Part shown: positions 1 through 64,000 of the stretch, piece after piece
How the letters are laid out: each line of letters begins with the position of its first letter
Numbering within the stretch: position 1 is the stretch's first letter
NCBI GenBank assembly: GCA_003220225.1
Contig: QHRU01000037.1
Location: 1-64,000 of the forward strand
Length of the DNA: 64,000 nucleotides
Direction of reading: 5' to 3'
DNA from: Candidatus Rokuibacteriota bacterium
GTDB taxonomy: Bacteria > Methylomirabilota > Methylomirabilia > Rokubacteriales > CSP1-6
Notes under the pieces: model-generated
What the model was told of the DNA's origin: nothing
Databases searched by the model: none
Seen by the model: only the letters and a program-made list of their open reading frames with translations
Translations under genes and position numbers: made by a program

Positions 1-643
1 CGCGGTCGATGGCGTAGAGCCGGTCGGCGATGCGGCCGGCGTTCTGCACGTGGGATTCGGCGATGAGCACGGAGACGCCGAGGGCCTTGATGGCGCGCAC
101 CGCCTCGATGAAGCGCGTGACGATGACCGGCGCCAGCCCCTCGAACGGCTCGTCGAGCAGGAGCACGGAGGGCTTCAGGGTCAGCGCGCGCGTGATCGCG
201 AGCATCTTCTTCTGGCCGCCGGAGAGGTGCAGGCCTCGCCGGGTGAGGAACTCCTTGATCTCGGGGAAGATGGCGAAGATCGTCCCGTCGGGCGCGGCGG
301 TCGGGGTCTCCTTGCCGAGCCAGGCGGTGATCTGGAAGTTCTCCTCGACGGTGAGATCGGGAAAGATGCCGCAATCCTCGGGCGCGTAGCCGATGCCCAT
401 GCGCGCCCGCTCGTGCGCCGGCCACCGCGTGACCTCCTGGCCCTTGAAGCGAACGACGCCGCTGCGCGATGGCAGGAGCCCCATGATCGTATCGATGGTG
501 GTCGTCTTGCCGGCGCCGTTGCGACCCACGAGACAGACCGCCTCGCCGGCGCCGACGGTCAGCGAGATCGAGCGGAGGATCTGCGCGGGGCCGCGATAGG
601 TCTCGATCCGCTCCAGCTCGAGCATCGGTGCGGGCGCTCTCAT
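1..643 (-). CDS. livF: Branched-chain amino acid ABC transporter ATPase LivF, 3' end beyond window
   Basis: The reverse strand reads as a LivF-type ATPase: Walker A GRNGAGKTTT near residue 40, signature LSGGQKKM, Walker B VLLLDEP, and the H-switch region IAESHV. The ORF track misses it because the stop lies left of base 1. The ATG at 643 shares one base with the livG stop (TAATG), indicating translational coupling; an internal ATG at 625 is an alternative start. It would energise the LivHM permease together with LivG for periplasmic import of amino acids or amides. The substrate cannot be read from the sequence. Confidence 0.93.
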   Translation of the reverse strand, partial: MRAPAPMLELERIETYRGPAQILRSISLTVGAGEAVCLVGRNGAGKTTTIDTIMGLLPSRSGVVRFKGQEVTRWPAHERARMGIGYAPEDCGIFPDLTVEENFQITAWLGKETPTAAPDGTIFAIFPEIKEFLTRRGLHLSGGQKKMLAITRALTLKPSVLLLDEPFEGLAPVIVTRFIEAVRAIKALGVSVLIAESHVQNAGRIADRLYAIDR

Positions 644-1422
644 TATCCTCCCCCCTGGGAGGGCCGGGGCGGCTCCGGAGTGCCGATCAGCGTGGTCAGC
701 ACCTTCTCGTCGCGGCGGATCTGGTCGGGCGTGCCGTCGGCCAGAATCGTGCCCTGGTGCATGGCCACGATCCGATCCGAATACGAGAACACGACGTCCA
801 TGTCGTGCTCGATGATGGCGGCCGAGATGCCCTCCGATCTCACCACGGACACGATCGTGTCCATGATGGGCGCTTTCTCGCGCGTGCCGACGCCGCTCGT
901 CGGCTCGTCGAGGAAGAGCAGCTTGGGCTTCAGCGCGTAGGCGATGGCGACGTCGAGCAGCTTGCGCTCGCCCTGCGAGAGGCCGCCCGCCAGGGTGCGC
1001 GCGTGGGCGTCGAGCCGGAAGAGCGCGAGCACGTCCGTCGCCTCCTGCCACACGGGCCGATCCGCATCGGCCAGCGACAGCAGCCGCCGCGTCTTGCCCT
1101 GGCGCGAGAAGATGGCGAGCGCCACGTTGTCGAGCGCGCTGAGCTGGTCGAAGAGGTTGACGAGCTGGAACGATCGCGCGATCCCCGCGCGGATCCGCTC
1201 CTTGACCGGCTGCTTCGTGACGTCGTGGCCGCGGAAGAGGATGTGGCCCTCGTCGGCCGTCAGCAGCCCGCTGATCAGGTTGACGAGCGTCGTCTTGCCC
1301 GCGCCGTTGGAGCCGATGAGGGCGAGCACCTCGCCCTCCTGCACGCGGAAGTCGACGCGGTCCACCGCGCGAAACTCGCCGAACTGCTTCACCACGGCCT
1401 TCGTCTCGAGCAGCACGCTCAT
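643..1422 (-). CDS. livG: Branched-chain amino acid ABC transporter ATPase LivG
   Basis: 259 aa, normal LivG length. Walker A GSNGAGKTTL near residue 38, signature LSQGERKLLD, Walker B LLFLDEP and a C-terminal region typical of LivG. It pairs with LivF on the cytoplasmic side of the Liv permease. The ATG start codon (bases 1420-1422) lies inside a duplicated sequence unit (1419-1456 repeated at 1523-1560), so livG is separated from livM by about 240 bases of repeats, the only long gap in this otherwise overlapping operon. Confidence 0.95.
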   Translation of the reverse strand: MSVLLETKAVVKQFGEFRAVDRVDFRVQEGEVLALIGSNGAGKTTLVNLISGLLTADEGHILFRGHDVTKQPVKERIRAGIARSFQLVNLFDQLSALDNVALAIFSRQGKTRRLLSLADADRPVWQEATDVLALFRLDAHARTLAGGLSQGERKLLDVAIAYALKPKLLFLDEPTSGVGTREKAPIMDTIVSVVRSEGISAAIIEHDMDVVFSYSDRIVAMHQGTILADGTPDQIRRDEKVLTTLIGTPEPPRPSQGGG

Positions 1423-1670
1423 CGATCGTCGTGGGGGGCCCCGATATGGCCCCCCACACCCCCCATCGCTCGGACGCGCCCCGGCGCAGCCGTGGCGCGC
1501 CTCGGGCTTGACACAGGATGTGTCATCGATCGTCGTGGGGGGCCCCGATATGGCCCCCCAGCCTCTTCAAGCGAAGGGGGCTACGCCCCCCTCGGACTCC
1601 CCCGGCCAGCGCTCGGACGCGCCCCGGCGCAGCCGTGGCGCGCCTCGGGCTCGACACAGGATGTCTCATC
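1419..1670. repeat. Tandemly duplicated G/C-run hairpin element between livM and livG
   Basis: A 38-base unit at 1419-1456 recurs exactly at 1523-1560, and a 60-base unit at 1468-1527 recurs at 1611-1670 with two mismatches. Each 38-base copy carries the hairpin GGGGGGCC...GGCCCCCC. The second copy also contains a GGGGG-CTAC-GCCCCC type hairpin. The first copy includes the livG ATG and the last copy includes the livM TGA. The same hairpin pair recurs at 8053 and 13209. Confidence 0.9.
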
Positions 1671-2664
1671 GGGGCCCCCTCCGCCGCGCCATCAGCCGCT
1701 CGGCCGTGCCGACGATGCCGGTGGGCAGCGAGAGCACGAGCACCACGAGAATGACGCCGAGGAAAAGCTGCCAGTACACCGTGTAGCCGACGGCGTAGCT
1801 CTCGAGATAGTTGTAGACGACGGCGCCGACGATCGGGCCGACGAAGGTGCGGAACCCACCCAGCACGGCCATGAAGACGATCTTGCCGGAGAAGGTCCAG
1901 TGCAGGATGTCGGGCGTGGTGAGGCCGTTGAGCGGCACCCACAGCGCGCCGGCGACGCCGGTGAACACGCCGGAGAGCATGAAGGCCACCCAGCGATAGC
2001 GCCAGATCGGGATGCCGACGAACTGCGCGCGCGTCTCGTTGTCGCGGATGGCCTGCAGCGCGCGGCCGAACGGCGAGTTCACGATCACCCACATGATGGC
2101 TACGCAGACGAGGAAGACGCCGAGCACATAGTAGTAGTACTGGTGGACCAGGAACGCGGTCTTGTCGCCCTTGCCCGTCACCACGCCGAGCAGGGTCGGC
2201 GTCGGCACGCGCAGGCCGTCGGTGCCGCCGGTCACCCAGAAGAACTTGAAGGCCAGGCTCCACAGCACCTGCGACAGCGCCATGGTGAGGATGCTGAAGA
2301 AGATGCGCGTGTAGCGCACGCAGGCGATCCCGAAGATCGCGGTGACGAGCACGGAGGCCGCGATGGCGCCGAGCAGGTGCAGCTCCATGGAGACGACGCC
2401 GAGGTACTTCACCATCAGCGCGACCGCGTAGGCGCCGACGCCGAAGTACGCGGAGTGTCCGAACGAGAGCAGCCCGGTGTAGCCCAGCAGCAGGTTGAAC
2501 CCGATGGCCGCGATCGCCATCACCAGGCCGTAGGCGAGCAGGATCGTCTGGTACTGCTCGGCCACCCACGGCAGGACCAGCAGTACCGCCAGAACCGGCG
2601 CCGCGTACCACAGCCGCCGTATCGGCGAGCGGGCCGGGATGACGACCGTGGTCACAGTGCTCAT
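1666..2664 (-). CDS. livM: Branched-chain amino acid ABC transporter permease LivM
   Basis: 332 aa with about ten hydrophobic segments and the LivM hallmark GYTGLLSFGHSAYFGVGAY near residue 60, followed by the permease loop around residues 190-220 (IRDNETRA). It forms the inner-membrane channel with LivH. The start ATG at 2664 overlaps the livH stop as ATGA. A longer ORF in the same frame (to 3411) is an extension running through livH and is not real. The stop codon lies inside the repeat block that separates it from livG. Confidence 0.95.
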   Translation of the reverse strand: MSTVTTVVIPARSPIRRLWYAAPVLAVLLVLPWVAEQYQTILLAYGLVMAIAAIGFNLLLGYTGLLSFGHSAYFGVGAYAVALMVKYLGVVSMELHLLGAIAASVLVTAIFGIACVRYTRIFFSILTMALSQVLWSLAFKFFWVTGGTDGLRVPTPTLLGVVTGKGDKTAFLVHQYYYYVLGVFLVCVAIMWVIVNSPFGRALQAIRDNETRAQFVGIPIWRYRWVAFMLSGVFTGVAGALWVPLNGLTTPDILHWTFSGKIVFMAVLGGFRTFVGPIVGAVVYNYLESYAVGYTVYWQLFLGVILVVLVLSLPTGIVGTAERLMARRRGPR

Positions 2665-3563
2665 GCGCGCCCGAACAGTCCGGCCGGCCGCACGAGCAGG
2701 ACGGCCGCCGCCATCAGATAGAGCACCGCCAGCTCCACCTCGGGAAACCAGGTGATGCCCGCCTCGCGCACGACGCCGACGATCAGCGCGCCGAGCAGCG
2801 CGCCCTCGAGGCTGCCGAGACCGCCGATGACGACGACGATGAAGGACAGGATCAGCGCGTCCACGCCCATCCCGAGCACGGCCGACTGGCTCGGCACGAT
2901 GATGGCGCCGCCCAGGCCGGCCATGAAGCAGCCGAGGGTGAAGGCCTGCACGTAGACGCGGTTGACGTTGACGCCGAGCGCCGCCGACATGCGCATGTCC
3001 TGCGAGGTCGCCCGCAGCACGACGCCGAACCGCGTGCGGTAGATGAAGGCCCAGAGGAAGACCGCGGCCAGCGCGCCCACGCCGATGACGAGGAAGTTGT
3101 AGGTCGGATAGAGCGTGTCGCCGACGGTGACCGAGCCGAAGTTCTCGAAGACGACGCTGGCCGAGAGCGGGTACGGCCCCCACAGGAAGCGGATCACGTC
3201 GTCGATGATCATCAGCAGGCCGAAGGTCACGAGCAGCTGGTATTCCTCCGCGCGCTTGTAGAAGGGCCGCAGCAGCGTGGGCTCGAGCAGCGCGCCCGCG
3301 GCGGCCGCGGCCAGCGCGCCGGCGGGCAGGAGGGCCAGCAGCACCCAGGTCGGCGCGCCGCTCCCGGCCTCGCCGACGGCCACGGAGGTGCTGAGATAGC
3401 CGATGATCCACGCGCTGACGTACGCTCCGAAGGCGTAGAGGTTGCCGTGCGCGAGGTTCACGATGCGCATGACGCCGTAAATGAGGCTGAGCCCGCCCGC
3501 GATCAGGAAGAGCACCGAGGCGTAGAGGAGCGCGTTGAAGACGTGGATGAGGGCGATGTCCAC
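2661..3563 (-). CDS. livH: Branched-chain amino acid ABC transporter permease LivH
   Basis: 300 aa, normal LivH length, about eight membrane segments, and the family motif LSLIYGVMRIVNLAHGNLYAFGAY near residue 25 (quoted in part). A GTG start at 3563 shares one base with the TAG stop of the upstream 743-aa protein (TAGTG), so translation is coupled. It makes the channel with LivM. Confidence 0.95.
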   Translation of the reverse strand: MDIALIHVFNALLYASVLFLIAGGLSLIYGVMRIVNLAHGNLYAFGAYVSAWIIGYLSTSVAVGEAGSGAPTWVLLALLPAGALAAAAAGALLEPTLLRPFYKRAEEYQLLVTFGLLMIIDDVIRFLWGPYPLSASVVFENFGSVTVGDTLYPTYNFLVIGVGALAAVFLWAFIYRTRFGVVLRATSQDMRMSAALGVNVNRVYVQAFTLGCFMAGLGGAIIVPSQSAVLGMGVDALILSFIVVVIGGLGSLEGALLGALIVGVVREAGITWFPEVELAVLYLMAAAVLLVRPAGLFGRA

Positions 3564-5794
3564 TAGTACGGCACCACCTTCACCTCCGGGTTCACGAGGT
3601 TGCCGTTGAGCGCCAGCGCCAGCAGCACGCGGTACGCGCCGGGCTTGAGCCGGCCCGTCAGGTCCACCACCAGCCGCCCGTTCTGCACGTCACGCGAGGC
3701 GCCCGCCACCGCGACCTCGTCGTTGGGCCCCAGCACGGTGAAGTGCACGGTGAGCGGCTCGCGGAACTTCTCGCTGGCCGGCTGCGGCCGGAACGGCTCG
3801 CGCACGATCTTATACGAGCGCTCGAATTTCTCGATGTTTTCCACGTCGGCCTGGATCTCGAGCCGAGCGCCCCGGCGCTCGACTTTCACGACGTAGGCGC
3901 GCAGCGGGATCGGATACTGGTCGAAGGAACCGACGCCCAGCGGATAGGTGAAGTCGCGGAACACGGGCAGCGTGATCTGCTCCGGGGTCACCTTGCCGAG
4001 CACGTACGGCCCCGCCGTCGGCATGTAGTGGCCCCGCACGCGGGCGAACTCGCGCAGCGCCACCCACCGCTGCCGGGCCTGCTCGGGCGTGACGAAGCCG
4101 CGCAGCGGTTCGGGTACGAAGGGGAGGCCCTCGAGCTCGGCGGCCAGCCTGCGGAGCGGGCCGCGACCGCTCACGACGTCCAGCCAGGGCACGCCGCGGC
4201 GGCTGGCCTCCCGGGAAGAGAAGGCGCCCAGACCGCGCGCGACCGCCTCCTCCATCAGCGCGACGACCTGCCACGGCACGGGACTCCACGGCGGCGCGAT
4301 CGCCGCGGCGGCGCGCGCGTCGACGCCCGGCTTGAGATACACCTCGATCTCCGGCACGTCGTACATCAGCTGCATGTCGCCGAGCTCCTTGACCTCCTTG
4401 CGGACGCCGAGCACGCGGACGGCGACGACGGAGCGCCGGGCCAGCGCCGTCGCGCGCTCGATGGCGGCCTCGTACTTCCGCCCGCCGCCGCTCTCCACGC
4501 TCCACCGCGCGGCGAATGCATACGGGTAGATGGCGTCGGCGACGGTCATGCGCTGGCCATCGTGCGTGTTGGAGAGCAGCACGCGGTAGAGGACCTTGCT
4601 CCCCGCCGGCGCCGGGACGCCGAGTGGGCGCAGCGTGCCGGGCGCCAGCGCGTCGGGGGGCGCTTCCGTGACGGGCGTCAGCGCGCTCGGCCGCGCGCGG
4701 TTGGGCACGAACCGCCCGCTGTCGGGGTCGAGGAGCAGCGCGGGATCGCCGACGGCAGCCCACACGAGTCGCCCCGCCGGTCCCGTGAAGCCGGCGACGG
4801 GGTTCCACGCCCCGTCCCCCGCGTGCACGCCGCCGGCAACGGCGAGGTGCAACCAGCCGTTCCAGGGAAAGTCCTTCAGCTTCGCCGTGCGGATGAAGAT
4901 CTCGGACGCAAGGCCCGCGTGCGAATCCGCCGCGACATTCTGCACACCCTCGGCGTAGTCGTCGTTGATCGGCTCGCGCCGCACCGTGTAGCCGAGCACG
5001 ATCCGCTCGCAGCCGGCGCCCGCTTCGGCGACGAGCTGCCGCTCCAGGTTGGCGCGCTCGGCCGGTGTCTGCCAGGCGCCCTCGGTGCGTCGGCGGAAGG
5101 CGTCCGCGGCCTGCCCGGTCGGCGCGGGCTGCAGCGGCCACGAGGACGACCGCAGCAGCCACGCGTGGAACCAGCCTTCCTTGAGCCACGGGGGCCCCGT
5201 CCAGCCGAGCAGCCGCGTCTCCACCTCCGCAAGCAACGCCGCCAGGGGCACCCACTGCAGAGTCGCGTCGGCGTCCGCCCCGCCGGCGAGGCCGGCCGCC
5301 GCCACCGCCTGCCCCAAGGCACCCCCTGCGCGCACGCGTGGCGCCCGCCCGGGCGCACGATCCCGCGCGCGCTGGACCAGGTCGTAGTGCAGCACGTAGT
5401 CCTCGTGGTAGGGCGTCACGGGATACGGGTGAACGACGAACGGCGCCCGCGCGCCGAGGGCGCGCAGGAACGCGGCGCCGGCCGCGCAGCGCGCCTCGGC
5501 CTCGGCGAACGCGCCCGCCGGGCGGGGGAAGCTCAGCACGACGAAGCCGTCCAGCGACTCCGCCCAGCGCACGTGCGCAGGCGCGGCCCCGCCGGCGAAC
5601 GGGTCGCCGTCGGCGTACGCGTGGATCTTCTTCTGCCGCAGCAGGGCGGCCGCCCGCCCCGGCTCCGTGAAGCGCACGGTGATCTCGTGCGGGTAGTACG
5701 ACGGATAGAACGTGATCTCGTGGCCGGCCTCCGCCGCGACGACGCACAGGAGGGCGACGACGGCGAGGATGATCGGGGCGCGCAGGACCTTCAC
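3563..5794 (-). CDS. Large secreted protein of unknown function inside the liv operon
   Basis: 743 aa with an N-terminal signal sequence (hydrophobic residues 6-22, ending ...AEAGHE) and no other membrane span, so it should be periplasmic or secreted. I recognise no family with certainty. The C-terminal half contains TAGPYVLGK and LPVFRDFTYPLGVGSFDQY, which loosely recall the GPY.L segment of family 5 solute-binding proteins; this is weak. The last 100 residues look like a beta-sandwich (VHFTVLGPNDEV, LKPGAYRVLLAL). It sits between the binding protein and livH and overlaps livH by one base, so it is probably co-translated with the transporter. A role as an accessory or second binding protein is inference. 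Confidence 0.8.
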   Translation of the reverse strand: MKVLRAPIILAVVALLCVVAAEAGHEITFYPSYYPHEITVRFTEPGRAAALLRQKKIHAYADGDPFAGGAAPAHVRWAESLDGFVVLSFPRPAGAFAEAEARCAAGAAFLRALGARAPFVVHPYPVTPYHEDYVLHYDLVQRARDRAPGRAPRVRAGGALGQAVAAAGLAGGADADATLQWVPLAALLAEVETRLLGWTGPPWLKEGWFHAWLLRSSSWPLQPAPTGQAADAFRRRTEGAWQTPAERANLERQLVAEAGAGCERIVLGYTVRREPINDDYAEGVQNVAADSHAGLASEIFIRTAKLKDFPWNGWLHLAVAGGVHAGDGAWNPVAGFTGPAGRLVWAAVGDPALLLDPDSGRFVPNRARPSALTPVTEAPPDALAPGTLRPLGVPAPAGSKVLYRVLLSNTHDGQRMTVADAIYPYAFAARWSVESGGGRKYEAAIERATALARRSVVAVRVLGVRKEVKELGDMQLMYDVPEIEVYLKPGVDARAAAAIAPPWSPVPWQVVALMEEAVARGLGAFSSREASRRGVPWLDVVSGRGPLRRLAAELEGLPFVPEPLRGFVTPEQARQRWVALREFARVRGHYMPTAGPYVLGKVTPEQITLPVFRDFTYPLGVGSFDQYPIPLRAYVVKVERRGARLEIQADVENIEKFERSYKIVREPFRPQPASEKFREPLTVHFTVLGPNDEVAVAGASRDVQNGRLVVDLTGRLKPGAYRVLLALALNGNLVNPEVKVVPY

Positions 5795-5855
5795 GATGCG
5801 GGGCGAGCGGCGACGGGCGGGCGGCCGCGGGGCCGCCCGCCGCGAGTCGTGCCGC

Positions 5856-7286
5856 CTACTGCTTCTTGGCCGGAGCCGGCGTGGCCGGCCTGGCGGCGCC
5901 CGGCGCCTTCGCCGGCTCGGCCGCCATGGCCACCTGCGGCCAGGTCTTGTCGATCCAGGTGTACGTCGACGTCGGCTCGCCCTTCGGCCAGCCGGGCGGC
6001 GCCGTGATGTTGCGGATCGGGATCGTGATGATGCGGTTCGGATCCAGGATCGGGAACGGATACTCGGCCACGTTCTTGCTGAAGCCGGTGATCGCGTCCT
6101 TGTAGCCCTGGTGGTTGTCAGGACGGATGTACACGTAGCCGGCGGGCGCGGCCATCATCAGCCCCTCGAGGACCGAGATGATCGCATCGTCCTCGGGCCA
6201 GCCACCCGCCAGATGGTTGGCCTTGTCGATGGCGGTCTTGAGCATGTACGTCGCCGTGTAGCCGCCCTCGGCCTGGAAGTTCGGATACTCGTTGAAGCGC
6301 TTGTGGTACTTCTCGACGAACGTCTTGTTGTAGGGCCACTTGTCGCCGCCGGGGTACGTGAAGTGGTAGTTGCTGTGCACGCCGGCGATGATGCCCTCGG
6401 GGTGGTCCTTGCCGATCGCGTGCGGCGCCACGCCGAAGGCGATCATGCTGGCCACGTGCATCTTGTCGAACATGCCGTAGCGCAGCGCCTGCTTGTAGAA
6501 GGCGACGTAATCGCCGCCCCACACCGAGATCGCCAGGAGATCCGGCTTCGCCGCAATCGTCTTGGTGATGTGCGACGAGAAGTCCGTGGTCCCGAGCTTC
6601 GGCCACGCCTCCGACACGGTCTCGGCGCCGGGCACCATCTTCTTCATGACGATGCGGAAGTGGTCGAACGCGTTGCGGCCATACGAGTAGTCGGGATGGA
6701 TATGGGCGATGCGCTTGGTCCTTGGCCACGTCATGGCCGCGGCCACCGCGCCCGTCACGCCGTCCGCCGACTGCATGTTGGTGATGCGGAAGATGTAGTG
6801 CGGGTTCGGCACCGCCTTGTCGAAGAGGAAGTCGGTACAGCCGTCGACGAAGATCGTGAGGACCTTCAGCTCCTCGGCCACCGGGCCGAGCGCCGGCGTG
6901 TTGCCCGACGACGTGATGCCGCAGAAGAAGTCGATCTTCTCCGAGAGCTTCAGCCGGCGGAGCTCCTTGACGTTCGCGTCGGTTCCGGCATTCTCGTCGG
7001 CCTTGAGGATCTCGATCTTTCGCTTGCCGAGCAGGCCGCCCTGCGCGTTGATCTCCTCCGCGGCGAGCAGCTGGCCCTTGTACATCGGCTCGCCCAGCAC
7101 CGCGGCCGCCCCCGTGAAGAACGTCATGTGGCCGATCTTGAAGGGGGTGTCCGGAATGTTGCCCTTCGGCTTGTCCTGCGCGTGCGCGACGCCGACCGAC
7201 GGCAGCACACCGGGCAGCGCGGTGAGCGCCGTCCCGACGGTCACGCCGAGGCCGGACAGAAAGTCACGCCGATTCACTTCCGCCAT
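5856..7286 (-). CDS. Tat-exported substrate-binding protein of the Liv ABC transporter
   Basis: 476 aa. The twin-arginine signal NRRDFLSGLG at residues 5-14 and a hydrophobic stretch to AHA near residue 36 indicate Tat export. The mature part is a type I periplasmic binding protein (Peripla_BP_6/LivK-like), with GHMTFFTGAAAVLGEPMYKG and FFCGITSSGNTPALGP typical of the ligand cleft. The C-terminus is an Ala/Pro-rich tail. It is first in the operon, 61 bases ahead of the 743-aa protein, with a clear GGAGG six bases before ATG and a promoter at 7349-7377. The ligand may be an amino acid, amide or aromatic compound; the sequence does not decide. Confidence 0.9.
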   Translation of the reverse strand: MAEVNRRDFLSGLGVTVGTALTALPGVLPSVGVAHAQDKPKGNIPDTPFKIGHMTFFTGAAAVLGEPMYKGQLLAAEEINAQGGLLGKRKIEILKADENAGTDANVKELRRLKLSEKIDFFCGITSSGNTPALGPVAEELKVLTIFVDGCTDFLFDKAVPNPHYIFRITNMQSADGVTGAVAAAMTWPRTKRIAHIHPDYSYGRNAFDHFRIVMKKMVPGAETVSEAWPKLGTTDFSSHITKTIAAKPDLLAISVWGGDYVAFYKQALRYGMFDKMHVASMIAFGVAPHAIGKDHPEGIIAGVHSNYHFTYPGGDKWPYNKTFVEKYHKRFNEYPNFQAEGGYTATYMLKTAIDKANHLAGGWPEDDAIISVLEGLMMAAPAGYVYIRPDNHQGYKDAITGFSKNVAEYPFPILDPNRIITIPIRNITAPPGWPKGEPTSTYTWIDKTWPQVAMAAEPAKAPGAARPATPAPAKKQ

Positions 7287-7348
7287 GTGTGTCCTCCGTT
7301 GGTGAGAGCCCGCTCCGGTTCGCCGCGACCACTTACAACGTGCACTCG

Positions 7349-7392
7349 CTGTAACACGCTGGTCTGACCACTGTCAAGTCGCCCACTATAAT
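7349..7392. promoter_or_regulatory. Overlapping divergent promoters for the liv operon and the 7400 membrane protein
   Basis: Minus strand: TTGACA (7372-7377), 17-base spacer, TTACAG (7349-7354), reading into the liv binding protein with a leader of about 55 bases. Plus strand: CTGACC (7364-7369), 17-base spacer, perfect TATAAT (7387-7392), reading right. The liv -35 lies inside the spacer of the rightward promoter, so the two should compete. These are sequence matches only. Confidence 0.6.
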
Positions 7393-7399
7393 GAAGGGC

Positions 7400-8134
7400 G
7401 TGATCGGAGGGTTCCCGTCGGCCGTCGGCGCCGCCCTGCGCGGCGTTGGGCGCACGATTCGCATCCGGTGGCGCGCGGTGGCGCTGGTCGCCGCCGGCGT
7501 CGTGGCGCTCGACGTGCTCCTGCCGCCGCTCGTGCTCTCCGTCGCGCGCGCGCCGTGGACGTTCTTCACGTTCAATCCGTGGCTCAAGAGCTTGCCCGCC
7601 TACCTCGCGTCGGGCAAGCCGTGGTCGGAGAAGCTCGATTTCCTCTCACGTGTCGCGCTCTTCTGGTTCTCGGCCGATGGCCCCTACGGCGCGCCCGAGT
7701 GGGGCTTCGCCGTGGACACCATGGACGTCGCACGGTTCGTGCTCACCGCGCTGCTGATCGGCGTCTATGTCGCCCTCTGGCTCGAGCGCCGTGGCGCGGT
7801 GGCGAGCGGCTGGCAGACCGGCGCGGGGCGCGCGGGCGGCGCGGTCGGCGCCTGCGTCAGCGTGCTCGGGTTGTCGACGGGGCCGTGCAGCGTCGTCGGC
7901 TGTGGCGCGCCCGTGCTGCCGGTGGTCGGGCTGGTCTTCGCGGGACTCTCGAGCACGACGCTCGCGGTGCTGTCGCAGCTCTCGCGCATCTCGGCGATCG
8001 CGGTGATCGTGGCGCTGGTGCTGGCGATCGCGTGGCTCGGCTGGCAGGTGGGCAATCGAGGAGCGCCCCGGGTGTCCCGGGGCGCTCCGAACATTGGGGG
8101 GTTGGGGGGGCCATTTCGGGACCCCCCAGGTTAA
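7400..8134 (+). CDS. Multi-pass membrane protein with a CSVVGCG cysteine motif, unknown function
   Basis: 244 aa from a GTG seven bases after a perfect TATAAT; the track's ATG at 7391 overlaps that -10 box, so the GTG is a better start if transcription begins there. About five hydrophobic segments. Between the third and fourth is the motif GPCSVVGCGAPVLPVVG, a cysteine pair in or near the membrane reminiscent of thiol or metal transporters, but I do not recognise the family. The last 25 residues (after GWQVGN) are translated from an intergenic hairpin repeat and are probably not part of the ancestral protein. Its TAA is the reverse complement of the stop of the convergent pfpI gene (shared bases TTAA). 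Confidence 0.75.
   Translation: MIGGFPSAVGAALRGVGRTIRIRWRAVALVAAGVVALDVLLPPLVLSVARAPWTFFTFNPWLKSLPAYLASGKPWSEKLDFLSRVALFWFSADGPYGAPEWGFAVDTMDVARFVLTALLIGVYVALWLERRGAVASGWQTGAGRAGGAVGACVSVLGLSTGPCSVVGCGAPVLPVVGLVFAGLSSTTLAVLSQLSRISAIAVIVALVLAIAWLGWQVGNRGAPRVSRGAPNIGGLGGPFRDPPG
8053..8127. repeat. G/C-run double-hairpin repeat, copy 3
   Basis: A first hairpin GGAGCGCCCCGGG-TGT-CCCGGGGCGCTCC is followed by G-runs (GGGGGG TT GGGGGGG) and a GGCC...CCCCCC arm. The reverse complement matches the element at 13209-13284 almost throughout. It lies inside the 3' end of the 7400 reading frame and ends four bases before the shared stop. In RNA the adjacent G-runs could also form a quadruplex. Confidence 0.85.
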
Positions 8135-8655
8135 ACCTTGCTGAGCGAGCGAACGATCTCGCGGCAGAAGGCCGGCAGATCGTTCGGGTTCCGCGAGGTG
8201 ATGAGATTGCCGTCCACCACGACCTCCGCGTCCTTCCAGTCGCAGCCGGCCGCGACGAGGTCGTCCTTGATCGAGAAGAACGACGTCGCCTTGCGGCCCT
8301 TGAGGATGCCGGCCGAGACGAGCATCCAGCCCGCGTGGCAGATGGCGGCCACGACCTTGCCCTGCTGCGTGGCCTCGCGCACGAGGCTCACCATCGCGTC
8401 GTGCCGGCGCATCATGTCCGGCGCGTAGCCGCCCGGCACGATGACCGCGTCGAACTCGACGGCCCTCACCTGCTCGGCCTGCGCGTCGACGTTCACGGGA
8501 TAGCCGTGCTTGGACGTGTAGGACTTGACGTTGCCGGCGCCGATGATCTTCACGTCCGCGCCCTCCTCGCGCAGACGGTAGTACGGCACCCAGAGCTCCA
8601 TCTCCTGATACATGTTCTCGGCGAGAATCGCGATCCGCTTGCCTTCGAGCTTCAT
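8131..8655 (-). CDS. DJ-1/PfpI family protein
   Basis: 174 aa with the DJ-1/PfpI fold: VIVPGGYAPD near residue 72, nucleophile-elbow cysteine in AAICHAG near residue 105, and a C-terminal GNLITSRNPNDLPAF characteristic of the PfpI/YhbO subgroup. Members act as glyoxalase/deglycase or general stress proteins; some are annotated as proteases. The ATG at 8655 has a strong GAGGGGAGG upstream; the longer track ORF has no such support. It follows the FmdB-like gene by 11 bases, likely one transcript. Confidence 0.92.
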   Translation of the reverse strand: MKLEGKRIAILAENMYQEMELWVPYYRLREEGADVKIIGAGNVKSYTSKHGYPVNVDAQAEQVRAVEFDAVIVPGGYAPDMMRRHDAMVSLVREATQQGKVVAAICHAGWMLVSAGILKGRKATSFFSIKDDLVAAGCDWKDAEVVVDGNLITSRNPNDLPAFCREIVRSLSKV

Positions 8656-8666
8656 GAACCCTCCCC

Positions 8667-8831
8667 TCAGGATTTGCGCGATGTCTGGGAGAAGAACGTG
8701 CCCACGAGGGGCCGGAGCGACCGGCCACCGCACTCGGGGCACGTCGCGTTTCCCTTGTCGTGCTCGCTGATCGACATCGTGCGCGTCACTTCCTTCTTAC
8801 ACCCCTCGCAGAAGTACTCGTAGATGGGCAT
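8667..8831 (-). CDS. FmdB-type zinc-ribbon small protein (below ORF-track cutoff)
   Basis: 54 aa beginning MPIYEYFCEGC and containing a second pair CPEC about 20 residues later, the CxxC...CxxC arrangement of the FmdB/CxxC_CXXC_SSSS regulatory-protein family. The ATG at 8831 is preceded by GGAGG with six-base spacing (AAGGAGGATGGCC). It lies 11 bases upstream of pfpI, whose ribosome binding site abuts the stop. The function is unknown; the ribbon likely binds one zinc. Confidence 0.88.
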   Translation of the reverse strand: MPIYEYFCEGCKKEVTRTMSISEHDKGNATCPECGGRSLRPLVGTFFSQTSRKS

Positions 8832-8885
8832 GGCCATCCTCCTTCCCGGCAGGACGGGTTATGGGAAGACTCCGACGGGGAGAGT

Positions 8886-10226
8886 CTACGCCCGGCGGAG
8901 CGTGTCGACCAGCCAGCGTGCCGTGCGCAAGAGCCGGCCGTCGCCGTGGCGCGGACCGACCAGCTGCACCCCCAGCGGCAGGCCGTTGGCGCCGCTCATG
9001 AGCGGCACGCTCAGGGCGGGCACGCCGCACAGCGTCCACAGCGAGCAGAAGACCGGATCGCCGGTGGACGCGAGCCCCGCGGGCGCCACGCCGGTGGCGG
9101 CGGGCGTGAGCAGCGCGTCGTAGCGCTGCTCGAACAGCTCGGCGAATCCCTCGTTCAGACGCGGGATCTGGGCGAGCGCCTCGAGGTACGCGGGGGCGGC
9201 GTGGCCGCGGCCACGCTCGATGCGCCCGCGCAGCCGCTCCGAGAGGCGCGCGCGGCCCTTGTCCCACTCGCGGGCCAGGTTGACCGCCACCTCGGCCTCC
9301 ATGATGAGGCCGTGCCAGTCCCACGCCTGCTCGATGGCGCCGGCCAGCTCGACCTCCTCCACGCGGTCGCCGAGGCGCTCGACCAGCTCGGCGAAGGCCT
9401 CCTGCGCGTCGGCGTCCACGCGATTCCAGTGCGGCGTTTTCACGAATCCGAGGGTCGGCGGGATCGGCGGCTCCTCGGCGGTCGTCGCGCCGTACGGCGT
9501 GTGCGCCCGGGGGCTCGACTCGAACTCGCCCTCATCGTAGGCGACGCACGACTCCAGCAGCAGCGCCACGTCCTCGATGGAGCGCGCGAAGAGACCGACG
9601 GTGTCCAGCGTCTGCGAGACGCGCGACATGCCGCGGCGCGGGACGAGCCCGCGCGTCGGCTTCAGCCCGTAGATGCCGCAGTAGGACGCGGGCCGGACCG
9701 TGGAGCCGCCCGTCTGGCTGCCGAGGGCCAGCGGCACCATCCCGGCGGCGACGGCGGCGGCCGAGCCGCTCGAGGATCCGCCGGGCGAGTACGCGGGATC
9801 GTGAGGATTGCGCGTCTTGCCCGAGGCGCCGCACGCGAACTCGGTGGTGACCGTCTTGCCCATGATGACGGCGCCGGCGGCGCGGAGCTGTGTGACGACG
9901 GCCGCATCGCGCGACGGTGTGCGGCCCGCGTGGAGCGGCGAGCCGTTCTCGGTCGGCATGTCGGCCGTGTCGATGATGTCCTTGACGGCGATCGGCACCC
10001 CATGGAGCGGACCGATCGGCTGTCCGGACAGCCGCCACTGGTCGGCGGCGCGCGCCTGGCCCAGCGCGTGGTCGGGATCGAGGAACGCCCACGCCTCGAT
10101 GCGCGCGTCCGTCTCGCGCACGCGCGCCAGGCAGGCGGCGACGTACTGCTCGGAGGCGATGGCGCCCTCGCGGATGAGCCGCGCAGCATCCGTGGCCGAC
10201 AGCGCACGCAGGTTCGTCGGATCCAT
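8886..10226 (-). CDS. Amidase signature family hydrolase
   Basis: 446 aa. The amidase-signature catalytic set is visible: Lys in GVPIAVKDIID near residue 80, then GGSSSGSAAAVAAG and GSQTGGSTVRPAS supplying the cis-Ser and nucleophile Ser. The ATG at 10226 starts MDPTNLRALSATDAARLI, typical of GatA-like amidases; the 664-aa ORF extends this frame upstream through unrelated sequence. No gatB/gatC is nearby, so this is more likely a catabolic amidase than a tRNA amidotransferase subunit. Proximity to a Liv-type transporter would fit amide or peptide catabolism (inference). Confidence 0.9.
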   Translation of the reverse strand: MDPTNLRALSATDAARLIREGAIASEQYVAACLARVRETDARIEAWAFLDPDHALGQARAADQWRLSGQPIGPLHGVPIAVKDIIDTADMPTENGSPLHAGRTPSRDAAVVTQLRAAGAVIMGKTVTTEFACGASGKTRNPHDPAYSPGGSSSGSAAAVAAGMVPLALGSQTGGSTVRPASYCGIYGLKPTRGLVPRRGMSRVSQTLDTVGLFARSIEDVALLLESCVAYDEGEFESSPRAHTPYGATTAEEPPIPPTLGFVKTPHWNRVDADAQEAFAELVERLGDRVEEVELAGAIEQAWDWHGLIMEAEVAVNLAREWDKGRARLSERLRGRIERGRGHAAPAYLEALAQIPRLNEGFAELFEQRYDALLTPAATGVAPAGLASTGDPVFCSLWTLCGVPALSVPLMSGANGLPLGVQLVGPRHGDGRLLRTARWLVDTLRRA

Positions 10227-10318
10227 CGCCGGTAAGGTCGCCGGAATCACCCCCCCTTTGCAAGTCCGCGCGGTCATGGCCGGCGAGCGCACACGGTCAG
10301 CGATCAGCGCTGGTTCGA

Positions 10319-10337
10319 GCGCGGGCTTTGCCCGCGC
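10319..10337. other. Perfect 8-bp hairpin in the amidase/TRAP gap
   Basis: GCGCGGGC-TTT-GCCCGCGC in the 197-base gap between dctM and the amidase gene. No T-run follows on either strand. The rest of this gap shows no gene. Confidence 0.5.
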
Positions 10338-10393
10338 AATCCTCTGATCTGGGGGAGGCAGGAAGGAGCACGCCCCAGGCGTGCGACGACCGT

Positions 10394-10418
10394 CGGAAGG
10401 GGGGCGAACCCCCCTCCG
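10394..10418 (-). terminator. Terminator-like hairpin after dctM
   Basis: CGGA(A)GGGGGG-CGAA-CCCCCCTCCG starts six bases beyond the dctM stop in the direction of transcription. The stem is very strong, but no U-run follows, so it may act in 3'-end protection or belong to the G/C-run hairpin family seen elsewhere here. Confidence 0.5.
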
Positions 10419-10423
10419 AGTGT

Positions 10424-12499
10424 CTACTTGCCGTACAGGAACTCCGGCAGCCAGAGGGTCATACCGGGCCAGATGTACATGAAGACCAGGCAGATGAGCA
10501 CGATGATCATGTACGGCATCATGCCCGCGAAGATCTGGTTGAGCGTGACGTGCTTGGGGGCCACGCCTTTCAGGTAGAACGCCGACATCGCCACCGGCGG
10601 CGACAGGAACGCCGCCTGGAGGTTCACCGCCACCATCGTCCCGAACAGGATCGGGTCGATCTGGAAGTGGGTGAGCAGCGGGATGAAGATCGGGCAGAAG
10701 ATGACGATGATCTCCGTCCACTCGAGCGGCCAGCCGAGCAGGAAGATGATCAGCTGCGCCAGGATCTGGAAGCCGAGCGGTGAGAGGTTCATCGACAGCA
10801 CCCAGCGCTCGATGAGCGACTGGCCGCCGTGCAGCGCGAACACCGCGGAGAAGAGCGCCGAGCCGACGAAGAGCCAGCACACCATCGCCGTCGTCTTCGC
10901 GGTGAGGAACGTCGACTCCTTGAGGTTCTGCCGCAGCTCGGGCGACGTGCGGAGGTACCAGAGCCCCGGCACGACGGTGCCCACCAGGGTCATGCCGATC
11001 GAGCCGGCCACGAGCAGCGACGCCCAGTCCTCACCCTCGTACCAGCCCAGCCCGAAGCCGATGACGAATCCGACGAGGCTCCACCACCAGACCTGTCTCT
11101 GGAAGCGCGCCATCACCGCCAGGTACATGGCGCCGAGGGCGCCGACGGCGGCCGACTCCGTCGCGGTGCAGATGCCGAAGAGGATCACCGCCAGCACGAT
11201 GACGGTGAGCACGCCGAGCGGCACCACGGAGGCGATCAGCTCCTTGAGGATCTCCAGCTGCTCGCCGTCCATGCGCCAGAAGTAGGCGAGCAGCAGCAGC
11301 GCGGAGAACGCCGCCAATCCCCAGAACCACGGGTAGAAGTGCTCCGGGATCTTCCCCGCCCCGGTGTCCTTGCTCGGATCGCGGAGCGAGGTCATCTCCT
11401 CCGGCGCGCCCTCGGGTTTCACGGGCGCGGTCGCCTTCTCTGACTCCCCCGCCGCGCCCAGCTCCTGCGGCGGCTCGTCGCTCGCGGACCCGAGCTCCTG
11501 GGGTCTCTCCTCCGCCGCCGGGGCGGCCGCGGCCGTCGGCGCCGCCGGCGCCGAGACGACCGGGACGCTCGTGACCGCCGTGGCCTTCGTCCCGGGCGAG
11601 ACGGCCGCCGTCGTCACCTCCGGGGCGTTGTAGATCACGACGTACCACCACGTAGCGCCGAAGGTGGCGACAGTGAGGAGCACCGGCACCGAGACCGCGG
11701 CCAGGTCGCGCCCGATGACGCGGTAGCCGGCGACACGCGCGAGAGCCGGCCGGAAGGCGGCGGCAATCAGCCCGGGGACCACGGTCCGCGAGCGGCCGCG
11801 CTCGAGCGCCCGCAAATAGTCGGGCACGGCGATGCGATACTGATCGGGGGCCAGCTTGGGCGCGATCTTCGGATTGATGATCGCCCAGCCGAGAATGTAG
11901 ACGAGGTAGAGGAACGTGAGGAAGAAGCCGGGCAGCATGGCCGCGGCGTACAGCTTGACGATCGACTGCCCCGCCACGGCCGCGTACACGATCAGCATGA
12001 CCGACGGTGGGATGAGGATGCCGAGCGTGCCGCCCGCGGTGATCGCGCCCGACGCCAGCTTGATGTCGTAGCCGGCGTTGAGCATCGGCCGCAGGGCGAT
12101 GACGCCCATGAGCACGACCACGGCGCCCACGATGCCGGACGCGATGCCCCAGAACGCGCACACGAGCAGGGTCGTCACGGCCAGCGAGGCCGGCACGCGT
12201 CGGAACGCGAGCTGGACGCTGTGGAACATGCGGTCCACGAGCGCCGCGCGCTCCATGATGTAGCCCATGAAGACGAACAGCGGCACCGACAGCAGCGTGT
12301 CGTTGGTCATGACGCCATAGGTGCGCTGGGCGACCAGGTCGAAGATGCGGTTCTGGTACCAGTGCGCGCCGGGCGCCCAGAACGCGATGAAGCCGAAGAC
12401 GAGCCCGAGACCCATCAGCGTGAAGGCGGTCGGATAGCCCATCATGATCGCGACGACGATGAGCCCGAGCATCGTCAATCCGAGTGACGGATCGCTCAC
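10424..12499 (-). CDS. dctM: TRAP transporter large permease DctM with central insertions
   Basis: 691 aa, against about 430 for usual DctM. The N-terminal part (residues 1-225) and the C-terminal part (from about 560) read as normal DctM: GIVGAVVVLMGVIALRPML, GGTLGILIPPSVMLIVYAAV, LSPPVAMSAFYLKGVAP. Between them are a linker rich in Ala, Pro and Glu (residues about 300-385, with ERPQELGSASDEPPQELG), extra hydrophobic segments and a second insert around 485-530. GTG start at 12499 overlaps the dctQ stop (GTGA). It is the sodium-coupled translocating subunit of the TRAP system. Confidence 0.93.
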   Translation of the reverse strand: MSDPSLGLTMLGLIVVAIMMGYPTAFTLMGLGLVFGFIAFWAPGAHWYQNRIFDLVAQRTYGVMTNDTLLSVPLFVFMGYIMERAALVDRMFHSVQLAFRRVPASLAVTTLLVCAFWGIASGIVGAVVVLMGVIALRPMLNAGYDIKLASGAITAGGTLGILIPPSVMLIVYAAVAGQSIVKLYAAAMLPGFFLTFLYLVYILGWAIINPKIAPKLAPDQYRIAVPDYLRALERGRSRTVVPGLIAAAFRPALARVAGYRVIGRDLAAVSVPVLLTVATFGATWWYVVIYNAPEVTTAAVSPGTKATAVTSVPVVSAPAAPTAAAAPAAEERPQELGSASDEPPQELGAAGESEKATAPVKPEGAPEEMTSLRDPSKDTGAGKIPEHFYPWFWGLAAFSALLLLAYFWRMDGEQLEILKELIASVVPLGVLTVIVLAVILFGICTATESAAVGALGAMYLAVMARFQRQVWWWSLVGFVIGFGLGWYEGEDWASLLVAGSIGMTLVGTVVPGLWYLRTSPELRQNLKESTFLTAKTTAMVCWLFVGSALFSAVFALHGGQSLIERWVLSMNLSPLGFQILAQLIIFLLGWPLEWTEIIVIFCPIFIPLLTHFQIDPILFGTMVAVNLQAAFLSPPVAMSAFYLKGVAPKHVTLNQIFAGMMPYMIIVLICLVFMYIWPGMTLWLPEFLYGK

Positions 12500-13203
12500 C
12501 TCGTGCGCTCGTCGTCGTCTTTGATGGCCTTCTCGTGCACGACACCCTCTTCCATGACGCTCCGGTGACGCGCGGCCTCATCGATCGCCTTGGCGCCCTC
12601 GATGGCCGCCCGGCGCGACTCTTCGTCCACGTACTCGCTGTGGCCGAGCTGCGTCTCGATGACGTCGATCTCCTCGACGTCCTCCAGCCGCGCCGGCCAC
12701 TGCCCGGTGCGGATGGTGAGGATGCACCGGACGATCTCCGCCAGCCCCTGCAGCATGACCAGCGCGCCGGCGACGGGGATGACCGTCTTGAAGTGGTACA
12801 CGGGCGGGCCCTCGGCCGTCACCGTGGAATGCTCGTGGATGCGCCACGAGTCGGCCGCGTAGCCGCTGCCCGCGTAGATCAGCCCGATCATGCACGGGAT
12901 GAAGAACAGGAAGTAGAGGATCAGGTCGAGCGAGGCCTGCGCGCGCGGCTTCATGTAGATGTAGACGAAGTCGGCGCGCACGTGGCCGGCCAGGGCCAGC
13001 GTGTAGGCCCCGCACAACATGAACAGCGAGCCATAGAGCATGTTGTTGAGGTCGAAGATCCAGGCAGTCGGCGCGTTCAGGATGTAACGCTTGAAGACCT
13101 CGATGGCCACCACGAACGTCAGCGCCACGATCAGCCACGAGGCCGCCTTGCCCGACCAGTAGCTGACCTGATCGATGGCGCGGATGAACCGCAGGAACGT
13201 CAT
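12496..13203 (-). CDS. dctQ: TRAP transporter small permease DctQ
   Basis: 235 aa from the ATG at 13203. Four hydrophobic segments in residues 15-165 match DctQ (WLIVALTFVVAIEVFKRY, NMLYGSLFMLCGAYTLALAGHVRADF). A charged C-terminal tail of about 55 residues with many Glu/Arg is longer than usual. The track's 296-aa version reads through the hairpin repeat upstream and is unlikely. It overlaps dctM by four bases. Confidence 0.9.
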   Translation of the reverse strand: MTFLRFIRAIDQVSYWSGKAASWLIVALTFVVAIEVFKRYILNAPTAWIFDLNNMLYGSLFMLCGAYTLALAGHVRADFVYIYMKPRAQASLDLILYFLFFIPCMIGLIYAGSGYAADSWRIHEHSTVTAEGPPVYHFKTVIPVAGALVMLQGLAEIVRCILTIRTGQWPARLEDVEEIDVIETQLGHSEYVDEESRRAAIEGAKAIDEAARHRSVMEEGVVHEKAIKDDDERTR

Positions 13204-13208
13204 CCGAA

Positions 13209-13284
13209 GTGGGGGGCCACGAGATGGCCCCCCATACCCCCCCGACGCTCGGGAGCGCCCCGGGAAACCCGGGGCGCTCCTCGA
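13209..13284. repeat. G/C-run double-hairpin repeat, copy 4
   Basis: GGGGGGCCACGAGATGGCCCCCC followed by a C-run and the hairpin GGAGCGCCCCGGG-AAA-CCCGGGGCGCTCC. It fills the gap between dctP and dctQ and in transcript orientation has the same order (GC hairpin first, G/C-run hairpin second) as the copy at 8053. Confidence 0.88.
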
Positions 13285-13298
13285 AGGGCCGACACTCC

Positions 13299-14441
13299 CT
13301 AACTCTTCTTCTGCGCCGGCGCCGCGGGCCGGCCGAAGTAGTGCTCGTAGGCCATGCGCCGGCTGACGTTGGTGTCGAGGTCCCACTTCACCGTGCGCTG
13401 GGCGAACGCCTTCTGCGACTCGGCGATCTCCTTGAACAGCGGGTTGTCCGACGACTTCTTGTCGGCGACCTGGTCATAGATCTCGAGCTGCTTCTTGAGC
13501 ACGGAGTCCGGTGTCTTGTAGAACCGGACCTTGTCCTTGGTCTGCAGCTCGATGTAGTCCTTCGAGTAGCGGTCGATCGACTTCCACGCCATGTCCGCCG
13601 ACGCTGCCTCGACCGCGTTCTCGATGATGGCCTTCATCTTGTCGGGCAGCGCGTCGAACTTCGTCTTGTTGAAGGTGATCTCGAGCTGCTCGGCGTTTTG
13701 GTGGTAGCTCTGCAGCATGCAGACCTTGGAGACGTCGGCGAAGCCGAGGATCCGGTCCGACGTCGCGTTGTTGAACTCCGCGGCATCGAGCAGGCCGCGG
13801 TCCATCGCCGGCACGATCTCGGCGCCGGGCAGCGCGTTGACCGCCGCCCCCAGGCCCTGGAACACGTCGATCGAGATACCGACCGTGCGGAACTTGAGGC
13901 CCTTGAAATCGTCTACCTTCGTGATCGGCTTCTTGTACCAGCCGAGCGGCTGCGTGAACATCGGCCCGTACGGGAACGACACGACGTTGGCGCCGATCGA
14001 CGCGTAGAGCTTGGTGAGCAGTTGCTTGCCGCCGCCGTACTTGTGCCAGGAGAGCAGCATGTTGGCGTCCATGCCGTAGCCCGGCCCGGAACCCCAGAGC
14101 GCGAGCGCCGTCTGCTTGCCGTAGTGATACACGAGCACGCCGTGGCCGCCGTCGAGCGTGCCCTTCGACACGGCGTCGAGCAGGCCGAAGGCCGGCACCA
14201 CCGCGCCCGCGGGCAGCACGTCGATCTTGAGATCGCCGCCCGTCATGTCGTTCACCTTCTTGGCGAAGTCGAGCGCGTACTCGTGGAAGATGTCCTTCTG
14301 CGGCCACGTCGACTGCCAGCGCATCGTGATGGGACCCTGGGCTCGGACGACCGAGGGGAAGCCCAGGGCGACCGCGCCCACGGCCGCGCCCGTGAGGAAG
14401 GTGCGGCGGGATGTTTCGGGAGTCGCCTGCGAGTCGGTCAT
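13299..14441 (-). CDS. dctP: TRAP transporter substrate-binding protein DctP, Tat-exported
   Basis: 380 aa with twin-arginine signal SRRTFLTGAAVGAVALG (residues 11-27) and cleavage near VVRAQG. The mature protein is a DctP/TakP-type binding protein: LPAGAVVPAFGLLDAVSKG, GLKFRTVGISIDVFQGLGA (binding arginine within KFR) and AAEFNNATSD. The TakP subgroup binds 2-oxoacids, so an organic acid ligand is plausible. First gene of the TRAP operon; a TACAAT -10-like box lies at 14503-14508. Confidence 0.93.
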   Translation of the reverse strand: MTDSQATPETSRRTFLTGAAVGAVALGFPSVVRAQGPITMRWQSTWPQKDIFHEYALDFAKKVNDMTGGDLKIDVLPAGAVVPAFGLLDAVSKGTLDGGHGVLVYHYGKQTALALWGSGPGYGMDANMLLSWHKYGGGKQLLTKLYASIGANVVSFPYGPMFTQPLGWYKKPITKVDDFKGLKFRTVGISIDVFQGLGAAVNALPGAEIVPAMDRGLLDAAEFNNATSDRILGFADVSKVCMLQSYHQNAEQLEITFNKTKFDALPDKMKAIIENAVEAASADMAWKSIDRYSKDYIELQTKDKVRFYKTPDSVLKKQLEIYDQVADKKSSDNPLFKEIAESQKAFAQRTVKWDLDTNVSRRMAYEHYFGRPAAPAQKKS

Positions 14442-14549
14442 GGAGCACCTCCGTCGTCGTTGGCTCGAAGTGCACCCGATGGTCCGGTGTTGAGCGGCGG
14501 TTATTGTAACCGACCTTCCCGCCGCGGGGTTCCGAGTTTGAGCGCAGAT

Positions 14550-15239
14550 TCAGCGGGCGGGAGCGATCTCGAGGGCGAGCCGGCGGTCGTCCCGCCGGAC
14601 GGTGAGGCGCAGCGACTTCTCGGGCGCGAGGTCGGCGAGCGCCTCCCGCGCCGCGTCGCGCGTGACGACGGCCGTCTCCTCGACCTGGAGGATGACGTCG
14701 CCCACCTCCAGCCCCGCCCGCGCCGCCGCGCTGTCCTTCATCACCAGGCTGACCACGGGCGCGCCGGCGCCGCCCGGGCGGCCGCCGCCCAGCTCGGGCT
14801 GCGGCCCGTCCGGCTCGCGCAGGAGAAAGCCGTACTCGGCGGCCACGCGCTCGCCCGCGACGGCACGCGGCATCTGCACCAGGCGCACGGGCAGCGCGCG
14901 GCGGCCCTCCGCGCGCAGCACGGTCAGCCGCGCGTCGCGCTCCACGGGCCCGGTCGCGATCATGCGCTGGAGCGCGCGCGTCTCGGTGACGGGCCGATCG
15001 TCGAAGGCGACGACGATATCGCCGCTCTTGAGACCGGCGCGCGCGGCGGGTGTCCCCTCCATGACGTCGACGATCACCACACCGAACCCCTCGCGAATTC
15101 CGTGCTTCGTGGCCAGCTCGTCCATCTCCTGCTCCGAGAGGTCGCGGATGCGCACGCCGAGCCACGACCACGGCCGCGCCTCCGCGACGCCGCCCGCGAG
15201 GAGCAGCGCGAGCGCGAGGGCGGCCGCCACGCGCCTCAC
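14550..15239 (-). CDS. Secreted protein with two PDZ domains
   Basis: 229 aa from a GTG that overlaps the preceding gene's stop (GTGA). Signal peptide residues 1-20 (ALALALLLAGGVAEA). Two PDZ domains: residues about 25-105 (GLKSGDIVVAFDDRPV) and 130-220 (GLEVGDVILQVEETAV). There is no trypsin-like protease domain, unlike DegP, so it may be an adaptor or chaperone in the periplasm. Coupled to the Lon-N gene. Confidence 0.85.
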   Translation of the reverse strand: MRRVAAALALALLLAGGVAEARPWSWLGVRIRDLSEQEMDELATKHGIREGFGVVIVDVMEGTPAARAGLKSGDIVVAFDDRPVTETRALQRMIATGPVERDARLTVLRAEGRRALPVRLVQMPRAVAGERVAAEYGFLLREPDGPQPELGGGRPGGAGAPVVSLVMKDSAAARAGLEVGDVILQVEETAVVTRDAAREALADLAPEKSLRLTVRRDDRRLALEIAPAR

Positions 15240-15874
15240 GAACGGCCGCCCTTCAGCTCGCGCACGAGCATCTCCAGCGCGTCGGCCACGCGGGTGACCC
15301 GCGCCTCCACGTCGAGCATCTCGAGCAGCTCCTGGCGCAGCGCCGCGTCGGGCAGCACGGCGGCGGCGACGCGGTCGGCGACGGCGCCCGAGGGCTGGCC
15401 CTCGGCCAGCGCCGTGTCGAGCAGGTCCCGCGGCCGGCCGAGCGTCTCGAGCAGCGCGTGCGCCGCCGCGCGGATGCGCGCGAGGGCGGGCGTCACGTCG
15501 CCGGCGGGCCCGACGTCCTCCAGCCGCTTCACGCTCACCAGACGGTAGAGGGTGTCGCCGGGCAGCTCGTGCTCGATGCGCACGCGCGCGTCGCCGCGCA
15601 CGAGGATGTTGTAGCGACCGTTGGCGAGCCGCTCCCAGGAGACGATCTCGCCGAGCCCGCTCACGGCGTGCACGGCCGGCTTGCCGGCGTAGCTCGCCTC
15701 GTAGCCCGGCTGGAGCTTCACCACGCACAGCCGGCGGTCGCGCGCGAGCGCGTCCATCACCATCGCGCGGTAGCGCGCCTCGAAGACGTGCAGCGGCAGC
15801 AGCGTGCGGGGAAAGAAGGTGACGTCGGGCAGCGGGAAGATCGGCACGATGGCGGAGCCTGGCACCGACGCCAT
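15236..15874 (-). CDS. LON N-terminal substrate-binding domain protein
   Basis: 212 aa from the ATG at 15874 (MASVPGSAIVPIFPLPDVTFFPR). The sequence matches the Lon N-terminal (PUA-like) domain, with LPLHVFEARYRAMV near residue 27 and an alpha-helical tail. There is no AAA+ or protease domain, which is normal for this stand-alone family (PF02190). Cytoplasmic, function undetermined. It follows mrp by eight bases. Confidence 0.9.
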   Translation of the reverse strand: MASVPGSAIVPIFPLPDVTFFPRTLLPLHVFEARYRAMVMDALARDRRLCVVKLQPGYEASYAGKPAVHAVSGLGEIVSWERLANGRYNILVRGDARVRIEHELPGDTLYRLVSVKRLEDVGPAGDVTPALARIRAAAHALLETLGRPRDLLDTALAEGQPSGAVADRVAAAVLPDAALRQELLEMLDVEARVTRVADALEMLVRELKGGRS

Positions 15875-15882
15875 GCCCGCGC

Positions 15883-17001
15883 TCAGGAGATCGTGGGCAG
15901 CGGGCGGAGCGTCGCCGTCGCGTCGAGCCTCTCGACCACCCGCCTGGCCACGTCGCGGAAGGCCCCGGCCTGGGCCGACTGGGGGCGGCGCACGATGATG
16001 GGCGCGCCCTCGTCGCCGCCCTTGCGGGTGTCGGGGTCGAGGGGGAGCTGGCCGAGCAGCGGCACGCCGTACTCGTCGGCCACCTTCTTGCCGCCGCCCT
16101 CGCCGAAGATCGCGTACCGCGTGCCGGTGTCGGGCGCGACGAAGTACGACATGTTCTCGACGACGCCGAGCATCGGCACGTTGAGCCGCTGGAACATCGC
16201 GATCGCCTTGCGCACGTCCAGCAGCGCCACGTCTTGAGGGGTCGTCACCATCACCACGCCGGAGAGCGGGATGACCTGCGAGAGCGACAGCTGCGCGTCG
16301 CCGGTGCCGGGCGGCATGTCGAACACGAGGTAGTCGAGCGGTCCCCACATGACGTCGCGCAGCATCTGCTGGATGAACGAGTGGATCATCGGCCCCCGCC
16401 ACACGAGCGGCTCCTTGTCACCGACGAGCAGGCCGATCGACATCACCTTGAGGCCGTGGGCCTCGACCGGGATGATGCGGTTGTCGAACATCCCGGGCCG
16501 GCCCCTGGTGCCGAGCATGAGCGGCAGGTCGGGCCCGTAGACGTCGGCGTCGATGATTCCGACGTGCGCGCCGGCCTCGGCGAGCGCCAAGGCGAGATTC
16601 ACGGCGACGGTGGACTTGCCGACGCCGCCCTTGCCCGACGACACGGCGATCGTGTGCTTGACCTCGGGAATCATGTCCGCGGGGCGCTGGGGCGCGGCCG
16701 GCGCGGCGGCCTGCGGGTGGCCCTGCGCGCCGTGCTGATGCGGGTGAGCCGCGGCTGCGGCGCCGCCGCCCATCTTCGCGCTGACCTTCGACACGCCGGG
16801 CAGCCGCCCGACGAGCTTGGACGCCATGCTGTGGATCATCACCTTCGTCTGCGGCGGCTGGGCCGCGAACGCGAGCGTGAAGCTGACCGCGCCGCCCTGG
16901 ACGGCGACGTCGCGCACGAGCCCCAGCGCGACGATGTCTTTCTGGCTCTCGGGATCCTTGATACCGCGGAGCGCATTGATGACGTCCTGCTCGCTCGCCA
17001 T
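15883..17001 (-). CDS. mrp: Mrp/NBP35-family Fe-S cluster carrier ATPase
   Basis: 372 aa. Residues 1-80 are a MIP18/DUF59 domain; a His/Ala-rich linker follows; from 115 on is the ATPase with deviant Walker A SSGKGGVGKST, DADVYGPDLP and DMPPGTGDAQL. The usual C-terminal CxxC that holds the bridging Fe-S cluster is replaced by VAPDTGTRY. The protein probably still assembles or carries Fe-S clusters, but through other ligands. First gene of a minus-strand unit with the Lon-N and PDZ genes. Confidence 0.93.
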   Translation of the reverse strand: MASEQDVINALRGIKDPESQKDIVALGLVRDVAVQGGAVSFTLAFAAQPPQTKVMIHSMASKLVGRLPGVSKVSAKMGGGAAAAAHPHQHGAQGHPQAAAPAAPQRPADMIPEVKHTIAVSSGKGGVGKSTVAVNLALALAEAGAHVGIIDADVYGPDLPLMLGTRGRPGMFDNRIIPVEAHGLKVMSIGLLVGDKEPLVWRGPMIHSFIQQMLRDVMWGPLDYLVFDMPPGTGDAQLSLSQVIPLSGVVMVTTPQDVALLDVRKAIAMFQRLNVPMLGVVENMSYFVAPDTGTRYAIFGEGGGKKVADEYGVPLLGQLPLDPDTRKGGDEGAPIIVRRPQSAQAGAFRDVARRVVERLDATATLRPLPTIS

Positions 17002-17212
17002 ACGGACGAATGATATACCCGACGGGTCGGGGCGGGGCGTATGGGAACGCGGTTTCCCAATCTAGGGCGCCTTCGCTCTCCCGCCTCGCCCGGCCGCGCG
17101 CGCAAGCCGTTGAAAAGACGCCGCGCCCGGCGTGGAACGCCGATTGCTGCCAGAGGGGGCGGCCGTCTCGATGAGAGTCGAGCCAAGCAGTATGTTCGAT
17201 GCCCTCCCCCCG

Positions 17213-17253
17213 GCGAGGGCGGGCCTGCCAGGGCCCGCCCTCGCTTGATTTTT
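17213..17253 (+). terminator. Strong intrinsic terminator with no plus-strand gene before it
   Basis: A perfect 13-bp stem GCGAGGGCGGGCC / GGCCCGCCCTCGC with a six-base loop is followed by TTGATTTTT. The 279-base gap from 17002 holds no convincing protein gene but has two smaller hairpins (CGGCG-TGGAA-CGCCG; CTCGA-TGAGAG-TCGAG). It could terminate a small RNA or act as an attenuator for the flavin reductase operon. TTGATT also fits a -35 for that operon. Confidence 0.6.
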
Positions 17254-17280
17254 GCCCACCCTTCCTGATACATAAGTCGA

Positions 17281-17775
17281 GTGGTCCCCCCCGAAGAGTT
17301 TCGTCGTGTTCTCGGTCACTTCGCCACGGGAGTCACGATCGTCACCACGCGTGACGCCGACGGCCGTCCGACCGGGCTCACCGTGAGCGCGTTCTGCTCG
17401 GTCTCGCTCGATCCGCCGCAGATCCTGGTCTGCGTGGATCACAAGTCGCAGAGTTATCCGGCGCTGCGCGACGGCGGACACTTCGCCGTCAACTTCCTCG
17501 GCGACGGGCACGAAGACATCTCGCGCCGCTTCGCGACGACGCGCCTCGACAAGTTCGACGGCGTGGCGCACCGCCTGAGCGGTCACGGCGTGCCGCTGCT
17601 CGACGGCGCGCTGGCGCAGCTCGAGTGCCGCGTGGTCTCCCGGCACGTCGAGGGCGATCACACGATTCTCGTCGGGCTCGTCGAGGACGCTCGCAACGGC
17701 GCGGGCGAACCGCTGCTCTATTACCGCGGCAAGTACCGCCGCCTGGCCGAAACCCCTTCAGGAGCAAAATCGTGA
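17281..17775 (+). CDS. Flavin reductase-like FMN-binding protein
   Basis: 164 aa, the usual length of the flavin reductase domain family (PF01613): FRRVLGHFATGVTIVTTRD at the N-terminus, GLTVSAFCSVSLDPPQILVCVD near residue 37, and ILVGLVEDA. These proteins reduce FMN or FAD with NAD(P)H for a partner monooxygenase, or bind FMN tightly. GTG start with no ribosome binding site; a TACATA box ends six bases upstream, suggesting a leaderless message. Its stop overlaps the next start (GTGA). Confidence 0.9.
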   Translation: MVPPEEFRRVLGHFATGVTIVTTRDADGRPTGLTVSAFCSVSLDPPQILVCVDHKSQSYPALRDGGHFAVNFLGDGHEDISRRFATTRLDKFDGVAHRLSGHGVPLLDGALAQLECRVVSRHVEGDHTILVGLVEDARNGAGEPLLYYRGKYRRLAETPSGAKS

Positions 17776-18851
17776 CGATTCCGCTGTCCCGTCCCCCGGT
17801 CGACGACGAGATCAAGCAGGCCGTGCTGGCAGCGATGGATTCGCGCCAGTGGATCCTCGGGCCCCAGTGCAAGGAGTTCGAGAAGGAGCTGGCGCGCTAC
17901 ATCGGCGTGCGCCACTGCGTGCTGAGCAACTCCGCGACGGCCGGGTTGTGGCTGACGCTCCGGGCGCTCGGTGTCAAGACGGGCGACGAGGTGCTCGTGC
18001 CCTCGCACACGGCGTTCCCGACGATCGAGGCGATCTGCTTCGCCGACGCGACGCCGGTGTTCGTGGACGCCGACGCCTTCTACACGATGGATGCCGCCGA
18101 CGCCGCCGCCAAGGTGACGCCGCGCACGGTGGGCGTGATCCCCGTGCACCTCTACGGCCAGCCGGTGGACTTGCCGGCCGCCCGCGAGCTCGCCAGCAAG
18201 TTCGGCCTGTGGATGCTCGAGGACTGCGCGCAGGCTCACGGGGCGGCGTGGCAGGGCCAGAAGGTCGGCGCCTTCGGCCGCGCCGCCGTGTTTTCGTTCT
18301 ATCCCAGCAAGAACCTCACCGTGATGGGCGACGGCGGCGCGATCGTCACCGACGACGAGGAGATCGCCGCGCGCTGCCGCCGGCTGCGCGACCACGGGCG
18401 GCTCAACAAGGACGTGCACTCGGAGGTCGGCTTCAACCTGCGCTTCAACGACATCCAGGCCGCCATCGGCCGCGTGCTCCTGCGCCGGCTCGACGCGATG
18501 AACGACCGCCGGCGCGAGCTGGCCGCGCGGTACGGCACGGGCCTGGCCGGCCTGCCGCTCGAGCTCCCGCGCGAGCGGCCGGGCGCGCGCCACGTCTATC
18601 ACCTCTACGTCGTGCGCACGCCGCGCCGCGCCGAGCTGGCTGCGTTCCTCAAGGAGCGCGGGATCCAGACGGGCGTGCACTACCCGGTGCCGACCCATCG
18701 CCAGCCCGCCGTCGAGCACTTCGCGCCGTCGCCGCTGCCCGCGACGGAGCGGCTCGTCGACGAGATCCTCACGCTGCCGATCTCCGCCGGCCATACCGAC
18801 GCCGAGATCGACGCGGTGGCGACGGCGGTCAGGGCGTTCTTCGGAGCCTGA
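17772..18851 (+). CDS. DegT/DnrJ/EryC1-family sugar aminotransferase
   Basis: 359 aa from a GTG with AGGAG upstream. PLP-dependent fold type I enzyme: the lysine that would bind PLP is in SFYPSKNLTVMGDGG near residue 180, with EDCAQAHGA before it and GFNLRFNDIQAAIGRVLLRRL after it. It transfers an amino group to a keto sugar nucleotide for cell-surface polysaccharide. Coupled to the glycosyltransferase that follows (TGATG). Confidence 0.93.
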   Translation: MTIPLSRPPVDDEIKQAVLAAMDSRQWILGPQCKEFEKELARYIGVRHCVLSNSATAGLWLTLRALGVKTGDEVLVPSHTAFPTIEAICFADATPVFVDADAFYTMDAADAAAKVTPRTVGVIPVHLYGQPVDLPAARELASKFGLWMLEDCAQAHGAAWQGQKVGAFGRAAVFSFYPSKNLTVMGDGGAIVTDDEEIAARCRRLRDHGRLNKDVHSEVGFNLRFNDIQAAIGRVLLRRLDAMNDRRRELAARYGTGLAGLPLELPRERPGARHVYHLYVVRTPRRAELAAFLKERGIQTGVHYPVPTHRQPAVEHFAPSPLPATERLVDEILTLPISAGHTDAEIDAVATAVRAFFGA

Positions 18852-19972
18852 TGCCCGGGAGCCCCCTGCGGATCTTGCAGCTCTACCCGAAGGGGGACTT
18901 CTTCACCGGCGCGGCCATCCAGCTGCGCGACCTCGCGGCCGGCCTCGCCGCGCGCGGCCATCACGTGACCGTGGCCACGCCGCCCGGTGACGGGTGGCCC
19001 GAGCGCTGCCGCGCCGTCGGCGTCGAGCACGTCACCGTGCCGATGGCGCGGGCGTGGGACCCGCGCGCGGCGTGGCGGCTGGCGCGCGTCATCCGGAGCC
19101 ATCGCATCCAGGTCGCTCACGCCCATAAAGGTCGTGCGCGAACGCTGGCCCTCCTCGCCGGCCTCATGGGCGGCCGCACGCTGCTCGTCCTCAACCGCGG
19201 CGTGAGCTTTCCGGTGGCCGGGGTCCGGCGTGTCGGCTATACCACGGGACGCGTGCAGGCGATCGTGGCCGTCTGCGAGTCGATCAAGCGCGGCCTCGTC
19301 GCCGGCGGCGTCCCCGCCGGCAAGATCGAGGTCATTTACTCCGGCACCGACCTCGAGCGCTTCCATCCCGGCGTGGACGGCGGGCCCATCCGGCGCGAGC
19401 TCGGCCTCGGCCGGGACGATCGACTCGTCACGCAGGTCGGCGTCCGCTCCTGGCGCGGCTGGCGGGAGCTGATGGCGGCCATGCGCAAGGTCGCCGCGCG
19501 CCAGCCGCGCGCGCGCCTGCTCTTCGTCGGCGCGCCGCCGCCGCGCGTGGCCGAGATCGCCGACCGCGCGCGCGCCGCCGGGCTCGGCGACCGCGTGACC
19601 GCGCTCGGCCATCGCGACGACGTGCCGGCGATCCTCTGCGCCTCCGACGTCGTCGCCGACGCGTCGTGGGCGGGGCTCGGCATCACGGGCAGCATCCGCG
19701 AGGCGCTCGCGTGCGAGCGACCGGTCGTGGCCACTGCGGTCGAGGGCATGCCCGAGCTGGTGCGCCCGGGCGAGACGGGGCTGCTCGTGCCGCCGCGCGA
19801 CCCGGGCGCGCTGGCCGAGGCGATCCTCGCGCTGCTGGGCGATCCGACCTCGGCCGAGGCGATGGCGCGCGCGGGGCGCAAGCGCGTGGAGGCGCACTTC
19901 TCGCTGCGCGCCAAGCTCGACGCCACGGAGGCGCTGTACCGCCGCCTCGTGGACCTGCGCGGCGCCGCATGA
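18851..19972 (+). CDS. Glycosyltransferase family 4 protein
   Basis: 373 aa with the GT-B layout: N-terminal LYPKGDFFTGAAIQLRDLAAGL, central VIYSGTDLERFHP, and C-terminal nucleotide-sugar site with ITGSIREALACERPVVAT and GETGLLVPPRDP. It transfers a sugar to a glycan acceptor at the cytoplasmic face. Overlaps the exporter gene downstream by four bases, so sugar modification, transfer and export look like one translation-coupled cassette. Confidence 0.92.
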   Translation: MPGSPLRILQLYPKGDFFTGAAIQLRDLAAGLAARGHHVTVATPPGDGWPERCRAVGVEHVTVPMARAWDPRAAWRLARVIRSHRIQVAHAHKGRARTLALLAGLMGGRTLLVLNRGVSFPVAGVRRVGYTTGRVQAIVAVCESIKRGLVAGGVPAGKIEVIYSGTDLERFHPGVDGGPIRRELGLGRDDRLVTQVGVRSWRGWRELMAAMRKVAARQPRARLLFVGAPPPRVAEIADRARAAGLGDRVTALGHRDDVPAILCASDVVADASWAGLGITGSIREALACERPVVATAVEGMPELVRPGETGLLVPPRDPGALAEAILALLGDPTSAEAMARAGRKRVEAHFSLRAKLDATEALYRRLVDLRGAA

Positions 19973-21717
19973 TCGCGGGCGCCATCGGAATCTATCGACG
20001 GCTCTTTGTCTACCTGAAGCCCTACCTCCCCCTCCTGATCGTGGGCGGCCTGCTCGCGCTGGTGGTGGCGGCGATGGAGGGCGCCATCGCGTGGCTGGTG
20101 AAGCCGGCCATGGACGACATCTTCATCAAGCGCGACCTCACGATGCTGCGCGTGCTCCCGCTGCTTCTCTTCGGCGCCTACCTCCTCAAGGGCGTCGCGC
20201 GCTACGGCCAGTCGTACCTCATGGCCGCCGTCGGCGAGCGCGTCATCGCCACCCTGCGGCGCGCGTTGTACCTGCACATCCAGGCGATGCCGCTGTCGTT
20301 CTTCTCGGATCGCCACTCGGCCGACCTCATGTCGCGCGTGGTCACCGACGTCAACCGTCTGGCCCGCGTGTCCTCCACGGTGCTGGTGATGTCGGTGCGC
20401 CAGGTGGCGATGGTGGCGGCGCTCGTCGGCGTGATGTTCGTGCGCGAGTGGCGGCTGGCGCTCATCGCGCTCCTCGTGTTTCCGTTCGTCGGGGTGGCCG
20501 TCCGCTCGATCGGCCGGCGCCTCTACCGCATCAACAAGCGCTCGCAGGAGAAGATCGCCGAGCTCAACGTGCTGCTGCACGAGGCGCTGGCGGGCACGAA
20601 GATCGTCAAGGCCTTCGGCCGCGAGGCGCACGAGGCCGAGCGCTTCGACCGCGTGAACCGGCGGCTGCTCGCGCTGGCCCTCAAGGACCACCGGACCGAC
20701 GAGGTCACCGATCCGTTGATGGAGGTGCTCGCCGCGCTCGGCATCATGGGCGCGCTCTGGTACGGCGGTCATCAGGTGATCGCGGGCGCCATGACGCCCG
20801 GCGACTTCTTCTCCTTCACGGCCGCCGTGGCCCTGCTCTACGGGCCGGTGCGACAGCTCTCGCGGATCATGAACACCGTGCAGCAGTCGACGGGCGCCGT
20901 CGAGCGCGTGTTCGAGGTGCTCGACACGCCGCCGGCCATCGCCGACCGGCCCGGCGCGCGCGCGTTCGGGACGTTCTCCCGCGCCCTCGTCTTCGAGGGC
21001 GTGTCGTTCCGCTACGCCGGCGCCCCCGAGCCCGCCCTGCGCGACATCGACCTGGAAGTGCGCCGCGGCGAGGTCGTTGCCTTCGTCGGCATGAGCGGCG
21101 CCGGCAAGTCGACGCTGATGGATCTGCTGCCGCGCTTCCACGACGTCAGCACCGGACGCATCACGCTGGACGGCCACGACCTGCGCGACCTCACCCAGGC
21201 CTCGCTGCGCGCGCAGATCGGCCTGGTGACGCAGGACACATTCCTGTTCAGCGACTCGGTGTACTACAACATCGCCTACGGCCGGCCGGACGCGCCGTTC
21301 GCCGACGTCGCGCGCGCCGCGCGCCAGGCGCACGCGGAGGAGTTCATCCTCGCCTGCCCCGACAGCTACGACACGCTCGTCGGCGAGCGCGGCGTGCGGC
21401 TCTCGGGCGGGCAGCGCCAGCGGCTCGCCATCGCGCGCGCCTTCCTGAAAGATCCGCCGATCCTGATCCTGGACGAGGCGACCTCGGACCTCGACGCCGA
21501 GAGCGAGTTCATGGTGCAGCAGGCGCTGGCCGACCTCATGCGCGGCCGCACGGTGCTCGTCATCGCGCACCGCCTCGCCACCGTGCGCAACGCCGACCGC
21601 ATCGTCGTCGTCCACGAGGGGCGCATCGCCGAGGTGGGCCGCCACGACGAGCTGATCGCCCAGGACGGCGTCTACCGCCGCCTCTACGCGCTGCAGATGG
21701 AGGGCATCGCGGGCTGA
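19969..21717 (+). CDS. MsbA-like ABC exporter (TM-NBD fusion)
   Basis: 582 aa, MsbA length. Six-span exporter domain in residues 1-310 and NBD from about 330: Walker A GMSGAGKSTL, Q-loop TQDTFLFSD, signature LSGGQRQRLA, Walker B ILILDEATSDLD, H-loop AHRL. MsbA flips lipid-linked glycans or lipid A. The position behind an aminotransferase and GT4 argues for export of a lipid-linked sugar rather than a drug. Confidence 0.93.
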   Translation: MIAGAIGIYRRLFVYLKPYLPLLIVGGLLALVVAAMEGAIAWLVKPAMDDIFIKRDLTMLRVLPLLLFGAYLLKGVARYGQSYLMAAVGERVIATLRRALYLHIQAMPLSFFSDRHSADLMSRVVTDVNRLARVSSTVLVMSVRQVAMVAALVGVMFVREWRLALIALLVFPFVGVAVRSIGRRLYRINKRSQEKIAELNVLLHEALAGTKIVKAFGREAHEAERFDRVNRRLLALALKDHRTDEVTDPLMEVLAALGIMGALWYGGHQVIAGAMTPGDFFSFTAAVALLYGPVRQLSRIMNTVQQSTGAVERVFEVLDTPPAIADRPGARAFGTFSRALVFEGVSFRYAGAPEPALRDIDLEVRRGEVVAFVGMSGAGKSTLMDLLPRFHDVSTGRITLDGHDLRDLTQASLRAQIGLVTQDTFLFSDSVYYNIAYGRPDAPFADVARAARQAHAEEFILACPDSYDTLVGERGVRLSGGQRQRLAIARAFLKDPPILILDEATSDLDAESEFMVQQALADLMRGRTVLVIAHRLATVRNADRIVVVHEGRIAEVGRHDELIAQDGVYRRLYALQMEGIAG

Positions 21718-21857
21718 TCGCCGGCTGACACGGCGTCAGCCGCTCCCCGGAGGTTCTCCGACGCGGCGGCCCGTTGCAGAACTTCCAAGTCTGCCGCGGC
21801 GCCGGGTTGCGCGGCATCCGGATCTGGCCGGCAGGTTGCTCCCTCCCTCGGCGAGCC

Positions 21858-22928
21858 ATGCGCCGCCGCCGTCGCTTCCGCCGCCGGACCGCCCACGCCA
21901 TCGCCGCCGGGCTCGTGACCCTCGGCGCCCTCGTGCTCTCCGACCTCGTGTCCGTCACCGTCTCGGCGCCGGCGAGCGACCGGCCCGCGCACCACGGCCG
22001 GCGCGGCTTCCGCAACCTCGACCCCGAGTACACGTACTCGGTCGCGAGCCGCATCGTGCACGTGGTCGGCCGGCCGCCCGCCCGGTCACGCGGCCGGCCA
22101 CTCGCGCTCGTCGCCAACGACGGCTGGGCGCTGCGCGGCCCGCTGGCGGCGCCCGTGATCACGTGGATCGGCCACTCCACCTTCCTCCTCCAGGTCGACG
22201 GCGTGAATCTGCTGACCGATCCCATCTGGTCGCGGCGGACCAGCCCCGTGTCGTTCGCGGGCCCGCGCCGCCTCGTGCCGCCCGGCCTGCGCTTCGAGGA
22301 CCTGCCGCCGATCCACGTGGTGCTGATCTCGCACGACCACTACGACCATCTGGACCTCGCCACCGTCACGCGGCTCGCGCGCGTCCACCGGCCGACCTTC
22401 TTCGTGCCGCTCGGGCTCGGGCCGTGGTTCCAGTCGCTCGGCATCCGCAAGGTCGTCGAGCTGGACTGGTGGCAGTCGGCGCCGATCGGCGCGCTCGCGG
22501 TGACAGCGGTGCCCGCCCAGCACTCGTCGGGGCGCTCGCTCCTGCTCGCCGATCAGAACGAGCGGCTGTGGGCGTCGTGGGTGGTCGCCGCGCCCGATCG
22601 CCGCTTCTTCTTCGCGGGCGACACGGGTTATCACGCGGGCTTCGCCGAGATCGGCCGACGGCTCGGCCCCTTCGACCTCGCCGCGCTCCCGATCGGCGGC
22701 TACAGCGATTTCCGGGACCACCATCCGAACCACCTGAGCCCCGAGGAGGCCGTGCAGGCGTTCGAGGATCTGCGCGCCGCGCTGCTGGTGCCGATGCACT
22801 GGGGCACCTTCGAGCTGAACCGTGAGCCGTTCCGCGAGCCACCCGATCGGCTGATGGCCGAGGCGCTCCGTCACGGCGTCGAGGAGCGCGTCGCGCCGCT
22901 GAGCCCAGGACAGACGATCCGCTGGTAG
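21858..22928 (+). CDS. Membrane-anchored metallo-beta-lactamase fold hydrolase (NAPE-PLD/UlaG-like)
   Basis: 356 aa from the ATG at 21858; the first 45 residues are Arg-rich then hydrophobic (a signal anchor). Zinc ligands are in HDHYDHLD near residue 155, GDTGYHAGF near 250 and PMHWGTFEL near 310. The architecture matches bacterial NAPE-PLD/RomA-like proteins, which hydrolyse lipid phosphodiesters; this supports but does not prove a lipid substrate. The track start at 21774 adds 28 residues without support. Confidence 0.88.
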   Translation: MRRRRRFRRRTAHAIAAGLVTLGALVLSDLVSVTVSAPASDRPAHHGRRGFRNLDPEYTYSVASRIVHVVGRPPARSRGRPLALVANDGWALRGPLAAPVITWIGHSTFLLQVDGVNLLTDPIWSRRTSPVSFAGPRRLVPPGLRFEDLPPIHVVLISHDHYDHLDLATVTRLARVHRPTFFVPLGLGPWFQSLGIRKVVELDWWQSAPIGALAVTAVPAQHSSGRSLLLADQNERLWASWVVAAPDRRFFFAGDTGYHAGFAEIGRRLGPFDLAALPIGGYSDFRDHHPNHLSPEEAVQAFEDLRAALLVPMHWGTFELNREPFREPPDRLMAEALRHGVEERVAPLSPGQTIRW

Positions 22929-22944
22929 TCGATCCGCTGGTAAT
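22915..22944 (+). repeat. 15-bp tandem duplication at the stop codon of the hydrolase gene
   Basis: CGATCCGCTGGTAGT is followed directly by CGATCCGCTGGTAAT. The first copy carries the TAG stop; the second carries the TAATCT box, six bases before the MMPL start, so the duplication may have created or moved a promoter. Confidence 0.8.
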
Positions 22945-22952
22945 CTGTCCCC

Positions 22953-25205
22953 ATGTTCGCCTCCTGGGGACGCGCGGTCGATCGACTGCGCTGGTGGCTC
23001 GTGGCCCTGTCCCTCCTGCCTCTCACGCTCTGGCTCGGCGTCCCGTCCGGCGAGCGTCTCGACGAATCCGTGGTCCCGCCCGACATGGAGGCGGTGCGCG
23101 CGGTGAAGCTGCTCGACGAGGAGCTGGCCCCGCGGCCGCCGTCCTTCGGCCTGGTCTTCAGCAGCCCGACGCTGAGCGCGACCGATCCGCGCTTCGTGGC
23201 AGAGGTCCGGCGCGCGCTCGCCCCGCTGCGCAACGACCGCCGCGTGGCCCGGATCCGCACGCCGTGGGACGGGCCGGCGCCGGATGCGCGTGCCATCTCC
23301 GCGGGCGGCCGGCGGGCGGTGGTGATGGTCGAGCTGGAGGGCCGCGCGCCGGCGTTCGCGTCGATGGTGGTGCCGTCGGCGCCGCCGGAGCTCTATCCGG
23401 CCCTGCGAACAAAGGTGCGCTCGGACGCGCTGGAAATCCTGCCGTTCGGTCCGATGGCGCTGAACCACGACTTCACCGAGATGGTGAGGGACGACCTTCG
23501 CCGCGCCGAGCTGGTCGTGCTCCCGCTCGTGCTCGTGTTCCTGGTCGTCGTCTTCGGCTCGGTGGTCGCCGCCGCGCTGCCGCTGGCCGTGGGCCTCCTC
23601 GGCGTCGCCGCCGGCATGGCGGTCACCGGCATCCTGGCGCGCGTGATGCCGGTGTCGGCGTACGCGGCCAACGTCGTCTCGATGATCGGTCTCGGCGTGG
23701 CCATCGACTACTCGCTCTTCGTGGTGAGCCGGCATCGCGAGGAGCTCGTCGCGCACCCGCCGGCGCAGGCGCTGGCGCGCACGCTGGCCACCGCCGGCCG
23801 CACCGTCGTGTTCTCCGGCATGACGGTGGGCATCGGGTTGCTCGGCATGATCCTGCTGCGCATGGGGAGCGTCAGCACCATCGGGATCGCGAGCACCGTC
23901 GTGGTGGGCTTCGCGGTGCTGTACAGCCTCACGCTGCTGCCCGCGCTGCTCGTGATCCTCGGCCCCCGCGTGAACGCGCTGTCGCTGTGGCGCCGGCCCG
24001 CGCGGCCCGGCGCGCGCTCCGACCTGTGGCATCGGCTGGCCACGGCCGCCATGGCCCGGCCCTGGCACGTGCTGGTGCCCGTGGTGCTCGTGCTCGTCGT
24101 GCTCGGGCTGCCCTTCCGCCACATCCACCTCGGCACCCCCGACGTCTCCACGCTGCCCGAGAAGGCCGAGTCGCGCCGCGGCCAGGGGCTGCTCGCCCGC
24201 GAGTTCCCGCAGCTGGAGCCGAACAGCATCGTGGTCGTCCTGCGCTATCCCGACCGGTCGGGCCTCACGCCCGCGCGCGTGGACGAGCTGTACGCGCTGA
24301 GCCGCTGGCTCGCGCGTCTGCCGGACGTCGCCCGCGTGGACAGCGTGGTGGACCTCGATCCGCGGATCACGCCGGAGCAGTACCGCCAGATGGCCGCCGC
24401 GCCGCGCGAGATGCTGCCGCCGCCGCTGCGCGAGGCCTTCGAGCGCATGGTCGGGCCACGCGTGACGATGCTCGTCGCGCAGACGCCGCTCGCGGTGGAC
24501 AGCCAGGAGGCGCGCGCGCTCGTGAAGACGATCCGTCGCGAGCACCCGCCCGTCGCGGCCGAGGTGCTCGTCACCGGGCGCACCGCCTACGACGTCGACT
24601 TCGTGGCGCTCGTGTCGCGCGTGGCGCCGGGGGCGGTGGCCTTCGTCCTCGCCGCGACGTTCGTCGCTCTGTTCCTGCTGCTGGGCTCCGTCCTGCTGCC
24701 GCTCAAGGCCGTCGTGATGAATTGCCTGTCGGTCACCGCGTCCTACGGCGCGCTCGTGTGGATCTTCCAGGACGGCCACTTCAAGGACTGGCTCGGCTTC
24801 ACGCCGGGCCCGATCGAGCCGGTGATCCCGCTCATCATGTTCTGCGTGCTGTTCGGGCTGTCGATGGACTACGAGGTGCTGCTGCTGAGCCGCACCCACG
24901 AGGAGTTCGAGCGCACGCGCGACAACGACCGCGCGGTGGTGGCCTCGCTCGCCGCCACCGGCCGGCTCATCACCGGCGCCGCGCTGATCATGGCCACCGT
25001 CTTCTTCGGCTTCGGCGCCGCGCGCGCGGTGATGATCAAGGAGATGGGCATCGGCATGGGCATCGCGATCGTCATGGATGCCACGGTGATCCGCGCACTG
25101 CTGGTGCCGGCGACGATGCGGCTGCTCGGCGACTGGAACTGGTGGGCGCCGCGTCCGCTCAAGCGCTTGTGGGAGCGGCTGCGGCTGCCGGCGCGCGCGC
25201 TGTGA
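22953..25205 (+). CDS. MMPL/RND-family transporter
   Basis: 750 aa with two repeats of one membrane helix, a large periplasmic loop and five more helices. The MMPL signature appears twice: GVAIDYSLFVVSRHREEL near 250 and GLSMDYEVLLLSRTHEEF near 635. These proton-driven pumps export lipids or hydrophobic molecules. It follows the lipase-like hydrolase by 24 bases on the same strand. A TAATCT box ends six bases before the ATG. Confidence 0.92.
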   Translation: MFASWGRAVDRLRWWLVALSLLPLTLWLGVPSGERLDESVVPPDMEAVRAVKLLDEELAPRPPSFGLVFSSPTLSATDPRFVAEVRRALAPLRNDRRVARIRTPWDGPAPDARAISAGGRRAVVMVELEGRAPAFASMVVPSAPPELYPALRTKVRSDALEILPFGPMALNHDFTEMVRDDLRRAELVVLPLVLVFLVVVFGSVVAAALPLAVGLLGVAAGMAVTGILARVMPVSAYAANVVSMIGLGVAIDYSLFVVSRHREELVAHPPAQALARTLATAGRTVVFSGMTVGIGLLGMILLRMGSVSTIGIASTVVVGFAVLYSLTLLPALLVILGPRVNALSLWRRPARPGARSDLWHRLATAAMARPWHVLVPVVLVLVVLGLPFRHIHLGTPDVSTLPEKAESRRGQGLLAREFPQLEPNSIVVVLRYPDRSGLTPARVDELYALSRWLARLPDVARVDSVVDLDPRITPEQYRQMAAAPREMLPPPLREAFERMVGPRVTMLVAQTPLAVDSQEARALVKTIRREHPPVAAEVLVTGRTAYDVDFVALVSRVAPGAVAFVLAATFVALFLLLGSVLLPLKAVVMNCLSVTASYGALVWIFQDGHFKDWLGFTPGPIEPVIPLIMFCVLFGLSMDYEVLLLSRTHEEFERTRDNDRAVVASLAATGRLITGAALIMATVFFGFGAARAVMIKEMGIGMGIAIVMDATVIRALLVPATMRLLGDWNWWAPRPLKRLWERLRLPARAL

Positions 25206-25211
25206 GCAGCT

Positions 25212-25249
25212 CGGTGATTTGTATCAGTAGTCGCAGCAGCGAATCACCG
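25212..25249. terminator. Inverted repeat between convergent genes
   Basis: CGGTGATT ... AATCACCG, an 8-bp perfect stem with a 22-base loop, between the MMPL stop and the LysE stop. Position suggests a shared terminator or 3'-end structure; there is no T-run. Confidence 0.4.
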
Positions 25250-25263
25250 CGCATCCACGGCGG

Positions 25264-25917
25264 CTACTTCCGATTGTTCCCCGAGAATGCCGTCGCCAGC
25301 CCCAGGCCGATGTACATCGTGCCGGGAATCCAGCGCCGCGCGAGCGCGACCCCGCGGCGCGCGCGCAGCCACCGGGCGGCGGTGCCGGCCGTCAGCGCGT
25401 AGAGCCCGTCGGTCAACAACCCCAGCGCGACGAACACGACCCCCAGGCCGATGATCTGCGCGGGCACGGCGCCGCGCGAGACGGTCACGAACTGCGGCAG
25501 GAAGGCGAGGAAGAACAGCGCCGTCTTCGGGTTCAGCACGTTGACGACGAAGCCGTCGACGAAGGCGCGCCGCAGGTGCGGCGGGGTCGCGAGCGTCGCC
25601 TCAACGGGATCGGCGACACGCGAGAGCAGCTGCCGCACGCCGAGATAGACGAGGTAGGCCGCGCCCAGGTACTTCACCACCCTGAACGCCGTCGCGGAGG
25701 CGACGAGCACGGCGGACAGGCCGGCGGCGGCCGCTGCCACGTGCACCAGGGTGCCGGCGTGCACGCCGAGCACCGAGACGAACCCCGCGCGGCGGCCCTG
25801 GTCCAGCGAGCGCGTCACGATATAAAGGACGGCCGGCCCGGGCGTCAGCAGCAGCACGAGCGCCGCGGCGACGAACAGGCCGAGGCGCGACGGATCGGGG
25901 AGGACCACGACGTCCAT
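25264..25917 (-). CDS. LysE/RhtB-family amino acid exporter
   Basis: 217 aa with six hydrophobic segments. The family motif [19 protein letters not shown] lies near residue 23 and NPKTALFFLAFLPQF near 128. It exports amino acids or related metabolites across the inner membrane. A second member of the family is at 60202, with about the same length and the same motifs. Confidence 0.92.
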   Translation of the reverse strand: MDVVVLPDPSRLGLFVAAALVLLLTPGPAVLYIVTRSLDQGRRAGFVSVLGVHAGTLVHVAAAAAGLSAVLVASATAFRVVKYLGAAYLVYLGVRQLLSRVADPVEATLATPPHLRRAFVDGFVVNVLNPKTALFFLAFLPQFVTVSRGAVPAQIIGLGVVFVALGLLTDGLYALTAGTAARWLRARRGVALARRWIPGTMYIGLGLATAFSGNNRK

Positions 25918-25967
25918 CGGCGGCCGCCTATTTCGCGGAAGCGGTGAGCGGCGAGACAGCCGGCCGG

Positions 25968-27695
25968 CTACTTCTCGCGGAAGCGGTTGACGATGGGCAA
26001 GCGCCAGTCGCGGCCGAAGGCGCGCGGCGTGATCTTGACCCCGATCGGCCCCTGCCGACGCTTGTACTCGGCGGCGTCGATCATGCGCACGACCTTGCGG
26101 ACGATCGCCGGATCGAAGCCCTGGGCGATCAGATCGGCCACGCCGCGGCTCTCCTCCACGTAGGCCTCGAGGATGGCGTCGAGCACGTCGTAGGGCGGCA
26201 GCGTGTCCTGGTCCTTCTGCTCGTGGCGCAGCTCGGCCGACGGCGCGCGCTCGATGATGGACTCGGGAATCACGGGCTTGCCCGCGCGCGCGTTGACGTG
26301 GCGCGAGAGCTCGTAGACGAGGGTCTTCGGCACGTCCTTGATCACGGCGAACCCGCCCGCCATGTCACCGTAGAGGGTGGAGTAGCCGACGGCGATCTCG
26401 CTCTTGTTGCCCGTGGTCAGCACGAGCCAGCCGAACTTGTTCGACAGCGCCATGAGCAGCGTGCCGCGAATGCGCGCCTGGATGTTTTCCTCGGTCACGT
26501 CCTCCTTGAGGCCCTTGAAGGGCTGCGCGAGCGACTTCAGGAAGCCCTTGAAGACCGGCGTGATCGGCAGCCGCAGGAACTCGATGCCGAGGTTCTTCGC
26601 CAGCCGCCGCGCGTCGTCGCGCGTGCCGCGCGAGGAGAACGGCGAGGGCATGGTGACGCCGGTCACGTTCTCGCGGCCGAGACCCTCGGCCGCCACCGCC
26701 GCCACCAGCGCGGAGTCGATGCCGCCCGAGAGCCCGATGACCACGCGCTTGAAGCCGTTCTTGCGGACGTAGTCGCGGGTGCCGAGCACGAGCGCCTGGA
26801 AGACCTCGTCGACGCGCGGCAGCGGCTCGGCCATCTGCGCCGGCACCGGCGGCGGCGGCGCCGAGCGCGCGGGCAGCGGCGGCAGGCTGATGCGCGGCGC
26901 GCCGGCGACGTCGAGCGTCTCCTTCCGGCGCCGCGAGTCTTGCAGGCGCGCGCGGAAGACCGCGTCGAGATCGAGATCGGCGGTCACCATCTCCTCGACG
27001 AACTGGCGCCCGCGCGCCACCGTCTCGCCGTGCGGGTCGACGATCACGCTGGCGCCGTCGAAGACCAGCTCGTCCTGGCCGCCCACCATGTTGACGAAGG
27101 CCAGCCAGACGACGTCGTCGGCCGCGCGCGTGGCGACCATGCGCTCGCGGAAGCGCGCCTTGCCGGCGTGGTACGGTGAGCCGTTGATGGTGACGATCAG
27201 CTCGGCGCCGGCGAGCGCCTGCGGCGTCGTCGGCCCCGTCGGATACCAGAGGTCCTCGCAGACGTTCACGGCGACGCACGTCTGGCCGAACGAGAAGACC
27301 GACGCCTCGCGTCCCGCCTGGAAGTAGCGGTTCTCGTCGAAGACGCCGTAGTTCGGCAGATACTGCTTGTGATAGACGCCGGCCAGCGCGCCGTCGTGGA
27401 TGACAGCGGCGGCGTTGAAGAGGTCCTGGCGCTTGTCCACGAAGCCGACGACGGCGGTGAGGCCCCGCGCCGCCTTCGTCACCTCCGCCAGCGCGGCGAG
27501 GTTGGCCTCGATGAACGCGGACTTGAACAGCAGGTCCTCGGGCGGATAGCCGGTGATGGCCAGCTCGGGGAACGCGACGAGGTCGGCGCCGAGCGCGCGC
27601 GCCTGCGCGATGCCGTCCACGATGCGGCGGGTGTTGCCCTCGACGTCTCCGACGGTCGGGTTGATCTGGGCGAGGCTCACGCGGAAGCGCCGCAT
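25968..27695 (-). CDS. nadE: Glutamine-dependent NAD+ synthetase NadE
   Basis: 575 aa from the ATG at 27695. N-terminal nitrilase-type glutaminase: Glu in FPELAITGYPPEDL, Lys in YHKQYLPNYGVFDE, Cys in NVCEDLW. C-terminal synthetase from about residue 290: P-loop GLSGGIDSALV, LTTGNKSEIAVGYSTLYGDM. It amidates deamido-NAD using ammonia from glutamine. A TACAAT box (+ strand ATTGTA, 27701-27706) is five to six bases before ATG, suggesting a leaderless message. Upstream extension of the frame to 28004 is not supported. Confidence 0.95.
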   Translation of the reverse strand: MRRFRVSLAQINPTVGDVEGNTRRIVDGIAQARALGADLVAFPELAITGYPPEDLLFKSAFIEANLAALAEVTKAARGLTAVVGFVDKRQDLFNAAAVIHDGALAGVYHKQYLPNYGVFDENRYFQAGREASVFSFGQTCVAVNVCEDLWYPTGPTTPQALAGAELIVTINGSPYHAGKARFRERMVATRAADDVVWLAFVNMVGGQDELVFDGASVIVDPHGETVARGRQFVEEMVTADLDLDAVFRARLQDSRRRKETLDVAGAPRISLPPLPARSAPPPPVPAQMAEPLPRVDEVFQALVLGTRDYVRKNGFKRVVIGLSGGIDSALVAAVAAEGLGRENVTGVTMPSPFSSRGTRDDARRLAKNLGIEFLRLPITPVFKGFLKSLAQPFKGLKEDVTEENIQARIRGTLLMALSNKFGWLVLTTGNKSEIAVGYSTLYGDMAGGFAVIKDVPKTLVYELSRHVNARAGKPVIPESIIERAPSAELRHEQKDQDTLPPYDVLDAILEAYVEESRGVADLIAQGFDPAIVRKVVRMIDAAEYKRRQGPIGVKITPRAFGRDWRLPIVNRFREK

Positions 27696-27960
27696 GCCGC
27701 TATTGTAACCGCGCGGTCGTAGAGCGAGCACGAAGTTCCGCGTATTTCGCTCGTCCCTCCAGGCAGGAAGCGACCGAGGCTTACGGGCCGGCGATGGTGC
27801 TACAGACGACGCACAACGTGATGCAGCCGAGGAACGACGAGCAAAAGTGCGGCCTCGGGGGCCGGGGTTGCGCGGCCTCGGCGGGGGGCCCCCGTTCACG
27901 GAAATGGAGACCGACCGCCAAGTGCCGCGCTGACATCCGCGGATGGTGTATGACTGGGGC

Positions 27961-28509
27961 ATGGTCGACAGCCCAGATGTCCGCGTCGTACTCGACGAAC
28001 TCACCGCCGTCAGGCAGCGATTCGATCGACTTGCCGGTGACGCCTACTCTCTCGGGCAATCGCTCGGCAACCTCGAGCGCCGGTTGTGGGGCGACCCACA
28101 CGAGCAGGCGGTGCTCGCGGAGTTGCTGCATGAGATCCGCCGTCGCTTCGGTTCGCCGGGACGCATGCTGGACGAGCGGGAGATGCGAGAGCTCAGTGCG
28201 TTCTTATTCGAGTACCTCGCGGGGGTTCCGCGAAAGGACTGGGATCTCGCCTCGCGGCTCGCGAAGGCTCAGGAGCAGACGCAGACATGGCTGGTCACCT
28301 CGGGGGTGGTCGAAGAGCTCCATCGCCGCGCGCGAGAGCAGCGGGCGGGGGCGCTGCGGACGGTCGGCGCGCTACCAGACGATCAACAGGCGGTGCTTCG
28401 CCCTGCCGTTACGGCCATGGAGGCGGCATTCAGCCTCATGGAGAGGAACATCGAGGCCGTCCATACGGTGTGGAACCGGCTCTTTCCCGGTTCGGCCGCA
28501 GCGTCCTGA
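27961..28509 (+). CDS. Hypothetical helical protein
   Basis: 182 aa from the ATG at 27961 (the track's start at 27943 adds six residues; neither has a ribosome binding site). The sequence is mostly amphipathic helix, rich in Leu, Glu, Arg and Gln, with no signal or membrane span and no cysteines or recognisable motif. Upstream, 27696-27960 holds no convincing gene. I cannot assign a function. It borders other unusual genes and may belong to an accessory patch. Confidence 0.55.
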   Translation: MVDSPDVRVVLDELTAVRQRFDRLAGDAYSLGQSLGNLERRLWGDPHEQAVLAELLHEIRRRFGSPGRMLDEREMRELSAFLFEYLAGVPRKDWDLASRLAKAQEQTQTWLVTSGVVEELHRRAREQRAGALRTVGALPDDQQAVLRPAVTAMEAAFSLMERNIEAVHTVWNRLFPGSAAAS

Positions 28510-28700
28510 TTTAGCCGCGGCGAACGTCACAAACGGCTGGAACGTCACGGGGCTGTCACATGTGACGGAAGGCGGGTTCTTCGCGAAGTATGGCGTACGT
28601 GAGTTCGACGAAGTCGACGGCATGCTCGCCACGATAAGCAACAAGCGAGGCGCCTCGCTGATCGTCGCGGGGGAGCTTCTGTTGACGCGTCCCTGTCGGC

Positions 28701-29771
28701 TCAGCTCAGCGCCGCCCCAACCGCATTCACGTACAGCGCATAGATTGACGTGCTGCCGGTCATGAACAACCGGTTGCGCTTGGTTCCGCCGAAGCAGAGG
28801 TTCGCGATAACTTCCGGCGTATGCAGGAACGCTAGCAAATCGCCGCTGGGCGCGTGAACACGCACGCCGTTCGTGTCGACCCCACCCCAGCCCCAACCGC
28901 ACCACACATTGCCGTCGGTGTCACAGCGGATACCGTCGGTGAACCCCGGCTTGAAGTCGGCGAAGACCTTGCCGCCGCGCAAGGCATTGTTGACGACGTC
29001 GAACACGATGATGTTTGCCGGATACTGCGGGCCGTCGGTTGCTCCGGTGTCGACGACATAGCAGCGTTTGAAGTCGGGCGAGAAGCAGATGCCGTTAGGA
29101 CGCCGCATCGGGCCTTCGGCTGCCACCGTCGTCTTGCCACTCGGATCGATGCGATAGACGCGTGTGGGCAGCTCGAACGCCGCTTTGTGCCCTTCGTACG
29201 GGCCCAGGATCCCGTAACCCGGGTCGGTGAACCAGATCGAACCATCGGAGTGGACCGCGGCATCGTTCGGCGCGTTGAGCTTCTTGCCTTCGAAGTTATC
29301 GACCAACACGGTCCAGGTGCCGTCGTACTCGCGGCGGCGCACGCGGCGCGTGTCGTGCTCCAGGGCGATCAACCGGCCCTGGTTGTCGCGCGTGTGTCCG
29401 TTCGAATAGCCCGAGTCGGTCTGGAACACACTCACGTGGCCGTCATCCTCGATCCAGCGCAGCGTGCGGTGGTTCGGGATGTCGCTCCATATGAGACTGC
29501 CCCAGTCGCCCATCCAAACGGGGCCTTCGCACCAGAGCGCGCGGTCGTTGCCCATGCCGTGCCAGATTCGCTGCAGCGTCGCGTTGCCCTGCACTCCCGT
29601 GAAGCGCTTGTCCCGCACCTCCCACGCCGGCTCCGGATAGGTGACGGTGGTGTCGCCCGTCCAGTCGCGGTCGCGGCCGAACTTGTCCGCCGCCAAGGCG
29701 AGCGGCGTGGTCGCGGCCGTCCCGACCGTCGCCGCCGCCGCGGCGAGAAAGTTGCGTCGACTCGTCTCCAT
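28701..29771 (-). CDS. SMP-30/gluconolactonase-family protein, Tat-exported
   Basis: 356 aa from the second ATG (29771), which has AGGAGG six bases upstream; the track's ATG at 29777 abuts the AGGAGG. Tat signal SRRNFLAAAAATVGT. Six-bladed propeller of the SMP-30 family: metal ligands in WCEGPVW, APNDAAVHSDGSIWFTDPGYG and TDGIRCDTDGNVWCGWG. Likely a periplasmic lactonase acting on sugar lactones. The preceding 190 bases (28510-28700) hold only an unassigned palindrome GTCACATGTGAC at 28555. Confidence 0.88.
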   Translation of the reverse strand: METSRRNFLAAAAATVGTAATTPLALAADKFGRDRDWTGDTTVTYPEPAWEVRDKRFTGVQGNATLQRIWHGMGNDRALWCEGPVWMGDWGSLIWSDIPNHRTLRWIEDDGHVSVFQTDSGYSNGHTRDNQGRLIALEHDTRRVRRREYDGTWTVLVDNFEGKKLNAPNDAAVHSDGSIWFTDPGYGILGPYEGHKAAFELPTRVYRIDPSGKTTVAAEGPMRRPNGICFSPDFKRCYVVDTGATDGPQYPANIIVFDVVNNALRGGKVFADFKPGFTDGIRCDTDGNVWCGWGWGGVDTNGVRVHAPSGDLLAFLHTPEVIANLCFGGTKRNRLFMTGSTSIYALYVNAVGAALS

Positions 29772-29908
29772 GGCCATCCTCCTCTGAGGGTCCGCCTGCG
29801 CGCGATAGACGGTGGCACGAAACGGGTCAATTTATTAACGCATCGACTGCGAACGCGCAAGACGCATCGCGGCAGCGCCATGGATCTCGGGCACGGTCGT
29901 CATCGGAA

Positions 29909-30083
29909 TTGCGTTACTCCTATCGCGAATGGGTCGCGGCAGGGGGTCTGATCTCCTACGGGCCGAATCTCACAACGATCGTGCGCGACCCCGTTCCCGT
30001 CATGATCGACAAGATCCTAAGGGGCCCTCGGCCTCACGCTCCCGGCGTCGCTGCTGACGCGGGCGGATCAGGTCATAGAGTGA
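29909..30083 (+). pseudogene. Decayed 3' fragment of an ABC_sub_bind-family substrate-binding protein gene
   Basis: One frame reads YREWVAAGGLISYGPN ... IDKILRG, and from base 30027 a different frame reads LGLTLPASLLTRADQVIE and a stop. These are the conserved penultimate and C-terminal segments of the PF04392 (TrpX-like) ABC binding-protein family, which I know as REY..AGGLMSYG ... GRILKG ... LGL.VP..LLARADEVIE. About 25 residues between them are missing and the frame is shifted, and nothing upstream encodes the rest. It is a relic, not a gene. Confidence 0.8.
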
Positions 30084-30224
30084 TCGACCGGCGTGTATTC
30101 ATACTGGGCCTGGAAGCAATCCTTGCCGCTCACCGCCGAGGCGCAGCCGGCACGCAAGGTGCCGTGTGTTGGCGATGTAACGTCAGCAGGCCGGTCTATA
30201 ACCGCGCGGTGCTATGATCGCCGC

Positions 30225-30413
30225 ATGCCGGCCAAGGTCCCGTGGCTCCCGTCCGTCCTCCCGCCGGGCGCCCGTCCGGAGCGCTGCCCCCGCTGCGGGC
30301 GGATGGCGCTCATCCCCTGGACGCTCCGTCGCGACAACGCCACGAAGGCGATCCTGAGGACCTGGGTGTGCACGGAATGCCAGACGCTCGTGGAGCGCCC
30401 CGAGCCGGAGTAG
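30225..30413 (+). CDS. Small zinc-ribbon protein
   Basis: 62 aa with two CxxC knuckles: RCPRCGRMAL near residue 21 and WVCTECQTL near 49. No further family assignment. The ATG at 30225 follows a TATGAT box by six bases, implying a leaderless mRNA; the 106-aa track version starts earlier without support. Its 3' end overlaps the next gene's predicted start by 37 bases. Confidence 0.72.
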   Translation: MPAKVPWLPSVLPPGARPERCPRCGRMALIPWTLRRDNATKAILRTWVCTECQTLVERPEPE

Positions 30414-30952
30414 CCGGTATCGTCGCGCGCTGGCAGCCCTGGGCCGGCGACGGCCTCGAGCATCTCGTCGTTCACGAGCGTCCGGACGGCGTGGCCGCCG
30501 AGTCCGTCGTCGTCGCCGACGGGTTCGCCGCACGCTACCGCATCGTCTGCGACGCCGGGTGGCGCACACGCCGGCTCGAGGTCGCGCTCGTCGGCGCCGA
30601 GCGCGGGCTCGTGTTGGCCGGCGACGGCCGCGGACACTGGACCGACGCTGCCGGCGCCGCCCTCGTCGCGCTCGACGGCGCGCTCGACGTCGATCTCACG
30701 GCCACGCCCTTCACCAACACGCTGCCGATCCGGCGCCTCGGGCTGGCCGCGGGCCGCACCGCCGAGATCCTCACGGTGTACGTGCGCGTCCCCGAGCTGA
30801 GCGTCGAGGCGGACCGGCAGCGCTACACGTGCCTGGAGCCCATGCGGCGGTACCGCTTCGAGTCGGTGGACGGTGATTTCACGCGCGACCTCGAGGTGGA
30901 CGCGCACGGCCTGATCGTCGTCTACCCCGGCCTGTTCCGTCGGGTCGGCTAG
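30377..30952 (+). CDS. Putative glycolipid-binding protein (PF06475-like)
   Basis: About 191 aa. Conserved features of the family: WQPWAGDGLEHLVVH at the N-terminus, RYRIVCDAGWRTRRLEV, DLTATPFTNTLPIRRL and QRYTCLEPMRRYRFESVDGDFTRDLEVDAHGLIVVYPGLF at the C-terminus (quoted in pieces). The ATG at 30377 is the nearest upstream start in frame. Function in the family is poorly known. The stop codon falls inside a 26-base direct repeat of the neighbouring LOG gene's 3' end. Confidence 0.82.
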   Translation: MPDARGAPRAGVAGIVARWQPWAGDGLEHLVVHERPDGVAAESVVVADGFAARYRIVCDAGWRTRRLEVALVGAERGLVLAGDGRGHWTDAAGAALVALDGALDVDLTATPFTNTLPIRRLGLAAGRTAEILTVYVRVPELSVEADRQRYTCLEPMRRYRFESVDGDFTRDLEVDAHGLIVVYPGLFRRVG

Positions 30953-31150
30953 AGCGTATTGACGAAGTCGAATCCGACGCCCGCGGCGGCGAGAACGGTC
31001 CAGATGCTAGGCGCCGACGAGCGCACGACTGAGGCGTAGGCCGCCTACGTCGCAGGGAGGGCGCGAGGAGGCGGGCCGCTGCCGCGTCCTCGCGAACGAC
31101 GCAGATGGACCGTTATCGGCGCCGCGGCTAGAGCGTGTTGACGAAGTCGA
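30946..31150. repeat. 26-bp direct repeat flanking palindromic element copy B
   Basis: CGGCTAGAGCGTATTGACGA... at 30946-30971 and the same with one change at 31125-31150. The right copy is the true 3' end of the LOG-family gene (its TAG plus the last seven codons); the left copy overlaps the stop of the glycolipid-binding gene. Between them lies the palindromic element at 30994-31114. Confidence 0.88.
30994..31114. repeat. Palindromic intergenic element, copy B
   Basis: Ends AACGGTCCA and TGGACCGTT are inverted repeats; an internal arm GTAGGCCGCCTAC is palindromic. The core CAGATGCTAGGCGCCGACGA and the end ACGACGCAGATGG are shared with copy A at 57984. Relative to copy A both members of each stem have changed together. 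A 25-base insert near the right end forms a further inverted repeat CGCGAGGA...TCCTCGCG. Confidence 0.88.
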
Positions 31151-32156
31151 TCAGCTGCCGGAGCCGCGCGTACGACGAGCGGTTGAACGGCACGAGCAGC
31201 CGCGGCAGATTCGGATACTCGTTGTACTCCTGCGGGAATGGCCCCGGCGCCTGGTCCACCGGCCCCTTGAGCACGTCCTCGAAGCGCTGCTGGATCACCG
31301 CCAGATCCGTGTCGCGCAGCGGGCGGGTCAGCCGGAACACCAGGTTGTCGCCCACGATCCGCGAGGAGTGATAGACGCGGTAGAACGTCGTCAGCTGCTC
31401 CACCGCCTGGTCGACCGTGTCGACGATGCGGTAGAACGACGTGTCGATGGGATCGATGAGATCCTGTGCGGCGAGCGTGTCGCGCACGAAGGCGTCCCAC
31501 TTGCGCCAGTACGGCGTCTGGTCGGTCTCCACGAGCACCATCGGCACGATGGTCGCCTTGCCCGTCTGCATCAGCGTCAACACCTCGAACGCCTCGTCCA
31601 TCGTGCCGAAGCCGCCCGGGAAGAGCGCGATACCGCTCGCCTCCTTCACGAGGAAGAGCTTGCGCGTGAAGAAGTACTTGAACGTGATGAGCTTGGGATC
31701 GGAGGCGATCCACGGATTCGCCTCCTGCTCGAACGGCAGCCGGATGTTGAGGCCGAACGACCGCTCGCCGCCGGCGCCCTCCTGCGCGGCGCCCATGATG
31801 CCGGCGCCGGCGCCGGTCACCACCATCCAGCCCGCTTCGACCATGCGGCGGCCGAACATCAGCGCGGCCATGGCCGCCGACTGTGTGGGCGCCGTGCGCG
31901 CGGAGCCGAACACCGTGACCTTGCGGACGTCGCGGTACGGCGCGAACACCTTGTACGCGTACCGCAGCTCCTTCAGCGCCGTGTTGGTGACCTTGAGGTC
32001 GCCGGTGGATGCGCCGTCCTCGTAGAGCTTCAGGACGGTCGTCAGCATGTGCTGGAAGTAGCCGCGGCGGTCGGAGGGCACGCCGAGGACGTCGAGCAGG
32101 TCTACGGTCAGCCGATTGGCTTCTTCGTTCTGTAACGCGTACCGACGATCGGGCAC
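31128..32156 (-). CDS. LOG family protein (TIGR00730, Rossmann fold nucleotide hydrolase)
   Basis: 342 aa, longer than the 190-aa plant-type LOG. The catalytic motif PGGFGTMDEAFE is near residue 182, preceded by VTVFGSARTAP and VVTGAGAGIMGAAQEGA. LOG proteins cleave nucleoside monophosphates at the N-glycosidic bond. GTG start with a TATACT box exactly six bases upstream (32163-32168), so probably leaderless. The extra C-terminal 100 residues are seen in the long bacterial subgroup. Confidence 0.9.
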   Translation of the reverse strand: MPDRRYALQNEEANRLTVDLLDVLGVPSDRRGYFQHMLTTVLKLYEDGASTGDLKVTNTALKELRYAYKVFAPYRDVRKVTVFGSARTAPTQSAAMAALMFGRRMVEAGWMVVTGAGAGIMGAAQEGAGGERSFGLNIRLPFEQEANPWIASDPKLITFKYFFTRKLFLVKEASGIALFPGGFGTMDEAFEVLTLMQTGKATIVPMVLVETDQTPYWRKWDAFVRDTLAAQDLIDPIDTSFYRIVDTVDQAVEQLTTFYRVYHSSRIVGDNLVFRLTRPLRDTDLAVIQQRFEDVLKGPVDQAPGPFPQEYNEYPNLPRLLVPFNRSSYARLRQLIDFVNTL

Positions 32157-32171
32157 GAATTCAGTATACGC

Positions 32172-33045
32172 TCAGCGCCGGCCGGTGACCGTCATCCAGA
32201 GGCCGAGGACGACGAGGACGCCGCCGAGCGCGGTGAAGCGCGTGACCGCCTCGCCCAGGACGACGGCGCCGAGCAGCGCCCCGACCACCGGCTGCACGGT
32301 GAGGAACGGCGCCGCCCGCGACGCCTCGACCCGCGCCAGCGCCCAGTTCCAGACGAGATAGGCGCCGGCGCTGATCACGAGCGCCAGGTAGAGCGTCCCC
32401 GCCACCGCCGACGGCGTCACCACCGGCCGCGCGCCGGCCGCCCACTCCAGCGCGGCGAGCGGCGCCGTCACCAGCATGCCCCAGACGATCGACCGCGCGG
32501 TGATCGCGGTGGCGTTCGTGTCGGTCAGCACCGTGCGGCCCAGCAGCGAATACGAGGCGTAGGCGATGCCGGACAGGATGAGCAGGGCATCGCCGCGCCA
32601 GCGCGGCAGGATCTCGAGCGTGACGCCCGGCACGCCGTTGAGGACGACGAGGACCGCGCCGGCGACCGCGAGCGCCGCGCCCGCCGCCTCGCGCCGCGTG
32701 AGCCGCTCGCCGAGGAGCAGCGGGCCGAGCACGACCAGCGTGAGCGGCTCGACGACGATGAGCAGGGCGGCATTGGTCGCCGACGAGCGCGCGATGCCCC
32801 AGTGCGAGAGCGCGAAGGCCGCGGCGAAGCCGAGCGCGCCCATCCAGAAGACGCGCGCGCCCTGCCCCGGCGTGAGCCCCCGTGGGATGGGAGCGGTCGC
32901 TCCCCGCCGCGCGAGCGGGACGAGCACGGCGGCGCAGCAGCGCCAGCGTCATGGGCGGCACGTCATCGAGGACGAGGCGCGTGACGACGTAGGAGGTGGC
33001 GTAGACGATGTTGGCGGCGAGCAGCAGGGTGGCGGCGACGCCCAT
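32172..33045 (-). pseudogene. EamA/DMT-family transporter gene with a frameshift near its 5' end
   Basis: The start frame (ATG 33045) reads MGVAATLLLAANIVYATSYV and DDVPPMTLALLR, a normal EamA N-terminus, then loses sense. The adjacent frame takes over at GTG 32927 with VLVPLARRGA and continues as a full EamA protein through two repeats to 32172. The switch is within CTGCTGCGCCGCCGTG; removing one base (or adding two) restores one frame of about 290 codons. TATTCT six bases before the ATG looks like an intact leaderless promoter. It may be a recent mutation or a sequencing/assembly error. Confidence 0.8.
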
Positions 33046-33060
33046 CCCAGCAGAATACGG

Positions 33061-33498
33061 TCAGCGCCCCGTGGCCGCCTCCCCCCTGAGCGTCATGCAG
33101 GTGCTCGTGGCGTGCGCCACCAGCCGGTCCTTCGCGTCGCGCACGTCGCACTCCACGAGGCCGACGGTGCGGCCGGCGGAGACCACGCGCCCCTCGGCGC
33201 GCAGCTTGCCCGTCCACACGGGCTTCGTGAAATTGATCTTGAGCTCGAGCGTCGTGAACGTCTCGCCCTCGCCGAGAAGGGCCGCGTAGGCCATGCCCAT
33301 GGCGGCGTCGGCGATGTCGGCCAGCACGCCGCCGTGCAGCGTGCCCATCGGGTTGGCGTGGCGCTCGGTGGCCTCGAACTCGACCAGCGCGCGGCCGGGC
33401 TCGATGGCGGCGAGGCTGAAGCCGATGAGCGTCGCGATCGCTGGCGGCGGCGCCTCGCCGCGCGCCAGCTTCTCGATCAGGTCGAGCATCTTCGCCAT
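33061..33498 (-). CDS. PaaI-type hotdog thioesterase
   Basis: 145 aa from the ATG at 33498. The hotdog thioesterase motif NPMGTLHGGVLADIADAAMG is near residue 49, with the catalytic Gly-His-Gly-Gly-like segment TLHGG, and a C-terminal CDVRDAKDRLVAHATSTCM. It hydrolyses acyl- or aryl-CoA thioesters. The start overlaps the MATE gene's 3' end by 22 bases. Confidence 0.9.
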   Translation of the reverse strand: MAKMLDLIEKLARGEAPPPAIATLIGFSLAAIEPGRALVEFEATERHANPMGTLHGGVLADIADAAMGMAYAALLGEGETFTTLELKINFTKPVWTGKLRAEGRVVSAGRTVGLVECDVRDAKDRLVAHATSTCMTLRGEAATGR

Positions 33499-34910
33499 GA
33501 GGCCTCCCGCCAGCCACCGCCCCTGACCGCGGACAGCAGCGTGACGCCGAACAGCACGAACGCGAGCGCGATGACAAATGACAGCGCCCTCGGCCCGCCG
33601 CCGAGCCAGTGGATCGCCAGCGAGCCGCCCACGGCCGCGAGCACCAGCCGCATGAACCCGGCGACGAGCGGCCACACCACGCGCCCCGCTCCCTGCGACG
33701 CGAAGTACAGCGCCAGCCCGAGGCCGAAGAATCCGTAGCTCGGCCCCACCACGCGCAGGTAGGCGCTGCCGGCGGCGACGACGGCGGGGTCGCGCGTGAA
33801 GAGGCTCATCCAGACGCCGGGGAACAGCGCGGCCGCGAGCCCGATCGTCTCCGTCAACGCGAAGGCCATCGCCCCGCCGACGAGCGCGATGCGCCGCGCC
33901 CGCGCCAGTTGACCCGCGCCGACGTTGGTGCCGACCATCGTCACGAGCGCCGAGCCGAGCCCGAACACGAGGGGGATCTGCAGATATTCGAGACGAGCGC
34001 CGGTGCCGTAACCGGCCAGCGCCACCGTGCCGAAGGCGCCGACGAGGCCGGTGAGCACCACGACCGTGAGATTCGTCTGGATCGTGTTGAGCGCGCCCGG
34101 CAACCCCACCCGGAGGATGTCGCGGAACAACGCCACGCGCAGGCGGACCCGGCGCAGCGAGAGCCGCACGAGGTTGCGTCGCGATCGCAGCGCGACGCCG
34201 AGCACCAGGCTGCCGAGACAATAGTAGATGACCACCGCGACGCCGGCGCCCGCGATGCCCAGGCGGGGCAACGGGCCCCAGCCCCAGATCAACGCCGGCG
34301 AGAGCACCACGAGAAGCGGGCCGCCCCCCACGACGACGACCGCGGGCAGTCGCATGTTGCCCGCGCCGCGCAGGACGCTGCCGAGCGTGTTGAAGAGCCA
34401 GAAGGCGCCGGCGCCGGCGAAGACGACGTTGGAGTACGTGAGGGCGGCGGCGAGCGCGCCGTCGGTCCCACCCATCGCGCGATAGAGGCGGGGTCCGCCC
34501 CAGAGCATGCCCACCGTGAAGGCGGCGCCGAGTACCAGCGCGATGGCGAGCGCGTGCACCACGAGCGCGTCGGCGTCGCGCCGCCGGCCGCCGCCGAGGG
34601 CGCGCGCGATCGCGGAGGCGATGCCCACGCCCATGCCGCCCGCCGACATCGTCTGCATCAGCATGACGAGGGGAAACACGAGGGCGATGCCCGCGAGCGC
34701 GTCGCGCCCGAGCCAGCCGACGTACACCGCCTCGAGGACGTTGATGGCCGCCTGGACGGCGATGACGACGACGTTGGGCGCGGCCAGCCGCAGCAGGGTG
34801 CCGGGAATCGGCGCCTCGAGGAGCACGCGGGTGCCCGCGGCGAGGCCCTCGCGGGCGGGGGGCGCCGGGGCGGCCGGGACGACGCCGAGGGTGCCGGCCG
34901 AGATGGCCAT
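33477..34910 (-). CDS. MATE-family efflux pump
   Basis: 477 aa with twelve predicted spans in two homologous halves: PNVVVIAVQAAINVLEAVYVGWLG and later VGLPGALNTIQTNLTVVVLTGLVG. MATE pumps expel cationic drugs or metabolites using sodium or proton gradients. Divergent from an HxlR regulator, the classical layout for an inducible pump. TTGACA-N17-TATTTA ends seven bases before ATG. Confidence 0.92.
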   Translation of the reverse strand: MAISAGTLGVVPAAPAPPAREGLAAGTRVLLEAPIPGTLLRLAAPNVVVIAVQAAINVLEAVYVGWLGRDALAGIALVFPLVMLMQTMSAGGMGVGIASAIARALGGGRRRDADALVVHALAIALVLGAAFTVGMLWGGPRLYRAMGGTDGALAAALTYSNVVFAGAGAFWLFNTLGSVLRGAGNMRLPAVVVVGGGPLLVVLSPALIWGWGPLPRLGIAGAGVAVVIYYCLGSLVLGVALRSRRNLVRLSLRRVRLRVALFRDILRVGLPGALNTIQTNLTVVVLTGLVGAFGTVALAGYGTGARLEYLQIPLVFGLGSALVTMVGTNVGAGQLARARRIALVGGAMAFALTETIGLAAALFPGVWMSLFTRDPAVVAAGSAYLRVVGPSYGFFGLGLALYFASQGAGRVVWPLVAGFMRLVLAAVGGSLAIHWLGGGPRALSFVIALAFVLFGVTLLSAVRGGGWREASWRRCST

Positions 34911-34917
34911 GACTTGT

Positions 34918-34956
34918 TAAATACTAGTGACTAGCCTTTCTGTCAAGTACTATACT
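34918..34956. promoter_or_regulatory. Face-to-face MATE and hxlR promoters with central palindrome
   Basis: Minus strand: TTGACA (34941-34946), 17-base spacer, TATTTA (34918-34923), seven bases to the MATE ATG. Plus strand: TATACT (34951-34956), six bases to the hxlR ATG, with GTGACT (34927-34932) as a possible -35 at 18 bases. The odd-centred palindrome CTAGT-G-ACTAG (34924-34934) sits in the MATE spacer and overlaps the hxlR -35, a good candidate operator for HxlR. Confidence 0.65.
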
Positions 34957-34962
34957 GGGCCC

Positions 34963-35436
34963 ATGCCCAAGCGCTACGGGCAGCCGTGTCCGGTGGCCAA
35001 GTCGCTCGAGTTCCTCGGCGAGCGCTGGACCCTCCTCGTGATCCGGGATCTGCTGGCGGGCCCGCGGCGCTTTCAGGATCTCCTGGCCTCGCTCGACGGC
35101 ATCGCCCCCAACGTCCTGTCGGAGCGGCTCAAGATTCTCGAGGCGCACGGCATCGTCGCCCGCGAGTTCTATTCCGAGCACCCGCCGCGTGCCGCCTACG
35201 CGCTGACGCCCCGCGGCCGTGACCTCGGGATGGTGGTGGGCGCCCTCGCCGTCTGGGGCTCACGCCACGTGCACAAGGACACGGCGCTCGTCCACGACGA
35301 CTGCGACGGCGCGCTGGAGCTGAAGTACTACTGTCCGAAGTGCGACGCGCGGGTGAGCGGACGCACGGTGCACCTGCGCACGAGCCGCAGGACGCCGCGG
35401 CCGGCCCGCCGCGCGCGTCGCGCCGCCGCGCGCTGA
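34963..35436 (+). CDS. HxlR-family winged-helix transcriptional regulator
   Basis: 157 aa from the ATG at 34963. HxlR hallmark CPVAKSLEFLGERWTLLVIRDLL at residues 8-30 with the redox-type N-terminal Cys, then GPRRFQDLLASLDGIAPNVLSERLK and the wing. The C-terminus adds a CPKC pair and a basic Arg-rich tail, not usual for the family. It likely represses itself and the divergent MATE gene. Confidence 0.9.
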   Translation: MPKRYGQPCPVAKSLEFLGERWTLLVIRDLLAGPRRFQDLLASLDGIAPNVLSERLKILEAHGIVAREFYSEHPPRAAYALTPRGRDLGMVVGALAVWGSRHVHKDTALVHDDCDGALELKYYCPKCDARVSGRTVHLRTSRRTPRPARRARRAAAR

Positions 35437-35438
35437 GG

Positions 35439-36095
35439 TCAGGCCAGCGTGTGGCGGACGATCTTCGACTCGACCATGTAGATGACCATCTCCGCGATGT
35501 TCGTCGCGTGGTCGGCCACCCGCTCGAGGAAGCGCGAGATCAGGATCAGCCGGATGGCGCGCGGGATCGTGCGCGCGTCCTCCATCATGAAGGTCAGCAG
35601 CTCGCGGAAGATCTGCTCCTTGAGGGCGTCGACCTCGGCGTCTTCGGCGCACACGCGTCGCGCGAGCTCCGTGTCTCGCGTCACGAAGGCATCGAGGGAC
35701 TCCTTGACCATGCGCTGCGATTTCTCGGCCATGCGGGGCAGGTCGATGTAGGGCTTGAGCTGCGGCTCGCGGTTCAGCTCGAGGGCGCGCTGGGCGATGT
35801 TGACGGCCTGGTCGCCGATGCGCTCGAGGTCGGTGACGATCTTCATGGCCGTGGTGATGAACCGGAGATCGCCGGCGGCGGGCTGGTGCAGCGCGAGCAG
35901 CTCGACGCACTTCTCGTCCACCTCGATGTCGTAGGCGTTGACCTGCGCGTCGCGGTCGATGACCTCCTGATCCAGCTCGCTGTCCCGCTCGACGAGCGCG
36001 GTCATGACCCGGCGGATCTGGTCCTCGACGAGGCCGCCCATGGCGAGCAGCGTCTGCTTGAGCGCGTCGAGCTCTTCGTGGAAGTGCCGCTGCAT
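35439..36095 (-). CDS. phoU: Phosphate-signalling protein PhoU
   Basis: 218 aa with two PhoU three-helix repeats; conserved RIGDQAVNIAQRALEL near residue 94 and RVADHATNIAEMVIYMV near 195 are the metal-binding motifs. PhoU links Pst transport to PhoR/PhoB inhibition. It follows pstB by 14 bases. It converges on hxlR with two bases between stops. Confidence 0.95.
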   Translation of the reverse strand: MQRHFHEELDALKQTLLAMGGLVEDQIRRVMTALVERDSELDQEVIDRDAQVNAYDIEVDEKCVELLALHQPAAGDLRFITTAMKIVTDLERIGDQAVNIAQRALELNREPQLKPYIDLPRMAEKSQRMVKESLDAFVTRDTELARRVCAEDAEVDALKEQIFRELLTFMMEDARTIPRAIRLILISRFLERVADHATNIAEMVIYMVESKIVRHTLA

Positions 36096-36109
36096 GGCGT
36101 CCTCCGCCT

Positions 36110-36910
<801 letters not shown>

Positions 36911-36920
36911 GTCTGTCTCC

Positions 36921-38519
36921 CTAGACCGCCGACGTCGCGTACTTCCGGCGGAGCCGGTTGCGCGTGGCGATCGCGAACAGGTTCAGCAGCACGACGATCA
37001 CCAGCAGGAGCAGCGTCGTCGCGAAGACCATCGGCCGCGCCGCGTCCACGTTCGGCGACTGGAAGCCGACGTCGTAGATGTGGAAGCCCAGGTGCATGAA
37101 CTTCCGGTCGAGGTGCACGAAGGGCCAGAAGCCGTCCACGGGCAGCGCGGGGGCCAGCTTCACCACCCCCGTGATCATCAGCGGCGCGACTTCGCCCGCC
37201 GCGCGGGCCATGGCGAGGATCAGGCCGGTGAGGATCGACGGCATGACCGCCGGCAGCACCACCTTCAGCGTCGTCTCGAGCTTGGTGGCCCCCAGCGCCA
37301 GGGACGCTTCGCGCGTGCCGCCGGGGATGGCGGCCAGCCCTTCCTCGGTGGCCACGATGACCACGGGGATCGTCAGCAGCGCCAGCGTCAGCGAGGCCCA
37401 CAGGATGCCGCCGGTCCCGAACGTCGGCGTCGGGAGGGCTTCGGCGTAGAACAGGCGGTCGATGGCCCCGCCGACGGCGTAGATGAAGAACCCGACGCCG
37501 AACACGCCGAAGACGATCGAGGGGACGCCCGCGAGGTTGTTCACCGCGATGCGTACCGCGCTCACGAAGGTGCCCTGCCGCGCGTACTCGCGCAGGTAGA
37601 AGGCCGCCAGCACGCCGAGCGGCGTGACCATGATCGACATGATCATCACCATCATGACCGTCCCGAAGATGGCGGGGAACACGCCGCCCTCGGTGTTGGA
37701 CTCGCGCGGATCCTCGGAGACGAAGCCCCACACGTCGGCCACGTAGTGCGCGACCTTCGCCACCGGCCCCATGGTGTTCGGGAACGACACGCCGAGCACC
37801 TGCGCCAGCGGCAGCGCCTTCTCCTTGCCGCCGTCCGCGATCACCACCATCCGCGCCGTCTGCCGGGCGCGCAGCTCGGCCAGCCGCGCCTCCTGGACCC
37901 GGTACTGCTCCTGCAGCGTCGCCAGCCGCGCCCGGAGCGCCCCCGCGTCGGCGGACGCCGTCGCCCCCCGCGCCTCGAGCCCGCGCAGCCGCAGCCGGAT
38001 CTTCTCCTGCTCGAAGTTGATGGCGCCGATGTCGCCCTTCTCGATCGCGCGGATCTGGCGGCGGAGTGCCCCCGCCGCCGGCAGCCAGCGCTCGATCTCC
38101 GGCCACGCGGCCGCGTCGCGCGCGACGACGGCGCCGCCCTCCTCGAGGGCGGCGATGCGGCCGATGAGGAGTCCCCACTCGCTGCGCTCGATCACCGCGA
38201 CGTCGGCCGGGCGCTCGCGCCGCACGACGGCGGCCTCGTCCACCCAGACGAAGTCGGCGCCGTAGAGATCGCGATTGGCGACCTTGAGCTTGATCCGCCA
38301 CGCCTCGCCCCTGCCGGGGATCCGCTCGCGATCGGCGAGGGGACCGGTCAGCACCGTGCCGTCCGTGAGCGTGACGCGCACCACCTCGGCGGGCCAGAAG
38401 AAGCCGGCGGCGTTGCCGACGATGATCGCGATGAGGCCGACGACCATGATGAGGGCGGCGGCGAGCGCGCCGCCGGTCAGCCAGATGAAGGGCTCGCCGC
38501 TGCGCCAGAGGCGTCGCAT
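36921..38519 (-). CDS. pstA: Phosphate ABC transporter permease PstA, long form
   Basis: 532 aa, against about 295 for E. coli PstA. After a first helix (residues 13-35) comes an extracytoplasmic region of about 200 residues, including a long coiled-coil-like helix ([20 protein letters not shown]... to LRARQTARM). The permease core follows from about residue 265, with [21 protein letters not shown] and [19 protein letters not shown]. The long form is known from pseudomonads. It shares one base with pstC (TGATG). Confidence 0.95.
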
Positions 38520-40792
38520 CAGAGGTACCGGTACTTCCGCCGCAGCCGCAGGCGGACCACCTCGGCCGTGGTGTTGAGCACGAAGGTCAGGCAGAAGAGG
38601 AGGAACGCGGCGAGGAAGAGGACGCGAAAGAGCGTGCCGCCCTCGGGCGCCTCCGGCAGCTCGACGGCGATGTTGGCGGAGAGGGCGCGGAAGCCGCTGA
38701 ACATGTTCCAGTCCATCACCGGCGTATTGCCGGTGGCCATCAGCACGATCATCGTCTCGCCGACGGCGCGGCCGAGGCCGATCATGATCGCCGAGAAGAT
38801 GCCCGGGCTGGCCGTGGGCAGCACGATGCGCACGGCCGTCTGCCAGCGGCTGGCGCCGAGCGCGAGCGACCCCGCGCGCAGGTGCTGGGGCACGTTGGCC
38901 AGCGCGTCCTCGGCGATCGTGAAGATGAGCGGCACCACCGCGAAGCCCATGGCGACGCCGACGACGAGCGAGTTGCGCTGATCGTAGGTGAGGCCGAGCG
39001 CGGCGAGCAGCCAGCCGCGATAGTCGCCGACGAGCAGCCGCTGCTCGACGAGCCCGCCGAGCGTGAGCGCGAACCACGCCCCCAGGAGCACCACGGGCAC
39101 GAGCACGAAGACCTCGGTGCCCGGGCGGAACGGGCCGCGGACGCCGGGCGGCAGCGCGCGCCACGCCAGCAGGGCGGCGAGAATGACCACGGTCTCCACC
39201 GCCGGCAGCAGGAACAGACCGGGCACGATGCGCTCCACCGCCGGCGCCAGCCAGAGCCCCGCGAGAAACCCGAGCACGACGCTCGGCAACGCGGCCATGA
39301 TCTCGACCGCCGGCTTGACGTAGCCCTTCACCGCCGGGTGCATGAACTCGCTCACGTAGATGGCCGCCAGCAGCGCCAGCGGTACCGCGAAGAGCAGCGC
39401 GTAGAACGTGCCCTTGAGCGTGCCGTAGATGAGCGGGGTGAGGCTGAACTTGGCCTCGAAGTCGTCGGTGCCGCCGGTCGACTGCCAGACCCAGGCGGGC
39501 CGGCTGTAGCCCTCGTACCAGACCTTGCCGAACAGCGTCTTGAGCGTGATCTCGGGATGCGGATTGTCGACGCGCCAGTCCACGACCTCCCCTCGCTCGT
39601 CCACCGCGACCACGCCGTCGGCCTTCGGCGCGAAGACCACCGCGCGCAGCGGGCGCCCGTCGCCGAACGTGAGGAACGTCTGGCCCGACGTGCCGTAGTG
39701 CAGCTTGACGCGTCCGGCGGCGTCCGCGGTGACGAAGCCCTTGTCGCGGCGCGACGGGCTGATGGCGACCACGGGCGCGCGGTGCGACTCGAACTCGTTG
39801 ATGCGCGTGAGGGTGGCCGCGCCGCCCGTCGGCGGCGGCACCACCTGCCAGCTGGAGACGGCGCCCATCGCGTCCGCCGCCACCAGCGTGCGCTCACCGA
39901 TCAGGAACGAGAGCGCGGTGACGGGCGCGGCGCCGACCGTCGCCGTCTCCACAACCGTCGGGGTGCCGCGATCGCGCATGTCGTAGCGCACGAGCTGGCC
40001 GCGCGAGGTGCCGATGACGAGATCGTCGCCGCGGCCATCGAGACGCAGCGCGACGATCTCACCGTCGACGGGAACGCCCAGCGCCTGCACCGATTCCTCG
40101 CGGCGCGTCCCGCCGATCAGCGTCTTCTTCTCCACCACCGTCTGCACGATCAGGTCGTGCGGTCCCACCTGCGCCACCGTCACCGGTCCCGAGTCCGGCG
40201 AGGCGACCGTCAGGCGCAGGATCGCGCGCTTGCGCCCGGGATCGAGGACGACTGGGGCGGCGAACGCGGGTTTGACGCTCACGGTCCGCCGGGCACCCTC
40301 GAAGCCGACCTCGATCTTCATCTCGAGAGGGATCACGCGGCCGTCGGAGGTGCCGATGGCGTAGCGGTCGAGTCCGTGCGCGGCCACCGCCGTCACCCGC
40401 GCGCCCTCGAGGCCGGCGATCGGCAGCGGCGCCGCCCGCGTCACTGTCGGCTTGAGCGGAACGAGCTGAATGGTGCCGTCGGCCGTGACCATCGATGCGG
40501 CTTCGCGGTACTCGTCGACGCCCAGGCCGGCCCCCGGCGCGGGCGTGGCCCCCGCCGAGAGGCGCTCCAGCGCGACGACGCGCGGCGGCCGGAACAGCGG
40601 CCACACCTCGGCCGCGATGACGAAGAGGATGGCGAGGATCGCCGAGATGATCACGATGCCGCCGAGCACGACCGTGCGGGCGGCGAAGCGATCGAGGAAG
40701 ATCCGTCGGCTGGTGCGCGCCCGGCTGACGACGAGCGGGCGGGCCGGAGTCCCCGGCCCGCCCGCGGTGAGAGTGTCGGCGTTGATCGCCAC
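38519..40792 (-). CDS. pstC: Phosphate ABC transporter permease PstC, long form with propeller-like domain
   Basis: 757 aa from a GTG at 40792, one base after the pstS stop. After one helix (residues 30-55) about 370 residues lie outside the membrane. They contain repeated blocks such as DGRVIPLEMK, RGQLVRYDMRD, MGAVSSWQVV, AGRVKLHYGT and RGEVVDWRVD, typical of WD/PQQ-like propeller blades. The PstC core follows with YGTLKGTFYALLFAVPLALLAA and GASRWQTAVRIVLPTASPGI. The track's 40864 start lacks support. Confidence 0.95.
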   Translation of the reverse strand: MAINADTLTAGGPGTPARPLVVSRARTSRRIFLDRFAARTVVLGGIVIISAILAILFVIAAEVWPLFRPPRVVALERLSAGATPAPGAGLGVDEYREAASMVTADGTIQLVPLKPTVTRAAPLPIAGLEGARVTAVAAHGLDRYAIGTSDGRVIPLEMKIEVGFEGARRTVSVKPAFAAPVVLDPGRKRAILRLTVASPDSGPVTVAQVGPHDLIVQTVVEKKTLIGGTRREESVQALGVPVDGEIVALRLDGRGDDLVIGTSRGQLVRYDMRDRGTPTVVETATVGAAPVTALSFLIGERTLVAADAMGAVSSWQVVPPPTGGAATLTRINEFESHRAPVVAISPSRRDKGFVTADAAGRVKLHYGTSGQTFLTFGDGRPLRAVVFAPKADGVVAVDERGEVVDWRVDNPHPEITLKTLFGKVWYEGYSRPAWVWQSTGGTDDFEAKFSLTPLIYGTLKGTFYALLFAVPLALLAAIYVSEFMHPAVKGYVKPAVEIMAALPSVVLGFLAGLWLAPAVERIVPGLFLLPAVETVVILAALLAWRALPPGVRGPFRPGTEVFVLVPVVLLGAWFALTLGGLVEQRLLVGDYRGWLLAALGLTYDQRNSLVVGVAMGFAVVPLIFTIAEDALANVPQHLRAGSLALGASRWQTAVRIVLPTASPGIFSAIMIGLGRAVGETMIVLMATGNTPVMDWNMFSGFRALSANIAVELPEAPEGGTLFRVLFLAAFLLFCLTFVLNTTAEVVRLRLRRKYRYL

Positions 40793-40793
40793 G

Positions 40794-41765
40794 CTACTGG
40801 ATCTTGTTCTGCTCTTCCTTCGCGATGGTCGCGGGGATCGGGAAGTAGCCGTCCTTGACGACACCCTCCTGCCCCTCGCGCGAAACGATGAGCTTGACGA
40901 ACTCGCGGGTCAGCGGGTCGAGCGGCTTGCCGGGCGCCTTGTTGACGTACACGTAGAGAAAGCGCGCCAGGGGATAGCTGCCCGAGTAGGCGTTGTCCGC
41001 CGTCGCCTCGACGCACTTGCCGCCGTCCTTCTCGGCCAGCGGCACCGCGCGCACGCCGGCCGTGGCGTAGCCAATGCCGCTGTAGCCGATGCCGTAACGG
41101 TCCACCGTGATGCCCTGGACGACCGACGCCGAGCCCGGCTGCTCCTTGACCTCGTCCTTGTAGTCGCCGTTCTTGAGCGTGTGCTCCTTGAAGAAGCCGT
41201 AGGTGCCCGAGGCCGAGTTGCGGCCGTAGAGGCTCAGCGGCCTGTTGGCCCACTCACCCGTCAGCCCGAGCTGGCCCCACGTCCGGAGGTCGTCCTTTGC
41301 GCCCTGACGACGCGACTTCGAGAAGATGGCGTCGACCTGGGCGATCGAGAGGCACGTGATCGGGTTGTCCTTGTTCACGAACACGGCGAGCGCGTCCACC
41401 GACGTGCGGATCGGCGTGGGCTTGTAGCCGTACTTCTTCTCGAACGCGTCGATTTCCGTGCCCTTCATCTCGCGCGACATCGGCCCGAGCTGCGCGGTGC
41501 CGCTGATGAGCGCGGGCGGCGCCGTCGACGAGCCCTTGCCCTCGATCTGGACCTTGGCGTTCGGATAAAACTTCTGGAAGCTCTCCGCCCAGTGGGTCAT
41601 GAGGTTGCTGAGGGTATCCGAGCCGACGCTCGAGACGTTGCCGCTCACGCCGCTCACCGTCTTGTAGGGCGCGAGGTCCGGATCGAGCTTCGTCTGGCCG
41701 ATGGCCGCGCCAGCCGTCACCGTCAGCGCGGCCACGGCCAGCGCCATCACGGTCTTCATCGTCAT
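40794..41765 (-). CDS. pstS: Phosphate-binding protein PstS
   Basis: 323 aa, signal peptide residues 1-23 ([18 protein letters not shown]). Phosphate-binding segments: [26 protein letters not shown]-like [12 protein letters not shown], and [15 protein letters not shown]. The ATG at 41765 has AAAGGAG eight bases upstream. It delivers periplasmic phosphate to PstCA. A PhoB-box-like repeat lies about 60 bases upstream. Confidence 0.95.
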
Positions 41766-41826
41766 CGTGTCGTCTCCTTTGGTTACCTCGATCATCCGCC
41801 GTGCGTGTTTCGACGGCATAAAGGCG

Positions 41827-41844
41827 GTGTTACGTTCGTGTTAC
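41827..41844 (-). promoter_or_regulatory. PhoB-box-like direct repeat ahead of pstS
   Basis: On the minus strand GTAACAC-GAAC-GTAACAC: two identical heptamers with 11-base periodicity, the architecture of a PHO box (CTGTCAT N4 CTGTCA). The heptamers share the central pattern with the consensus only partly. It overlaps the stop codon of the regulator gene (TAA 41841-41843) and lies about 60 bases before the pstS start. Confidence 0.65.
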
Positions 41845-42572
41845 GAGCGGGCGGGCTCCCGGAACCGGTAGCCCACGCCCCGGACGGTTTCCACCCCCGG
41901 GGCCGGGAGCTTGGCAGCCGTGAACTTGGCGCGCAGGCGGGCGACGTGGACGTCGACGGTCCGAGGCTCCACGAAGCCATCCCGGCCCCACACCGCGTCC
42001 AGCAGCTCCTCGCGGCCGAAGACGCGCCCGGGCGCGCCGGCCAGGATCGCGAGCAGCTCGAACTCCTTGGGGGTGAGGTCCACCGGGTGGCCTTTCATGC
42101 GGACCTCGAAGCGGTAGCGGTCGATCTCGAGCTCGCCGATCTGCACGTGCGGCTTCTTCTCGGCGTCGCCGGGACGGGCGCGGCGGGCGACCGCGCGGAT
42201 GCGGGCGAGCAGCTCGCGCGGCGAGAACGGCTTGGTCACGTAGTCGTCGGCGCCCATCTCGAAGCCGAGGACCTTGTCACCCTCCTCGACGCGGCCGGTG
42301 ACCATGATCACGGGGATGTTCTTGGTGTCCGCGTCCTGCTTGAGGCGGCGGCAGACCTCCCAGCCGTTGAGCTGCGGGACCATGATGTCGAGCAGGACCA
42401 GGTCGGGGTGGACCTCGCGCGCCTGCTTGAGGGCGTCGGAGCCGGTGGGGGCGACGACGACGTCGTAACCCTCCTTGGTGAGATTGTAGCGGATCAGGTC
42501 GGCGACGTCGCGCTCGTCTTCGACGACGAGGACGCGACCCTGCTGCTGGCGGGCCGCGGCGGCGGTCTTCAT
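41841..42572 (-). CDS. phoB: PhoB-like OmpR-family response regulator
   Basis: 243 aa. Receiver domain with acidic pair VEDERD, phosphorylated Asp in LVLLDIMVP near residue 58, Thr in VTG and Lys in TKPFSPREL. The C-terminal winged helix has LTPKEFELLAILAGAPGRVFGREELLDAVWG and RTVDVHVARLRAKF. Adjacent to pstSCAB-phoU, so most likely PhoB. No kinase gene is next to it; the nearest PhoR-like kinase is at 48423. Confidence 0.92.
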   Translation of the reverse strand: MKTAAAARQQQGRVLVVEDERDVADLIRYNLTKEGYDVVVAPTGSDALKQAREVHPDLVLLDIMVPQLNGWEVCRRLKQDADTKNIPVIMVTGRVEEGDKVLGFEMGADDYVTKPFSPRELLARIRAVARRARPGDAEKKPHVQIGELEIDRYRFEVRMKGHPVDLTPKEFELLAILAGAPGRVFGREELLDAVWGRDGFVEPRTVDVHVARLRAKFTAAKLPAPGVETVRGVGYRFREPARS

Positions 42573-42648
42573 CCGTCGCCGAGTGTCCGCGGCGCACGTT
42601 ACAGGACGATGACGCCGCCGTAAAACTTGGGTGAAGCGCCGGCGCGCC

Positions 42649-43389
42649 TCAGAGCGTCACGACCAGCCCGTCGTGTGCACACTCTTCGGGCACCGCGTCG
42701 GCGTGCGCGAGCATCTCGCGGCTCATGTGCGTGAGGATCACGCGCTTGGCGCCGAATCGATCGCGCTGCGCGGCCACGGTCGGATAGCTCAGGTGCCACT
42801 TGACCGGCTTGTCGTAGAAGTAGCACTCGGCGATGAAGAGGTCGGCGCCGCGCGCCACGCGCGCGACCTCGTCCGTCCACTCGGTGTCGCCGGTGTACGC
42901 GACGACCTTGCCGCCGACTTCCACGCGCACCGCGGTGGGATTCGTCTCCTCGGTGTGCCGCGCCGGTTGCGGCGTCACGATCAGATCCAGGACGGTGTGC
43001 GGCCGCCCCGGCTCCATCTCGACCCACGTGAGCGGGAACGTCGGGGTCATCACCCGCGAGCCGGGGAAGAGCGCCTCGCGGATCTGATCCATGCGCCGGC
43101 GCAGGTCGCGCGGCCCCGCGATGGTGAGCGGACGGATCCGCTTCGCCCCAAGCATCGCGTCGATCAGGAGGAACGGCACGCCGCCGCAGTGGTCGCCGTG
43201 CAGGTGGGTCAGGATGATCGCGTCCAGCGAGTTGTGCTCGATGCCCTGCTGCGCGAGAGCGATCAGCGACGAGGTGCCGAAGTCGATCGCGAAGCGCGAG
43301 CTCGGTCCGTCGACGAGGATGCACGTCTGGAAGCGGCCGCCGCTGCCGAAGGAATCACCCGAGCCGACGAAGCGCACCGTGACCGCCAT
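42649..43389 (-). CDS. Ribonuclease Z-like metallo-beta-lactamase hydrolase
   Basis: 246 aa. Zinc motif THLHGDHCGG near residue 62, later PARHTEETNPTAVRVE, YTGDTEWTDE and THMSREML. The arrangement resembles RNase Z/arylsulfatase-like MBL proteins but is shorter than tRNase Z (about 310 aa) and lacks an obvious exosite arm. It follows the CoA transferase by eight bases; the pair may act in a catabolic step. Confidence 0.88.
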   Translation of the reverse strand: MAVTVRFVGSGDSFGSGGRFQTCILVDGPSSRFAIDFGTSSLIALAQQGIEHNSLDAIILTHLHGDHCGGVPFLLIDAMLGAKRIRPLTIAGPRDLRRRMDQIREALFPGSRVMTPTFPLTWVEMEPGRPHTVLDLIVTPQPARHTEETNPTAVRVEVGGKVVAYTGDTEWTDEVARVARGADLFIAECYFYDKPVKWHLSYPTVAAQRDRFGAKRVILTHMSREMLAHADAVPEECAHDGLVVTL

Positions 43390-43397
43390 CGCCGCGC

Positions 43398-44612
43398 CTA
43401 GACGATGCCGGCCGCGCGCAGCGCGCAGCGCTCGCTCTCGCCGAGCCCGAGGAGCTGCTCGAGCACCTCGTCGGTGTGCTGGCCGAGCGTCGGCGGCGGG
43501 CGCCGGTAGCTCACCGGCGTATCCGACAGCTTCAGCGGGCTGCCGATGAGCGGCGCCTCGCCGGCCGGGTGCTCCATCGCGATCTTCATGCCGCGATGAC
43601 AAACTTGTGGATCGTCGAAGACGCGATCGATGGTGTTCACGGGACCGCACGGGAGCCCGGCCGCCTCGAGCCCCTCCACCCAGTGCTGCGTGGCGTGCTT
43701 GCGCGTGAGGTCCGAGACGATCCCGATCAGCTCGGCGCGGTGCTTCAGGCGGAGCGCGTTCGTCGCGAACTTCGGATTCACGGCCAGCTCCGGCACGCCG
43801 GCGAACTCGCAGAGCCGGCGGAACTGCGCGTCGTTGTTCGCGCCCAGGATCACGTGGCCATCGCTCGTCGGGAACACCTGGTACGGGATGGTGTTCGGAT
43901 GCGCCGTGCCCCAGCGCCGCGGCACCTGTCCCGAGAGCAGATAGTTGAGGCCCACGTTGTACAGCCAGCCCACCTGCACGTCGAGCAGCGCGACGTCGAT
44001 GTGCTGGCCGCGCCCGCTGGTGTCGCGGTGGCGGAGCGCTCCCAGGATCGCGACCGCAGCGTAGAGCCCGCTCATCACGTCGTTCACGGCCACGCCGACC
44101 TTGACGGGCGGCCCGTCGGCTTCGCCCGTCACGCTCATGATGCCGCCGGCGCCCTGGGCCATCAGGTCGTAGCCCGGCCGGGCGGCGTACGGCCCGTCCT
44201 GCCCATAGCCGGTGATCGAGCAGTACACGAGGCGCGGGTACTCCGCGCAGAGCTGGTCGTACGCGAGGCCGTACTCGGCGAGGCCGCCGACCTTGAAGTT
44301 TTCGATCAGCACGTCCGCACGCGTGAGCAGGCGCCGCACGAGCGCCGCGCCCTCGGGCTTGGCGAAGTTGATCGTGATCGAGCGCTTGTTGCGATTGGCG
44401 CTCAGGTAGTACCCGCTCTCCGCCGTCTCCACGCCGCGCGCGTCGCGCAGGAACGGCGGGCCCCACGTGCGCGTCTCGTCGCCGACGCCGGGCCGCTCTA
44501 CCTTGATCACGTCCGCGCCGAGGTCGCCCAGCATCTGCGTGCAGGACGGCCCGGCGAGCACGCGACTCAGATCGAGGATCGTGATGCCGTCGAGCGGTCC
44601 CGGCGGCGTCAC
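43398..44612 (-). CDS. CaiB/BaiF-family CoA transferase
   Basis: 404 aa from a GTG at 44612 (VTPPGPLDGITILDLSRVLAGP). Family III CoA transferase: GADVIKVERPGVGDETR near 40, NRNKRSITINF near 80, and the catalytic Asp in PGYDLMAQGAGG near 150. It moves CoA between carboxylic acids. It starts five bases after arsI and may be co-transcribed with the arsenic genes although the function is unrelated on its face. Confidence 0.93.
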   Translation of the reverse strand: MTPPGPLDGITILDLSRVLAGPSCTQMLGDLGADVIKVERPGVGDETRTWGPPFLRDARGVETAESGYYLSANRNKRSITINFAKPEGAALVRRLLTRADVLIENFKVGGLAEYGLAYDQLCAEYPRLVYCSITGYGQDGPYAARPGYDLMAQGAGGIMSVTGEADGPPVKVGVAVNDVMSGLYAAVAILGALRHRDTSGRGQHIDVALLDVQVGWLYNVGLNYLLSGQVPRRWGTAHPNTIPYQVFPTSDGHVILGANNDAQFRRLCEFAGVPELAVNPKFATNALRLKHRAELIGIVSDLTRKHATQHWVEGLEAAGLPCGPVNTIDRVFDDPQVCHRGMKIAMEHPAGEAPLIGSPLKLSDTPVSYRRPPPTLGQHTDEVLEQLLGLGESERCALRAAGIV

Positions 44613-44617
44613 TGACG

Positions 44618-45100
44618 TCAGGCGCTCGACCCGCAGCAGCCGCCGCCGGCTTGCACGACGGCCAGTCCCTTCGCGGCCGGGGCGGACGTCACGTCGGTGG
44701 CGCGGAGCGTGCTCTCTTCGAGGTCGTGGTTCAGGACGTAGACTTCCCAGTCGACGCCGTCCGGATCCTCGACCCAGAACTTGTCCTGGTTGGCGTGGCA
44801 GCAGTTCACGCCCATCTCCTCGCGCACCGGCAATCCCGCCGCCTTCACGCGGGCCAGCTCGCGCATCACGATCTCCGCGGACTCGACCTGGATGCCCATG
44901 TGGTCCACGTGACCACGGCTTTCCACGGGCGCGGCCTCGGAGAGCGCGAGGTTCAGCGGCCCGAACGGCGGCAGGAACTTCACGTAGCCGGGCTTCACCT
45001 TCACCGGCGCCGTGCCGAAGAACTTCTCGTAGAAGGCACGGCTCTTCTCCAGATTGGAGACCGTCATGTGGACGTGGACCTTCGGCGCCTCGATGCTCAT
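44618..45100 (-). CDS. arsI: ArsI/CadI-type glyoxalase-fold protein, probable C-As lyase
   Basis: 160 aa of the vicinal oxygen chelate family: HVHMTVSNLEKSRAFYEKFFG at the start, a vicinal cysteine pair in NCCHANQDKFWVEDPDG near 98, and a C-terminal GGGCCGSSA. The CC pair and QDKFWV block are characteristic of ArsI, which cleaves the carbon-arsenic bond of trivalent organoarsenicals; CadI is the close alternative. Its neighbours (ArsM, ArsC, ArsR) favour ArsI. It overlaps the aquaporin gene by four bases. Confidence 0.88.
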   Translation of the reverse strand: MSIEAPKVHVHMTVSNLEKSRAFYEKFFGTAPVKVKPGYVKFLPPFGPLNLALSEAAPVESRGHVDHMGIQVESAEIVMRELARVKAAGLPVREEMGVNCCHANQDKFWVEDPDGVDWEVYVLNHDLEESTLRATDVTSAPAAKGLAVVQAGGGCCGSSA

Positions 45101-45852
45101 TGGTGACCTCCTCGTCGAGTGGCGGATCGCTCCGCCGCGATACCCTCAGTTGTGTGCACCATCGTCGGCGTTTGCGTATCGGCATCCGGTGCCGGCGCAA
45201 GCCACCGGAACAGGGACGTGGCCGCGCCAGCGCCGACCAGCTGCGCGGCGATGAAGGCCGGCGCGTCGGCCGGGCGGATGCCGGCGAACGTGTCGCTCGC
45301 CGAGCGCGCCAGCGTCACCGCGGGGTTGGCGAACGACGTCGATGCCGTGAACCAGTAGGCGGCCGTGATGTAGGCGGCGACGGCGAACGCCACGTTCGAC
45401 GCGTTCAGCCGTGAGCAGCCCCAGATGACGACGAGCAGGCCGAAGCTGGCCACGAACTCGCTGAACACCTGCGCGCCGCCCGCCCGCGCGTGGCGCGAGG
45501 CGAAGAAGATCGGCTCGCCGAACATCAGGTGGGCGGCGGCCACGCCGGCGAACGCCCCGGCGATCTGAGCGACGACATAGGGGGGAACGTCGCGCCAGCG
45601 CAGCCCGCCCTGAAACGCGTCCGCCAGCGTCACCGCCGGGTTGAAGTGGGCGCCCGAGATCGGCCCGAAGGTCAGGATCAACGCCACCAGGGCGGCGCCG
45701 GTCGCCAGGGTGTTGGCGAGCAGCGCGACGGCGACGTTGCCGCCGGCCAGGCGCGCGCCCATGATGCCCGAGCCGACGACGGCGGTGAGCAGCATGGCCG
45801 TTCCCACCGCTTCCGCGACCACCCGCCGGTCCAGCGTCGGGCTCACACGCAC
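45097..45852 (-). CDS. Aquaporin/MIP-family channel, probable arsenite channel (AqpS-like)
   Basis: 251 aa from a GTG at 45852 (45846 is an alternative). Six spans and both NPA boxes: GAHFNPAVTLADAF and SFANPAVTLARSA. In Sinorhizobium an aquaporin (AqpS) next to ArsC lets arsenite leave the cell down its gradient. No ArsB or Acr3 pump is seen in this operon, so this channel is the likely exit route. Confidence 0.9.
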   Translation of the reverse strand: MRVSPTLDRRVVAEAVGTAMLLTAVVGSGIMGARLAGGNVAVALLANTLATGAALVALILTFGPISGAHFNPAVTLADAFQGGLRWRDVPPYVVAQIAGAFAGVAAAHLMFGEPIFFASRHARAGGAQVFSEFVASFGLLVVIWGCSRLNASNVAFAVAAYITAAYWFTASTSFANPAVTLARSASDTFAGIRPADAPAFIAAQLVGAGAATSLFRWLAPAPDADTQTPTMVHTTEGIAAERSATRRGGHQ

Positions 45853-45856
45853 GCCT

Positions 45857-46300
45857 TCACGCCGAGCGCGCGCCGGATAACGCCGCCCGCTGCGACAGCC
45901 ACGCCGCGATGCGCGCCTCGATCTCGTGGCGCACCCGCCGAAAGACGGCCAGCCGTTGCTCGTCGCTGCCCCGCGCGGCCGACGGATCGTCGAAGCTCCA
46001 GTGCAGCCGCGTGCCCGCGGCCGGGAACGCCGGACAGGACTCGTTGGCGCTGTCACACACGGTGATCACGTAGTCCCACCGCTCGCTGAGAAAGCGATCG
46101 AGCGTTTTCGAGGTGTGCCCGCGCAGGTCGATGCCGATCTCCGCCATCGCGCGCGTCGCGAGCGGGCTGACGCCGCGCGCCTCGGTGCCGGCACTCGCCA
46201 CCTCGAACCGATCGCCCGCCAGGCGGCGGAGCAGCCCCTCCGCCATCTGGCTGCGGGCGGAATTGTGGGTGCAGAGAAAGAGTACGCGCGCCACGCTCAT
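45857..46300 (-). CDS. arsC: Arsenate reductase ArsC, low-molecular-weight phosphatase type
   Basis: 147 aa. P-loop CTHNSARS (CX5R) at residues 10-17, TVCDSANESCPAFP near 80 supplying the redox cysteines, and HWSFDDPSAARGSDEQRL near 99. It reduces arsenate to arsenite with thioredoxin or a similar donor. Overlaps the arsM stop by four bases. Confidence 0.94.
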   Translation of the reverse strand: MSVARVLFLCTHNSARSQMAEGLLRRLAGDRFEVASAGTEARGVSPLATRAMAEIGIDLRGHTSKTLDRFLSERWDYVITVCDSANESCPAFPAAGTRLHWSFDDPSAARGSDEQRLAVFRRVRHEIEARIAAWLSQRAALSGARSA

Positions 46301-47118
46301 CCGCGGCGCCTCGGCTTCGTCGCGCGGACGAACGCGCTCATGAACTTGCCGTCGACCTGGGGCGCGACGGCATCGGCGTCGACGCCCTTGTCGGCGAGGA
46401 ACTGGCGCGCGTCTTCCGCGCGGTAGACGCGCGTCGGCTCGACACCGATCGACTCGAAACCGGCCGTGGCGAGCTTGTCGCGATACTCCCGCTCCTCGAG
46501 GGCGCCGGCCACGCAGCCGATCCAGTGCTCGACGTTCCGCCGGATCTCCTGCGGCACTTCGCCGCGGACCACCACGTCAGAGACCGCGAACCGGCCGCCC
46601 GGCTTGAGCACGCGGAAGGCCTCCGCCAGCACGCGGTCCTTGTCGCCGGAGAGGTTGATGACGCAATTGGAGATGATGACGTCCACGCTGGCGTCGGGCA
46701 GCGGAATGCTCTCGATCTCGCCCTTGAGGAACTCGACGTTGGCGACGCCGGCTTTTCGCTGGTTCTCACGCGCGAGCGCCAGCATCTCGTCGGTCATGTC
46801 GAGCCCGTACGCCTTGCCGGTCGGCCCCACGCGCCTGGCGGAGAGCAGCACGTCGATGCCGCCACCCGAGCCCAGGTCGAGCACGACCTCACCCGGGTTG
46901 AGCTGGGCGAGCGCGGTCGGGTTGCCGCAACCCAGCGAGGCCGCCACGGCCTCGGCCGGCAGCTCGGCCGTCTCGCCGCAGCCATAGATGTTCGACGTGA
47001 TCGGATCGGCGGCGCGCGCGGTGGCATCGCAGCAGGACGCGCCGGCGCCGCCGGTGACCTTCAGCGCCGCCTTCCCGTACTTGTCTCTCACGACCGCCTT
47101 CAGCTCGTCGTTCGCCAT
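46297..47118 (-). CDS. arsM: Arsenite methyltransferase ArsM
   Basis: 273 aa from the ATG at 47118 with GGGAGG upstream. SAM-binding [21 protein letters not shown] near 80; conserved cysteines in GASCCDA near 29, [14 protein letters not shown] near 150 and WIGCVAGAL near 200, which bind trivalent arsenic. It methylates As(III) to methylarsenicals. The ORF-track start at 47139 falls at the edge of an ArsR-type operator and is less likely. Confidence 0.94.
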
Positions 47119-47139
47119 CGCCGTCGCCTCCCGTCTCAC

Positions 47140-47155
47140 ATCAAGTACACTTGAT
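47140..47155. promoter_or_regulatory. ArsR-type operator upstream of arsM
   Basis: ATCAAG-TACA-CTTGAT, a perfect 6-bp inverted repeat with a 4-base centre, in the 57-base gap between arsR and arsM. The same half-sites and spacing occur upstream of arsR. This matches the ATCAA...TTGAT type of ArsR/SmtB operator. Confidence 0.8.
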
Positions 47156-47175
47156 ACGTCCGCGCAAAAAAGGGG

Positions 47176-47499
47176 TCAGTCGCAGCGTTTGACCACCCGC
47201 AGCCCCGACGCGCTCGGCTTGATGGCTGCGACGGCCGCCTCGATCTCGGCGATCGCGTCGGGATCGAGCGCGTAGTAGATCCAGCGGCCCTGGCGCCGGT
47301 CGCGCAGCAGCCCCGCGTCCTTCAGGGTCTTGAGGTGGAACGACAGGCGCGACTGGCCGGTGTCCAGCATGTCGGTCAGGTCGCACACGCACTGCTCGCC
47401 GCCCCGCAACCGCTCGATGATGCCGAGCCGTGTGGGATCGGCGAGCGCGCGAAACAGCGCCGCCGCTCGCTCGAGGTCCTTGTCCGTCGCCGTCGCCAC
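47176..47499 (-). CDS. arsR: ArsR-family arsenic-responsive repressor
   Basis: 107 aa from a GTG at 47499 (the track uses a TTG at 47508). Winged helix with FRALADPTRLGIIERLR, metalloid-binding QCVCDLTDML near residue 36, and recognition helix GQSRLSFHLKTLKDAGLL. The GTG is chosen because TATATT ends seven bases upstream, so the TTG would overlap the -10 box. It should repress itself and the genes to its left until arsenite binds the CxC. Confidence 0.93.
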   Translation of the reverse strand: MATATDKDLERAAALFRALADPTRLGIIERLRGGEQCVCDLTDMLDTGQSRLSFHLKTLKDAGLLRDRRQGRWIYYALDPDAIAEIEAAVAAIKPSASGLRVVKRCD

Positions 47500-47506
47500 G
47501 GCCGTC

Positions 47507-47534
47507 AATATATCAAGATTCCTTGATCAGTCAA
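47507..47534 (-). promoter_or_regulatory. arsR promoter with operator in the spacer
   Basis: TTGACT (47529-47534), 16-base spacer, TATATT (47507-47512). The operator ATCAAG-ATTC-CTTGAT (47512-47527) fills the spacer exactly, so ArsR binding would exclude RNA polymerase. Predicted transcription start falls on the arsR GTG. Confidence 0.8.
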
Positions 47535-47561
47535 GCCCCGACTACACAGCCCCGACTACAC
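47534..47561 (+). repeat. 14-bp perfect tandem repeat before the NagB-like gene
   Basis: AGCCCCGACTACAC occurs twice without a gap. The second copy plus the next T makes TACACT (47557-47562), seven bases before the ATG at 47570, so the repeat carries the probable -10 box. Confidence 0.8.
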
Positions 47562-47569
47562 TGGCGGCC

Positions 47570-48286
47570 ATGCAGGTCCTGATCGCCCGCGACGCCGACG
47601 AGCTGGCCGAGGTCGCCGCGGACCTCTTCAGGGAGCGTGTCCGCGCGCGGCCCGATCTCGCGATGGCCGTCCCGGCCGGCCGCACACCCCGGCGGATGTA
47701 CGCGCGCATGGCCGCGCTGCAGGCGCGTCACCCCGTGAACTATGCAAAGATGCGGATCTTCTCGGTCGACGAGCTGTGCCCGCCCGCGCCGGCCGACGGC
47801 TATTTCTGGCGGCAGGTGCGCGCGGAGTTCCTGGCGTGGGCCGGCGTGGACGCCGCGCGCTGCCGGCCCTTCGCGGTGGACGCGGCCGACCTCGAGGCCA
47901 TGTGCGCGGCGTACGAGACGGCGATCGCGGAGGCCGGTGGGCTCGACGTCGTCATGCTGGGGCTCGGGCCGAACGCGCACCTCGCCTCCAACGAGCCCGG
48001 CTGCGCCTTCGACCTCCGCACCCGTCCCGTGCGGCTGCTCGACGAGACCGTGCGCTACATCCTGAGCGACGACGTCATCCAGGGCCCGGTCTGCGACCGC
48101 GCGGTCACGCTCGGGCTGGCGACGATCATCGCCGCGCGGGAGGTCGTGGTGCTGGTCAGCGGCCAGGCCAAGCGTGAGCCGCTCGCCCGCGCCCTCGACG
48201 GCCCGGTGACGCCGGAGGTTCCCGCCTCGATTCTCCGCACGCACCCGCGCTGCCTCGTGATCGCGGACCGCGCCGCGCGTCCCTGA
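47570..48286 (+). CDS. Glucosamine-6-phosphate deaminase/6-phosphogluconolactonase family protein
   Basis: 238 aa from the ATG at 47570. NagB-like features: phosphate loop VPAGRTPRRMY near 36, Asp-Glu pair in FSVDELCPP near 66, and GLGPNAHLASNEPG near 125, which corresponds to the GxGxDGHIAFNEPG catalytic segment of NagB. The Asp of DGH is replaced by Asn-Ala, so the exact reaction is uncertain. Divergent from arsR, sharing the intergenic operator region. Confidence 0.8.
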   Translation: MQVLIARDADELAEVAADLFRERVRARPDLAMAVPAGRTPRRMYARMAALQARHPVNYAKMRIFSVDELCPPAPADGYFWRQVRAEFLAWAGVDAARCRPFAVDAADLEAMCAAYETAIAEAGGLDVVMLGLGPNAHLASNEPGCAFDLRTRPVRLLDETVRYILSDDVIQGPVCDRAVTLGLATIIAAREVVVLVSGQAKREPLARALDGPVTPEVPASILRTHPRCLVIADRAARP

Positions 48287-48310
48287 CGCGCCGTCGCCCC
48301 TGGCCGGGTT

Positions 48311-48370
48311 ATCCACCGTCATCCACCGTCACCTATGGCTACCCACAGTCGCCTGTGGATGACGGTGGAT
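48311..48370. terminator. Perfect 16-bp inverted repeat between convergent genes
   Basis: ATCCACCGTCATCCAC (48311-48326) and GTGGATGACGGTGGAT (48355-48370) with a 28-base loop that contains CCCACAG-TCGC-CTGTGG overlapping the arm. It lies between the NagB-like stop and the kinase stop. No T-run; it may be a bidirectional terminator or a repeat remnant. Confidence 0.55.
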
Positions 48371-48422
48371 GACAGGGCGGGAAGTCTGCATTATCGCCGT
48401 TCCACCGTGCGAGGGCGCCGGG

Positions 48423-50288
48423 CTACTCGCCCGGCGGCTCCATCGGCAGCGGCAGCTGATCGGCGCCGGCGCCCGCCGCCGGCAGCGTGAAGCGCACGGT
48501 GGTCCCCTCGCCCTCGACGCTGTCGATCGTCAGCTCCCCGCCGTGCGCGAGCACGAGGTGCCTGACGATGGCGAGGCCGAGCCCGGTGCCGCCCAGGTCG
48601 CGCGGGCGCGCCTTGTCGACACGGTAGAAGCGCTCGGTGATCCGCGGCAGGTCGGCGCGCGGGATGCCGACGCCCGTGTCGCGCACGCGCACCTCCACAC
48701 CCTTGACGTCGGGCGGGCCGTCGAGCGGCCGCGCGCGCACGGTCACCCAGCCGCCCTCGGGTGTGTACTTCACCGCGTTGTCGAGGAGGTTGATGAGGAT
48801 CTGCGCGAGACGGTCGTGGTCGGCGTGCACGCCGAGGTCGGGCGGCTCGACGTCCGCGATGAGCCCGACACGGCCGGCCTCGGCCTTGGGCCGCACGATG
48901 TCGAGCACCGAGCCGAGCACGTCGCTGAGGCGCACCGGCCCTCGCCGCAGCGACACCTTGCCGAGCTCGATGTTGGAGAGGTCGGTGAGGTCGTTGAGCA
49001 GCCGGCCGAGCCGCTCCGTGTGACGGAAGGCGATCTCGAGGAACCGCCGCGCGTTGGCACGCTCCTCGAGCGCGCCGCCCAGCAGCGTCTCGAGATAGCC
49101 CTGGATGGCCGTGAGCGGCGTACGCAGCTCGTGGCTGACGTTGGCCACGAACTCCGTGCGCACGCGCTCGAGGCGGCGCAGCGCGGTGACGTCGTGGAGC
49201 ACCATGACCGCGCCGGCGTCGCCGGCGCCCAGCGGCAGCGGTACCGCGTTGATCTCCAGCATGCGCGCGACCGGGTGGCCCAGCCGCAGCTCGCGCCGTA
49301 ACGGCGCCTCCTGCCCCCCGGCGCGCGTCGCGCGGAACAGCTCGTGCAGCTCCGCGCTGCGGATCACCTCCGGCAGCGGCTTGCCCTCGCCGCGCCCCGG
49401 CCCCACCCCGAACATCGCCCGCGCGCGCTCGTTCATGAGCACGATGCCCTCGTGCCCGTCCACCGCGATCACGCCCTCCACCATGCCGTCCAGGATCGCC
49501 GTGGCCTTGGCGCGCTCCTCCTGCGCGTCGTCGATCTTCTCGCGCAGCCGCGCCATCATGACGTTGAGCGCGCGGCCCAGCGCGCCCAGCTCGTCCACCG
49601 AACGGACGGGGGCCCGCGCGCTGGACTCGCCCTCGCTCATACGCCGGGCGATCTCCTGCATCTCGACGATGGGACGCGTGACCCGGCCGGCGACGAAGAT
49701 GCCGATGCCGGCCGCCACCGCCAGCGCCAGCAGGCCGCCCGCGAGCATCACGCGGTGCAGCTCGGCGTACGAGGACGTCACGACGGACAGCGGCAGCGCC
49801 AGGCGCAGCACGCCGACCGTGCGCGCGCCGTCGCGCACCGGCACCGCGGCGTAGAGGAGCGGCGCGCCGACGGACGCGCTCGTGCGGAGGTCGCGGCCCA
49901 CGCCGCCGGCGAGCGCGGCGCGGACCTCGGGCCGGTCGCGGTGATTCTCCAGGCGCGGAAGCTCCGCGGCGGGCACCTCGGAGTCACCGAGCACGAGTCC
50001 GTCGAGCGCGATGAGGGTCACGCGCGCGCCCGGCGGCTCTGCCGCGCGCACCGTGAACGCCCGGACCGCCGCCGGCGACGCGGTCCGGACGAGGAGGGCA
50101 CGGGCGTCGTCGTGCAGGAGCCGGGCGGCGGTGATCAGCCGGGCCTCGAGCGCGTCCACGGCGAAGGCCTCCAGCGCGTGGTTCAGATAGACGCCGGCCG
50201 CGACCATGCTCAGCGCGACGAAGCCGACGAGCGTGAGGGTCAGCTTGACGGCGATGCGGCTGCGCACGAACGCCAGCGGCCCGGTCAT
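48423..50288 (-). CDS. PhoR-like sensor histidine kinase
   Basis: 621 aa from the ATG at 50288, seven bases after TATGAT. Order: helix (15-35), extracytoplasmic sensor (about 36-165), helix (170-190), HAMP (190-245), PAS (255-375), HisKA with FVANVSHELRTPLTAIQGYLE near 390, and HATPase with NLLDNAVKYTPEGG, DTGVGIP and GGTGLGLAIV. The HAMP-PAS-HisKA order is that of PhoR. No regulator gene is adjacent; partners may be the RRs at 41841 or 52969. Confidence 0.93.
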   Translation of the reverse strand: MTGPLAFVRSRIAVKLTLTLVGFVALSMVAAGVYLNHALEAFAVDALEARLITAARLLHDDARALLVRTASPAAVRAFTVRAAEPPGARVTLIALDGLVLGDSEVPAAELPRLENHRDRPEVRAALAGGVGRDLRTSASVGAPLLYAAVPVRDGARTVGVLRLALPLSVVTSSYAELHRVMLAGGLLALAVAAGIGIFVAGRVTRPIVEMQEIARRMSEGESSARAPVRSVDELGALGRALNVMMARLREKIDDAQEERAKATAILDGMVEGVIAVDGHEGIVLMNERARAMFGVGPGRGEGKPLPEVIRSAELHELFRATRAGGQEAPLRRELRLGHPVARMLEINAVPLPLGAGDAGAVMVLHDVTALRRLERVRTEFVANVSHELRTPLTAIQGYLETLLGGALEERANARRFLEIAFRHTERLGRLLNDLTDLSNIELGKVSLRRGPVRLSDVLGSVLDIVRPKAEAGRVGLIADVEPPDLGVHADHDRLAQILINLLDNAVKYTPEGGWVTVRARPLDGPPDVKGVEVRVRDTGVGIPRADLPRITERFYRVDKARPRDLGGTGLGLAIVRHLVLAHGGELTIDSVEGEGTTVRFTLPAAGAGADQLPLPMEPPGE

Positions 50289-50340
50289 CGGCGGCATCAT
50301 AGCCCCTCGGGGGCCGCCGCGCGTGAGGCAATTGGTTAGG

Positions 50341-50374
50341 TTGACAATATTTTCGTGATTAGGTATACCTAATC
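50341..50374 (+). promoter_or_regulatory. Promoter with 18-bp palindrome ahead of the iron operon
   Basis: TTGACA (50341-50346), 17-base spacer, TATACC (50364-50369). The perfect palindrome GATTAGGTATACCTAATC (50357-50374) covers the -10. Its TTAGG...CCTAA half-sites resemble DtxR/IdeR-family operators more than a Fur box. Iron-dependent repression is the inference. Confidence 0.75.
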
Positions 50375-50405
50375 CCGCTTCCATTCCGCACCCCAGGAGG
50401 CCGCG

Positions 50406-50750
50406 ATGAGGCGGCTCGTGACGATGTCCCTGCTGCTGGCCGCGTGCTCGACGCTCGCCCTCCTTCCCATGGCCGACGCGCAGAGCAAGCCGGTCGAGAT
50501 TCCGATCACCGTCGAGAACCAGAAGTTCACCCCCGCGGAAGTGAAGGTCAAGGCGGGCCAGCCGTTCGCGCTCGTCGTGACGAACAAGGACGCGAAGGCC
50601 GCGGAGGTCGAGAGCAAGGAGCTCAGGTTCGAGAAGGTGGTGCCGCCCGGCAAGACGGTCAGCATCCGCGTCCGCGCGCTGAAGCCGGGGACGTACGTGT
50701 TCGTGGACGACTTCAACAAGTCGAACCAGGGCAAGATCGTCGCGGAGTAG
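50406..50750 (+). CDS. Secreted cupredoxin-like protein of the FTR1 operon
   Basis: 114 aa with a signal peptide ending ...MADAQS (residues 1-26). The rest is a cupredoxin fold (PF13473-like): VENQKFTPAEVKVKAGQPFALVVTNKD and VPPGKTVSIRVRALKPGTYVFVDDF. The mature part has no His or Cys, so the usual type 1 copper ligands are absent. Such proteins accompany FTR1/EfeU iron permeases and are thought to help iron reach the channel. AGGAGG precedes the ATG; the next gene starts three bases after its stop. Confidence 0.88.
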   Translation: MRRLVTMSLLLAACSTLALLPMADAQSKPVEIPITVENQKFTPAEVKVKAGQPFALVVTNKDAKAAEVESKELRFEKVVPPGKTVSIRVRALKPGTYVFVDDFNKSNQGKIVAE

Positions 50751-50753
50751 CCC

Positions 50754-51614
50754 GTGGGCGCCACCTTCGTCGTCGTCCTGCGCGAAGGCTTCGAAGCCGC
50801 GCTCTTGCTCGGCATCGTCTACGCCTATCTCGCGCAGATCGGCCACCCGGAGAGCCGCCGCTACGTGACGCTGGGCGGCGCGCTGGCGGTGGCCGCGTCC
50901 ATCGTCATGGGCGTTGCCGTCAGCCTGCTGAGCGGCCCGCTCGCGGACGTCGGCCCCGACGTCATCGCCCTCGTGGTGATCTTCGGCGCCGTCGCGCTGC
51001 TCACGTGGCACGGCTGGTGGATGGGATGGCACGCGCGCGAGCTGCGCGGCGCCCTCCAGCGCCGCGTCGACGCGGCCCACGCCTCGCACCAACTCTGGAT
51101 GGTGGGGCTCATCGCCTTCACCGGCGTCTTCCGCGAAGGCGCCGAGACCGTCTTGTTCCTGTGGGGCCTGATGACGCAGATCGAAGACTTGACGGGCTGG
51201 GCCGCGCTCGCCGGCGCGGCCGGCGGACTGCTCGGCGCGGTCGGGCTCGGCTGGCTCGTCTTCCAGGGCGGCCGGCGGCTCAGCGTGCTCCGCTTCTTCG
51301 GCGTCACGTCGTTCCTCATCATGTTCCTCGCCGCCGGGCTCTTCAGCGCGGGGGTCGGGCGGCTGCAGGGCCTCGGGTTCCTGCCGGGGGGCGATCCGCT
51401 GTGGGACACCTCCTGGCTGCTCGATGACCATGGCAATGCGGGCGGATTCCTCGCGGGGCTGATCGGCTACCGCGCGCGGCCGAGCGTGCTGGAAGTGGTC
51501 GCCTACGTCGTGTATCTCGCGGGCGCGGGCATGCTGTTCTTCCCGAGCGTGTTCCGGCCCGGCACGCGGCGCAACGGCGACGTCACCGAGCCCGCGCAGA
51601 CGAGCCGGGTGTGA
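50754..51614 (+). CDS. FTR1-family iron permease
   Basis: 286 aa with seven predicted spans. Both REXXE iron-binding motifs are present: LREGFEAALL near residue 9 and FREGAETVLF near 126. GTG start three bases after the cupredoxin stop. The family moves ferrous or ferric iron across the inner membrane. Its stop overlaps the hemP start (GTGA). Confidence 0.93.
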   Translation: MGATFVVVLREGFEAALLLGIVYAYLAQIGHPESRRYVTLGGALAVAASIVMGVAVSLLSGPLADVGPDVIALVVIFGAVALLTWHGWWMGWHARELRGALQRRVDAAHASHQLWMVGLIAFTGVFREGAETVLFLWGLMTQIEDLTGWAALAGAAGGLLGAVGLGWLVFQGGRRLSVLRFFGVTSFLIMFLAAGLFSAGVGRLQGLGFLPGGDPLWDTSWLLDDHGNAGGFLAGLIGYRARPSVLEVVAYVVYLAGAGMLFFPSVFRPGTRRNGDVTEPAQTSRV

Positions 51615-51775
51615 GCGGGTCCGCGGACGCGCGCGGCGCGGCGCCCGCGCCGCGGGCTCCCGTCGTCCGGACGGAAGACCTGTTCGGCACCCGGCGCGAG
51701 ATCATCATCAAGCACGGCGAGGAGGAGTACCGGCTCCGCATCACGCGGACCGACAAGCTCATCCTGACGAAGTAA
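51611..51775 (+). CDS. hemP: Hemin uptake protein HemP (below ORF-track cutoff)
   Basis: 54 aa, GTG start overlapping the FTR1 stop. The C-terminal 34 residues match HemP (PF10636): LFGTRREIIIKHGEEEY followed by RLRITRTDKLILTK, including the invariant ending. The first 20 residues are Ala/Pro-rich. HemP is usually iron-regulated and near haem transport genes; here no TonB receptor is adjacent. Confidence 0.9.
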   Translation: MSGSADARGAAPAPRAPVVRTEDLFGTRREIIIKHGEEEYRLRITRTDKLILTK

Positions 51776-51851
51776 CCGAGCCAGCCAGCCGAGGGCGCGG
51801 ATGCGCCCGGCGCCAGCCAGCCACCCAACACACGCAGGCTGGAGAATCCCG

Positions 51852-52634
51852 ATGAAGCGGTTCACCCTGGTGTTGCTCGCCCTGTCCGTCGTCCTCGTCG
51901 TGCGCCCGGCGCGGGCGCAAGACGGCATCCAGAACGTCGCCTTCTTCTACCCGCTGCGCACGCGCCGTCCCGTCATCGAGCGCGAGCTCGAGGTACGCGT
52001 CGAGCACGCCAAGACCGCCGACGGCCGCGTCACCGAGGCGGCGGCGGCCGTCGAGCTGCCGATCCTGCCGCGCTGGCAGGTCGAGGTCGAAGTGCCACTG
52101 ATATTCCGGGAGCCGCGGGAGGGCGCCGCCCAGGGCGGCGTCGGCGACCTCCGCGTCGAAAACAAAGTCATGGTGTGGCAGTCGCTCGACTGGCTGTCGC
52201 AGATCGCGGTCGGGGTCGAGAGCCGCCTGCCGACGGGCTCCGAGCGGCGAGGACTGGGGGGCGAGGCCGCCGTGGAGCCGTTCGTCACCGGCGGCATCGC
52301 GCTGGGGGACTTCGATCTGCTCGCCTCGGTCGCCTACGAGTTCAACGTCAACGCGCACGTGCCGGGTCCGAACGAGCAGGAGCTGAGCGCATCGGCGGCC
52401 GCGGCGTGGCGGATCACCCGCCGCTTCGCGCCGCTGGTGGAGCTGGTCACGGTCACCCGCACGCGTGCGCCGCAGGAGGACGAGCTCCGCGGCAAGACCC
52501 GGGTGAGCATCGTCCCCGGTTTCAATGCCAGGCTCCTGCCCGGCACGACACTGCGGCTCGGGATCGAGTTGCCGCTGACCCGCGCGCGGACCGCGGACTA
52601 CACGCTGCTGGGCGGGTTCGTGAAGGAGTTCTAG
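51852..52634 (+). CDS. Outer-membrane beta-barrel-like protein
   Basis: 260 aa from an ATG with GGAGA upstream. Signal peptide residues 1-23 (FTLVLLALSVVLVVRPARAQ). The mature chain alternates polar and hydrophobic residues with many Arg/Glu/Val strands (WQVEVEVPLIF, QIAVGVESRLPTGSERR, TTLRLGIELPLTRAR), like the MetA/phenol-degradation transporter barrel family. The specific solute is unknown. It is about 75 bases after hemP and could share its transcript. Confidence 0.7.
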   Translation: MKRFTLVLLALSVVLVVRPARAQDGIQNVAFFYPLRTRRPVIERELEVRVEHAKTADGRVTEAAAAVELPILPRWQVEVEVPLIFREPREGAAQGGVGDLRVENKVMVWQSLDWLSQIAVGVESRLPTGSERRGLGGEAAVEPFVTGGIALGDFDLLASVAYEFNVNAHVPGPNEQELSASAAAAWRITRRFAPLVELVTVTRTRAPQEDELRGKTRVSIVPGFNARLLPGTTLRLGIELPLTRARTADYTLLGGFVKEF

Positions 52635-52936
52635 GGACCCTGCAGCGCGTCGGGCCGCGGCGGCGGCGGGGCGATGCGGCCGCCCTCGGGCGTGTGGATG
52701 ACCCAGTGGCCCGGCTCGAACACGCCCTGGGGCGCGCCGGGCGCCGGAACCCAGCGATCGGGCACCCACACCGTGTCGTTGCGCGGCGCCTCGCGCACCG
52801 GCGGCGACGGCACCCCGCGCATCGAGGAGGAGTTCATCTGGTCCACCGCGCGCTGGGTCGTGGTGGGGCCGAGCGGCACCGCCATCGCGCCGCCCGCGAG
52901 CAGCCCGGCGAGGCATCGAGCCCAGCGACGTCTCAT
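52631..52936 (-). CDS. Small secreted protein with Trp-Val-Pro/Trp-Val repeats
   Basis: 101 aa from the ATG at 52936, signal peptide residues 8-20 (LAGLLAGGAMAVPLG). The C-terminal half carries two spaced motifs, VWVPDRWVPAPG and GVFEPGHWV, like the YXWGXW/WVPGHW class of short surface proteins. Its stop shares the four bases CTAG with the stop of the convergent barrel gene. Probably the last gene of the DUF47-pit-regulator unit. Confidence 0.7.
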   Translation of the reverse strand: MRRRWARCLAGLLAGGAMAVPLGPTTTQRAVDQMNSSSMRGVPSPPVREAPRNDTVWVPDRWVPAPGAPQGVFEPGHWVIHTPEGGRIAPPPPRPDALQGP

Positions 52937-52968
52937 ACTTGTTAGAGTATCCCTCCGGCGCCGGGGTT

Positions 52969-53655
52969 TCACTCCGACTCGAAGCGGTACCCGACGCTCT
53001 TCACCGTCGCGATGCGCCGGCCGGCGGCGCCGAGCTTGGCGCGCAATCGGCGCACGTGCACGTCGACGGTGCGCGACTCGATCTCGTCGGCGCGCGCGTA
53101 GCCCCAGACGCGGTTCAACAAGAACTCGCGCGAGAGCACGCGCCCCGCGGACCCCATCAGGGCGTGCAGCAGGTCGAACTCCTTCGGCGTGAGCTCCACG
53201 GTGACGCCGGCGACCGTCACGCGGTGGCGCCCGGGATCGAGGGCGACGTCGCCGCCCGCGAGCGCGCGCCCCGGGTCGGCCGGCCGCGCGCGGCGCAGCA
53301 CGGCGCGCACGCGCGCCAGCAGCTCCTTGGGCGAGAACGGCTTGGCGACGTAGTCGTCGGCGCCCAGCTCGAGGCCGACCACGCGGTCGACCTCGTCGGC
53401 CTTCGCCGTCAGCATGATGATCGGCACGGCGGCCCACGCCGGCTCGGCGCGCACGCGCCGCGTCACCTCGAGGCCGTCGATCCCGGGCAGCATGAGGTCG
53501 AGCACGATGAGATCGGGCGCCGCCGCGCGCAGCCGCGTGAGCGCCTCGGTGCCGTCGGCGGCGGTGCGGCAGCGGAAGCCGTCCTGGGTGAGGTGATGGA
53601 CGATCAGGGCCCGGATGTCGGGCTCGTCTTCGACGACGAGGACTTCCGGCGCCAT
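52969..53655 (-). CDS. PhoB-like OmpR-family response regulator (second)
   Basis: 228 aa. Receiver VEDEPD, phosphorylated Asp in LIVLDLMLP near residue 50, Lys in AKPFSPKEL; winged helix LTPKEFDLLHALMGSAGRVLSREFLLNRVWG and RTVDVHVRRLRAKL. About half identical by eye to the regulator at 41841. It follows the Pit gene by 13 bases, so phosphate-linked control is likely. Confidence 0.92.
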   Translation of the reverse strand: MAPEVLVVEDEPDIRALIVHHLTQDGFRCRTAADGTEALTRLRAAAPDLIVLDLMLPGIDGLEVTRRVRAEPAWAAVPIIMLTAKADEVDRVVGLELGADDYVAKPFSPKELLARVRAVLRRARPADPGRALAGGDVALDPGRHRVTVAGVTVELTPKEFDLLHALMGSAGRVLSREFLLNRVWGYARADEIESRTVDVHVRRLRAKLGAAGRRIATVKSVGYRFESE

Positions 53656-53668
53656 CGCGCCGCGCCCG

Positions 53669-54661
53669 TCAGCTCTGCAGCAGGCGCAGCACCCACCACG
53701 TGAGGGCCGCGACCGCGGCCGAGGCGGGGATGGTCACGATCCACGCGGTGATGATGCGTCCCGCCACGCCCCAGCGCACGGCCGAGAAGCGCTGGGTGGC
53801 GCCCACGCCCATGATCGAGCCTGTGATGGTGTGTGTCGTGCTCACGGGAATGCCGCCGATCGCGGTGCCGATCAGCGTGATGGCGCCGGCCGTCTCGGCG
53901 CAGAAGCCGCCGACGGGCCGCAGCTTGGTGATGCGCATGCCCATCGTCTTCACGATACGCCAGCCGCCGGCCATGGTGCCGAGCCCCATCGCCGCGTGCG
54001 CGGAGAGCACGACCCAGAACGGCACGTAAAACTCGCGCCCGAGGTGCCCGGTGGTGAACAGGAGCACGGCGATGATGCCCATCGTCTTCTGCGCGTCGTT
54101 GGTGCCGTGGCCGAGGCTGTAGGCGGCCGCCGAGAGGAGCTGCCCGCGGCGGAAGACCTTGTCGACGCGGCCCGGTGTCGCGTTCTTGAAGATGTTGATC
54201 GTGATCACCATCAGCACGAAGCCCCCCGTCATGCCGATGAGCGGCGCCATGACCATGAAGACGCCGATCTTGATGAGCCCGGCCGGCACGAGCGAGCCGA
54301 AGCCGGCCTTGATCACCGCGGCGCCGGCGAAGCCGCCGATGAGCGCGTGCGACGACGACGTCGGCAGACCCCAGTACCAGGTGATCAGGTCCCAGACGAT
54401 GGCGCCGGCGAGGCCCGCGAGGAGCACCCACTGATCGATCACGACCGGCTCCACCACGCCCTTGCCCACCGTCGTCGCGACCTGCACGCCGAAGCCGAAG
54501 GCCGCCACGAAGTTGAAGAAGGCCGCCCACACCACGGCCTGCAGCGGCGTCAGCACGCGCGTGGAGACGACGGTGGCGATCGAGTTGGCGGCGTCGTGGA
54601 AGCCGTTGATGAAGTCGAAGAGCAGGGCGACGATGACGATGAAGACGACGAGGGTGAGCAT
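53669..54661 (-). CDS. Inorganic phosphate permease, Pit/PHO4 family
   Basis: 330 aa with about ten spans and the two inverted PHO4 signatures: DFINGFHDAANSIATVVSTRVL near residue 15 and SLGHGTNDAQKTMGIIAVLLF near 178. It is the low-affinity, metal-phosphate symporter type and also carries arsenate in known homologues. It follows the DUF47 gene by 16 bases. Confidence 0.94.
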   Translation of the reverse strand: MLTLVVFIVIVALLFDFINGFHDAANSIATVVSTRVLTPLQAVVWAAFFNFVAAFGFGVQVATTVGKGVVEPVVIDQWVLLAGLAGAIVWDLITWYWGLPTSSSHALIGGFAGAAVIKAGFGSLVPAGLIKIGVFMVMAPLIGMTGGFVLMVITINIFKNATPGRVDKVFRRGQLLSAAAYSLGHGTNDAQKTMGIIAVLLFTTGHLGREFYVPFWVVLSAHAAMGLGTMAGGWRIVKTMGMRITKLRPVGGFCAETAGAITLIGTAIGGIPVSTTHTITGSIMGVGATQRFSAVRWGVAGRIITAWIVTIPASAAVAALTWWVLRLLQS

Positions 54662-54677
54662 GCGGGCGGGCCGGGGC

Positions 54678-55295
<618 letters not shown>

Positions 55296-55355
55296 GGGAA
55301 CACCCCGGAGTGTAATCGAAACGTCACGATCGCGCCACCGGTCGTCGGCCCCGGC

Positions 55356-56225
55356 TCACGGCTTGCGCAGCGCCAGCGGTGGCCGGCCGAGCACGCGGCG
55401 TCGGGCCGCCGCCCAGACGCCGTCGAGCGTCCGCGCCAGCGCGGGCGCGTCGGCGGCGAGACAGCGCACGAGCGCGCCCCGCCGCGGCAGGAGCCCGGCG
55501 CCGACCTCCGCGTCGTCGCCGCCCAGCGCGGTGACGTCGTCCACGAACGCGGCGAGGCCCGCGTCGGCGATCACCGCCACCGTCGCCACGTAGGGCCGGC
55601 CCTCGGCCGATCCGAGGCCGGGCCCGGGCGCGCCGTCGCGGAGCACGAGCCGGTCGTGCAGCAGCCAGCCGCGCGCGTCGCGGAGGCTGAGGGCGCTGTC
55701 GAGCAGCGCGAAGCGCCACGCCTCACCGCGCGCCACGCGCCCGGCCGCGAACGCGTCCACCAGCACGAGGGCGGCGCCCTCGGGCACCTCCGCCTCGACG
55801 CGCTGGCGGAGCGCGGCGCCAGCGAACGGGATCGTGTGGTCGGGCACCCACTCCAGTCGCGCCCCGGGCGCCAGCGTCAAGCGCACCGCCTGCTCGGCGG
55901 GGCCGACGGCCGTGCGATAGACCTTCGTCGCCGACGGCGTCGTGAGGCAGGCGTGAGCGCCGGCGCCGACGGCGACGTCGACGACGAGGCGGTCGCCGCC
56001 GACGAGCCCGCCCGTCGGGTTGAGGATGGACACGATCGCCGCCGCGTCGTCGAGCGCGAGCGGCGCCAGCACTTGAAGGGGCAGCCGCCAGCGGCAGCCG
56101 GCGAGCACGCTGCGGTCGCCGCGCCGCTCGAAGCGCAGCGCGAGCGCGCCGTCGCGCCCGACCCGAGAGGCGGTCGTCGCCGGCGTCAGGCCGGCACCGC
56201 GAGCAGCAGATCCTTGCGGAGCCAT
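55356..56225 (-). CDS. ureD: Urease accessory protein UreD
   Basis: 289 aa. UreD/UreH features: [36 protein letters not shown] near residue 70 (quoted in part) and [18 protein letters not shown] near 125. It binds apo-urease and delivers nickel with UreFG. The ATG at 56225 overlaps ureG by 40 bases; no later start fits better except a CTG near the ureG stop. Last gene of the urease operon. Confidence 0.93.
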
Positions 56226-56806
56226 GCCACGATCGCGTCGACGCCGTCACCCGTGCGGAGGTTCGTGAACACGAACGGCCGCGCGCCGCGCTGCTGCCTC
56301 GCGTCGCGCTCCATCACGCCGAGGTCGGCGCCCACGTGGGGCGCGAGGTCGATCTTGTTGATGACGAGCAGGTCCGAGCGCGTGATGCCCGGTCCACCCT
56401 TGCGCGGGATCTTCTCGCCCCCGGCGACGTCGATCACGTAGATCGTCGCGTCCACCAGCTCCGGGCTGAACGTCGCGGCCAGATTATCGCCGCCGCTCTC
56501 GATGAGGAGCAGATCCAATCCGGGAAAGCGCTCGAGCAAGCCGTGCACGGCCTCGAGGTTCACGGAGGCGTCTTCGCGGATGGCCGTGTGCGGGCAGCCG
56601 CCCGTCTCCACGCCGACGACGCGCTCGGGCACGAGCGCCCCGCGGCGCACGAGGAACTCGGCATCCTCCTTCGTGTAGATGTCGTTGGTGATCACCGCCA
56701 TGTCGAGCGCGTCGCGCAGGCGAAGGCACAGCGCCTCCGTGAGCGCCGTCTTGCCGGAGCCGACGGGACCGCCGATGCCGATCTTGAGTGGACGGGGGAT
56801 GATCAT
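56186..56806 (-). CDS. ureG: Urease accessory GTPase UreG
   Basis: 206 aa. P-loop [16 protein letters not shown] at residues 11-26, [12 protein letters not shown], metal-binding [12 protein letters not shown], and [12 protein letters not shown] for guanine recognition. It powers nickel insertion into urease. The ATG overlaps the ureF stop (ATGA). Confidence 0.96.
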
Positions 56807-57492
56807 GACCGGAACAACCTCAGGTCGAGCCTCGCGTGGCGCAGGCCGGCGAGCTCGAGGGCGGGAGTGAACGTCCACATGTCCTCGGCCGTCGCGCGCG
56901 CGGCCTCCGCGGCGAGCCGCGCGATGCGCGGGCGCGCGCCCGCGAGCACGCGCTGGCCGTCGAGCTGGCCGAGCGTGAGCAGTCGCAACCCGGCGCCGAC
57001 GAGCAGCGCCGCCGTCGAGTAGAGATAGGCAGCGGCCGCCGTCTCGCCGCCGGCGCCGAACCGCCCGGCGGCGGCGCCGAACGCCGCGGCGTGATGGCCG
57101 GGCGCGAGCCTCTCGTCGATCGCGCGCGCGACTCCCGTCAAGAACGCGTCGTCGCCGAGCGCGGCGGCGACACGCGCCGTCTGCCGGCCCATCTGGCGGC
57201 TCGCCGCGCGGAATTCCGGCACTGCCTTCATCGCGTCCACGCGCGCGTCGAGCTCGCACCACGCGGCGAGGTCGCCGGCCGTCGCCAACCGCGTGGCGAT
57301 GGCGACGGCCACGGCGTCGCCCGGGCCCGCCGCGCCCTCCAGGTGCGCGGTCACGAAGGCCTCCAGCCCCGCGCGGTCCCTCACGCGCCCCTCCTGAGCG
57401 TAGGTTTCCAGGCCGAAGGAATGGGCGAAGCCGCCCGCCGGGAAGAGCCCGTCGCCCAGCTGGAGCAGCGCCAGCAGCGCGTCAGTGGTCAT
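56803..57492 (-). CDS. ureF: Urease accessory protein UreF
   Basis: 229 aa, all-helical. N-terminal [27 protein letters not shown] is the UreF signature; the C-terminus ([19 protein letters not shown]) follows the family. It regulates the UreG GTPase in the UreDFG complex. Its start overlaps the ureE 3' end by 11 bases. Confidence 0.94.
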
Positions 57493-57946
57493 GGTCGTGA
57501 CGGTGGCCGGCGCCGAGCGGCACGAAGATCGACTGCACGCGCTCGAACGGCACGTCGAGGCGGCCGAGCAATTGCTCCATCGCGGTGTCGTCCGGCAGGA
57601 GCAGGCGCTCGCCGTCCAGCGCGAGGGTGAAGTGACGGTTGCCGACCTCGTAGGCGATGCGCAGCGCCTCGTCGCGCGAGCGCGGTGTCACCGCCAGCAC
57701 CGCCTCCGGCGCCGCCTCGATCACGACGTACCAGTCGATGGCCACGTGCAGGATGTCGCCGGGCGTGAGCATGCTGCCGGTGGGCAGCGCGAGCGCGAGC
57801 GTGCGTCCGGCCTGCGTGGTCACGCGGCGCCGGCCCCAGCGGCGTTCCTCCGCCGTGAGCACGAGCGAGTCCCGCTCGCGCCGTGAGAGATCGGCGTCGT
57901 GCACGTGCACGTGCGGCCGCGTGATCACGACGACCGGCTCGGTCAA
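57482..57946 (-). CDS. ureE: Urease accessory nickel chaperone UreE
   Basis: 154 aa with a TTG start. UreE fold: LTAEERRWGRRRVTTQAGRTLALALPTG near residue 30 and YEVGNRHFTLALDGERLLLPDD near 99; the C-terminus GHRHDHDH is a short His-rich nickel tail. It hands nickel to UreG. A palindromic repeat of about 120 bases separates it from ureC, so the TTG start rests on homology rather than on a ribosome binding site. Confidence 0.93.
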   Translation of the reverse strand: MTEPVVVITRPHVHVHDADLSRRERDSLVLTAEERRWGRRRVTTQAGRTLALALPTGSMLTPGDILHVAIDWYVVIEAAPEAVLAVTPRSRDEALRIAYEVGNRHFTLALDGERLLLPDDTAMEQLLGRLDVPFERVQSIFVPLGAGHRHDHDH

Positions 57947-57983
57947 CGAGCGCCCAACCGTGCGAACAATGTTGAATCGAGAA

Positions 57984-58100
57984 GGGCGATCAAAACCGGC
58001 CAGATGCTAGGCGCCGACGAGCGACGACCGAGGCGTACGCCGCGTACGCCGCAGGGAGAAGCGAGGAGGCAACGACGCAGATGGCCGGTTTTCATCGCCC
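57984..58100. repeat. Palindromic intergenic element, copy A, inside the urease operon
   Basis: Terminal inverted repeats GGGCGAT-C-AAAACCGGCCA and TGGCCGGTTTT-C-ATCGCCC, with an internal palindrome GGCGTAC-GCCGC-GTACGCC. It matches copy B at 30994 along most of its length. It fills the whole gap between ureC and ureE, the only long gap in the urease operon. Confidence 0.9.
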
Positions 58101-58102
58101 GT

Positions 58103-59817
<1,715 letters not shown>

Positions 59818-59821
<4 letters not shown>

Positions 59822-60168
59822 GCGCGGCGCTCCCACTCGGCCAGCTTCCGGAGCGCCGCGTCCTTCGCGGCGCCGGCGGTGAGGCCGTTCAGGCCGTGGA
59901 CCTGGCGCGCGCCGGCCAGCTCGACGAGCGTCACCCGCTTGGCGTCGCCGGGCTCGAAGCGCACCGCGGTGCCCGCGGGGACGTTCAGCCGCATGCCGAA
60001 CGCCTGCGGCCGATCGAACCGCAGCGCGCGATTCACCTCGAAGAAGTGGAAGTGCGAGCCGACCTGGATCGGCCGGTCGCCGGTGTTCTCCACGGTGAGC
60101 TCGAGCGTCCGCCGGCCCGCGTTCGCCTCCACGTCGCCGCTGTCGAGCAGGTACTCGCCTGGAATCAC
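59818..60168 (-). CDS. ureB: Urease beta subunit UreB
   Basis: 116 aa. Family core [27 protein letters not shown] and [16 protein letters not shown]. Structural subunit of the (UreABC)3 enzyme. Separated from ureA by a LysE-family gene, which is unusual. Confidence 0.96.
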
Positions 60169-60201
60169 TGCGGCCTCCTTGGGCTCGGCATCCGTCCCGA
60201 C

Positions 60202-60828
60202 TCAGCTGCGCCGAACGGCGGCGACGCCGACGCCGGCGGTCACCAGCATCGCGCCGGCGACCCCGTCGGCCAGACGCGCGAAGCGAGGGTTCACGGCGAG
60301 CGCGTGGAGCCGGCCGGCGGCCGCGCCGTAGGCGAGCAGCACGACGAGCTCGATCGCCACGCTGGTCACGGCCAGCACGAGCACCTGGACGGCCACGTGG
60401 CCGGTAGGCTCGATGAACTGCGGCAGCAGGGCCACGAAGAACAGCAGCGCCTTGGGATTCGCGGTCTGCAGCACGAACCCGTTCACGAACGTCCGGCGCC
60501 GGCCCGCGGCGCCCGTCGGTCCGGGCGCGAGCGAGCGCGCGGCCCGGCGCCCCGCGAGCGCGCGCACGCCGAGCCAGATCAGATAGGCGGCGCCCAGCCA
60601 GCGGACGAGCGAGAAGAGCTCGTACGACGCGAGCAGCACGGCGCCGAGGCCCGTGGCCGAGAGCGCGAAATAGAGGGCGTTGCCGGCGAGGATGCCGAGC
60701 GTCGCCCACCCCGACGCGGCGGCGCCGCGCGTCAGCGCCTGCGCGACCACGAAGAGGACGGCCGGCCCCGGCGTCAGGCACAGCAGGCTCTCCGTGAGCA
60801 CGAACAGCGCCCACACCTCGAGACTCAC
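60202..60828 (-). CDS. LysE/RhtB-family exporter inside the urease operon
   Basis: 208 aa, six spans. Motifs [19 protein letters not shown] near residue 16 and [15 protein letters not shown] near 120. It lies between ureA and ureB on the same strand with gaps of about 30 bases on each side, so it is likely co-transcribed. It might export an amino acid or amine linked to urea metabolism, or simply be an insertion. Confidence 0.92.
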
Positions 60829-60859
60829 TCCGGTCCCTCCGCGGCTCGCACGGCCATGA

Positions 60860-61162
60860 TCAGCGGATCGGGTGGTGGATCGTGACGAGCTTCGTGCCGT
60901 CGGGGAAGGTGCCTTCGACCTGCACCTCGTCGATCATCTCGGGCACGCCCTCCATCACCTCGTCGCGACGGAGAATCGACAACCCCGCCTCCATGAGCTC
61001 GGACACGCTGCGCCCGTCGCGAATGCCCTCGAGGATGTCCGCGGTGATGATGGCGAGCGCCTCGGGATGGTTGAGCTTGAGACCGCGCCCCTTGCGCCGG
61101 CGCGCCAGCTCGGCCGCGGTGAAGATGAGCAGCTTTTCCTGCTCTCTGGGCGTGAGGTGCAT
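60860..61162 (-). CDS. ureA: Urease gamma subunit UreA
   Basis: 100 aa, standard length. [23 protein letters not shown] start, [21 protein letters not shown] and [18 protein letters not shown] end. It starts 17 bases after urtE, joining urea import to hydrolysis in one transcription unit. Other ORFs in this region are shadows. Confidence 0.97.
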
Positions 61163-61179
61163 CGTTGGACCTCCGAGCC

Positions 61180-61869
61180 TCAGACGGTGAGGTGCTGCTT
61201 CACTTGGTCGGCGTGCAGATCCCGGGTGGCGCCGGCCGCCACCACCGCGCCCTTCGCCATGATCACATACGCGTCGGCCAGCCGCTCGGCGAAGTCGAGG
61301 TATTGCTCGACGAGCAGCACGGCCAGCCCCATCTCCTTCTTGATGCGGCGGATCGCCTCCTCGATCTCGAGGATGAGGGAGGGCTGGATCCCCTCGGTCG
61401 GCTCGTCGAGCATGAGGAGCCTGGGACGCGTGAGCAGCGCGCGCCCTATGGCCAGCATCTGCTGCTCGCCGCCCGACAGCACGCCGCCCTTGCGCCCGAG
61501 GAAGCGCCGCAGCGCGGGAAAGAGGTCGAGCACGTCGTCCATGCGGTCGGTCCGCCCGCAGCCCAGCTGGGCCACCCTCAGATTCTCCTCGACCGTGAGG
61601 TGCGGGAAGATCTCGCGGCCCTGCGGCACGTAGCCGATGCCCGCGCGCGCGCGGCGGTCGGACGACCAACGGGTGATGTCCGCCCCGTCGAAGCTCACGC
61701 GCCCGCCGCGGGCCGGCAGCAGACCCATGACCGTCTTGAGCAGCGTGGTCTTGCCCACGCCGTTGCGGCCCATCAGGCAGAGGACCTCGCCCTGGGCGAC
61801 CGACAGGTCGACGCCCCAGAGCACCTGCGAGCCGCCGTAGGCGACGTCGAGCCGCTCAACCGTGAGCAT
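61180..61869 (-). CDS. urtE: Urea ABC transporter ATPase UrtE
   Basis: 229 aa. Walker [17 protein letters not shown], signature [16 protein letters not shown], Walker [16 protein letters not shown] and [10 protein letters not shown], all typical of UrtE/LivF. The urease genes immediately downstream support urea as the substrate. It overlaps urtD by 14 bases. Confidence 0.94.
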
Positions 61870-62632
61870 CGGCCGTCTCGCGGCGGCGCCCGAGGTAGAC
61901 CTCGAGCACGCGCGGATCCGACTGCACCTGCTCCACCGGGCCTTCGCACAGCACCGTGCCCTGGTGCAGCACGGTGACCTTGCGCGCGATCTGTCGCACG
62001 AACTCCATGTCGTGCTCGATGACGAGCACGGAGCGGTCGACGGCGATCGACTCCAGCAGCTCGCCCGTGCGCGCCGTCTCCTCGTCGGTCATGCCCGCCA
62101 CCGGCTCGTCCACGAGCAGGAGCTCGGGATCCTGCGCCATCACCATGCCGATCTCGAGCCACTGCTTCTCGCCGTGCGACAGCACACCGGCCGGCAGCGA
62201 CGCCTTGCCCCCGAGCCCCACCGTGCTCAGGGTGGCCGCGATCCGCTCGCGCTCGCCCGCGGCGTCGCGCTCCAGCAGGGCGGCGAAGACGCCCTTGCTG
62301 GCGCGCTTGAGCGAGAGCTCGACGTTGTCCCACACGCTGAGGTTGACGAAGACCGACGGCGTCTGGAACTTGCGGCCGATGCCGAGCCCGACGACGTCGT
62401 TCTCGGCGAGGGGGATGAGATCGGTGTGGTCGCCGAAGATCACGCGGCCGTGCTCGGGCTTCGCGCGCCCGGAGATCACGTCGAGCAGTGTCGTCTTGCC
62501 CGCGCCGTTCGGGCCGATGACCACGCGCAGCTCGCGGCGGTCCATGTAGAAGTTCAGGCGCGACAGCGCCTTGAAGCCGTCGTAGGAGACGGTGACGTCC
62601 TCGAGATAGATGATGGAGCCGGTGCTGGTCAT
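61856..62632 (-). CDS. urtD: Urea ABC transporter ATPase UrtD
   Basis: 258 aa from the ATG at 62632. Walker A GPNGAGKTTLLDVISGRAKP, FQTPSVFVNLSVWDNVELSL characteristic of UrtD, signature LSHGEKQWLEIGM, Walker B LLLVDEPVAGMTDEE. Works with UrtE. Overlaps urtC as ATGA. Confidence 0.95.
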   Translation of the reverse strand: MTSTGSIIYLEDVTVSYDGFKALSRLNFYMDRRELRVVIGPNGAGKTTLLDVISGRAKPEHGRVIFGDHTDLIPLAENDVVGLGIGRKFQTPSVFVNLSVWDNVELSLKRASKGVFAALLERDAAGERERIAATLSTVGLGGKASLPAGVLSHGEKQWLEIGMVMAQDPELLLVDEPVAGMTDEETARTGELLESIAVDRSVLVIEHDMEFVRQIARKVTVLHQGTVLCEGPVEQVQSDPRVLEVYLGRRRETADAHG

Positions 62633-63771
62633 GGGAGCGGCGACCGCGAGGCCGGCTCGGGGCGTGGGTGGCCCGTGCCGGACAGTTCCCGGCTGCGTCG
62701 CAGCAGCGACGACACGCGCGTCGCGGCGCGCGCGATCGCCCCCGCGACGCCGTCCGGGAAGAAGAGCACGACGCCCATGAAGAGCCCGCCGAGGAACAGG
62801 AGCCAGACGTCGGGGTAGCTCGTGGTGAGCCACGACTGCATCCAGTTCACGCCGAAGGCGCCCCCCACCGCGCCCACCAGCGTGCCGCGGCCGCCCGCGG
62901 CCACCCACACCACCATCTCGATCGACGGCAGCACACCGATCTTGGCGGGCGTGACGATGCCCACCTGCGGCGCGTAGAGGGCGCCCGCGATCCCCGCCAG
63001 CACCGCGGAGACGACGAACACGAAGAGCTTGTAGCGCGCCGGCGAGTAGCCGGAGAAGAGCACGCGCGTCTCGCTGTCGCGGATGGCCACGAGCACCTTG
63101 CCCGCCCGGCTGCCGGTGATCCGGCGACAGGCCAGGTACGCCACCACGAGCGTCACCGCCGTGACCACGTAGAGGCCGCGCTGCGTGGACGGCTGGTTCA
63201 GTGGAAAGCCGAAGATCGTCTTGAAGTCCGCGAGGCCGTTGGTGCCGCCCAGCCGCATCTCGTTGCGGTTGAACACCAGCCACGCCGAGAGCGCGAGCGC
63301 CTGCGTGATGATCGAGAAATACACGCCGCGGATGCGGCTGCGGAAGGCGAGGAACCCGAAGGCGAGCGCGAACAGCCCCGGGACCAGCACCACCGCCGCC
63401 AGCGTGAACGCGCCGGAGTAGAACGGCTTCCAGAACAGCGGCAGCTCCTTCACCTGGTTCCAGACCATGAAGTCCGGCAGCGCGCTCTGGTACACGCTCT
63501 TGGAGCCGATCTCCAGCATCAGGTGCATGCCCATCGCATAGGCGCCGAGGCCGAAGAACACGCCGTGGCCGAGGCTGAGCACGCCGGCGTAGCCCCACAG
63601 CAGATCGAGGCCCAGCGCGAGGATGGCGTACGCGAGGAACTTGCCGAAGAGGTTCAGCCGGAAGTCCGAGAGATGCAGCGGCGAGCTCGCGGGCAGCGCG
63701 TTGCAGACCGGCAGCACCACCACGAGCAGCAACGTGGCGACGGCGATGGCGGCCGCCTCACGCCTCGGCAC
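62629..63771 (-). CDS. urtC: Urea ABC transporter permease UrtC
   Basis: 380 aa, about ten spans, with GLDLLWGYAGVLSLGHGVFFGLGAYAMGMHLM near residue 53 (UrtC/LivM hallmark, quoted in part) and a permease loop IRDSETRVLFSGY. Forms the channel with UrtB. Overlaps urtB by 14 bases. Confidence 0.95.
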   Translation of the reverse strand: MPRREAAAIAVATLLLVVVLPVCNALPASSPLHLSDFRLNLFGKFLAYAILALGLDLLWGYAGVLSLGHGVFFGLGAYAMGMHLMLEIGSKSVYQSALPDFMVWNQVKELPLFWKPFYSGAFTLAAVVLVPGLFALAFGFLAFRSRIRGVYFSIITQALALSAWLVFNRNEMRLGGTNGLADFKTIFGFPLNQPSTQRGLYVVTAVTLVVAYLACRRITGSRAGKVLVAIRDSETRVLFSGYSPARYKLFVFVVSAVLAGIAGALYAPQVGIVTPAKIGVLPSIEMVVWVAAGGRGTLVGAVGGAFGVNWMQSWLTTSYPDVWLLFLGGLFMGVVLFFPDGVAGAIARAATRVSSLLRRSRELSGTGHPRPEPASRSPLP

Positions 63772-64000
63772 TGCGTCCCCGCGTGGCGAAGAGTCCGGCC
63801 GGCCGGCGCTGCAGGAAGATCATGACCGCGACCAGGATGGCCACCTTGGCGAACACGGCGCCGAGCGCGGGCTCGATCCCCTTGTTCAGCCCGCCGATGC
63901 CCGCCGCGGCCAGGATGGTCCCCGCGAGCTTCCCGACGCCGCCCGTCACCACCACCATGAAGGAGTCCACGATGTAGTTCTGGCCGAGCGATGGCCCCAC
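63758..64000 (-). CDS. urtB: Urea ABC transporter permease UrtB, 5' part beyond window
   Basis: The last 80 residues of UrtB/LivH: GQNYIVDSFMVVVTGGVGKLAGTILAAAGIGG and the C-terminal ILVAVMIFLQRRPAGLFATRGR (quoted in part). The frame is open to the window edge; the first Met of the track ORF is only an edge codon. urtA presumably lies further right. Confidence 0.93.
   Translation of the reverse strand: MGPSLGQNYIVDSFMVVVTGGVGKLAGTILAAAGIGGLNKGIEPALGAVFAKVAILVAVMIFLQRRPAGLFATRGRSAEA

Follow-up and report, generated by a model that had tools for sequence, protein, structure and literature searches.

Positions 17042-17253 of the window, as the whole stretch of 64,000 nucleotides analysed here is called, probably form a gene of their own, encoding a small regulatory RNA of Candidatus Rokubacteria whose expression depends on sigma-54. 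Computed results are the promoter match, the structure and the phylogenetic footprint of this gene; that it is transcribed, what activates it, what it targets and how it acts are matters of inference. In outline, an enhancer-binding protein responding to some signal would bind an upstream inverted repeat (the dyad) and switch on RpoN-RNA polymerase, and sigma-54-driven transcription from about 17159 would yield an RNA that measures about 95 nt and stops at 17253. This RNA would act in trans, its C-rich linker and perhaps its UGCCAG loop pairing with G-rich stretches near ribosome-binding sites, with Hfq-independent repression of translation as the most likely effect, and flavin reductase would have a transcript of its own, started at a separate promoter that directly follows the terminator. 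Candidatus Rokubacteria are a soil and groundwater group mostly known via metagenome-assembled genomes, and, judging by Rfam and the literature searched, this would be the first small regulatory RNA described for them: no family of Rfam 15 (4227 families) reaches its gathering score at 17002-17280, and no small RNA described for Rokubacteria was found in the literature, one of the searches being too broad for a strong negative. The features discussed below are collected in Table 1.

Table 1. Features of the region between mrp and the flavin reductase gene (flr), with the two neighbouring genes; positions are those of the window
Feature	Positions	Strand	Basis or remarks
mrp-type P-loop ATPase (NUBPL/ParA family, Fe-S assembly N-terminal domain), divergent neighbour	15883..17001	-	Pfam PF10609 E 3.7e-101, PF01883 E 2.2e-14
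Inverted repeat TGGGAACGCGGTTTCCCA, putative enhancer (upstream activating) site	17042..17059	.	Conserved block in the 11 relatives
Sigma-54 (RpoN) -24/-12 promoter TGGAACG-CCGA-TTGC = TGGAACGCCGATTGC (GG 17134-17135, GC 17146-17147)	17133..17147	+	Pattern match in relatives
Predicted small RNA, ~95 nt	17159..17253	+	Start predicted 12 nt after the -12 GC; end at T-tract
5' hairpin (GGCCG.CUC...GAG.CG.GCC)	17161..17184	+	Basal GGC/GCC invariant; arms and loop vary between genera
C-rich linker TTCGATGCCCTCCCCCC, putative single-stranded pairing region	17195..17211	+	Sequence conservation
Terminal (terminator) hairpin, 14 bp, invariant loop UGCCAG (17226-17231)	17212..17245	+	Covariation
Promoter-like block of flavin reductase: -35-like TTGATT (17245-17250), 18-nt spacer, -10-like TACATA (17269-17274)	17245..17274	+	Conserved block
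T-tract of terminator (TGATTTTT)	17246..17253	+	Strong in genus g1, weak in ~half of relatives
Flavin reductase-like protein (GTG start at 17281), downstream neighbour	17281..17775	+	Pfam PF01613 E 6.5e-46

The terminal hairpin and its T-tract (17212-17253, plus strand) form the strongest terminator of the whole 64-kb window. It is an orphan because mrp, which precedes it, is a minus-strand gene and the first gene on the plus strand after it begins at 17281, and this bears out an earlier note on this DNA, which had described a plus-strand terminator with no plus-strand gene before it. The terminator scan gives the stem at 17212-17245 as 15 pairs including G-U, 12 of them G-C, with a loop of 4 and the tail TGATTTTTGC. 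Between 15000 and 20000 the scan counts five sites that resemble terminators, where shuffles have 1.0 +/- 1.2; the four besides this one have stems of just 5-6 bp, and a stricter scan of all 64 kb (stem of 9 bp or more, with 6 or more G-C and 4 or more T in 8) returns this terminator and one weak site only. More generally, the window (1-64000) holds only one strong intrinsic terminator; intrinsic termination may seldom be used at operon ends in these bacteria.

The predicted RNA at 17159-17253 folds with a z of -4.05, and none of 200 shuffles is as stable. The earlier note had seen further hairpins in the 200 bases before the terminator, a claim that lacks significance as worded, since the whole of 17002-17260 folds much as its shuffles do (z -1.12). 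The small RNA, one of the two options that it offered, is supported, whereas the start that it placed at about 17020-17050 is rejected, given that this stretch contains the dyad, the whole-region fold is not significant and the predicted start lies at about 17159. Covariation among relatives, which the note had suggested as a check, is present: the terminal stem has two-sided compensatory change in six pairs, the covariation score is attained by none of 500 shuffles, and with both helices taken together 98.4% of the cells are paired, a proportion that drops to 38-53% in a slid-partner control. The 5' hairpin is foldable in every genus, its significance per sequence being modest (z from +0.1 to -3.3) and reached by the hairpin alone in few sequences only. 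The linker is kept as GAYGCCCTYCCCC in genera g1, g17 and g11 and as GCCCTYCCCC in all 11 relatives, and the UGCCAG loop is invariant in 11/11 while the stem beneath it varies, the loop region CUGCCAGGG being invariant as well. Conservation comes in separate blocks (dyad, promoter and RNA) and is poorer in between; a lack of conservation outside the stem, which the earlier note had named as part of what would refute it, is not observed, the linker, the sigma-54 promoter and the upstream inverted repeat all being conserved. About half of the species have a good T-tract and the others a poor one, so that the hairpin is apparently kept for more than termination; at weak T-tracts termination may be partial or helper-dependent. 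A small coded peptide was considered and rejected for the plus-strand frames of 25 and 75 aa that run over the RNA. These frames are not kept, because the C-run varies in length by 1-2 nt and one relative (G002) lacks the ATG with which the 25-aa frame begins, and no reading frame is conserved, the C-run and the 5' arm differing by lengths indivisible by three.

Upstream of the RNA, TGGAAYR-N4-TTGC is present in 11/11 RNA-bearing loci, and the spacing from TTGC to the loop is nearly fixed at 71-84 nt. The usual spacing from the -12 GC to the transcription start is 12 nt, and the RNA is therefore predicted to start at about 17159. The strict sigma-54 pattern TGGMAYRNNNNTTGCW has a single match in the 6.03 Mb genome, which is the one at 17133-17147, and the reversed pattern, used as a control, has five matches in the same 6.03 Mb. 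Among the 38 RNA-less relatives with the same mrp-flr pair, no sigma-54 site was found upstream of flr, and in most of them the two genes stand only about 55-200 bp apart, some few of these distances being unreliable. RpoN is encoded in 54 of the 56 family genomes, and 23 sigma-54 activator domains are encoded in the window's own genome; of the marks of the sigma-54-dependent class, a -24/-12 promoter just upstream of the RNA and encoded RpoN and activator domains are in place. As a separate matter, one match of TGGMAYRNNNNTTGCW in 6 Mb (G000) set against 23 activator domains means that other sigma-54 promoters of this genome must deviate from the strict consensus.

The dyad TGGGAA-N6-TTCCCA, centred about 108 bp before the predicted transcription start, is the second conserved block among the 11 relatives; it is degenerate in genera g6 and g11, and the roughly 70 bp that separate it from the promoter are less conserved. 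In sigma-54 systems the enhancer site typically lies some 80-200 bp upstream, and from its distance of about -108 we infer that the dyad could be the site of an enhancer-binding protein. The exact dyad has its sole genomic copy here, and none of the seven one-mismatch copies genome-wide is followed by a sigma-54 site; consequently, the activator may serve the small RNA gene alone. Alternatively, the dyad could serve mrp instead. In one relative (L077, G012), a long near-perfect inverted repeat, GTTCGAGCAACACTCGCCCGCC...GGCGGGCGAGTGTTGCTCGAAC, adjoins the dyad upstream of mrp; none is seen in the relatives. Beyond the RNA itself, a well-defined sigma-54 promoter with its dyad would give access to one member of the set of 23 enhancer-binding proteins.

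When 99 relatives were searched at the DNA level for homologous intergenic regions, the search placed every region with a strong signal between mrp and flavin reductase. Two covariance models, R1 for linker and hairpin and R2 for promoter and RNA, retrieve the same 11 genomes, which belong to one family and five genera (g1, g17, g6, g14 and g11). The 11 members of R2 have E <= 2e-19, and the next best match among 95 phylum genomes stands at 0.002 per genome, which is weak over 95. A pattern scan of one genome per species (84,980 species) gives nine loci, all titled Candidatus Rokubacteria/Rokuibacteriota. In the genomes searched, the RNA occurs in Candidatus Rokubacteria only, in a single copy per genome and at a constant locus. 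Two matches that might have been second copies were set aside, as both look like ordinary terminators: a low match in G028:C180, which has neither the linker nor a sigma-54 site and stands behind a different gene, and a match in G009. A tree built from the proteins of the neighbouring genes places the 11 RNA-bearing species inside a clade of 33, where they do not form one branch. Because the locus is always the same, the simplest reading is that the RNA was gained once and then lost at least five times; the tree is drawn from adjacent genes only, and local recombination is possible. The RNA is missing in many close relatives and is therefore not essential to the group.

As to how such an RNA might act, its architecture suits pairing in trans through a C-rich, G-seeking linker, a reading for which belief and doubt are about evenly matched. 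The Pfam profile of Hfq, the protein that the genome of an Hfq-dependent small RNA needs to encode, finds nothing in any of the 56 family genomes and is positive in five control genomes, so that the RNA would do without Hfq or rely on some other helper. Searches of 11 genomes for the complement of the linker core, and then for G-rich sequence 3-10 nt before ATG, gave no target that recurs between genera. The candidates rejected on this ground are a 226-aa protein and a stomatin-like protein, which recur within g1 only, and rplS-like and thiG-like genes, which recur within g14 only; a cytochrome-peroxidase-like gene was rejected as well, its one 15-nt match lying inside coding sequence. A variant compatible with the small RNA reading is that the UGCCAG loop and the C-rich linker would engage an RNA-binding protein, as its decoy or its scaffold, much as RsmY or CrcZ do. 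It would fit a loop invariant in 11/11 above a stem that changes, searches that found no mRNA target, and a best, sub-threshold Rfam match to RsmW (RF02809; 17110-17252, 26.4 bits, E 0.014). However, the repeated motif of known sponge RNAs is missing, CsrA-type GGA loops are not seen, and the RsmW match, rejected as an identity, falls far under the gathering score of 52 bits, spans the promoter region and is driven by a generic GC-rich terminator; on balance the variant is unlikely. Elsewhere in the window, the Rfam model 5_ureB_sRNA matches at 59374-59666 on the plus strand (84 bits), antisense to a minus-strand urease gene (58103-60814 frame); most likely this match is conserved urease coding sequence and not a real antisense RNA. 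Also to be entertained, with little expectation that it will prove correct, is a riboregulator that is controlled by sigma-54 and independent of Hfq, whose terminator hairpin would itself be active through its UGCCAG loop, upon a target or a protein, and whose leaky termination would let the same promoter feed flavin reductase. If true, one promoter would supply both a small RNA and a redox enzyme.

Poorer still are the prospects of the attenuated leader of the flavin reductase operon that the earlier note had offered as its alternative to a small RNA. Here the sigma-54 promoter would drive the operon, 17212-17245 would be a conditional terminator, and GCCCU (17201-17205) with AGGGC of the terminator's 5' arm would form the antiterminator. 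The element does always lie directly upstream of flavin reductase, this alternative pairing is preserved in 54 of 55 cells including G-U, and the weak T-tract of about half the species would permit read-through; in genus g11 the pairing GCCCUC/GAGGGC is largely preserved via G-U and is therefore not counted against attenuation. Yet the alternative helix has 5-6 bp as against the 14-15 bp of a GC-rich terminator, the approximately 40 nt before the hairpin contain neither a leader peptide nor a ligand-binding domain, no Rfam riboswitch matches, and the element is wholly absent in 38 relatives. Further, flavin reductase has a promoter-like block of its own behind the terminator, and its counterparts, with a TTGCAT(T)-type -35 and a CTGCTACATAA-type -10, are kept in relatives with the RNA and without it, the 38 RNA-less relatives included, which makes an attenuated leader less likely; we regard it as decidedly improbable, though some read-through into flavin reductase may occur. 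What the sequence suggests instead is a leaderless flavin reductase mRNA, with a predicted start at the GTG and independent of the upstream RNA. Across the mrp-flr gaps of 49 relatives (L064-L114), the TTGCAT / TACATA block ends 6-8 nt before the flavin reductase start codon in most, and leaderless mRNA is suggested to be a habit in the family. An ACTATA-type block faces mrp in the mrp-flr gaps of relatives, and suggests that the mrp mRNA may likewise be leaderless. The least credible explanation is an insulator without functional RNA, whose hairpin would block stray plus-strand transcription (antisense to mrp) before it reaches the flavin reductase promoter: the hairpin does stand just before a promoter and the T-tract is strong in genus g1, but a conserved sigma-54 promoter, the dyad, the linker, the invariant loop and the species that have the hairpin with a poor T-tract would all be left unexplained.

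Read as a sigma-54-dependent small regulatory RNA, the element invites comparison with several known systems. GlmY/GlmZ and CrcZ are sigma-54-dependent regulatory RNAs and resemble it in that respect, but they are longer and have dedicated protein partners (RapZ; Hfq/Crc), and no model of them matches at the Rokubacteria locus. The Qrr RNAs of Vibrio (sigma-54/LuxO) are sigma-54-driven, trans-acting and Hfq-requiring, and they differ in this need for Hfq and in a conserved core of their own, the Rokubacteria RNA having no Rfam match to Qrr. What the two would have in common is the plan of a sigma-54-driven, trans-acting small RNA with a 3' terminator hairpin (PMC10162802 for qrr1). By analogy, the closest functional counterpart would be Pxr of Myxococcus xanthus, a lineage-restricted RNA of about 108 nt with an apparent sigma-54 promoter, from GC-rich myxobacteria in which Hfq is undetected (PMC5568312). 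The likeness extends to a predicted sigma-54 promoter, a GC-rich genome without detected Hfq, a lineage-restricted origin, stem-loops with a C-rich stretch and mostly one copy per genome (PMC5568312). Pxr differs in having three stem-loops and in lying beside the sigma-54 response regulator nla19 (PMC5568312), whereas the RNA described here has two hairpins, with mrp and flavin reductase as its neighbours; the phylum is also another, and the likeness is a functional one, without claim of sequence relationship. As Pxr does in myxobacteria, the Rokubacteria RNA would link sigma-54 signalling with regulation by RNA in a family without detected Hfq, and would thereby add a second, independent example in which to ask how small RNAs of GC-rich genomes manage without that protein.
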